Below are positions 1 through 34,800 of a stretch of DNA of 34,800 nucleotides, one piece after another. The notes beneath the pieces were generated by a model that saw only the letters and a program-made list of their open reading frames with translations, was not told the DNA's origin and did no database searches. A program made the translations under genes and the position numbers. The DNA comes from Myxococcales bacterium (lineage in GTDB: Bacteria > Myxococcota_A > Bradymonadia > Bradymonadales > Bradymonadaceae), in contig SLJM01000076.1 of NCBI GenBank assembly GCA_007135085.1, positions 1 through 34,800 of the forward strand, given 5' to 3'. The first letter of the stretch is position 1. Every line of letters begins with the position of its first letter.

Positions 1-33
1 ATTCGCCCCACCGGAGAACCGGAAGGGGCGAAT
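1..33 (-). terminator. Hairpin after the nitrite reductase gene
   Basis: ATTCGCCCC at 1-9 pairs perfectly with GGGGCGAAT at 25-33, and an inner CCGG/CCGG pair (11-14 with 19-22) extends the stem. It lies 14 bases past the stop codon of the minus-strand nitrite reductase gene, where an intrinsic terminator would be expected. The T-tract needed to confirm this would lie left of position 1 and is not visible. Confidence 0.55.
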
Positions 34-47
34 ACACCGTCGAGGGT

Positions 48-2144
48 TTAGTAGATCTCGTGGGCCGTATTGAAGACGTTGAATTTACCCGTCGGGGAGG
101 GCAGGCCGGTGAAGCGGTGCTTTTCTTGAAGGGTGATGGCGTCGAGGACGACGATCTCGCCGTTCTCGTGCCAGACTGAGAGCCAGATCTCGGAGCCGTC
201 GCGGTTGAACTCCGGATGGACGACCCGGCCGTGGTCGGTGACGGAGAAGCAGCTATCGAGCTGAGCCTGTTGCTTATGCCAGGCGCAGACTTGCCGGGCC
301 ATTTCCGGGTCGGGTGCCAGCGTCATATCGATGATGACCCAGGGGGAGGCCGGATGGGTCTTCAAAAAGAGGCTGCCCGAGGCGGGTAGATCGACGGTGC
401 GCACCACCTGCCAGGCGTGTTCGGGGTGGTCTTGCGGGTCCGTGCCGTAGATCGACACAAGGGGGGCGCCCATATGGCCCGTGGCGTTGACCGGGCCGTA
501 GTCGGGGTCCACCCAGTTGGCGCCGCGACCGGGGTGGGGCATGGCCGCCATCGGAATGGTCGCCTCTAGGGTACGCTCGTGGCTGTCGACGACGACCATG
601 GTGTCCTGGGCGTTGGCCGCCAAAAGGAAGTAGCGACCCGTGGCGTCCCATCCTCCGTCGTGCAAAAAGCGCTCGGCGTCGAGTCGCTTGACCACGGGGA
701 AGCCTGGCTGTGAATAGTCCACAAACGCCACGTGTCCCGACTCTTTGAGGGCGAGCATCCAGACCGGCTCGTAAAGCGACGGAAGGATCGCTGCTACCCG
801 CACTTCGTCGAGCATCTCGCCGGTGTCCACGGCGGGCCCCAGGACATCCTGGGCGGCGATGGGCTCTAAGGTTTCCCCGTCCATCACCACGAATTGCGAC
901 GGCCAGTAGCAGCCCTGTACCAGCCAGTCGTCGGCGTGTTCGCCGTATACGCTGAAGGCCACGCTGCGTGCGTCCCAGCAGCCGCGGCTGCGGGCAACGA
1001 CGGCCGGCGTTTCCATCCACAGGTCGATCAGCGCCACGAGCCCATCGCGACCGACAGACGCCACGTATCGACCGGTCGTCGACATTCTGAGGATATGCGT
1101 GGCGAAGCCGGCGTCGAGGCGAACCACCTCTTCGTGAGTGTCTCCGTCGATGAATAGAATCTCTCCCGTGTCCCGGAGGACGACGCCCGTGAAATTTTCC
1201 CAGTCTCGGTCATGCATCGGCGCATCGGGGCGCGCCTGCGGTTCCACCAGCACCTCCCAGGTCTCCAGGGCATCGTCCAGCGAGAAACTCGGAGCGTCAG
1301 GAACAGGGGCATGAAGGAAGGCTACGAGCCGATCGATCTCCTCTTGTGAGAGCGTCTGGTCACGTCCGAAGGCGGGCATCCCCCAGGGCGTCCCGTGTCG
1401 AATGACGGCACCCACTGTGTCTGCCCCCAGCGTCGCGACGCGCTCCGGCGTCAACTCCGGACCGGTCGCCCCGCCGCGCACCGTGCCGTGGCAGCCGGCG
1501 CAATTGCCAAAATAGAGCCACAGCGCCTCCTCGCTCGCCACGTCGTCCAGCTCGCCCACGTCGCCTGGCTCCAGCACTCCCTCGGCGCGCTGCGCATGCA
1601 GAAAAGTAATCACGTCATCGATGTCCTGGTCCGACAGGTGGTCGGACGGGGGCATCACGATGCCCCATTCCGCGACGAGATTCTGTGCGTAGGGGTTCCA
1701 CTCCAGCATGGCCTCCGGATCTCGGATCCACTGGCGGAGCCATCCGTCGGGGCGCAAATCTGCCACCAGCAGGTCGGGACCACGAGCCAGATCTCCCAGT
1801 CCCATCGTATGACAGGCCGCACAATAGCTGCGGAAGATTTGCTCACCACCGTCGACGTCTCCGTCAGCACTGTGTCCGCCGCCGCCGTGTCCGCCGCCGC
1901 CGTGTCCGCCGCCGCCGTGTCCACCGCCGCCGTGTCCACCGCCGCCGTGTCCACCGCCGCCGTGTCCACCGCCATGATCTTCCTCGTCGGGCTCGTCGGG
2001 AGTATTCACTATTTCCTCTCCCGTAACGTCGCTGCTGCAGCCCGCCGCGACGAGCGTTCCCAGCGCAAATAATACAGCAGCGAAGAGGCCTGCCATCTGA
2101 GTACCCCTATATGTGGACATCAACATTTTCGGCCGTTCTTTCAT
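48..2144 (-). CDS. nirS: Cytochrome cd1 nitrite reductase (NirS type), lipid-anchored, with extra N-terminal haem c domain
   Basis: This periplasmic enzyme would reduce nitrite to nitric oxide in denitrification. From the ATG at 2144 (AGGAG 8 bases upstream) the product is 698 residues. In order it has a lipoprotein signal ending in VAAGC (Cys36), an acidic segment, a (HGGGG)n tract (57-91), a first haem c site CAACH (108-112), a second haem c site CAGCH (215-219) in a NirS-like c domain with a WGMPAFG ligand loop, and a d1 propeller. The d1 part has ERFLHDGG, PHPGRGAN, SLFLKTHP and PTGKFNVFNT. His350, His495 and His537 have exactly the spacing (145 and 42) of the d1 axial His182 and catalytic His327/His369 of Pseudomonas NirS. 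This favours a true reductase over NirF or NirN. The first haem domain resembles a small electron-donor cytochrome fused in. No d1 biosynthesis genes lie nearby. An in-frame start at 2216 lacks a ribosome site. Confidence 0.9.
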   Translation of the reverse strand: MKERPKMLMSTYRGTQMAGLFAAVLFALGTLVAAGCSSDVTGEEIVNTPDEPDEEDHGGGHGGGGHGGGGHGGGGHGGGGHGGGGHGGGGHSADGDVDGGEQIFRSYCAACHTMGLGDLARGPDLLVADLRPDGWLRQWIRDPEAMLEWNPYAQNLVAEWGIVMPPSDHLSDQDIDDVITFLHAQRAEGVLEPGDVGELDDVASEEALWLYFGNCAGCHGTVRGGATGPELTPERVATLGADTVGAVIRHGTPWGMPAFGRDQTLSQEEIDRLVAFLHAPVPDAPSFSLDDALETWEVLVEPQARPDAPMHDRDWENFTGVVLRDTGEILFIDGDTHEEVVRLDAGFATHILRMSTTGRYVASVGRDGLVALIDLWMETPAVVARSRGCWDARSVAFSVYGEHADDWLVQGCYWPSQFVVMDGETLEPIAAQDVLGPAVDTGEMLDEVRVAAILPSLYEPVWMLALKESGHVAFVDYSQPGFPVVKRLDAERFLHDGGWDATGRYFLLAANAQDTMVVVDSHERTLEATIPMAAMPHPGRGANWVDPDYGPVNATGHMGAPLVSIYGTDPQDHPEHAWQVVRTVDLPASGSLFLKTHPASPWVIIDMTLAPDPEMARQVCAWHKQQAQLDSCFSVTDHGRVVHPEFNRDGSEIWLSVWHENGEIVVLDAITLQEKHRFTGLPSPTGKFNVFNTAHEIY
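1872..1976 (-). repeat. 15-bp tandem repeat encoding (HGGGG)n
   Basis: About seven copies of a 15-base unit (GTGTCCNCCGCCGCC-like on the plus strand) encode a His-Gly linker between the lipidated Cys and the first haem domain of the nitrite reductase. Unit ends vary only between CCG and CCA, as in a recently expanded minisatellite. The first unit is HGGG, one Gly short. The tract may bind Ni, Cu or Zn, or serve as a flexible tether; both are inferences. Confidence 0.9.
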
Positions 2145-2500
2145 CGGAGCTTCTCCTAAAACAGTTAGAACCGGCTCCAATAAAGCGCGACTATGGTCAA
2201 AGGGAGCCTTCACCACAAAATAACGGAGAACTCACCCAGAACCCCCGAAAAAACTCCTCGCCCTACGAAGCATCGAATCTTTTGGAGTCTCTGGTCTTGA
2301 GTCCTGGGTCGTGGGTCTTGAACGGCTCCCTGCGATGAATGGCTTGTATTGGACGCCCTCGAACTGCGGAAGGTGTAGTGTAGTTCAAGACTCACCGATC
2401 GCATCCCTCTCGCTCTACTTGCTTATTCAAGCAGCCACTTGACTCACTCGTCTCCGGCAGTACTCAAATGATTACTTGATGTGGCCCGGTGCCTCCGAGG
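2145..2500 (-). promoter_or_regulatory. Intergenic region upstream of the nitrite reductase gene with dyads
   Basis: No gene is supported here. The stretch contains TCAAG-N6-CTTGA (2427-2442), an overlapping CTTG-N6-CAAG (2418-2431) and TCAA-N8-TTGA (2464-2479), plus a low-complexity GGGTC-rich segment near 2300-2330. The dyads could be an operator or the terminator area of the large gene upstream. They have the opposite polarity to an FNR/DNR box (TTGAT-N4-ATCAA), and I see no good match to that box. Confidence 0.35.
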
Positions 2501-5500
2501 TTAAGCGGGATCGTCGGGAAATAGGCGGCCCTTGAGCTCTTCTCTCTGCGTATGAATGAACTCAGTTATCTCGTGGCGATTGTCGGCGTCGATATATTTC
2601 CCTTCCAGCCTGGTGAAAATGAATTGGATTTTTGTCCAGATCTTGTTCTTTAGAGGCTCTTCACTGGTGGCAATTTTCCTGACTGGAAGCCCGCCGAAAC
2701 GTTGATAAATGTGGACTGAGGATGAGTCTCGATCGGGGAGTTGCTCAATGGATCGTCGAAGATAGTCCTCGGTGAGCAATTGCGTGATGGTGAGAATTTG
2801 GGCGGTGCTGAGATGGTGGAAGGAGTTGATCAGGGCCCCGCAGATGCGCAGTTGTGTGGCAGACGGTTCGGTATCGGTTCCACTCGTCGGTAGGTCCTCG
2901 AAAAAGCGTTCTATCTGTTCTTTATCCGGTCCCGAGAGGGGGCGCTCATCGGTGTAGAGAGAGGCCCATTTGGATAGATAAGGCTGGGCCTGGCTGGAGT
3001 CGGAATATTTGCCCAATAATTGTTCGGCGATATCCCGTCGCTGGGCGATAGTGCCGTGCTTACGAGCGAATTGAAGGCGCTCTTCCAGGGGTAATTCCAT
3101 GCCCCGGCTCCACCAGACGTCGGCCACGGGGCCGCGAGCCAATCTTCGAAGAAGTTCTGCGCGTTGCTCGGTGGAGAGAAACTCCCAGGCGCGATGGGCC
3201 CGCGAGAGGTCGGTGCTGAGTTGGTAGAGATCGCATTGATTGGGATCTGCACACCATTGGCGAAGGGTGTGGGGATCGTTTTGAAGGGCCCATTGGTAAC
3301 GCGCCTTTTGCCAGTCTTTCTGCAGGTCGTGAGGAGGGCTCCAGGCAGCTGATGGCTCAGTTTCGTCGTCGATCGCAAAGGTGTCGATGATCTCCCAGAA
3401 CCGGGCGATACTGGCGGCCCCTGGATAGGTATCGCTCCGGTTGGCGTGGCGGTGAATCCAGATACGATTCATCAGGGGGGCCAGCGATTTCCAGCGTTGC
3501 TCCTGTGGGAGATGCTCAATGCTCAACAGATAGAGGATCTCCTCATCAGGGAAGGGTTGGAGGCCAATAAATAGGTTCTCGCGAAGTTCTTCGAGGGAGT
3601 GTCTAGAACTGAGGAAGGTGAGAAATTCCGACCAGAAGTCATCATCTAAGTCGGGTAATTCCAGCTCGTTGAGGCCCTCCCCACGACAAGATAAGAGGTG
3701 TCGAAGCCTGTGGAAGCGCCAGCGCTCTCGGCACACGATAGGAGAGGAAATCTCCCAGGCTGAATCCAGCGATTGGCGCAAAAGCTGTGGTTCTTCTCCG
3801 GCGTGAATCTCCAGACGTCCCAGGGATATCAGCGCCCGGTGACGAAGCTTGGCCAGTTGCTGGAGCGACGAAAATTGGAGTGAATAACGGCCGCGTTCGT
3901 CTGGCAGCCTGGCATGGCAGATTCGGTGCTGAAGTAACCTGGGAAGTGCTTCGATATTCATGTCGCAGAGGTCACGAAGGATCTGTCTGGCGTCGAGCCA
4001 TTCGGCGACGGTGGTGATCAAGATGCTCAACTTCGGCCAACCTCGGTCGTCATTGCGATAGCCCATAGATTGTTTGTGAATAAAGAATTCCACCAGAGCC
4101 TCATATCCCTCGTCGAAAGTTTCGACGATCCCGGAGAGGGGGCGAGGAAGGTGGTATTTTAGGGGCGTTCGGAGAGCTTGTTGGAGCAGCGTCGCTAATT
4201 CGTGGTGTGTTTCTGCGTCCAACGCTTCACCAGGGGATTGGAAATAGTCGTCCAGGGCCCTTTTGGAATCTGCTTCAAAGCGCTCATACTTTCCTTCCCG
4301 ACCATCCTGTTCGGCGATCTCTATCCACCACTGAAGCAATTCGGTGGTGGATAATTGGTCGCGAATCTCCAGATCAGCAAAGGCCGACATCGAAGAGCCC
4401 TGTAAGAGAGCCCGTCGGGCCGCCAGGTCGCCCCGGCGGGCAAGTGAGATGATCGGTTCGCCTCGCCCCAGGAGGAGCCCAGCAATATGGCCCGGGAGCT
4501 CAAGGGAATCATTGTCTGCGACCAGGGCGGTTAATTCGGCGATCTCCCGATAGGGAAGTTGAAAGGGCGCCAGTTGGAACAGCAATAATCGGGTCGGTGT
4601 CGATCGATCAGTGGCGTCGCCGATCAGATAATCGGCGGCCGTCGATGGAGGGATAAGCGAGAGCAGCGCACTCAGAGGATCCTCGTCACCGTCCAGAAGT
4701 GGCAGGTGGTGCTGCAGGGATTCGCTGACATTCGCCAAAAAATTAAAATCAACTCCCTTAAGGGCCGGATCGCCGGAGAAGAGCTGATCCTCGATGATAA
4801 GCCCGATGGCAGCGGCCCATAATTGGTGCACCCACTGGCCGTCGATGGCGCTTTTCGGGGTGGGGTGGGCCGCCAATCCGTCCAGGATGGTGAGCATGGG
4901 TTGGATGGCCCGGTTATTCTCTTCCAGGAGGTATTGGCACCAGGAGGTGATCTGGTCGTCCGCGGCGATCTGGGCGGCTCCCTTGATGATGGTATCGGCG
5001 TGGCTATGACCGTCGGCATAGACGTCAAGTCGGGCCAATAGGGCGGTATCGCAGTTAAGGGCCAATTCCAATAAACCGAGCTCGATGAGCTGCTTATCGA
5101 GTTTGTGGGTTTCCTTTTCGCCCTTTGATGAGCTGCGCTGAAGCAGGCCCTCTGAGACAAGCTCTACCTTTAGAGAGGTCGGCAATAGGCCCATGGCCTG
5201 TCGTCGCAGAGCCGGTCCGGTCGCATCGTCGGAGAGGAGGAGTTCCTTTAAGATTTGTCGGCACTTAATAAGAGCGTCGTCGCCGGCCGGCGGTGGGGAG
5301 TCTTGAAGGCCCAGGCAATGTTCAATATCGACGATGGGATCAAATAGGCATGGCGACCACTCGCTCTGTTGGGGTCGGGCCGACTCCAGACAGCGCATAA
5401 AAAACTCGGCGTCCGCCCCGTCGGCGATCCACTGCCGAGCGACAGCAGAGTCTGTCTTTTCCGTCAGCTCCCGGCGCGTCCACTGGGCCCGAAGTTCCAC

Positions 5501-6550
5501 GAAACGTCGGGGGCTATCGATGATGGGATGATCGCGAAAATAGTCCGTGGCGTAGCGGAGATGATGGCGCGACAGGGCGCCCACCGTGGCCAGCGGGAGG
5601 GAGTGAAAGGCCTGGTCGATACGTCGGGCCTCGTCGGCGTTGATATAATATTGGTTCTTCAGCCGTTTCACCCACGTAGAAAATTGAGCTTCTTCTAGGT
5701 TGCAGAAGGTCAGCGGGATCTCGACGACGTCGTGTTCCGGGCCTAGTTGTTTCTCGTGGCAGCCAAATAGACGCTGGTCCTCGCAGAAGGATTGGACGCA
5801 AAATTCGGCCAACTCGGAGAGCAATCTATTGGCGCGCACACCGTCGGCGGAGCGCCAGGAGACGGATATTAGAATCTGCAATGGCAAAGTAGAGCGCTCG
5901 ATCGCCTCCTGGAGGTCGAGCAAATAGGACTCTAATCGCGGCCAGTCCAAATATTCATCGTCTAAATCCTCAGGGAGAAGGTGGGAGCGATTTTGGTCAT
6001 CGAGATAGCGGCGTAGGTCAGTGAGAGCAGCTATCTTGGGCGCACTACCGGCAGGTCGATAGGCGTCGCTCACCCATTGGAGGGTGAGGGGAAAATAGTC
6101 CAGGGCTTCGTCGCCGACGGTCCGGGAATTTGCCTCCTGTTCCACAAGGCGCAAAAAGCGCTGAAATAATTGGTTTGCCGTCGGGTCGATGAGCTTACAG
6201 AGGGCTTCGATATAGTCGTTATAGTCCTTGGGATCATCACGGGGCTCCACCCAGGAGAGGACATCACGGCTATAGCCGTTGAGGAAATCCGACAGCGGGG
6301 GGCGAATGGATTTGTAATTTTTACCCGTCTTCTGGGCCAGAATTTTGGCCAGGTGCGTTGTATTCTCGGCGGCTGCCTCGCGGAGGATATAATCCTTCCA
6401 CTCCGGGAGCTTACCCTCCGCCAATCTGGCGGGAAAATCAGCTAAATTTCGTTCATTGGTCATCGCACTCTCGTCGTCAGAATCAATGGGTCGATAGGCG
6501 AAATAGGTATGGCGAAATATCTGTGAAATCGCATCTGCGGGCTGTGTCAT
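2501..6550 (-). CDS. Very large helical protein of unknown function (1349 aa)
   Basis: I do not recognise this protein. It is predicted soluble: no signal peptide, no membrane segment, no obvious Walker A, protease, nuclease or glycosyltransferase motif. The first 100 or so residues (after MTNERN) look like a helix-turn-helix-sized helical unit. A segment near residues 225-300 has strand-like LPLQILISVSW and VEIPLTFCNLEE, faintly like the last parts of a degenerate STAND/NACHT ATPase core; this is a weak impression. The remaining ~1000 residues are amphipathic helices rich in Leu, Trp and charged residues, like HEAT/ARM/TPR solenoids. It is a single-gene unit between a lipoprotein gene and nirS. 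Its base composition looks visibly less GC-rich than the flanking genes, which would fit acquisition. The ATG at 6550 has no clear ribosome site; an internal ATG at 6463 is an alternative start. Confidence 0.8.
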   Translation of the reverse strand: MTQPADAISQIFRHTYFAYRPIDSDDESAMTNERNLADFPARLAEGKLPEWKDYILREAAAENTTHLAKILAQKTGKNYKSIRPPLSDFLNGYSRDVLSWVEPRDDPKDYNDYIEALCKLIDPTANQLFQRFLRLVEQEANSRTVGDEALDYFPLTLQWVSDAYRPAGSAPKIAALTDLRRYLDDQNRSHLLPEDLDDEYLDWPRLESYLLDLQEAIERSTLPLQILISVSWRSADGVRANRLLSELAEFCVQSFCEDQRLFGCHEKQLGPEHDVVEIPLTFCNLEEAQFSTWVKRLKNQYYINADEARRIDQAFHSLPLATVGALSRHHLRYATDYFRDHPIIDSPRRFVELRAQWTRRELTEKTDSAVARQWIADGADAEFFMRCLESARPQQSEWSPCLFDPIVDIEHCLGLQDSPPPAGDDALIKCRQILKELLLSDDATGPALRRQAMGLLPTSLKVELVSEGLLQRSSSKGEKETHKLDKQLIELGLLELALNCDTALLARLDVYADGHSHADTIIKGAAQIAADDQITSWCQYLLEENNRAIQPMLTILDGLAAHPTPKSAIDGQWVHQLWAAAIGLIIEDQLFSGDPALKGVDFNFLANVSESLQHHLPLLDGDEDPLSALLSLIPPSTAADYLIGDATDRSTPTRLLLFQLAPFQLPYREIAELTALVADNDSLELPGHIAGLLLGRGEPIISLARRGDLAARRALLQGSSMSAFADLEIRDQLSTTELLQWWIEIAEQDGREGKYERFEADSKRALDDYFQSPGEALDAETHHELATLLQQALRTPLKYHLPRPLSGIVETFDEGYEALVEFFIHKQSMGYRNDDRGWPKLSILITTVAEWLDARQILRDLCDMNIEALPRLLQHRICHARLPDERGRYSLQFSSLQQLAKLRHRALISLGRLEIHAGEEPQLLRQSLDSAWEISSPIVCRERWRFHRLRHLLSCRGEGLNELELPDLDDDFWSEFLTFLSSRHSLEELRENLFIGLQPFPDEEILYLLSIEHLPQEQRWKSLAPLMNRIWIHRHANRSDTYPGAASIARFWEIIDTFAIDDETEPSAAWSPPHDLQKDWQKARYQWALQNDPHTLRQWCADPNQCDLYQLSTDLSRAHRAWEFLSTEQRAELLRRLARGPVADVWWSRGMELPLEERLQFARKHGTIAQRRDIAEQLLGKYSDSSQAQPYLSKWASLYTDERPLSGPDKEQIERFFEDLPTSGTDTEPSATQLRICGALINSFHHLSTAQILTITQLLTEDYLRRSIEQLPDRDSSSVHIYQRFGGLPVRKIATSEEPLKNKIWTKIQFIFTRLEGKYIDADNRHEITEFIHTQREELKGRLFPDDPA

Positions 6551-6617
6551 ACACGTGCATTACATGGCGCCATATCTAGAAGGAGCGTCTTCTGAGATCC
6601 AAGTACCTCCGCGATTG

Positions 6618-6639
6618 GTCTCAGATATGGATCTGAGAC
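6618..6639 (+). promoter_or_regulatory. Perfect 9-bp inverted repeat before a lipoprotein gene
   Basis: GTCTCAGAT (6618-6626) and ATCTGAGAC (6631-6639) flank a 4-base loop. A third half-site, TCTGAGATC, occurs at about 6590. The dyad ends 9 bases before the GGAGG ribosome site of the gene starting at 6659. It could be a repressor operator or an RNA hairpin controlling translation. Confidence 0.5.
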
Positions 6640-6658
6640 GACCATAGAGGAGGTAATG

Positions 6659-7183
6659 ATGAATGGATCGATGATTGGACGTAGTTTCGCGCTGGCCCTG
6701 GTTTTGATGGGGGCCCTGGCGGCAGGGATAGGCTGTGGACCGGGGGCGGAGTGGATTGACGACGATAGCCCGGAATGCATCCCGGGCGCCGGTGAATGTG
6801 GGGGCACCGAGATCTGCGTCAGGGAGCAATGTGAAGCCATCGATGGACAAAAATTCTTTTTGAACGTGGAATCCGGCGAGTTTTCCATAGAGGAGCGCTT
6901 TTATGTGGAGGTTCGAGAGCGGGGAAGCACCCGGCTGCTTCGCACGGAGTCCAGCGCCAAGCGCAACGATCCGCGGTGGTATGAGGAGACTGTGTTGACC
7001 GTCGAGAATCGAAGTGATTATTGGACCCTCGAGGTCTGGTACGAGGGATGGTGGGGAGATCATCATGTGATGGGCTGTCGTCTCGATTTTGAGCCCTCAT
7101 TATTTGAGAAAGAGCAGCAATTGATTTGTCGAGAGGGGGGACAGAAGCTCAATTTTTCTCTTGAGCCATTTTGGACTCTATGA
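6659..7183 (+). CDS. Small secreted lipoprotein of unknown function
   Basis: The N-terminus is a lipoprotein signal (IGRSFALALVLMGALAAG followed by IGC). After it come an acidic linker and a short Cys-rich loop (ECIPGAGECGGTEICVREQC) of the kind common on myxobacterial and bradymonad surface proteins. A strand-rich C-terminal domain follows, with Trp/Tyr-rich segments (YWTLEVWYEGWWGD) that recall a C2-like or immunoglobulin-like beta sandwich. GGAGG lies 5 bases before the ATG at 6659; the ATG at 6656 sits too close to it. It is divergent from the large helical protein gene and has no partner in an obvious operon. The function is unknown. Confidence 0.8.
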   Translation: MNGSMIGRSFALALVLMGALAAGIGCGPGAEWIDDDSPECIPGAGECGGTEICVREQCEAIDGQKFFLNVESGEFSIEERFYVEVRERGSTRLLRTESSAKRNDPRWYEETVLTVENRSDYWTLEVWYEGWWGDHHVMGCRLDFEPSLFEKEQQLICREGGQKLNFSLEPFWTL

Positions 7184-7260
7184 TTGAGGGCCCGCGATCG
7201 ATCGGTCCAGGTGCAGATGTATACTACACGTATTTATATTTCTCATTTTTGTAAAATACA

Positions 7261-7310
7261 AGCCTCTGGGAGGCTCTAATACAGAAGGCCCAGCACTTAA
7301 CCCCTGGGCC
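7261..7310 (+). promoter_or_regulatory. Two consecutive hairpins in a 5' leader
   Basis: AGCCTC-TGG-GAGGCT (7261-7275) is followed by GGCCCAG (7287-7293) pairing with CTGGGCC (7304-7310). They lie between an AT-rich stretch at about 7216-7258 (possible promoter) and the AAGGAG ribosome site of the DUF4258-like gene. No T-run follows either hairpin, so a leader or operator role is more likely than termination. Confidence 0.4.
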
Positions 7311-7333
7311 AGAGAGCAAGAAGGAGCTTGATG

Positions 7334-7579
7334 ATGACCTGGTTTGAGACTGAATTGACGGAACACGCCATCGATCGAATGGAAGCTCGCTGCATCTCCA
7401 GCGAGCAGATCCGGGAAGCCCTCCAGAGAGGAGAACGTTTCTGGCAAAAAGACACGGTGAAGGTCGTCTATAAGACACTTACCGTCGTGGTCAGCGCCTG
7501 CTGGCGGAGGGTGGTGACGGTCTACGACAAGAGGTCCGAGCTGCGGGTGTCGCTCGGGGAGATCTTAAAAAATAAGTAG
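7334..7579 (+). CDS. DUF4258-like small protein
   Basis: The 81-residue product has the DUF4258 layout: an N-terminal helix with a TEHAIDRMEARCISSEQIREAL motif (His, Arg and Met spaced as in the family), then an antiparallel sheet ending in VVTVYDKR. Family members are RelE/BrnT-sized and some are suspected of toxin-like or RNA-linked roles, but no antitoxin-like gene lies next to it. AAGGAG at 7321-7326 favours the ATG at 7334. The gene is alone, with a hairpin leader before it and a strong terminator behind it. Confidence 0.7.
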   Translation: MTWFETELTEHAIDRMEARCISSEQIREALQRGERFWQKDTVKVVYKTLTVVVSACWRRVVTVYDKRSELRVSLGEILKNK

Positions 7580-7598
7580 ATCCCAGCTGAGGTTTGCC

Positions 7599-7642
7599 AG
7601 CCAGGCCAGGCGGTTTTGTGAAGCCCCCTGGCCTGGCTTTAT
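7599..7642 (+). terminator. Intrinsic terminator after the DUF4258-like gene
   Basis: AGCCAGGCCAGG (7599-7610) pairs perfectly with CCTGGCCTGGCT (7627-7638), followed by a short TTAT. It sits 20 bases past the stop codon. The loop is 16 bases and the T-tract is short, so efficiency is uncertain. Confidence 0.65.
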
Positions 7643-7741
7643 CTGTCGTCTGTTTGAGTGCTTACGGGGAGGGGGGCGGTGGGCTAGCCGCCGCGGAGGT
7701 TTGCGCAGGTTCGATATCGGACACCGCAACCCCCGCTTCAT

Positions 7742-8173
7742 CTATTTGACGATCATCACCGGACATGGGGCCTCGTGAGCGACGCGGCGGCTGACGCTTC
7801 CCAGGAGGACCGAGCCCACAGCGCCGAGTCCACGGCTGCCGATGATGATGAGATCGATGTCATTGGTTTTGGCAAAGTCGACAATCCCGTCGGCGGGATC
7901 GCCGAGTGCGACTTCGAGTGTGTAGGCCACATCAGCCTCTGCAAATTTTTGCTCCGTTGAGGCGACGGCCTTGCCGGCTTTTTCTCGGAGTACGGATTGC
8001 ACATCCAGGTCGGCCTGCATCAATTGGCTGCGCGTCGGTGGCGTGTCGCTGACATGGAGAAGGATAATTTCCCGATCCTTGTTCTGGAATTCTTTGACCA
8101 AACCCAGCACCGCTTCGGCGGCGTAAGTGGCATATTTGGAGCCGTCGGTGGCGAGTAGTATGTTCTGAAACAT
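7742..8173 (-). CDS. Universal stress protein (UspA family)
   Basis: This is a 143-residue cytoplasmic protein of normal length for a single Usp domain. It opens with the beta strand NILLATDGS and ends with the ATP-binding signature of the ATP-binding subgroup, IIGSRGLGAVGSVLLGSVSRRVAHEAPCPVMIV (G-x2-G-x9-GS). It lies directly downstream of the SulP transporter gene on the same strand, 66 bases apart, a pairing seen in many bacteria and suggestive of a stress-linked or energy-linked regulation of anion uptake. Confidence 0.92.
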   Translation of the reverse strand: MFQNILLATDGSKYATYAAEAVLGLVKEFQNKDREIILLHVSDTPPTRSQLMQADLDVQSVLREKAGKAVASTEQKFAEADVAYTLEVALGDPADGIVDFAKTNDIDLIIIGSRGLGAVGSVLLGSVSRRVAHEAPCPVMIVK

Positions 8174-8239
8174 CTAGGACCTGCTTGTGTGGATCGTGAA
8201 GGATGAGATGGCAAAAGGCCAAGGGGTTTCAACGGGCCC

Positions 8240-9817
8240 TCAATGTCCCGAGGGGGCGTCGACGCCAATATCGTTGATGATCTTTTCGCTCGCTGCGTTA
8301 AGGCCGACCATGGCGATATCTTTGCCGGCCTTCTTATATTTTTGAAGTATACGGGCAATGGCATTGACCGCCGAATGATCCCAGACATGAGAGTCGGAGA
8401 AGTCGATGATGACTCGCTCGGGGTCGCCTAAGACATCGAAGGCGTTGACGAATTTACTGGTCGAGGCAAAGAAGAGCTGACCTTGGACGGAGTATCGCTT
8501 CGTTCCGTCGGCCAGAAGTTCTTCGGCCATGGTGATCTTGGCGATCTTCCAGCCGAAGATGATGGCGCTCAAGATCACGCCGACGGCCACCCCTTTGGCC
8601 AGGTCGTGAGTATAGACGACGACGGCCACGGTGGAGACCATCACCAGGGTGTCCGGGATCGGCACGCGGCGAAGATTGGTGATCGATTGCCAGTCGAAGG
8701 TGCCCACGGAGACCATGATCATTACGCCCACCAGGGCTGCCATGGGGATCATCATGACCACGTCGCCCAGGACGAGGATCAAGAAGATCAAAAATAGGCC
8801 GGCCACCAGCGAGGAGAGTCGACCGCGGCCGCCGGATTTCACGTTGATGACGGACTGACCGATCATGGCGCAGCCGGCCATACCGCCGAAGAATCCCGTG
8901 ATTGTATTGGCGATGCCCTGCCCGCGGATCTCTCTATTCTTATCGCTCTTGGTGTGGGTCATTTCATCGACGATGCTCGCCGTCAAAAGGGATTCCAACA
9001 TCCCGACTAAGGCCAGGGTCAGGGAGTAGGGCAAGATGATCATCAAGGTCTGCAGAGAGAGCTCGATATTGGGGAGGGCAAAGACGGGAAAGGCACGTGT
9101 GATATGGCCCATATCGCCCACAGTCTGAACACCGAAGCCCATCGCCACGGACAAGGTGGTGATCACGATGATGGCGACGAGCGCCGAGGGGACTGCCTTG
9201 GTCAGTCTTGGCAGGCCGTAGATGATCCCCAACGTGGCAGCGATGAGCCCGTAGACAAGCCAGCCCTCGCCGACGAAATAAGGGATCTGGGCCATGAAGA
9301 TCAAAATTGCCAGGGCGTTGACGAAGCCCAGCATCACCGCATGGGGGATAAAGGAGATAAACCGCCCGAGCTTTAAGAGGCCACAGACGATCTGGATGAT
9401 CCCGGTCAGCACCGTCGCTGCCAGCAGATATTCGAGGCCGTGGTTGGCCACGAGGGTGATCATCAGCAGCGCCATCGCCCCGGTGGCTCCGGAGATCATG
9501 CCCGGGCGGCCGCCGACGAAGGCGATCGTTACGGCGATGCAAAACGATGCATAGAGGCCGACCATGGGATCGACGCCGGCGATGATCGAAAATGCGATGG
9601 ACTCCGGGATCAGCGCCAGGGCGACGGTGATTCCCGCCAGGATGTCGAGTCTGAGATTGGAGAACCAGGAGTTTCTTAATTCGTGGACTTGTTTCAGCAA
9701 ACTACGGAACCTTGTCTGTCTTTTTGAGATAAGAGCGCTGAGCAGCCAGAGAAATCTGCTTCCCTGAAATGGGCGTATTGCCTCGTGACGGGCGCATAGC
9801 GCCGCAGCGGAGGACAC
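8240..9817 (-). CDS. SulP-family anion transporter with STAS domain
   Basis: An inner-membrane SLC26/SulP permease, probably carrying sulfate, bicarbonate or another anion together with a proton or sodium; the substrate cannot be read from sequence. Sulfate-transporter features are clear: [35 protein letters not shown] in the first membrane helices and [17 protein letters not shown] soon after, about a dozen hydrophobic segments, then a C-terminal STAS domain with [19 protein letters not shown]. The whole is 525 residues, the usual size. The open start is a GTG at 9817 with no good ribosome site. The first ~39 residues look non-conserved, so a TTG at 9700 (AAGG upstream) may be the real start. 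It is probably co-transcribed with the UspA gene downstream. Confidence 0.92.
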
Positions 9818-10179
9818 GTCGGAGCCGTGTGTGCCTCGATTAAAAGGGCAGGCTTTTGATGATTAGATTGGCTGGTTCAGAGCGGTACTTTGTAAATGGT
9901 GTTAATGTTCACCGCTTAAACCGAAGGGGGCCGACTCAGGCGGGTCGGCGGGAGTACTTCAATCGAGCCAGGATAGCAAGAGCTGTCCTGCCGACCGAAA
10001 TAAGTCGACCGGCTGGTGGAGCATTGCCAGCGACTTGCTCGTTCCCGCGAGGGGATTCGCTCCCGCGAGGGGAAGCCGGGCTTCGCCGGGGCGGTAAGGG
10101 ACTTTGTGTCTCCTCGCTTGCCGGAAGCGTGAATTTCCCACTATAATCGGGAGGTCAACCCCTATCAGGAGAGAGAAAG
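9818..10179. other. Intergenic region with a short direct repeat
   Basis: No convincing gene is present between the transporter and the Cys-rich lipoprotein. TCCCGCGAGGGGA occurs twice, at 10043-10055 and 10061-10073 (18-base period), and is followed by a GC-rich hairpin-like stretch (AAGCCGGGCTTCGCCGGGG, about 10072-10090). The promoters of the two divergent genes should lie here. Confidence 0.4.
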
Positions 10180-10548
10180 ATGAAATTGAAGTATCTCTGG
10201 ATCGGCTTCTTTGCCGCCCTCTTTCTGGTCGCTTGCTCCTCTCCGGAGCCCGCCGAAGAGGAGGCCATCGCCGAGTCTCCTGCCGCCGCTGAGGAGGCCG
10301 AGCCCGAGGAGGCCGAGGCTGCCGCCGAAGAGGAGGCCGAGCCCGCCGCTGAGGCCGGCGCCGAATGCGGCTGTGAGGAAGCGGCCTGCGACTGCGCCGG
10401 CGACGAGTGCCAGTGCGCCGAAGACGCCTGCGCCTGTGCCGCCGAAGAGGAGGCCGCTGAAGAGGTCGCCGAAGACGACGAAGCACATGCCTGTGCTTGC
10501 GGTGAGGGCTGCGGTTGCGGCCCTGGTGAATGCACCTGCGGCGAATGA
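10180..10548 (+). CDS. CXC-heptad Cys-rich lipoprotein (metallothionein-like)
   Basis: A 122-residue lipoprotein: signal peptide with lipobox LVAC (Cys19), then a long Ala/Glu-rich acidic spacer (22-62) and two Cys clusters. Cluster one has CXC pairs at 63/65, 70/72, 77/79 and 84/86, an exact period of seven. After a second acidic spacer (87-104), cluster two has pairs at 105/107, 111/113 and 118/120. These fourteen Cys plus acidic residues would suit soft-metal binding at the cell surface. I know of no named family with this layout; the metal role is inference. AGGAGA precedes the ATG by 7 bases. The gene is single, followed by two hairpins, and is upstream of a flavodoxin gene. Confidence 0.85.
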   Translation: MKLKYLWIGFFAALFLVACSSPEPAEEEAIAESPAAAEEAEPEEAEAAAEEEAEPAAEAGAECGCEEAACDCAGDECQCAEDACACAAEEEAAEEVAEDDEAHACACGEGCGCGPGECTCGE

Positions 10549-10566
10549 GAGTATCGGGCAATCAGT

Positions 10567-10621
10567 CCCTCCACGGCGGGGAGCCGGACAATAGCCGGCC
10601 GTGATCTTAAGCCGTGGAGGG
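10567..10621 (+). terminator. Long-stem inverted repeat after the CXC lipoprotein gene
   Basis: CCCTCCACGGC (10567-10577) pairs with GCCGTGGAGGG (10611-10621), enclosing a second GC-rich dyad (GCCGG near 10583 and 10594). It begins 19 bases after the stop codon. There is no T-tract, so it may be a 3'-stabilising structure or attenuator. Confidence 0.45.
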
Positions 10622-10637
10622 CTATATCCGGCGCTCC

Positions 10638-10673
10638 AGCCCCACCCCCTCTGACTCTCGCCGGGGGTGGGCT
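10638..10673 (+). terminator. Second hairpin before the flavodoxin gene
   Basis: AGCCCCACCCCC (10638-10649) pairs with GGGGGTGGGCT (10663-10673) with a one-base bulge. It stacks directly behind the previous inverted repeat, so the lipoprotein and flavodoxin genes are probably separate transcription units. Confidence 0.4.
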
Positions 10674-10759
10674 GAGGCCATAATAAAATCCGCATGGAGG
10701 AGGGGATGGTGTGATTAGATTCGCTGCCTGCACGCCGTCTATTACGCAGGAGGCCTGCC

Positions 10760-11305
10760 ATGGCAAAGGCGCTGATCGTATTCGAGTCCATCTTCGGTGA
10801 TAACAAACTCCTCGCCAGGGCCATCGGGCGGGGGCTGTCCGCCCGGTTGGAGGTCGAGATTCGGGGCGTCGAGGAGGCTCCGCAGACCGTCCCCGACGAT
10901 ATCGATCTTCTCGTCGCCGGTGGCCCCACGCATATGACGCAGATGAGCCGGCCCACGTCGCGCAAGCAGGTGCCGGAGCATAAGGAGGGCACTCCGGTTC
11001 CCGACAGCGGTATCCGTGAGTGGCTGACGAACCTCCCAAAAGACAAAAAACGAGGTCTCAAAGCTGTCGCCTTCGGAACGAATATCGGTGAGCCGTCCTG
11101 GGTGAAGATGGCGGGCAAGGCGGCGAAGGGAATTCATCGTCGCCTGCGTCGAAAGGGCTTTGAGATGGTCGCTTCCCCAGAGATCTTTCTGGTGGCCGAC
11201 CCGACGGGTCCTCTCATCGAGGGCGAAGAGGAGCGGGCCGAACGCTTAGGCGAACAGCTCGCTGCAAAGTTCGAGCCTCATCGTCCGCGGCCGGGAGCGG
11301 GGTAG
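10760..11305 (+). CDS. Flavodoxin-fold protein
   Basis: The 181-residue protein starts with a flavodoxin FMN-phosphate loop (ALIVFESIFGDNKLLARAIGRGL) and continues with VAGGPTH and KAVAFGTN, the loops that flank the isoalloxazine ring in flavodoxins. It would act as a soluble one- or two-electron carrier or a flavodoxin-related FMN protein; partners are unknown. AGGAGG lies 7 bases before the ATG. The length is close to that of the single-domain flavodoxin family. It stands alone between hairpins and the kinase-ATPase gene. Confidence 0.88.
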   Translation: MAKALIVFESIFGDNKLLARAIGRGLSARLEVEIRGVEEAPQTVPDDIDLLVAGGPTHMTQMSRPTSRKQVPEHKEGTPVPDSGIREWLTNLPKDKKRGLKAVAFGTNIGEPSWVKMAGKAAKGIHRRLRRKGFEMVASPEIFLVADPTGPLIEGEEERAERLGEQLAAKFEPHRPRPGAG

Positions 11306-11590
11306 ATAGGGCGCGACAGTTCCATATGGGTAAAAAAGCGGGGAGGAGGCCAGCCTTGTGCCGGTGGGCGTCGTGGGCAAGTGCGACGATGTCACAGAAA
11401 CGTGATTTGACCCCTTTGTTCGCAGTGGCTTATCTGGCCAGCGGGAATCATCCCCGGGTAGAAGAGTGCGCGTGGTCCTGATCGATGGCTCGTCCCGTCG
11501 CCAAATATTAGGGAACGCGCGCTCTGCGCCTCGGTACTGACCAGAAGAAAGCGGCGACGTGCACAGCTGGAAGGCAGAGAGGGGCTACAG

Positions 11591-14386
11591 ATGGCGAGAA
11601 AGCCGAGGACAAGTGATGTGATTGCCGATCGATTTGTGCTCAATCGCGAGCTCAGTCAGGGCAGCGTGGGGTCGATCTGGAGCGCTACGAAATTGGCGGA
11701 TCGATCGCAGGTAGCTTTGAAATTACTGCGCCCGGAGGTGGCCGGGTTGCCCCAGCTTCGCCGACGGTTTGCCCGCGAAGCTCGTGCGGCCTCGCGGCTC
11801 GTCCATCCCAATATCGCGGCCGTGATCGACCACGGCGTCGATGAAACTGGGACCATGTATATTGCCATGGAGTTATTGGTCGGTGAGGTAATGATTGATT
11901 CCATCCATCGTGGGTTATCGCTGAACCATATTTTGGAAACGGCCGACCAGTTGTTGGCGGGGCTGGCCCATGCCCACGCCCGAGGAGTGATTCATCGCGA
12001 TCTGAAGCCCAGCAATCTAATGATCGTCGATGGAGAGAAATCGCAATCGTTGGGGACCCTCAAGATCGTCGATTTTGGAATCGCTCGCGTGGAGAACGAC
12101 GCCGAGCCCGGTGATACGGCTCAGGGAGAAGTAGTGGGAACACCGCGCTATATGAGCCCCGAACAAGCCTCGGGAGTGCGGCCGCTGGGACCGCGTACCG
12201 ACCTCTATAGCGTGGGGCTTATTCTCTACGAGCTTATCTCCGGCCATCCACCATTTGGAGAGGAGAAAGGGTTGGAGGTCATGACCAGCCATGTCCACCG
12301 TCGGGTCCCACCCTTGGTTCCACGGGCCGACTTGGATGTGCCACAGAGTCTGCTGGAGCTGGTGCATCGGGCGCTGGAAAAGGATCCAACACGTCGGTGG
12401 TCGACGGCGGCAGGAATGCGACGTGAAATCCGCACCTTGCTGGACACGGTGCGCGACGATCCTCGCTCAAGCAAGGCGCCGGCCCCGCTCCACCAGCAGG
12501 GCTCCAGGCAACGAAGTACGATCGAAGAGAGCATCCTGGGCCGTCCGGCCGAGTTGGCACGGTCAGTGGGCAAACCTCGGCCTGATATCCCCATCGTTGC
12601 CCATCGGCGCATTCCCTTCGTCGGCCGCGAGAAGGAGCGGCGACTTCTAGCACAGGTCGTAGCTGATGTCCGGCATTGTGCTAAGGGGAGCGTGGTCATC
12701 CTCGAAGGGGCGCCGGGCATCGGAAAGACTCGACTTGCGATGAAGGTTAAGGAGTGGTCCGAGGAAAAGGGGCTTCTCTACGGACATGTAGGCGTATTTA
12801 CCAGGGGGAGTGCCGATGGCATGCAGGGTATTCGGGAGCTTCTCGATAGCGTTTGTCGCACTCGCCTAAGAAGTCGAAAGCAAGTGCTCGAGCGACTGTC
12901 TGAGCAAGCTGATCGCTTCAGTTTGAACGGCCGTAATGAGGTCCAACGGTTGGTCAATTTCATGCGGCCATTCAGACCGACTCAAGAGAAGGAGCGGCCG
13001 AATATCGATCAGAGCCACCTCTTTGAAATCATTATTCGAGTCTTGGAGTCGGCAGCCCGGCGTCGACCGCGGATGGTCGTGCTCGACGACCTCCACTGGG
13101 CGGATAGCCAGGTGGGAGATTTTTTGGAGTTATTGGTGGCGCGGATGGGTCACCGCGATTTCCCACTGATGCTCCTCACCACCGTGCGACATCGCGAGTT
13201 GGCCGAGAAACAGGAACTGGCGAAAAAAATTCTTGCTCTGAGTCAATATGAAGGACAGACCCTGGTCCGGGTACGCCTCTTGCCGCTGGCTCCTCAGAGC
13301 GGGCGGCGCATTGTCAATTATGTGCTGCCCGTTGACGAACAACTGTGTGAGGAAATCTACGAGCGCTCCGAAGGGCATCCGCTCCACCTTTTATTAATAC
13401 TTCGCTACCTCCATGACGAGGGATTGCTCACCTGGGATGGCAACCGATGGCAGGCCGACGATGTCGAGACGGTGCGCCAGGCGGTTCCTCCAAGTCTGGG
13501 TGATCTCTTTCGGGTGCGACTTCAACAGGTGGAGACCCGCTACGGCAGTGGTGGAAGATTGGAGGCGCTTCTTCAGCGGGCTGCAGTGATCGGCCCTCGT
13601 GTCACCTACGAGGTGTTTCGGGAGATCGTCGTCGGTGACGACAAACAGGAGCTTGTGGAAAACTTTGAACACGACCTGGACTGTTTGCTCAACGAAGGGC
13701 TACTCGTCGAAAGTCAGGGGCGTCGCGATGAGTGGTACGCCTTTAGTCACGGAGTCCTGAGAGACTATCTCCTCAAGAGCATCGACGGAGCCCATCGGCG
13801 TCGCAAATTACATAAATTGGCAGCCACGGCACTGGAGAGAATCAACGAAGGTAAAGGCGCCGCGCCGGCGGCCGAGATCGCCGCTCACTGGCAGCGAGCC
13901 CGGCATCTGCCAGAAGCGGCGGAGTGCTATCTTCGGGCCGCCAATACTGCGTTGAGGGCGTCCATGCCTCATCATGGTGTCACGGCTCTGCAGTCAGCTC
14001 TCGAGGTGATGGACCAGATGGTTGGAGCAGGGGACGCGAAGATGACCCTTGCCAGGTTACGAACCCGAGGGACGCAGGTCGGTGTGAATGAACGACAATA
14101 TATGGAGTCCTGTCTGGCCCTGGGCGACTTATATTATGAGTTCGGACAATTTGAGCAAGCAGAGCGTTGTTTTCGGAAGATCGTCCAGATGATCGACAGC
14201 AGTGCATCTTCGCCGTGCTGGGTTAAGGAGGCCCTGGCCAAGAGTTGGCAAGGCCTTGGCCAGGTTGCCATGGAACGTGACGACTCCGATGCAGCCCGGT
14301 GGGCCTTTGAATTCTCACGAGAGCTATCAGCGGAAGTGGGCGACGCGGTGGCCGCGAATATTCAACGTCGCCCGGATTATCCATGA
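11591..14386 (+). CDS. Ser/Thr protein kinase fused to AAA ATPase and TPR region
   Basis: A 931-residue signalling protein. The kinase domain (about 14-290) has the glycine loop (LSQGSVGSIW), catalytic Lys44, HRDLKPSN (Asp137) and DFG (161-163), with activation-loop GTPRYMSPEQ, so it should be active. An AAA_16/STAND-like ATPase follows, with FVGREKE, Walker A GAPGIGKT (373-380) and Walker B MVVLDDLHWAD (495-505). The last part is a winged-helix/TPR-like helical region. Myxobacterial relatives are usually longer, with more TPRs. Here the frame ends at IQRRPDYP; in the next frame plausible helical sequence (IFNVARIIHEISLPA) continues for 25 residues to a stop at 14429. The C-terminus may therefore be truncated or frameshifted. 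There is no membrane segment, so it is cytoplasmic. Confidence 0.93.
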   Translation: MARKPRTSDVIADRFVLNRELSQGSVGSIWSATKLADRSQVALKLLRPEVAGLPQLRRRFAREARAASRLVHPNIAAVIDHGVDETGTMYIAMELLVGEVMIDSIHRGLSLNHILETADQLLAGLAHAHARGVIHRDLKPSNLMIVDGEKSQSLGTLKIVDFGIARVENDAEPGDTAQGEVVGTPRYMSPEQASGVRPLGPRTDLYSVGLILYELISGHPPFGEEKGLEVMTSHVHRRVPPLVPRADLDVPQSLLELVHRALEKDPTRRWSTAAGMRREIRTLLDTVRDDPRSSKAPAPLHQQGSRQRSTIEESILGRPAELARSVGKPRPDIPIVAHRRIPFVGREKERRLLAQVVADVRHCAKGSVVILEGAPGIGKTRLAMKVKEWSEEKGLLYGHVGVFTRGSADGMQGIRELLDSVCRTRLRSRKQVLERLSEQADRFSLNGRNEVQRLVNFMRPFRPTQEKERPNIDQSHLFEIIIRVLESAARRRPRMVVLDDLHWADSQVGDFLELLVARMGHRDFPLMLLTTVRHRELAEKQELAKKILALSQYEGQTLVRVRLLPLAPQSGRRIVNYVLPVDEQLCEEIYERSEGHPLHLLLILRYLHDEGLLTWDGNRWQADDVETVRQAVPPSLGDLFRVRLQQVETRYGSGGRLEALLQRAAVIGPRVTYEVFREIVVGDDKQELVENFEHDLDCLLNEGLLVESQGRRDEWYAFSHGVLRDYLLKSIDGAHRRRKLHKLAATALERINEGKGAAPAAEIAAHWQRARHLPEAAECYLRAANTALRASMPHHGVTALQSALEVMDQMVGAGDAKMTLARLRTRGTQVGVNERQYMESCLALGDLYYEFGQFEQAERCFRKIVQMIDSSASSPCWVKEALAKSWQGLGQVAMERDDSDAARWAFEFSRELSAEVGDAVAANIQRRPDYP

Positions 14387-14591
14387 GATCTCGTTGCCAG
14401 CCAAAGAGGCGCGACATCCGGGTCAGTAATCTGTCGGCATAGATCGTCTTCTCAACGCCAGCCTCCGATACATAGGCCATCGACAGCCCCTCTGTGGTTA
14501 CATTCCAGTGACATCAGCGAGCACTCCATTGTCACTCTTTTTCTGGCGTACTACTACGACGCGGGCTGCGCGAATCGAGGAGAGTTGTACG

Positions 14592-16067
14592 ATGAGAAGT
14601 ATGGTATTGGCGGTCAGTCTTGTGTGCTCATGGGGGGTTCTGAGCAGTTGCCAGGTGGACGAAGAGTTCGCCCGGAGGGCATGGCTGCAAAATACCCTGA
14701 TAGAGGATAACCGCGACTTTTTGGACCGCGACCCGCTGGCCACGGCCGCCAAGTGGGAGAAGATGGCCTCCGATCTCTATTTTTATTTTCGGGGCACCTC
14801 ATCTGTCTTCGTGGCTGATCTTCAAAACCCCGCCCACGGGGGGGGGTGGGCCACCGAGTTTGGCACCGCCGCCGCGGCTCAGGTCGCCACGCTCGCTGAT
14901 CCTCACCCGGAAAACCTGGGGACCTTTCGGTGGGCTGATGGCACGATGAGCGTGGAGTACAACGACTTCGATGGCGCCCTGTATGGCCCCTATTATTTTG
15001 GGGTGCGACGCCTGGCCACGGGCTTTGGCGTGTTGGCTAGACGCTCCGCAGAGCTGGACAGCGACGACGAGGCGGGGTTGGCCGAAGCCGTCGCCCAGGG
15101 CTACGTCGACGAGATCTTGGCCCTGTCCGCCAACGAGGCACCGACGGTCCTGCGGGCCGGACAGGATAATGGGGTCATCATCGATGATCTGTTGCGCCGC
15201 GCCCGCCGAGATGGTGACGCCCACCAGAACTTCACCCGCTACACCAGGGTTGTCGATGGTCGAAGGCAGATGATCCTCGGCGACCTCGAACCTCCCCGGG
15301 GAGCGGTGCTGACCCGCCGCATGGAGCCCCTTTCCGACGAAGAGAAGCGGCTGCTGACGAGCCTGTTGGAGGAGTATCCAGATACCCTGGTCGACGCCGA
15401 AAGCCTTGGCGCCCAGAGGCTATACTTTCTCGATGGAGCCCGTCGCTTTGGCGCCGGCGTGTCCAGTTATCCCGGGTTGCGCTACTACCTGCTGGTCGCC
15501 GACGATCCCGATGCGGTCAATGCTCCGGTGGAAGAACTCTTACTTCTGGAGTTCAAGGAGTTGCGAGACCCCACCGGTGTCGGGGGTCTGGAGCTGTGGC
15601 CTCCCCGTCCTTTTAAGCATAATGCAGAGCGATTGGTCACGCTGAGGCGGGCCTTTCACGAGGTACCTGATACCGATCCCTGGCTGGGCTGGGCCGCCGA
15701 GGGGTCAGTGGGCTTTCGCGTCCGTCATTTGACGCGCTACCAGCGAAATATCTCCGTCGATCGGATCACCGAAAAGATCGCCGATCGTGATTGGGAGGCG
15801 GCCGATTTGACCCGCTTGGCCTACGAGGCAGGGCGAATCCTGGCTCGCGGCCATGCCCGGAGCCCTACTTCATCCGGGGAGGCAGGGCTGGATGCCATCC
15901 ATGCCGCGGTGCACGACGATCCCGAAAGTTTTGTCGAAGAAACTCGGGCCTTCACCGTGGAGTATATCGACCGCTACGTGGCCGATTACGGGCTTTTTAT
16001 CGAGCTTTTGGAACAGCACGGACCTCTTCTTGGCTACCGCCCCAGGTCACACCGGAGTCTAAGATGA
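14592..16067 (+). CDS. DUF2252-family lipoprotein
   Basis: From the ATG at 14592 (GAGGAGAG 7 bases upstream) the product is 491 residues with a lipoprotein signal ending LSSC (Cys20). The rest is a DUF2252 domain: YFYFRGTSSVFVADL (63-77), ADPHPENLGTFR (102-113) and VEYNDFDGALYGPYYFGVRRLA (121-142), then a C-terminal HGPLLGYRPRSHR tail. DUF2252 proteins have a kinase-like pattern of conserved Asp/His/Asn, but no activity is established to my knowledge and most lack a signal peptide. An exported, lipid-anchored member is unusual. It is the first gene of a three-gene operon; its TGA overlaps the next ATG in ATGA. Confidence 0.85.
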   Translation: MRSMVLAVSLVCSWGVLSSCQVDEEFARRAWLQNTLIEDNRDFLDRDPLATAAKWEKMASDLYFYFRGTSSVFVADLQNPAHGGGWATEFGTAAAAQVATLADPHPENLGTFRWADGTMSVEYNDFDGALYGPYYFGVRRLATGFGVLARRSAELDSDDEAGLAEAVAQGYVDEILALSANEAPTVLRAGQDNGVIIDDLLRRARRDGDAHQNFTRYTRVVDGRRQMILGDLEPPRGAVLTRRMEPLSDEEKRLLTSLLEEYPDTLVDAESLGAQRLYFLDGARRFGAGVSSYPGLRYYLLVADDPDAVNAPVEELLLLEFKELRDPTGVGGLELWPPRPFKHNAERLVTLRRAFHEVPDTDPWLGWAAEGSVGFRVRHLTRYQRNISVDRITEKIADRDWEAADLTRLAYEAGRILARGHARSPTSSGEAGLDAIHAAVHDDPESFVEETRAFTVEYIDRYVADYGLFIELLEQHGPLLGYRPRSHRSLR

Positions 16068-17203
16068 TCCAACTCTTTGGTCGGGCCCTGGCCGGTCGAT
16101 TATTGCTGGCTATGGTCTCAGTGGTTGCCTTCAATCTGGCCGCGTTCACCGCCTCTGCCGAGACGGAGGAGGCTGTTCTCGAGGAGCCGGCGGACGGCAA
16201 AAGCCTTGGGCTGGGAGCTGAGGTCTTTGGAGGATGGCAAGCCGCCTGGCGCGAGGATGATTCGTTTAACGCCTGGGAGCTGGACCGGGCCGAATTGCAG
16301 GGGCGTTGGTCAGCCACACCCGACGTGGGGCTGGTCGTGATCGCCGAGGTGGTCCGTGCCGCCGGCCCTCGTGGTTTCTTCGGCGTCGATGGAGACTCGC
16401 TGGTCGCCCGGCTCAAGCAAGGGTGGGCCTTTGCCGGTCGTGACCTGGGTCCGGTGGTCCTCGAGGCCCGAGCCGGTCTGATCCCCGACGTGTGGATCGA
16501 GGCCATCGAGGCCGACTACTGGGTGCGAGGTTTTGCCGCCACATTGTCGGAGGCCGGTCAATTCTTCGATACCAGTGATCTCGGAGGCTCGTTGCACGCC
16601 GGGTTCTTTGAGGATCGCCTCCGGCTCGCTGTATCGCTGACCAATGGCGAGGGCCGTAATCTGCGCGAACAAAATAGGGGAAAAAATATCACCGGCCTGG
16701 TCTCCTACGATCTATGGCGTGCCGACACTCAGGACCATCGACTGTCCTTATATCTTGGCGCCCGGGATGGCTCCGTCGGGGCAGCCAGCGCTCCCGATCA
16801 CCGGCTGGCCGCCGGGGCGAGTTATATCAGCCCTGTGGCAGGGGGCGGGGCGGAATGGGTTGTCGGTCGCGGCTACGCAGGTCACGGAAGTCAGGAGCCG
16901 CTGGGGTTTGGCGCCTGGGGCTGGGTCCGTCCCTGGCAGACCTTTCCGGGCGCCGTCGTCCGGGCGGACCGATTGCTCACGGACCGCCACATCGGTGATT
17001 CCCATCGTACCGTGTTGCAAGTGGGCCTCTTTCAAGACCTGGTCCCCCCGGCTTCTCGTGGCCAGCGCATGCGAGCATATCTCGCCTATGATCGTAGCTT
17101 CTCCGGTGAGTTTGCCGCGCCCCTTCCTGGAGTGCCAGAGGCGGCCGACGAACAACGATTGTCCTTTTTGTTTGAGTTCTCGATTCACCACTTCTGGGAG
17201 TGA
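16064..17203 (+). CDS. Outer-membrane beta-barrel (porin-like) protein
   Basis: The 379-residue product starts with a Sec signal (GRLLLAMVSVVAFNLAAFTASA) and then alternates hydrophobic and polar residues in strand-length blocks with Gly/Asp-rich turns, ending in an aromatic-rich last strand (LSFLFEFSIHHFWE). This is the pattern of phosphate-selective or Maltoporin-like porins, though I cannot place the family. Its ATG overlaps the stop of the DUF2252 gene by the tetranucleotide ATGA, so translation is coupled. It probably forms a pore or anchors the two lipoproteins of the same operon at the outer membrane; this is inference. An upstream in-frame extension to 15791 overlaps the DUF2252 gene and is not used. 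Confidence 0.82.
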   Translation: MIQLFGRALAGRLLLAMVSVVAFNLAAFTASAETEEAVLEEPADGKSLGLGAEVFGGWQAAWREDDSFNAWELDRAELQGRWSATPDVGLVVIAEVVRAAGPRGFFGVDGDSLVARLKQGWAFAGRDLGPVVLEARAGLIPDVWIEAIEADYWVRGFAATLSEAGQFFDTSDLGGSLHAGFFEDRLRLAVSLTNGEGRNLREQNRGKNITGLVSYDLWRADTQDHRLSLYLGARDGSVGAASAPDHRLAAGASYISPVAGGGAEWVVGRGYAGHGSQEPLGFGAWGWVRPWQTFPGAVVRADRLLTDRHIGDSHRTVLQVGLFQDLVPPASRGQRMRAYLAYDRSFSGEFAAPLPGVPEAADEQRLSFLFEFSIHHFWE

Positions 17204-17207
17204 TAAA

Positions 17208-18284
17208 ATGCGCGTTTTGACCCTTTTGAGTTCGCTCATCGCCTTCTCTTTCGTGGCCTGCAGTGGTGCCACCGCGCCGGAAGGCCCTGTCGATGATCAC
17301 GACGTCGGCATTGAGAACGACACCGACGACGAACTTGAGACCGCTCCCTTATGGGAGGGGCTGGTGATCAATGAAATCGCTGCAGTCGGGGAGCCTGAGG
17401 ATTGGTTCGAGCTGTATAATGGCGGCGAGGAAGCTATTGAGCTGACGGGCTATTTTTTTACCGATGACAAAGATGGCAAGCCACAGCGAGGCTCTTTCCC
17501 GCACCAGACGGTCATCGAACCGTCGGCTTATTTGCTCTTTTATATGGATGATGACTGGCCGGGATTTAAGTTGAGTCGAGACGAAGAGCTCGCTCTCTTT
17601 GCTCCTGACGGGGAGCTAGTGGACTTTGTCGATTGGGAAGAGGGCCAATCTCCTGAAGGCAAGAGTTTTGGCCGCATTCCCGACGGCACCGGGCCGTTTA
17701 TGACCCTTGATACGCCGACCCCTGGGGGGCCGAATGTCGCCAACAGCGAGGTCGCCGAATGCGGCAATGACGTTGCCGAAGGAGATGAGCTGTGTGACGG
17801 CTCCGATCTCAACGGTATCAGTTGCGAGGGCCTGGGCTTTATCGGTGGGACGGTGACCTGCAGCCCGGATTGCAAGGCCTTTGATATCACGCAGTGTGAG
17901 ACCGCCGAAGACATCATTGTCATCAACGAAGTCACTTCTCGCGGCGACGACGAAGTCGAATTCTACAATCTGGGGACCACCGCCGTCGATCTCACGGGGT
18001 GGTATTTCACCGATGATGAACCGGAGAAGCCCGGACATACCTACACCTTTGAGGACGGAACCATTCTGGAGCCCGCTGGCTTTTTGGTTCGCGTAAAGGG
18101 TGTTCACCACGAGTTTGGACTGGGCAGCGCCGACCATGTAGCCCTCTACAACTCCGAAGGGGAGTTGGTCGACTTCATTGCCTGGACTGAACATGCCGAT
18201 CCATCCCTCTGCCGCCTCCCCGACGGGATCGGTGAATTTCAGATCTGCTCGGAACAGACCTTTGGCGCTCCCAATGTGGAGTAG
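17208..18284 (+). CDS. Lipoprotein with two lamin-tail domains
   Basis: The 358-residue protein has a lipobox FVAC (Cys18) and an acidic linker. Lamin-tail domain 1 follows (about 51-176: LVINEIAAVGEPEDWFELYNGG, ELTGYFFTDD, PTPGGPN), then a Cys-rich DUF4215-like stretch (CGNDVAEGDELCDGSDL..SCEGLGF..CSPDC, 185-230) and lamin-tail domain 2 (236-357: IVINEVTSRGDDEVEFYNLG, DLTGWYFTDD, FGAPN). These domains are common on bacterial surface proteins and associate with extracellular nucleases or adhesins. It starts 4 bases after the barrel gene's stop, using a GGGAG ribosome site inside that gene. An earlier in-frame start would overlap the barrel gene and is rejected. Confidence 0.88.
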   Translation: MRVLTLLSSLIAFSFVACSGATAPEGPVDDHDVGIENDTDDELETAPLWEGLVINEIAAVGEPEDWFELYNGGEEAIELTGYFFTDDKDGKPQRGSFPHQTVIEPSAYLLFYMDDDWPGFKLSRDEELALFAPDGELVDFVDWEEGQSPEGKSFGRIPDGTGPFMTLDTPTPGGPNVANSEVAECGNDVAEGDELCDGSDLNGISCEGLGFIGGTVTCSPDCKAFDITQCETAEDIIVINEVTSRGDDEVEFYNLGTTAVDLTGWYFTDDEPEKPGHTYTFEDGTILEPAGFLVRVKGVHHEFGLGSADHVALYNSEGELVDFIAWTEHADPSLCRLPDGIGEFQICSEQTFGAPNVE

Positions 18285-18295
18285 TCTTCGCGTGG

Positions 18296-18400
18296 ATGCC
18301 GCTGTATCCGGTCTGGTCGATCACAATGGTCGTGGTCAATATCGCCGTGATCTGGGCGCTGACGGTCCACGGACGGGATTGTCGTGGCGGGCAGCACTGA
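18296..18400 (+). pseudogene. Remnant of a small DUF7144-like membrane protein
   Basis: In the frame 12 bases after the previous stop, the plus strand encodes MPLYPVWSITMVVVNIAVIWALTVHG and a short tail to TGA at 18398. From memory, this strongly resembles the last transmembrane helix of DUF7144-type small membrane proteins (PVW...VIWALTVHG). The rest of such a protein is absent: upstream is the lamin-tail gene in another frame. It looks like a C-terminal remnant, or less likely a 34-residue membrane peptide; no ribosome site is evident. Confidence 0.45.
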
Positions 18401-18442
18401 CCAACGGGAAGTGCCTGCCTGAGCACCGGGGAGGGGGATCGT

Positions 18443-19351
18443 TTACGAGGGGCGCTGCTCATCGAGGTGGGAGCGCTCCTCGTAATATTTCTGGCATTCT
18501 GCCTCCCGGCCGGCGATGACTCGTCGGCCCCGGAGGCGACCCCGTTGGGCGGTGACCACCGTGGACTGGCCTTCCTGATCTTCCCTTTCGAAATAGATGA
18601 CCACCCAATCACGAGTTTTTCCGAGCTCGTGGGCCCGCCGGGTATTGCTGAATAAGGCGGTGAAATCCCAGCCCTCACGCTGAGTATTCATGACGGGGAG
18701 CCACTTTTCACCGTCGGGATTAAAGCGTCGGGGAGCGATACGGCGCAGTTGGTCGTCGTCTGCTTTTCGCCGGTATTGATCGTCGATCTCCAATAAGAGG
18801 GCCACGTTGGGCTCAGCTGAAGAAGCGGCGCTTCTCCCATCGAGACGTTGTCGCATTCGGCGGAGCGCCGAACGGCTCAACCTGCCCGCCAGGGCGTCGC
18901 CGATGCCGGCGGTCTTCTTCTCGCCGATACCGGGAATCTGTTGGAGCCGCTCATCGTGGACGGCCATCTCCAACTCCTCGAAGGTCTCGATGGAGAGTTG
19001 GTCAGCGATGCGGTGGGCCAGCACCTCTCCGATGCCGGGAAGCTGGGCAAATGCCTGCTCCGGCGAGGCTTCGGCCCGCAGCGACTCCAGAAGGGTCGAT
19101 CGGCCGGTCTCGAGGTATTCCTCGATGAGGGAGGCGATCCTGGCCCCCACACCGTAGATCTCCTGCAATCCCTCGACGCCGGAGTCCTCGTAGAGCTGTT
19201 CCACCGAAAGCGCGGCATGGCGCAGCCCCTGGGCGGCTCGGCGATAGCTGGAGATACGAAAAAAATTGGCCTCCTCCTTCTGGCTCAGAAGGTCGGCTAC
19301 CTCATCGAGCAGGGCTGCCACTTCTTCGTTGTCTACTCTCCGGGCGCTCAC
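18443..19351 (-). CDS. Helix-hairpin-helix DNA-binding protein related to PolX N-terminus
   Basis: The N-terminal part matches the 8-kDa/HhH region of family X DNA polymerases: VDNEEVAALLDEVADLLSQKEEANFFRISSYRRAAQGLR, then GLQEIYGVGARIASLIEEYL and two further hairpins (LPGIGEVLAHRIADQL, IPGIGEKKTAGIGDAL). The polymerase palm and PHP domains are missing; instead a ~130-residue C-terminal domain of unknown type follows (EIDDQYRRKADDDQLRRIAPRRF, then WVVIYFERED). It likely binds gapped or nicked DNA. The GTG at 19351 gives a start close to the PolX start and is preferred over a longer frame that opens at 19417 with non-conserved residues. Confidence 0.8.
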   Translation of the reverse strand: MSARRVDNEEVAALLDEVADLLSQKEEANFFRISSYRRAAQGLRHAALSVEQLYEDSGVEGLQEIYGVGARIASLIEEYLETGRSTLLESLRAEASPEQAFAQLPGIGEVLAHRIADQLSIETFEELEMAVHDERLQQIPGIGEKKTAGIGDALAGRLSRSALRRMRQRLDGRSAASSAEPNVALLLEIDDQYRRKADDDQLRRIAPRRFNPDGEKWLPVMNTQREGWDFTALFSNTRRAHELGKTRDWVVIYFEREDQEGQSTVVTAQRGRLRGRRVIAGREAECQKYYEERSHLDEQRPS

Positions 19352-19508
19352 GACGAACCTCACCGCAACGGGGTTGGAGCAACTCTTCGAAAAATAAACA
19401 CCCTGATATACCGCCAAGGCCGGTGGGGCTCCTGCTCGTCTGGCAACAACCCGGCCCCGTGGATTAGGATTGGGTCAATTCTATCGTCATAAAGCGCTAT
19501 GGGCGGTG

Positions 19509-21026
19509 TTATTGATTGGCGTCGCAATTGGCGCAGTGCCCGCAGCGGGCGCCGAAGCTGGCCGTGGAGTCGAAATGATCGAGGAGGGTGGCCTGATAGC
19601 AGCGTTGGGCCCTGGTATAATCGATCATCTGGCCGAGCTGTGCTTTCGCGTTCAGCCGGCGGTCGCCAAAGCGGGAGAAGTCGATATTGAGCTCTAAGGG
19701 GCCCACCTCATGGAGGACCTCGACCTGTCCGCCGCCGTAGCGCAGGTGGCCCGCCCGGGCCAGGTGGCGAAGGCAGACCTGGGCGACCCGGGGCGGTAAT
19801 TTCTGGCCCGGGCCGCGGGCGGCGCGGGCCAGCGATGTGGGCGTATAGTCGTGGGCGCCGGGCCCCAGCGAGCAGAGGTGGAGCCAGATTCGGATGACCT
19901 GCATCTGCAGGGGGAAGGCGTTTTCCGCAAACCAGTGGTGGACCCGCAGATCGGAGCGGTTGAAGAGGAGCAGGCAATGAGCGGGGTTGCCGTCGCGGCC
20001 GGCGCGACCGGCTTCCTGGTAGTAGGCCTCGATGCTGCCCGGGATATTATAGTGGATGACGGCGCGCACATCCGGTTTGTCGACGCCCATCCCGAAGGCG
20101 TTGGTCGCCACCAGCACGGGGATCTCGTCGTTCATCCACCGCTGGTGGGTCTGGCGACGCTCATCGGCGGGCATCCCGCCGTGATAGCCGGCGGCGTCGA
20201 TATTGGCGTCGTTGAGCTCCCTGGTTACAGAGGCGATCTGCTTTCGGGTCGCCCCGTAGACGATGATCGACTCCCCGGGGTAGCGCTCGGCCAGGGCTTT
20301 GATCGGGCGTAATTTATCCTCCTTGGAGCCGGCGAAATAGACGTCGAAATATAGATTTGGCCGCTCCAGGGCCCCCACAATTTCATCGTCGGCGCCGATG
20401 CCCAGTTGTTCGCCGATATCGCGGCGCACCTGCTCGGTGGCCGTCGCCGTCAGGGCCACGGTCTGGGGATCGCCAAAGCGTTGTCGCACTTGAGCCAGGC
20501 GACGGTAGGCGGGGCGAAAATCATGACCCCACTGACTGATGCAATGAGCCTCGTCGATGGCCAGAAGTCCTATTTCAACATCTTCTAATGCGTCACAAAA
20601 TGCCCGACTCTGAAAGCGCTCGGGCGCCACGTAGACTATCTTATAATCGCCGACGTAGAGCTCTTCGAGCCGACGCCGCTGCTCGGCCCGGGGCATGGCG
20701 GAGTGAATCGCCGTGGCCGGCAACCCCGTCGAGCGCAGCCCGTCGACCTGGTCTTTCATCAAGGCGATCAGTGGCGAGACCACCAGGGTCACCCCCTGAG
20801 TCAGGGCGCCGGCGAGCTGGTAGCACAGGCTCTTACCCGATCCGGTGGGCATGACCACCAGGGCGTCGCGGCCGTCGACCAGGTGCTCCACCACCTGCCG
20901 CTGGCCGGGGCGAAAGGAGGAAAACCCAAAGATCTTTGCCAGCCCCTGCTCCGGATCTTCGGCGAAGGGGGCCAGGGCGGTGGGGCCCAGGGGAGTGAGA
21001 GGATTTTGGGTTGGACGGTCTATCAA
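19509..21026 (-). CDS. recQ: RecQ-family ATP-dependent DNA helicase
   Basis: A 505-residue superfamily 2 helicase. It shows FGFSSFRPGQ (motif 0), Walker A MPTGSGKS (59-66), DEAHCISQWGHDFRP (158-172), TATAT, VYGATRK, and motif VI QEAGRAGRDG. The C-terminus carries the RecQ zinc site Cys476, Cys495, Cys498 and Cys501 (CGHCANC). There is no HRDC domain and only a compact winged-helix segment, giving a minimal RecQ. It would unwind forks and recombination intermediates. The start codon at 21026 is TTG with a weak GAGG upstream, so the first residues are uncertain. It is transcribed in the same direction as the HhH protein gene 90 bases downstream. Confidence 0.93.
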   Translation of the reverse strand: MIDRPTQNPLTPLGPTALAPFAEDPEQGLAKIFGFSSFRPGQRQVVEHLVDGRDALVVMPTGSGKSLCYQLAGALTQGVTLVVSPLIALMKDQVDGLRSTGLPATAIHSAMPRAEQRRRLEELYVGDYKIVYVAPERFQSRAFCDALEDVEIGLLAIDEAHCISQWGHDFRPAYRRLAQVRQRFGDPQTVALTATATEQVRRDIGEQLGIGADDEIVGALERPNLYFDVYFAGSKEDKLRPIKALAERYPGESIIVYGATRKQIASVTRELNDANIDAAGYHGGMPADERRQTHQRWMNDEIPVLVATNAFGMGVDKPDVRAVIHYNIPGSIEAYYQEAGRAGRDGNPAHCLLLFNRSDLRVHHWFAENAFPLQMQVIRIWLHLCSLGPGAHDYTPTSLARAARGPGQKLPPRVAQVCLRHLARAGHLRYGGGQVEVLHEVGPLELNIDFSRFGDRRLNAKAQLGQMIDYTRAQRCYQATLLDHFDSTASFGARCGHCANCDANQ

Positions 21027-21240
21027 AGAGGTGCCTCGGTGGTGTCATTCTGTGCAAATGTGCAAGAGCATCGTCGAAGTAGGCTTTGACAAGAAACGGA
21101 CTTTTTTTGCCGCCGCTCTCATCAGGGGAGGTATTTTCCAATAATTCTTCCCGATATCTAGCTATCCAGCCAGTCGCCGACGATGTCAAAGAGCGATTAA
21201 ACCGGGTGATCGACACCCTGTCTCGAGATCTGTAAGATCC

Positions 21241-21269
21241 TGTAGTTATCGGTAGACCGACTAACTACA
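21241..21269 (+). promoter_or_regulatory. Long inverted repeat ahead of the zinc-ribbon gene
   Basis: TGTAGTTATCGGT (21241-21253) and ACCGACTAACTACA (21256-21269) form a 13-bp stem with one bulged base and a two-base loop. It ends 16 bases before the ATG at 21286, in the divergent interval with recQ. A good Shine-Dalgarno is absent. An operator of a dimeric repressor or a structured leader is possible. Confidence 0.5.
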
Positions 21270-21285
21270 AGCGAAAACTGAATTT

Positions 21286-21771
21286 ATGATCTGTCCACAT
21301 TGCAATAAACGCACGCCACAGACGCTAAACCAATGCGTCCACTGCGACCGCCGAGTTGAGCCCGATGGGGTGGATAAATTATCCCGTGAGTTTGGAGAGG
21401 ACCGCGAGCAATTCAAAGCGCTGGTGGCCAAGTCGCTCGTTGTCTTCGCCGTGCTCGGTGGAGCTGCATTGGCGCTTAATTTCTACTCCCAGAGCGGGGC
21501 CAATGCAGAGCGAATGTTGGCCAAAGGATATATCCCCGACTATCATATCGAGATCTGCGAGCGGGGTATGAATAGTACGCGACGGGCGGAGTTGAAGGCG
21601 GCGGGATATACGCTGGCGTCTCGTCGCAGCGCCAATGTGCAGACCACAATCGACCATATCTTCGGGGTCAACGAGTGTTGGTCGAGGTCGGTGGGCCCCG
21701 CGCGGCCTGCTGAGAGCAGCCTGCCTCCAGGGGCCACGATCAAGATCGAGTGGTCGGAGCCGCCGTTTTAG
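21286..21771 (+). CDS. Zinc-ribbon, single-pass membrane protein
   Basis: The 161-residue protein opens with a zinc ribbon, Cys3-x2-Cys6 and Cys17-x2-Cys20 (MICPHCNKRTPQTLNQCVHC). It then has one transmembrane segment (about 46-66, SLVVFAVLGGAALALNFY) and a C-terminal domain of unknown fold with a third and fourth Cys (EICERGMN, NECWSRS) that may form a disulfide outside. The topology with ribbon inside is inferred from charge. No obvious ribosome site; the leader holds a strong dyad. I do not recognise a family beyond the ribbon. Confidence 0.78.
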   Translation: MICPHCNKRTPQTLNQCVHCDRRVEPDGVDKLSREFGEDREQFKALVAKSLVVFAVLGGAALALNFYSQSGANAERMLAKGYIPDYHIEICERGMNSTRRAELKAAGYTLASRRSANVQTTIDHIFGVNECWSRSVGPARPAESSLPPGATIKIEWSEPPF

Positions 21772-21812
21772 GCGGCTGCTCTGATTCAAAGAAGGCAAAG
21801 GTGGGACGGGGC

Positions 21813-22844
21813 TTAAGGTCGCTCCTGGCGGCCGTCGATGTGGACGGCGAATCGACCTTCGTCGCGGGGGTGGACCGGGGCCGGTTCATCCCAGGGCCAG
21901 CCGCCAAACCGGGTCTTTTGAAAGTCGAGCATGGCCTGGCGGATCTCGCCGGGGTGGTTCATGACAAACGGGCCCTGCTGGGCGACGGGCTCGGCGATGG
22001 GTTTTCCCTGAAGCATCAGCATTTCTGAGGGGGCGGAGCCGTTCACAAACTCGATCTGCGAGGTGGGGTCGACTTCGACACGCCGTTTGTTGGGGACGGC
22101 CTGGCCGTCGATGGTGATGCCCTGGCCTTCGAAGACGTAGAAGGAGCGGTTGACCCCTTCCACTGAGGCCGGGGCGGTCCAGGTGGCGTTCGGGTCGAGT
22201 TTCAGGGTCCAGATCGCCACATGGTGGTCCTCGTCGGCGGCCCAGGATTTGGGCGGTGGCGACGGCGGTGTCAGACCGTCGAAGACGCCGGCGACGATGG
22301 TCAGCGTCGTTTCGTTGCCGTCGTCGTCGGTGAAGGTCTTTTTCGGCACATCGTCGCTCCAGAACATCGCAAAATGGGGCTCCACCATCTTGTGTTCGCC
22401 GGGCAGGTTGAGCCAGATCTGAAAGAGCTCCGTCGTATTGGGCTTATCCTCGTTGACCAGGGGAAAGGTCTCGGAGTGGACGATACCCTTGCCGGCGGTC
22501 ATCCACTGGACGTCGCCGTGACCAAACCGAGCCCTGGCGCCAAGGGAGTCGGTGTGATCGATAAAGCCCTGCCGGGCCAGAGTGACCGTCTCGAACCCCC
22601 GGTGGGGATGCTGGGGAAAGCCGGGCACCACGTCGCCGTGGTACATGCTCCACCCGTCTTTGCCGGAGAAATCGTTGCCGATGGGTCGTCCCTCTAAGAG
22701 CGCCGGGTCGGGCCCCATGAGCTCGTTGCCCTCGGGGTAGCGATCGAGGTGATGGACGCAGAATAAAAAGGGATCGGCCGTCTCCCAGGGAAAATCCAGC
22801 GGCGAGACTCTCTCAATGGCGCTGCTCATGTCCTGCTCCTGCAT
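21813..22844 (-). CDS. Pirin-family protein
   Basis: A 343-residue bicupin pirin. The metal-binding N-terminal cupin motif is complete: PQHPHRGFETVTLARQGFIDHTDSLG with His79 and His81, and GKGIVHSETFP with His123 and Glu125, the Fe ligands of the family. The C-terminal cupin is present (WTLKLDPNATWTAP, YVFEGQGITIDG, VNGSAPSEMLMLQGKPI). Some bacterial pirins have quercetinase activity and others bind pyruvate dehydrogenase; which applies is unknown. The ATG at 22829 (MSSAIERV) is an alternative start. It follows the lasso precursor gene by 142 bases on the same strand, probably by chance. Confidence 0.92.
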   Translation of the reverse strand: MQEQDMSSAIERVSPLDFPWETADPFLFCVHHLDRYPEGNELMGPDPALLEGRPIGNDFSGKDGWSMYHGDVVPGFPQHPHRGFETVTLARQGFIDHTDSLGARARFGHGDVQWMTAGKGIVHSETFPLVNEDKPNTTELFQIWLNLPGEHKMVEPHFAMFWSDDVPKKTFTDDDGNETTLTIVAGVFDGLTPPSPPPKSWAADEDHHVAIWTLKLDPNATWTAPASVEGVNRSFYVFEGQGITIDGQAVPNKRRVEVDPTSQIEFVNGSAPSEMLMLQGKPIAEPVAQQGPFVMNHPGEIRQAMLDFQKTRFGGWPWDEPAPVHPRDEGRFAVHIDGRQERP

Positions 22845-22986
22845 ATACGAGTATTGAGAAATCGATTTCAGCGCCTCAATCCTAAACGCTGCAGGTGGGA
22901 TGACAATTATCGGCCCGTCAGCCCGCAGTTTCGGGGATGATGATCAAATAAGCTCGCCAGACAGCGCTTCAGATGCCAGCTCTTAA

Positions 22987-23169
22987 CTATTGTGGTGTCT
23001 CACGCGGGTTCGGGGAGTTTCCATCATTAAAGTTGCCGGTTCTTCCCCGGACCAGTTGAGAGAGTTTTCCCAGTCGAACGAGCTCCGGTCGTTGATAGAC
23101 GAGGGCTGTGTTCGCCGGGGAGTCCGTATGGCAGAGCCCTTCGACAGACTCGGCGGTAACTTTTTTCAT
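22987..23169 (-). CDS. Lasso-type RiPP precursor peptide
   Basis: A 60-residue peptide. Its leader ends YQRPELVRLGKLSQLVR, followed by a candidate core GRTGNFNDGNSPNPRETPQ (19 residues). Counting the core Gly as +1, Tyr is -17, Pro -14 and Leu -12, the positions known to be read by the B1 recognition element in lasso leaders. The core has Asp at position 8, so a Gly1-Asp8 eight-membered macrolactam ring (GRTGNFND) with an 11-residue tail is predicted. The usual Thr at -2 is Val. The ATG at 23169 (GGAG 9 bases upstream) is preferred; an ATG at 23184 is possible. It lies 113 bases downstream of a cyclase-like gene on the same strand. Confidence 0.7.
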   Translation of the reverse strand: MKKVTAESVEGLCHTDSPANTALVYQRPELVRLGKLSQLVRGRTGNFNDGNSPNPRETPQ

Positions 23170-23187
23170 AGATTGCGACTCCATTTT

Positions 23188-23202
23188 AGACGACTGTCGT
23201 CT
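23188..23202 (-). promoter_or_regulatory. Palindrome just upstream of the precursor gene
   Basis: AGACGAC-T-GTCGTCT is a perfect 7-bp dyad with a one-base centre, 18 bases upstream of the preferred precursor ATG at 23169. TAGACGAC also occurs in the inverted repeat at 26397-26414. It could be an operator for the precursor gene or a small hairpin in the leader. Confidence 0.4.
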
Positions 23203-23297
23203 TATCTGGACCTATCTCAGGTGGACGGTTGGTTCCTTGCTAACAATATTTTACGTTTACCGTATCCCTGTTGCAACTTGGATCAATTGATAACCGG

Positions 23298-25073
23298 TCA
23301 TATTGGCAAGGGTTCTCTTATTACCGACTGCCCGGCTGCGTCCCACTGCCTGAGCCAGAGTTCTGTCGCCATCACATGCCAGAGTTCGAAGGCGTACTGT
23401 CGGCGAAAGATATCGGGCTCATCGAAATTGGCGGCCAGCCAATCCTGAATTTCTTGTCGGTCGATACAAAGATATTCGCTCAGCCTGTGGGCCCCGATCA
23501 ACTCCTGCGGTGACGGTCTCAGATAATATCGAAACCCCTCCCAGACGACCTCGTCGAAACAGCCGATGCGGCGATTGTCAAAAAACGACGCCGGGACGCG
23601 AGAGTCCAATAACCTGCGCAACGGCGCCTTTATTTCTCCCCGGGCTCGCAGGACCGAGGGGGGAAGGCTCAGTCCCACCCGGAGGACATCGAGATGGAGG
23701 AAGGGGAGCTCGACAAAAAGACCGGTGCTGCGGCGATATCGCTCCAGAAGCCGCATCGTATACTCCCAGTACCAGGACTGGAAGAATTCCGCCCTCTGCT
23801 TCAACCACCGGTGGCGATCGTAGAGGACACGCCACTGCAGATCTCGCCGGCGCTTCTGCGCTGTCATCCAGGGAGGGCCCGGTCTCGATCGACATGGATA
23901 GGGAAATCGCGATAGGCCCCACTTCTTTGCCCTCCCTTTGAGCCGGCTCTTCAATCGCCAACGCCAGGACCCCACCGCCGGCAGCGGCCGCCCCTTCCAG
24001 ATCTGGTCCTGGGCCCATTCGAAAGGGGTCACATAGAAGAGTTGATCCGAGCCGAGCCCGGTGACCAGCACCGCAGGCTTTCTCTGCCGCTCTAAAAGGG
24101 TCCGTGCATGGGCGTAGAAGTTTCGGAAATAGGCCGCCTCGGCCATGAAGGCGGGGCCGAAATCAACGGTGGGGTGGTGCACCTGTGGTGTCCCCCACTG
24201 CTGAGGACCGCGGATATCAAAAAATTCTCCCTCGATCTGTTGGGCCGCCAGGAGGCCCTCGATGGTGCTGCGTTCATCAACGTGGCTCGTCCCCTTGGCC
24301 ACCATCGAAAGCGAGCGGGGTTGCTTTCCCAATTCCCGAAATAACAGCAAAAGCAATGTGGAATCGTAGCCTCCACTCAGGCTTATCAGCTCTCCTGCTC
24401 GCGAAGCCGACCCCTCAATAGCCGTCGCCAGAGCGTCGCCAATATGCTGAGCGGCCGTCTCCACCTCTTCGGTAAGGGGCAACGGCGAGGGGGTCCAATA
24501 GGAGCGAGACCACAGACGTCCCGTGCGTTCGGCGAGCAATACTTCGCCGGCTCGAATTCTCTGCACGCCCTGAAAAAAGTCGTCCCTCTCCCGGCCGTGT
24601 TGGCCCCTGAGAAAGAGCTCCAGTCTGTGTCGTCGTATGCGACGAGCCGAGCCCATGACCATCGCCGGTCGGGTCCCGACCACGACCCCGGCTCCTTTTC
24701 CTTGTTCACCATCGACGACGCGCCGCCACATCAGCGGAAGTCGTCCGATAGGATCGCGATAGGCCCTCAGTCCCCGCATAGTTTGGACCACAAGACCCCA
24801 ACCGGGCATATCCCGAAGAGCTTCCTCCAGGGCCAGGCCCCGATGAGGGTCTTCAATGGCGGCGATCACCTCCGCGCTGATTTGACGAACTTCTTCTCGC
24901 TGATCCTCTATCCCGGGATGATTCAACCCGATCAGGCCATATAGACTCTCTGCATTCTGCCAACGGGCGAGGAAGAAGAGACTCCCCTCACGGCATAGCC
25001 ACGAGAACTGCTCTCCCGATGGAGACCACCGGAGCGCTAAGTCGCCCACTGTCTGGAAATCAAAGTTCTCCAT
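23298..25073 (-). CDS. Lasso cyclase-like asparagine synthetase homologue
   Basis: The product of 591 residues has an N-terminal class-II amidotransferase-like region without the catalytic N-terminal Cys, as in lasso cyclases (C proteins), and a C-terminal ATP-pyrophosphatase domain with LISLSGGYDSTLLLL (SGGxDS at 233-238). In place of the usual GxGGDE/QxF loop it has TGLGSDQLF (338-346). The N-terminal region also has FFQGVQRIRAGEVLLAE, typical of asparagine synthetase-related cyclases. It would adenylate a side-chain carboxylate and form an amide, here plausibly the ring of the neighbouring precursor. No B1/B2 genes adjoin. A GTG at 25103 would add ten residues; the ATG at 25073 was chosen. 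Asparagine synthetase or another amide ligase remains possible, but the adjacent precursor argues for a cyclase. Confidence 0.75.
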   Translation of the reverse strand: MENFDFQTVGDLALRWSPSGEQFSWLCREGSLFFLARWQNAESLYGLIGLNHPGIEDQREEVRQISAEVIAAIEDPHRGLALEEALRDMPGWGLVVQTMRGLRAYRDPIGRLPLMWRRVVDGEQGKGAGVVVGTRPAMVMGSARRIRRHRLELFLRGQHGRERDDFFQGVQRIRAGEVLLAERTGRLWSRSYWTPSPLPLTEEVETAAQHIGDALATAIEGSASRAGELISLSGGYDSTLLLLLFRELGKQPRSLSMVAKGTSHVDERSTIEGLLAAQQIEGEFFDIRGPQQWGTPQVHHPTVDFGPAFMAEAAYFRNFYAHARTLLERQRKPAVLVTGLGSDQLFYVTPFEWAQDQIWKGRPLPAVGSWRWRLKSRLKGRAKKWGLSRFPYPCRSRPGPPWMTAQKRRRDLQWRVLYDRHRWLKQRAEFFQSWYWEYTMRLLERYRRSTGLFVELPFLHLDVLRVGLSLPPSVLRARGEIKAPLRRLLDSRVPASFFDNRRIGCFDEVVWEGFRYYLRPSPQELIGAHRLSEYLCIDRQEIQDWLAANFDEPDIFRRQYAFELWHVMATELWLRQWDAAGQSVIREPLPI

Positions 25074-25139
25074 AAATCTTCGACAGCGCTCCTGATTTAC
25101 CACAGCTGATGCCGGGTTGGCGTCGAACCGCCTGAAGAG

Positions 25140-25925
25140 TCAGGCTGGTTCGAAGACCTGTGCGGGCTCGTCGGCGATCTGTGTGGTGGCCAGATGAAGG
25201 GCCAGCTCGCGGATGCGGCGATCGATCTCTTTGCCCAACTCCTGGCGCTGGCTCTTATATTCGAAATAATGCTCGCCGCGGAGCATATGGTCCGAGAGGT
25301 TGAGAAGAGCGATGGGGCGCCGGCCTAAGTGGCGAGCCACAGAGAAGGTGGTCGATGTCTCCATATCGACGCCGAGTTGGCCCTCGTCAGCCCAGGCCCT
25401 GGCGAGGTCGATGGTCTCCAAGAAGATGGCGTCCGTGGAGCGAAGGGCGCCCACCACATAGGGCCAGCCCTTGGACTCGCAATAGGTGCGGGCCGCCTGG
25501 ACGAGCTCTTCGTCGGCTTCGATATAATCCTCTTCGAAGCCATAGCAGGTTGCCGTACCGCATGAGGCTTTGACGCGATCGACGATGAATACCTGGCCAT
25601 AGTCCACGGATTGGCTCAAGCCCCCGAAATAACCTGTCTGTATCATAAGCTCAGTGCCCATGACGCAGCAGGGATGAGCGGCCATGGCTGCCATGGGACC
25701 GCCCAGGACGTTGGCGAAGCCCAGCTTCTTGTCGTCGTATTCGCCGAGGAGCATATTCCACTGGGGCCGCAGGATATTGGGGCCCAGAATCTCGGCCCAT
25801 CGGGCCAGGTTATGCTCGTGACCCACCTCGCCATGGACGATCAACGCCTGGGGGACGGCCGCGGATGGAATGGAGAATACTTCGCTCCAATCTTTTGCCG
25901 TAAAATCACCGAATAATGGGGACAT
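25140..25925 (-). CDS. Nucleoside phosphorylase family (PNP/UDP) protein
   Basis: A 261-residue protein with the phosphorylase/nucleosidase fold: QALIVHGEVG near the N-terminus, GTATCYGFEEDYI, then GQLGVDMETSTTFSVARHLGRRPIALLNLSDH, where VDMET and SDH match the conserved nucleoside-binding Glu and catalytic Asp. It would cleave a nucleoside with phosphate (or hydrolyse it); purine versus uridine preference is not clear. AAAGGTGATG, an excellent ribosome site, lies 6 bases before the ATG. Its stop is 37 bases before the cyclase frame on the same strand, so it could be the front of the lasso-like operon. The link to RiPP chemistry is unknown. Confidence 0.85.
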   Translation of the reverse strand: MSPLFGDFTAKDWSEVFSIPSAAVPQALIVHGEVGHEHNLARWAEILGPNILRPQWNMLLGEYDDKKLGFANVLGGPMAAMAAHPCCVMGTELMIQTGYFGGLSQSVDYGQVFIVDRVKASCGTATCYGFEEDYIEADEELVQAARTYCESKGWPYVVGALRSTDAIFLETIDLARAWADEGQLGVDMETSTTFSVARHLGRRPIALLNLSDHMLRGEHYFEYKSQRQELGKEIDRRIRELALHLATTQIADEPAQVFEPA

Positions 25926-25974
25926 AGCTCATCACCTTTGAGGAGGAACCAAACACCAGACTCCGAAGAGGGGC

Positions 25975-26202
25975 TTAGCGAGGACGCACGGTCCAGATCT
26001 CGCGGCCCGTTTTGAGCACCTTTTTGTCGATCTCCACTTCCGCCCCCTCGCGCATGGCCATCTCGTGAATCGCTGCTTCTGCCTCTTTGCCGCCGTCGCA
26101 AAAGCCGATGGGTCGGCTGGAGGTGGGCGATTCGATCATGACCTTAAATTGGCCGCGATCCCATTTGGTCTGTGATTCGTTGGAGTGAGCGATGATGGAC
26201 AT
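25975..26202 (-). CDS. Small protein of unknown function (75 aa)
   Basis: A 75-residue protein (MSIIAHSNESQTKW...) with mixed alpha/beta sequence, rich in Lys/Glu, ending IWTVRPR. GGGAG lies 6 bases before the ATG. It is 49 bases before the nucleoside phosphorylase gene on the same strand and could be the first gene of that unit. It does not resemble a PqqD-like recognition element, the expected small lasso partner. I do not recognise a family. Confidence 0.6.
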   Translation of the reverse strand: MSIIAHSNESQTKWDRGQFKVMIESPTSSRPIGFCDGGKEAEAAIHEMAMREGAEVEIDKKVLKTGREIWTVRPR

Positions 26203-26647
26203 GGGATTCTCCCTGTAGATGACGAGAAGCCGAAGAGGATGGACAGGGGTTCGGTGTCCCCGGCCTGCTCAGGGTTATCGACGATGGTGGGCCGACCTGG
26301 CAAGCGCAGGAGGTACAGCCAGGGATCACCGCAATCCACCATCAACACTTAGCGGCACCCCTCCAATTGCAGTCTGCGCCGCCGTTCAGGCGCCTTAAAT
26401 AGACGACGGTGGTAGAGCCAAAGACATCGATTCCCAAGAGATACCGTTGTTGGTCAGTTTATCCACCATCGTCTATTTGAGGGGCCAAACTACGATTTTG
26501 GAGGAGGTGCTAAGTGTCGGTGTGGTTTGCGGCCGGAGGCGTTGCAAAATCCCCTGTGCGTTGAGATCCTATCTGAATAAGCCTGCCTATCAGTTCGTCT
26601 GCCAAGAGACGTCGCAGGTGATGACCTGGAAATCTGGAGAACATGCA
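26203..26647. other. Divergent intergenic region with a long inverted repeat
   Basis: Between the start of the 75-residue gene (minus strand) and the exported-protein gene (plus strand) I see no gene I can support. The open frames here are overlaps or lack start signals. The main structure is the inverted repeat at 26397-26478. Confidence 0.5.
26397..26478. repeat. Inverted repeat pair, 18 bp, in a divergent promoter region
   Basis: AAATAGACGACGGTGGTA (26397-26414) and TCCACCATCGTCTATTT (26462-26478) are imperfect inverted repeats, identical at AAATAGACGA and GGTGG, and about 47 bases apart. Possible readings are paired operator sites for a looping regulator, a small mobile-element remnant with terminal repeats, or a long RNA hairpin. 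The repeat lies between two divergent genes and about 200 bases upstream of the lasso-like operon's first gene. Confidence 0.55.
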
Positions 26648-26956
26648 ATGAGTAGACGTGGAGTGTTAACCGGATTGGTGGCGGCCCTGGCCATATTGGC
26701 GACGGTGGCCACGGCGTACGCCATGGTTTGCTCCGGCGGTCCGGCGAAGGAGCGATGGGTGCTGGACTTGGCGACGGTTTCGGTCGACGGGCAAGTGGTC
26801 GAAGACCTGTCGGAATATGAGCCGCTGACAACGAACCTGGAGAGCATCATCGACCAGGATAGGTTGAGAATGGTGATCATTCACGACGATTATGATCAGC
26901 CGCAGAACTTCTGGCTCGAGCCCTTGGATGACGCCGAAGAAGGGGGCGAACTATGA
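26648..26956 (+). CDS. Small exported protein
   Basis: A 102-residue protein with a signal peptide or single membrane helix (VLTGLVAALAILATVATAYA) and a short acidic domain ending in DDAEEGGEL. GGAGA precedes the ATG at 26648 by 8 bases; an upstream extension to 26447 is not supported. Its TGA overlaps the next gene's ATG, so the two are translationally coupled. It contains a Met-Val-Cys at the end of the signal, not a clear lipobox. The family is unknown. Confidence 0.7.
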   Translation: MSRRGVLTGLVAALAILATVATAYAMVCSGGPAKERWVLDLATVSVDGQVVEDLSEYEPLTTNLESIIDQDRLRMVIIHDDYDQPQNFWLEPLDDAEEGGEL

Positions 26957-27261
26957 ACGGCCTGAGGTTTATGATGATCGTCGGCGCTTTGGGGTTGTTG
27001 GGGCTTCTCTATACGGGATGTGTGAAATGTCCTGAGCCCGAACCCTTTGAAGAGCGGTTCCACCCCATCGTCCATCAGATCTATGAGGAGGCCTCACGGG
27101 ACCAATTGGAGGGCCATCAGGGATATCATCCATCGGACTCACCAATCACCGTCGAAGTGGTCTCGGACAGCCAGGTCAGAATCACCTATGAGCGCGATGG
27201 CCAAGAGGTAGTCGAGATCTACACGGTCAGTGACCATCATATTTTTGAGTCGATGCTCTGA
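26953..27261 (+). CDS. Small lipoprotein
   Basis: A 102-residue lipoprotein: MNGLRFMMIVGALGLLGLLYTGC with lipobox YTGC, then a compact domain of about 75 residues with helix (VHQIYEEASRDQLEG) and strands (SPITVEVVSDSQVRITYERDG, VVEIYTVSD). Its ATG overlaps the stop of the preceding exported-protein gene as ATGA, so they form a two-gene operon and may work together. No recognised domain. Confidence 0.75.
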   Translation: MNGLRFMMIVGALGLLGLLYTGCVKCPEPEPFEERFHPIVHQIYEEASRDQLEGHQGYHPSDSPITVEVVSDSQVRITYERDGQEVVEIYTVSDHHIFESML

Positions 27262-27273
27262 TTGACTAGACTT

Positions 27274-27311
27274 CTGATGGATCACGGTGGACTTCTGCTC
27301 GTGGTCATCAG
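27274..27311. terminator. Possible bidirectional terminator hairpin
   Basis: CTGATG...CACG (27274-27286) can pair with CGTGGTCATCAG (27300-27311), with one or two mismatches. It lies in the gap between the convergent genes ending at 27261 and 27308, touching the stop region of the latter. The evidence is weak. Confidence 0.3.
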
Positions 27312-27721
27312 TTCGAGCCCTGATGCGAAGCGGCTGATCGAAGTCTAATAAACCAGTAGATCCAGAGCAGGTTGAAGCCGGCGAAGATCGCAAAGATGAT
27401 CCATCCAAGCGGCGGGGCGCCCTGGAGCATAGTGACTAGAATTCCCACCACCGCTGCCGAGGACCAGATGATCTTGAGGCGCAGCATCGTTCGAAAGGAT
27501 TCGGCCGAGGCGTTTCGGCCCAGCAAAGATTCGATGCCGATGCCGAATAGGGCGGCTGCCACCAGGCGGGCCGTAAAGGGATCGATGACCTCCCAGCCGA
27601 AGAGCCCCAGAAACCAGTGCGGGGCGATCATCAGAGGCACGGCGAAGAGCATATCAGCCACGAAATGAAAGACGAACCACCGACGCAATGCCCCGGGGGC
27701 CCGAGTATCTTCGGTCGACAT
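27308..27721 (-). CDS. Four-helix membrane protein of unknown function
   Basis: A 137-residue protein with about four hydrophobic segments: FVADMLFAVPLMIAPHWFLGLFGW, LVAAALFGIGIESLL, LKIIWSSAAVVGILVTML and GWIIFAIFAGFNLLWIYWFI. AAGG lies 6 bases before the ATG. It is convergent with the lipoprotein gene pair and divergent from the CBS-domain gene. The size and topology suit a small inner-membrane protein; no function can be read. Confidence 0.72.
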   Translation of the reverse strand: MSTEDTRAPGALRRWFVFHFVADMLFAVPLMIAPHWFLGLFGWEVIDPFTARLVAAALFGIGIESLLGRNASAESFRTMLRLKIIWSSAAVVGILVTMLQGAPPLGWIIFAIFAGFNLLWIYWFIRLRSAASHQGSN

Positions 27722-27817
27722 AAGGGACCTTTTCGGTTGGGGCTCGGCGTTGGGAACCTATTATTTGGAGGGTCCGCAGACGCCTTGCTCCGATTTTATC
27801 GCGAAGAGAGGGATATC

Positions 27818-28303
27818 ATGAATGCCGGTGAACTTTGTACACGCACCGTGGTCTTTGCCCTGCCCACCAACTCTGTGTACCACGCCGCGGAGCTGATGCG
27901 CCGCTTCGACGTGGGCAACGTGGTCGTCGTCAGCGAAGACGACGGTATTCGTCGGCCCATCGGTCTGGTCACCGACCGAGATATCACGGTCAAGGTGGTC
28001 GCCCAGGGGGTGGACGCCAGACAGCTGGACGTAGAAGAGATCATGATGGGAGAGGTCGTCACCGTCGGTGAACAGACCCCATTGGAAGAGGTGGTGGACA
28101 CCATGAAGGCCAATGGGGTTCGCCGCATGCCCGTGGTCAACGACCGGGGCGGATTGGAGGGGATTCTGGCCCTCGACGATATCGTCGACCTTCTGGCCGA
28201 AGAGATGAGCCACCTGGCCGGGCTCATCCGCCGCCAGCAAGAACGGCAAAAGGACATCCTCACCGGCACCTCGCCGGAAGAAGAGATCCCACCACCGCGA
28301 TAG
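27818..28303 (+). CDS. Tandem CBS-domain protein
   Basis: A 161-residue cytoplasmic protein made of a pair of CBS domains (Bateman module), in the order seen in stand-alone nucleotide-sensing CBS proteins. Conserved features include AELMRRFDVGNVVVV, PIGLVTDRDITVKVVAQG, VEEIMMGEVVTVGEQTPLEEVVDTM and GVRRMPVVNDRGGLEGILALDDIVDLLAEE. It probably binds an adenine nucleotide and regulates a partner, which is not evident here. GAGAGGG precedes the ATG at 27818. An upstream extension would overlap the divergent membrane gene and is rejected. Confidence 0.9.
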   Translation: MNAGELCTRTVVFALPTNSVYHAAELMRRFDVGNVVVVSEDDGIRRPIGLVTDRDITVKVVAQGVDARQLDVEEIMMGEVVTVGEQTPLEEVVDTMKANGVRRMPVVNDRGGLEGILALDDIVDLLAEEMSHLAGLIRRQQERQKDILTGTSPEEEIPPPR

Positions 28304-28447
28304 AGCTCCCTCGGCAGGGTTCGAAAATAGGTCGATTATATCTGAGCGTCGGGGGAGGGTTTTTTAAGTCTGGGCACTTCTCTGTTATCCTGCGAGATGT
28401 CTGGAGAGAGAAGAATTGGCGAGAAGGTCGATGGTCAGGAGAAAATA

Positions 28448-28864
28448 ATGATATTTCGAAAATTAGCTCATAATTCCAGAGGTGCATCGTGGCCGCCGGG
28501 CTTCGGGAGTCATGCACCAGGGGTTGGGCTTGTCATCTTGGCGACGATCGCTGTGATGGGCATTGGCTGTGCCAGTGGTGAGATTGAAGAAGTAGAGAGC
28601 CCGGAGGAGATCAACGAAGAAAATCAGAGTCCTCACAATCAATCAGAAAACCAGAATGCCGGCATCAACGACGACGACAATGACGAGTCCCCCCTGGAGC
28701 GGGGCTCCCACTACTCGTTGAGTTCTGGTGGGGGCGATGGTGAATCTGAGAATTATCGCAGCCGAGTCAGCATTGGAACCCCGGCGCCGGCAGGAATTGG
28801 GCAGACTGAGAATTATACGGTGAAGATGGGAATGGGACCGTTGGTCGTCGATGGCGCCCAATGA
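28448..28864 (+). CDS. Lipoprotein with ENY repeats
   Basis: From the ATG at 28448 (AGGAG 7 bases upstream) the product is 138 residues: a lipoprotein signal ending MGIGC, an Asn/Asp/Glu-rich linker, and a C-terminal pair of related units, ESENYRSRVSIGTPAPAGIG and QTENYTVKMGMGPLVVDGA. Such S/T-ENY-G repeats occur on small secreted proteins encoded next to fibre or collagen-like genes. The next gene, 86 bases downstream, is a fibre protein, so this may be its surface partner; this is inference. Confidence 0.72.
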   Translation: MIFRKLAHNSRGASWPPGFGSHAPGVGLVILATIAVMGIGCASGEIEEVESPEEINEENQSPHNQSENQNAGINDDDNDESPLERGSHYSLSSGGGDGESENYRSRVSIGTPAPAGIGQTENYTVKMGMGPLVVDGAQ

Positions 28865-28950
28865 AGATGGGGCATCGGTGAGCCCATAGTCGGTGAGCCA
28901 ATAGAGATGGAACTGAGACGGGAACTCGAGAGACAGCAAGGAAAGAAAAA

Positions 28951-30333
28951 ATGATAGAAAAGACTGCAAAATGGACGTCATTCGTGCTGGCTTTGGTGCT
29001 GGTCGTCGTCACCATGGGACTCGACGCCGCCGAGGCGCAGGCCGGCCAAGAAGCCCTTTTGGTTCCAGTGGACGGATTTTTGACAGACCGGGAAAACCGA
29101 CCGGTCGATGAACAGCTGGAGGTGACCTTCTCATTATATGCAAGCGCCTCGGCAGACGATGCGTTCTGGAGTGAGACCCATCAAATAGACTTTTCCGGCG
29201 GGGCCTTTTCGGCCTATCTGGGAAGTTATGAGCAGCTTTCGGCCCAGGATTTTGGGGCCCATCGAACCCCCTATATGGCGATGCAGATCGAGGGAGATTC
29301 CGAGATGGATCGGTGGCCCCTGGGCGCGGTTCCCTTCGCGGCGGTCGCAAATCAGGCCGATGATGCGACGACCTTGCAGGGGTTGGGGCCCGACGAATTG
29401 GGGGGAGCCAGTAACGCCGGTGATGTGACCTTCGACGACTCGCAGGCCGACCTGGGTGTAGAGACCTCACAGGAGGCCATCGAGGCCCTGTTGGCGCGGC
29501 TGGAGCAAGTGGAGGCACAGCTCGCGGCACAGGAATCGGGGATCGCCGTCAACAGCGATGATATCTCCGATCTCTACGGCCAGATCTCCGGGTACGACGC
29601 TGATCTGGATAGTCTCGAGACCACTATGGCCTCTCATGATACAGCGATTACGAATCTGGAGAACGACGTCGCTATCAACCAGGGAAATATCAACGGTCTG
29701 GAGGGCGATATCTCGACTTTGGAGGGCCAGATGAGCATGGTCACTGACGAGATCTCCAGCCAGGGAGCGCAACTGACCTCGCTCGAACAGGACCTGTCAC
29801 AGGTGCAGCATACGATCGAGCCCATGACCCGAATGAGCGTACACGGCCAGGATTCGCTGGTCTTCGACGCGGTCAACGTCCATATCCGCAGCGGTCAGGG
29901 GTCCACAACTAGTACGGTCAACGGCCGGGGCAATCTGATCGTCGGCTATGATGAGGGAGATAGCGCCAATAAGACCGGTTCTCATAATATCGTATTTGGC
30001 ACACATGCCACCTATAGCTCCTTCGGTGGATTGGTGGGAGGTACCAATAATACGATTGACGGCCAATATGCCTCGGCGATCAGCGGCACTGGTAACCAGG
30101 CCACGGGAGATCAATCGGTCATCCTTGGGGCGTCCAGCGCTACCGCCAGCGGTACGGGGTCGGTGGTGGTCAGTGGAAGCAGTGGAGACGCTTCGGGGTT
30201 TCGAAGCGTGGTCACCGGGGGCTGGCACAATACGGCCAGTGGCAGCTGGAGCGTCGTCAGCGGGGGCTCCAATATGGAGGAGACGCGCATGGATTATTGG
30301 CGCGGCGGCGGCCTGTCGTCTATCTCTGATTGA
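28951..30333 (+). CDS. YadA-like coiled-coil fibre protein
   Basis: A 460-residue exported protein: signal peptide (SFVLALVLVVVTMGLDAAEAQA), a globular part (about 35-160) with a Phe/Tyr-rich, strand-like domain, then a heptad-patterned coiled coil (about 165-290, with recurring NxxxLExD units) and a head-like region (about 320-440) with YadA-type head repeats such as GGTNNTIDGQYASAISG and GNQATGDQSVILG. The C-terminal MDYWRGGGLSSISD resembles the tail of related tail-fibre proteins; no autotransporter barrel is visible. It probably forms a trimeric surface or spore-like fibre. It may form an operon with the ENY lipoprotein. Confidence 0.82.
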   Translation: MIEKTAKWTSFVLALVLVVVTMGLDAAEAQAGQEALLVPVDGFLTDRENRPVDEQLEVTFSLYASASADDAFWSETHQIDFSGGAFSAYLGSYEQLSAQDFGAHRTPYMAMQIEGDSEMDRWPLGAVPFAAVANQADDATTLQGLGPDELGGASNAGDVTFDDSQADLGVETSQEAIEALLARLEQVEAQLAAQESGIAVNSDDISDLYGQISGYDADLDSLETTMASHDTAITNLENDVAINQGNINGLEGDISTLEGQMSMVTDEISSQGAQLTSLEQDLSQVQHTIEPMTRMSVHGQDSLVFDAVNVHIRSGQGSTTSTVNGRGNLIVGYDEGDSANKTGSHNIVFGTHATYSSFGGLVGGTNNTIDGQYASAISGTGNQATGDQSVILGASSATASGTGSVVVSGSSGDASGFRSVVTGGWHNTASGSWSVVSGGSNMEETRMDYWRGGGLSSISD

Positions 30334-30408
30334 GGTCAGCCGCCTCTCATCCCGGCGGCGATTCAGGTGGTCACGCCCCCCGGGGGGGAGGACGGAGTTG
30401 GTAAGTGG

Positions 30409-32934
30409 TCATTTATCGAGGGTGTCATTTATCTGGCGCTGCAGCTCTCGGTGACGAAAGGGCTTTTTGAGCACGGCGGCGTTGGTCTTTTCCAGAAAGT
30501 CGGCGGCATCCTGGGTCACAGCGCCGCCGGTGATGAAGATGACCTGATCTTTGAGGTGGGGTTCTGCACTTTTGAGGCGTTCAAAGAATTCCATGCCCGT
30601 TTCCTCTGGCATCATCAGATCGCAGAGGATGATGTCGAAGGGGGTGCTGCTTAGTTTGTCGAGGGCCTCGGTGGAGCTGGATACGTCCTGGACCTCATAA
30701 TTTTTCGCCAACCGTCGCGTCAGCGTCCTCCGAACCATTGGATCGTCGTCGATGATCAAGATCCGCGGCGTCCCCGTCGGCTGTTTTTCGTGCTCCGGTT
30801 GTTCCCCTGTCGTGAGTTCTTCGGGGGCTGGGGTCGCGGGAAGCCTGGCCACCATAGTGGTGCCCTCGCCGACAGCGGTCTCCACGGTGAGATCGCCGCC
30901 GAAGCTCTGCATGATATTTTGACATATCGCCAGACCGAGCCCGGTGCCCTGATTTCCGGACTTGGTGGTGAAGAAGGGATCGAAGATCTGAGGCAATACG
31001 TCGTCGGCAATACCCGTGCCCGTATCGCGGACTTCGATAAAAATTTGATCGCCATCTTGACGAATTCTCACCTGGACTTCCTGTTGTTCGACGCTTCCCG
31101 GTGTGATGGCATGAGCGGCGTTGATCAACAGGTTCAACACCACCTGGCCAAGGCCGGCAGGGTCGGCCAGGACCGGATCGACTTGCTGGAAATCGCGGAT
31201 CAGCTGAGCTCGGTGCTTGATTTCGTGGGAGGCCATATTGATCGCCGTCTCAACTACCTCTCGAAGGTCCACGGGCTTTATCTCAGGTTCTCGTTTCTGT
31301 GAATAAGAACGCAGGTCGGTGACGATCTTGCGGATCCGCTCCGTGCCCTCCAGGGCGTCGTGCAGGGCATCGCTCCAGCCGATATAGCTGTCCTGTTGGC
31401 TGTCCTCACGGCCTGATATGCCAACCTGGTCGCTGAACTCATGCAGCTCCTCGAGGACAAAGAGGAGGTTGCCGGCCACGTAGGTCAGGGGGTTGTTGAT
31501 CTCATGGGCGACGCCGGCGGCCAGGGTGCCGACGGCGCTCATGCGCTCCATTTGCATCATCTGCAAGCGCATCTGTCGGGTCTCGGTCAGGTCTCGGACA
31601 ATGGAGATGAGGGCCTCTTCATTTTGGAAGATCGCCTCGAAGGTCAGGCTCTCCACAGGAACTCGTTCCCCCTGGGGAGTCTTGAAGTGATGCTCCTGAG
31701 CCTGAGGAGATTCTCCCTGGAGCCGGGCCCTGTTGGAGAGGTCGAAGAATTGTTGGCGCTCCTCGCGGGGAAGTAGATCATCGATGGGGCTTCCCAACAG
31801 CTCTCTCCAGTTCTGGCAGCCCAATAGTTCTCCCGCCGCCGGATTGAGATATCGAATCTGCCCCTGGCGGTGGACGATGAGTCCGTTGGGCAGATTTTCG
31901 ATCAGCGCTCGAAAGCTCTCCTTGGATTGCTGCAATGCTTTTTTGCGCTGCTCCTCGAGCTTTTTTCGCACTCTCAGATCGCGGACGACGACTACGAACC
32001 GCTCGCTCTTGCTCAGATCCAGGCGGGCGATGGCAATTTCCAGGGGTACCGTCTGCCCGTCCTGGCGGATACCGAGGGTCTCATAATAGTGGCCCGACCA
32101 GGCACGGAGGGCCGCCGGCTGCTCGGCGGGCTCGCCCTCCGGGTCAAAGCGGGCCATCACCACCGCGTCGCCTTCCGGGTCAGGGTCAGGCGGAATCTGA
32201 CCGGTGGCCGGGGCCAATTGGCTCAAGGGACGGCCCAACAGCTCCTGTTCCGGGTAGCCGAAGATCTCGGCGCAGGCCTCGTTGGCCGAGCAGATGGTGG
32301 CGTCGGCGTCGACGGTCAAGATGGCGTCGGCGGCCTTCTCGACGATCTTGCGTCCCCGTTCTTCGCTGGCCTTTAGTTGAGAGACCGCCATATCTTTTGC
32401 GCGAAGGGAGGATAGCGACAGGAGCATCACAAGGATATAGAGTCCGGCCAATACGCTGACGTCGAAGATGATCTGCGAGCCCGGCGACAGGACCAGGGCG
32501 TCGCCTCGCACGGCGTAGAGGTGAGAATAATAGACGGCCAGGCTGACGAGGCTCAGGCCCATCCAGAACAGCCCCGATCGAAGCCCGGCGATGATCGAGG
32601 CCACCATGGGGACCACGGCGAGCCAGTAAAACGGCGGGGGACCATAGCCGGCGATGGCGCCGACGAAGATCATCTCCCAATACACGGTGAAGGCCAACCA
32701 GTTGCCCACGATGAAAAAGGAGACGCCCCGCCGCAGCAAAAAGGGGCTGATTCCCACCATGACCATGGCGGTCATCGTGGAGATCACCACCTCCCAGTTG
32801 GGTGCCAATTGGAACATAATATAGGAATAAATCGGCGCCCAGATCACGAGGACCAACGAGAATAAAAAGACCACCCGGGTTCGAAAGGCGTCATCCAGAC
32901 TCATCGCGGGGTCTGTGGCCAGGAACCTCTTCAT
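30409..32934 (-). CDS. Hybrid sensor histidine kinase with receiver domain
   Basis: An 841-residue inner-membrane protein. About six N-terminal membrane helices (residues 20-175) form a sensor module. Two PAS domains follow (about 195-320 and 335-455). The kinase has the H-box GVAHEINNPLTY (His477), N-box NLLINAAHA (about 601-608), DTGTGIA and GTGLGLAI. A C-terminal receiver (about 724-835) has phospho-acceptor Asp772 in ILCDLMMPEETG and Lys824 in LKKPF. It would phosphorylate itself and relay to its own receiver. The ATG at 32934 has GGGGAG upstream; a frame opening at 33012 is longer but lacks a ribosome site. No dedicated output protein is visible nearby. Confidence 0.94.
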   Translation of the reverse strand: MKRFLATDPAMSLDDAFRTRVVFLFSLVLVIWAPIYSYIMFQLAPNWEVVISTMTAMVMVGISPFLLRRGVSFFIVGNWLAFTVYWEMIFVGAIAGYGPPPFYWLAVVPMVASIIAGLRSGLFWMGLSLVSLAVYYSHLYAVRGDALVLSPGSQIIFDVSVLAGLYILVMLLSLSSLRAKDMAVSQLKASEERGRKIVEKAADAILTVDADATICSANEACAEIFGYPEQELLGRPLSQLAPATGQIPPDPDPEGDAVVMARFDPEGEPAEQPAALRAWSGHYYETLGIRQDGQTVPLEIAIARLDLSKSERFVVVVRDLRVRKKLEEQRKKALQQSKESFRALIENLPNGLIVHRQGQIRYLNPAAGELLGCQNWRELLGSPIDDLLPREERQQFFDLSNRARLQGESPQAQEHHFKTPQGERVPVESLTFEAIFQNEEALISIVRDLTETRQMRLQMMQMERMSAVGTLAAGVAHEINNPLTYVAGNLLFVLEELHEFSDQVGISGREDSQQDSYIGWSDALHDALEGTERIRKIVTDLRSYSQKREPEIKPVDLREVVETAINMASHEIKHRAQLIRDFQQVDPVLADPAGLGQVVLNLLINAAHAITPGSVEQQEVQVRIRQDGDQIFIEVRDTGTGIADDVLPQIFDPFFTTKSGNQGTGLGLAICQNIMQSFGGDLTVETAVGEGTTMVARLPATPAPEELTTGEQPEHEKQPTGTPRILIIDDDPMVRRTLTRRLAKNYEVQDVSSSTEALDKLSSTPFDIILCDLMMPEETGMEFFERLKSAEPHLKDQVIFITGGAVTQDAADFLEKTNAAVLKKPFRHRELQRQINDTLDK

Positions 32935-33012
32935 TCTCTCCCCCTGACGGTGATCCACTGTTTCAACTCTTTGCTCAGGTGGTGCTTTGTCGCTTTGAAT
33001 CGGGTACTCCAA

Positions 33013-33199
33013 TGATGCATGGGTTCGAGATCGGCGCGATCATAGGGCACCTTTCACCGTTTTTCTGTCTTCATCAGAATTCTCGAGCTCTTTTACCGGA
33101 GTTTTCATAACCCATCCACCCGAAGTAAGTCTGTGCCCGAATCTTCAGACCATAAAATGGATGAGTCGGCCCGATATCTTTCTACAAGAATGGATGGAA
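33013..33199. other. Upstream region of the sensor kinase
   Basis: No gene is supported between the sensor kinase and the cytochrome relic. The kinase promoter should lie here; I do not see a convincing -35/-10 pair or dyad. Confidence 0.3.
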
Positions 33200-33498
33200 A
33201 AGCTCGGAGATTCCTTTGCTGTGGGTGTGGGAGACCACGGTGAATAGGCGCCCTTGAGTCACCCCAGTGGTCAAAAAAATGCGCCGGCGCTGTGGCCCTC
33301 GCCGGTGGCGAAGTCGACGGCGCCGTGACAGCTCGAGCAGGCTTGGATGCAGGTCTCGATGCCGATGCGGTTATCGCCGTGGGCGGTGACCTCACCGTGG
33401 CAGCTATTGCAGGATTCGGTGGCCACGGAGTGCTTGATCTCCGGGGGGCCACCGGAGGGCACGAAGTCCAGAAAATCGTAGGCGGGCTCCCAATAATC
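33200..33498 (-). pseudogene. Relic of an OmcA/MtrC-family multiheme cytochrome
   Basis: Reading right to left from 33498 the minus strand encodes DYWEPAYDFLDFVPSGG, then ATESCNSCHGEVTAHGDNR and GIETCIQACSSCHGAVDFATGEGHSAGAFF. The pair CNSCHG...HG.NR...C..CSSCHG is the signature of extracellular decaheme cytochromes of the OmcA/MtrC type (NxCHGxLxxHG.R...C..CH). It lacks the remaining haems, has no start codon of its own, and after GAFF the frame stops at 33271 while another frame continues plausibly (FFDHWGDSRAPIHRG). It begins immediately after the stop of the pseudouridine synthase gene. This looks like a truncated, frameshifted fragment. Confidence 0.7.
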
Positions 33499-33499
33499 G

Positions 33500-34360
33500 C
33501 TAGCCGTTGAGGTCCAGCCAGCGCTCCAGGCGCAGATGGGGGCGCTGCTGGTCGCGCCATTTGGCGGCCTGGCGACCCAGGGCGGCGATCTGCCGTGCCC
33601 TGGCGGCATCTCTTCCGCCGCAGGCCCTCCAGATTGAGTCCACTTCTTCGCCAGTTAAGGGACGGAGCTCGCCCACTGGCAGATCTCCCATCTCGACGGG
33701 GCCGATTCGCGGCCGGTGGAGGTGCTCCAATTTGAAATCTGCCCGCCGGGCCATACGCCTGACCATTCGGTGGCGACCCTCGTCGACGACCACCGAGAGC
33801 AGGCTCTTTTTGGTGGAAGTGTCGAGCACTTTTGTGCGAAGCGCTCTGGCCGGTGGTTTTCGATCGCCGATATCGATGCCCTCCTCGAGCGCGGCGAGGC
33901 GCTCATCGCCTGGTTCGACGGCGCCGCGCACGGTCAGATGGTATTCCTTTTCGACATGAAAACGGGGACGGAGCAGACAGAAGCATAGATCACCATCGTC
34001 GGTGAATAGCAAAAAGCCAGTGGTCGGCTTGTCCAACCGCCCCACGGGAAAGATCGAATCCGGGAGTTCATCGAGCCAGGCCGCCAGGCAATCGCGGCCC
34101 TGTGGGTTGCTGGTCGTCGACAGGATGCCTTCCGGTTTGTGAAAGGCCAGATAGTGGCTCGGCTCAACCAGGGCGACAGGCTCCGAATCCAGGAGCACCT
34201 GGTCGTCTTCGAAGATGAGGCTCCATAATTGGTAGTCTTCCCGCTCCGATTCACGGGCTGGATGAACCTCGATACGGCCCGCCTCCCAGGCTGCGTTGAT
34301 CTGGTTTCGGGACAGCGGTGTGGCGTCGGCCAAATATTTATCGAGTCGTCGGGGAATCAT
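33500..34360 (-). CDS. RsuA/RluB-family rRNA pseudouridine synthase
   Basis: A 286-residue protein with an N-terminal S4 RNA-binding domain (MIPRRLDKYLADATPLSRNQINAAWEAGRIEV) and a pseudouridine synthase catalytic domain containing IFPVGRLDKPTTGFLLFTDDGDL, in which the Asp of GRLDxxTxG is the conserved nucleophile. VVVDEGRHRMVRRM is a second family motif. It would isomerise uridine in 16S or 23S rRNA; which site is not clear. Its ATG lies 3 bases after the stop of the MutH-family gene, so the two are co-transcribed. Just downstream lies the cytochrome relic. Confidence 0.93.
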   Translation of the reverse strand: MIPRRLDKYLADATPLSRNQINAAWEAGRIEVHPARESEREDYQLWSLIFEDDQVLLDSEPVALVEPSHYLAFHKPEGILSTTSNPQGRDCLAAWLDELPDSIFPVGRLDKPTTGFLLFTDDGDLCFCLLRPRFHVEKEYHLTVRGAVEPGDERLAALEEGIDIGDRKPPARALRTKVLDTSTKKSLLSVVVDEGRHRMVRRMARRADFKLEHLHRPRIGPVEMGDLPVGELRPLTGEEVDSIWRACGGRDAARARQIAALGRQAAKWRDQQRPHLRLERWLDLNG

Positions 34361-34363
34361 GAT

Positions 34364-34800
34364 CTACGGTTGGTGGTGGAAATATTTTCGCAGAATCGAG
34401 GCCGTAAATGTCGGTCTTAGATAGAACCCCCGCGGCAGGGTCATCGTCGATTCACCGCGCTCGTCGACGGTCCAGGTCATGCTGTTGGCGTTGGCCGCTT
34501 TCGGTCGGATCTGCAATACCCTGCCGTCATGGCCGGTGATGGTGTCTACCAATCCTCGGCGGATGAGATCCATATGGAAGTTCCAATCGGTGCTGAGCAG
34601 GGCATCTTCGGCTTCGTCGGGACTCCACAAGACGGGGTGGCCCACGAGTCGCTCGGTCAGATGCTCGTCACCGCCGTGACGCACGGGGATCCACAAGATA
34701 CGGTCCAATTTCTTCTTCGCCCGGCTCCTCTCCCAGCTCGGCTCTTCGCCCAGAAGGTCGACCGTGCAAAGATAGGTGCTCTCTTTGACTTTTCCCCTGG
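34364..34800 (-). CDS. mutH: MutH-family endonuclease, C-terminal part (gene continues beyond window)
   Basis: The minus-strand frame runs from the window edge to a stop at 34364. The sequence matches the C-terminal half of MutH: LDRILWIPV, LVGHPVLWSPDEAEDALLSTDW, LQIRPKAANANS and LTLPRGFYLRPTFTASILRKYF. QIRPKAAN carries part of the MutH catalytic site (D..ExK-like motif lies further upstream, outside the window). It would nick DNA in mismatch repair (at hemimethylated GATC in E. coli) or be a related restriction-type enzyme. MutH-dam repair is otherwise mostly gammaproteobacterial. No start codon is visible; a TTG at 34708 is not the real start. Confidence 0.85.
   Translation of the reverse strand, partial: RGKVKESTYLCTVDLLGEEPSWERSRAKKKLDRILWIPVRHGGDEHLTERLVGHPVLWSPDEAEDALLSTDWNFHMDLIRRGLVDTITGHDGRVLQIRPKAANANSMTWTVDERGESTMTLPRGFYLRPTFTASILRKYFHHQP

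Follow-up and report, generated by a model that had tools for sequence, protein, structure and literature searches.

A lasso peptide precursor-cyclase pair in a Bradymonadaceae genome, possibly matured in trans by an unlinked B1-kinase-B2 module

Lasso peptide clusters have been noted in almost all Bradymonabacteria genomes (PMC7460792). The bsf cluster of Bradymonas sediminis FA350, with the related pcy, mmv, llb, lss and lvt clusters in Bradymonadales (Duan et al. 2023, PMC10368454), is the described system closest to the locus reported here. In the bsf pathway, BsfB1 aids two enzymes: BsfK, which phosphorylates core Ser3 and also accepts Thr, and BsfB2, whose cleavage site follows Arg(-1). 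BsfA is the only precursor for which phosphorylation at core position 3 has been demonstrated (PMC10368454). The published Bradymonadales clusters are characterized by Ile(-2) in the leader and phosphorylation in the ring, and bsf additionally has a ribosomal-protein neighbour (PMC10368454).

The genome studied here has the same kinds of genes (A, C, D, B1, K and B2), the same leader type and a Gly1-Asp8 core, a residue other than Thr at -2, a hydroxyl residue at core position 3, and a maturation module next to ribosomal-protein genes. The layout is different. The bsf genes form a single contiguous cluster; in the present genome, precursor and cyclase genes occur at two sites, both away from D-B1-K-B2. 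The bsf system also has Ile(-2) and a nucleotidyltransferase gene, bsfN, whereas the precursor described below has Val(-2) and bsfN was not found in the module on contigs C160 and C33.

Phosphorylated lasso peptides of the paeninodin type likewise depend on split B1 and B2 proteins and an HPr-kinase-like K, encoded by clustered genes. The paeninodin-type kinases act on a C-terminal Ser. The present cores have no Ser at their C-terminus, and the target of BsfK is residue 3. Prochlorosins offer a second parallel, with one ProcM acting on many dispersed precursors, a single maturation apparatus for substrates encoded elsewhere in the genome. However, prochlorosins are made by lanthipeptide chemistry, and here each precursor has its own cyclase, leaving only leader processing and export that would be shared. 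The citrulassin pathway also needs an enzyme encoded far from its lasso cluster, a peptidylarginine deiminase (reviewed in PMC9266682). That enzyme performs tailoring, whereas in the present genome the class-defining steps of leader recognition and cleavage, together with the exporter, are remote. A search of the main texts of open-access papers found no report of B1 and B2 genes that are remote from their precursor-cyclase pairs and may be shared among them. The chemistry is known; the divided layout appears to be undescribed.

The precursor and cyclase genes of the window

The window, meaning the whole stretch of 34,800 nucleotides that was analysed, is contig C145 (SLJM01000076.1) of a MAG of 509 contigs and 5.19 Mb, 93% complete with 1.3% contamination. 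The original prediction described a cyclase-like asparagine synthetase homologue with an SGGYDS motif beside a peptide with a Gly1...Asp8 core, and both ORFs are present, on the minus strand. The cyclase gene (C protein, 23298..25103) comes first, and 128 nt separate its end from the precursor ORF (22987..23169). From the ATG at 23169 the precursor has 60 aa, and from an ATG at 23184 it would have 65 aa; the former is the likelier start, with a GGAG about 10 nt upstream. The leader reads MKKVTAESVEGLCHTDSPANTALV-YQRPELVRLGKLSQLVR and is followed at the leader/core boundary by the core GRTGNFNDGNSPNPRETPQ (22990..23046, minus strand).

Several comparisons identify this short ORF as a lasso precursor. 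A leave-one-out profile built from 19 relatives, with the window left out, gave E=4.5e-10 for the window precursor and 0.09 for the runner-up among 896 segments. The motif Y..P.L...G.{7}G.{6}[DE] in a short ORF has one occurrence in the window, and 150 dinucleotide shuffles yielded none. The precursor profile A3 also matches the ORF, with only two such matches in the whole genome. In an alignment of 11 precursors, which are 24-41% identical to that of the window, Tyr(-17), Pro(-14), Gly1 and Asp8 are invariant and the Gly and Leu positions of the leader nearly so. Precursors found later deviate, genus g2 having Glu8 and G013 its first acid at position 9. The window leader, Y(-17)QRPEL...V(-2)R(-1), has all of Tyr(-17), Pro(-14) and Leu(-12), and with Gly1 and Asp8 the precursor shows what marks the lasso class, a YxxPxL leader and a core with Gly or a similar residue at position 1 and Asp/Glu at one of positions 7-9. 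It had been described as carrying the exact lasso leader motif. Y..P.L is indeed there, but the match is not exact, as Thr(-2) is replaced by Val and the NCBIfam model lasso_leader_L3 gives 15.2 bits, under its cut-off of 19. Thr(-2) itself no longer defines the lasso class, since published Bradymonadales precursors with Ile(-2) are still of lasso type.

By analogy with BsfA, the conserved leader segment Y(-17)QRPELVRLGKLSQLV(-2)R(-1) (23047..23097, minus strand) is the predicted B1 binding site and B2 cleavage context. Gly1 and Asp8 of the core would be the ring residues, and Thr3 is a candidate phosphosite, in keeping with the Ser/Thr at core position 3 that is typical of the bsf group. Bulky residues obviously able to lock the thread are absent from the core, which counts against the pathway proposed below. 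The predicted monoisotopic [M+H]+ of the lasso is 2039.93, and 2119.89 for its phosphorylated form.

The cyclase has 601 aa and is assigned to the asparagine-synthetase family by PF00733 (56.4 bits; cut-off, 21), by a family alignment and by an AlphaFold model (pLDDT 79.8). TsnB9, carbapenam synthetase, beta-lactam synthetase and AsnB are structural matches of the model, and the predicted fold is thus the one that a lasso cyclase should have. The SGGYDS ATP pyrophosphate loop (residues 243-248; 24360..24377, minus strand) contains S243, G245, D247 and S248, invariant in 12 cyclases, and every residue invariant across those cyclases is kept in the window enzyme, K492 included. The GLGSDQLF loop (residues 349-356; 24036..24059, minus strand) had been taken as the mark of a divergent cyclase. 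It is not odd within the family: G349, G351 and D353 are invariant in the 12 cyclases, and the remaining positions vary among these relatives. Further Asn_synthase matches in the genome, on contigs C399, C84, C52, C332 and C14, were set aside as candidate lasso cyclases because only two precursors were found genome-wide.

The gap between cyclase and precursor contains a weak promoter-like sequence, TTGCAA-17-TAAAAT (23248..23276, minus strand), which agrees with the consensus at 9 of 12 positions and is a possible promoter of the precursor's own; the region has 4 such sites with 1.2 expected. Directly before the precursor start is a 15-base palindrome, AGACGACAGTCGTCT (23188..23202), possibly an operator. 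It is the sole site in the genome at one mismatch or fewer, so no second copy that would mark a shared operator was found.

Within the window, no RNA family and no tRNA were found, and neither were B1, B2 or transporter genes. Unrelated genes lie on either side of the pair, over 23.0 kb and 9.7 kb. Synteny with sister genomes demonstrated no empty insertion site for the pair: of the genus's four other genomes, only one has the flanking AMP-nucleosidase-like gene, there at a contig end, and the flanking pirin gene is conserved, but its neighbours differ in all sisters. Among other features of the window, two 24-nt arms (26389-26412 and 26463-26486) that are 88% complementary form an inverted repeat with a 50-nt spacer. 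A further half-site lies at 26277-26290, and the whole looks like a small mobile or regulatory repeat. A cytochrome cd1-type protein is encoded at 48-2216 on the minus strand (Cytochrom_D1, 318.7 bits, plus two cytochrome c domains) and has a GGGGH repeat tract near its N-terminus; a 1349-aa ORF at 2501-6550, also on the minus strand, has no Pfam match.

The maturation module and a second pair in the same genome

The absence of B1, B2 and a transporter noted in the original prediction holds for the window and not for the genome, where all three are encoded. A search for a PqqD-like B1 and a transglutaminase-like B2 returned one of each over cut-off, PqqD on C160 and Transglut_core3 on C33, the latter also passing NCBIfam lasso_biosyn_B2 (62.9 bits against a cut-off of 33). 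An overlap of 117 identical bases inside the kinase gene joins C160, at its end, to the beginning of C33. The joined order is ABC transporter, B1, HPr-kinase-like K and B2, in one operon, followed directly by rpsL, rpsG and fusA. This places bsf-homologous B1, kinase and B2 genes beside ribosomal-protein genes (PqqD-HPrK-B2-rpsL), as in the bsf type. Both B proteins align well to the tested BsfB1 and BsfB2, including the B2 stretches VPGAxC and EGHAWLE. Identity to the proteins of G011, which is of the B. sediminis type, is 56% for B1, 34% for K and 38% for B2. No precursor or cyclase was found beside the module on C160 and C33. The genome thus encodes the B1 and B2 typical of the lasso class, but they are not clustered with A and C. 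Upstream of the transporter, at 3-554 of C160, there is a Cys-rich repeat ORF with CPEGT..GDCPDEDGV.CW.E units, in the spot where relatives keep a cyclase-precursor pair.

A second lasso-type cyclase and precursor, with the core GASYKGVDSIGELDPHENYPR, are located on C233 and are unlinked from the module too, so that the genome holds two pairs and one module in total. The C233 precursor has the Ile(-2) of the bsf type and Ser3 in its core; its lasso has a predicted monoisotopic [M+H]+ of 2286.08, to which phosphorylation would add 79.966. Both precursors have the leader type of precursors that adjoin such modules in relatives. On C233 (813-2669, 5839-5967 and 6112-6225), a 43-aa cyclase remnant stands directly before the second precursor. 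It is a broken duplicate that shares 84% identity with the intact cyclase, which is located about 3 kb further upstream.

Together these observations suggest that the window pair is the substrate and cyclase half of a lasso pathway whose other half is the unlinked, str-operon-linked module acting in trans, a reading to which we assign a probability of roughly 0.7. Maturation in trans was among the options raised originally, and it gains support from the presence of ABC transporter, B1, kinase and B2 genes without their own precursor or cyclase in the same genome and from relatives in which the halves are separated on large contigs. It had also been proposed that B1 and B2 on an adjacent contig would make this an ordinary cluster. 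The B genes are on other contigs, as that proposal had it, but adjacency is contradicted by the unrelated flanks of the pair and by the position of the module beside rpsL.

A fragmented MAG could lack a second B set or contain binning errors, and the module contigs are short, at 3.2 and 4.3 kb. The pair might then truly adjoin the module, or the module might come from another organism. We consider such an assembly or binning artefact very unlikely: the pair is embedded in a single contig between stretches of 23.0 kb and 9.7 kb that hold other genes, better assemblies such as G017 and G019 show this separation too, and composition (tetranucleotide profile and GC) agrees for window, module and C233, with a window-module correlation of 0.95.

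Arrangement and phylogeny across Bradymonadaceae

Among 13 genera of Bradymonadaceae, 11 have the module next to rpsL of the str operon, lying divergent from rpsL in G015; of the remaining two genera, g2 has no rpsL in the stretch read and for g7 only B2 was found. The position of the pair is far less constant. It lies immediately upstream of the module in G006, G011, G014, G017, G019 and G020, and also in G007 and G008, where the cyclases are divergent. The precursor of G011 has the same sequence as the BsfA published for Bradymonas sediminis FA350. G013 (locus on C70) keeps its cyclase at the module but has its sole precursor candidate on a different contig. G005 and G016 (genus g2) show the converse, with the precursor by the module and a cyclase encoded on a separate contig. 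Precursor and cyclase are both away from the module in G000, G009, G012 and G015. The arrangement in G004, whose module contig ends inside the transporter, was left out. In G007 (C77, 6611-8263, minus strand) the cyclase ORF continues in frame, without an intervening stop, into a C-terminal precursor beginning YEPPALEYLGELGEVVRGAASDVYD. The precursor could also start separately, from an internal ATG that has AGGTGG upstream, and the sequence fits either a natural cyclase-substrate fusion or an internal start.

The three Lujinxingia genomes (G017, G019 and G020) each have one linked and one unlinked pair, with a single B1 and a single B2 over cut-off. The nearest contig ends in G017 and G019 are about 89 kb away from the satellite pair and 44-66 kb away from the module, which places the two at a distance of over 100 kb.

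A maximum-likelihood tree built from 24 cyclases groups the window cyclase with the module-linked cyclases of the three Lujinxingia genomes and an unlinked cyclase of G015 (97/93). Satellite cyclases of the C233 type form a separate clade (95/94). Module-linked cyclases as a whole are not one clade (AU p=0.009), and long branches leave the deep order uncertain. Given its place in a module-linked clade, the window pair probably descends from a module-linked lineage and later moved away. The simplest reading of the C233 type is an old duplicate lineage.

These relationships bear on the idea that the pair is a variant with different processing, in which a dedicated, unrecognised recognition element and protease would replace the str-linked module. 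This is highly improbable. It would account for a Val(-2) that is neither Thr nor Ile and for scores under the cut-offs of lasso_leader_L3 and the NCBIfam lasso cyclase models; however, the C233 cyclase scores low in the same way, the leader and core are of the type that adjoins B1 and B2 in Lujinxingia, where the cyclase also has its clade mates, and the genome contains a B1/B2 set without a precursor of its own. A different mode of processing is not needed, though Val(-2) could affect cleavage.

Val(-2) is the main doubt, because BsfB1/B2 barely cut the Ile(-2)Val mutant of BsfA (PMC10368454). It is a real deviation and the point where the window pathway could fail. Val(-2) is also found naturally in precursors of G009 (C92) and G007, and its tolerance may therefore differ between modules. 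If the module cannot process Val(-2), the window pair might be a relict that was split from the module and yields no product, leaving the C233 pair, with its Ile(-2), as the module's only user. The poor cleavage of the BsfA mutant and the lack of local B genes agree with such a relict, as does the phylogenetic distribution: the four other genomes of the genus have no pair of the window type, and their cyclases are all of the C233 type. We nevertheless regard a relict as unlikely. Both ORFs are open, the invariant cyclase residues, the leader, Gly1 and Asp8 are all retained, and at an identity of 26-34% to the nearest relatives, a pair that was drifting should already lack some of these residues. 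The natural occurrence of Val(-2) in other relatives also argues against it. A decaying cluster, one of the options raised originally, fits poorly with these intact ORFs and with a precursor type conserved across the family, a conservation that had itself been put forward as worth looking for.

A proposed division of labour and its consequences

The preferred reading, in which the module acts on the window pair in trans, can be set out as a pathway whose catalytic steps we infer from the studied bsf system. If the pair is expressed, the YxxPxL leader would be bound by the module's B1. Core residue 3, Thr3 in the window peptide, would probably be phosphorylated by K, and B2 would cleave after Arg(-1), here preceded by Val(-2). 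The window cyclase would then adenylate Asp8 and join it to Gly1, giving an 8-residue ring, and export would fall to the ABC transporter. The C233 pair would depend on this module as well, such that one module is presumably used by two pairs.

Several consequences can be drawn. Genome-mining tools expect A, B and C genes in one neighbourhood, and unlinked pairs, such as the window pair and the second pairs of Lujinxingia, can be missed or scored as incomplete. A single module serving several pairs would require a B1/B2/K set that accepts different cores behind one leader code. It would also be a natural test of leader specificity, with Ile and Val at -2, and a ready-made common front end for engineering.

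We propose with moderate confidence that in Bradymonadaceae an old str-side module performs recognition, ring-residue phosphorylation, cleavage and export for at least two duplicated and relocated precursor-cyclase pairs, which would give several lasso peptides per cell. The conserved place of the module by rpsL suggests that the lasso pathway of this predatory group is old and has been inherited stably, which would be unusual for an accessory product.
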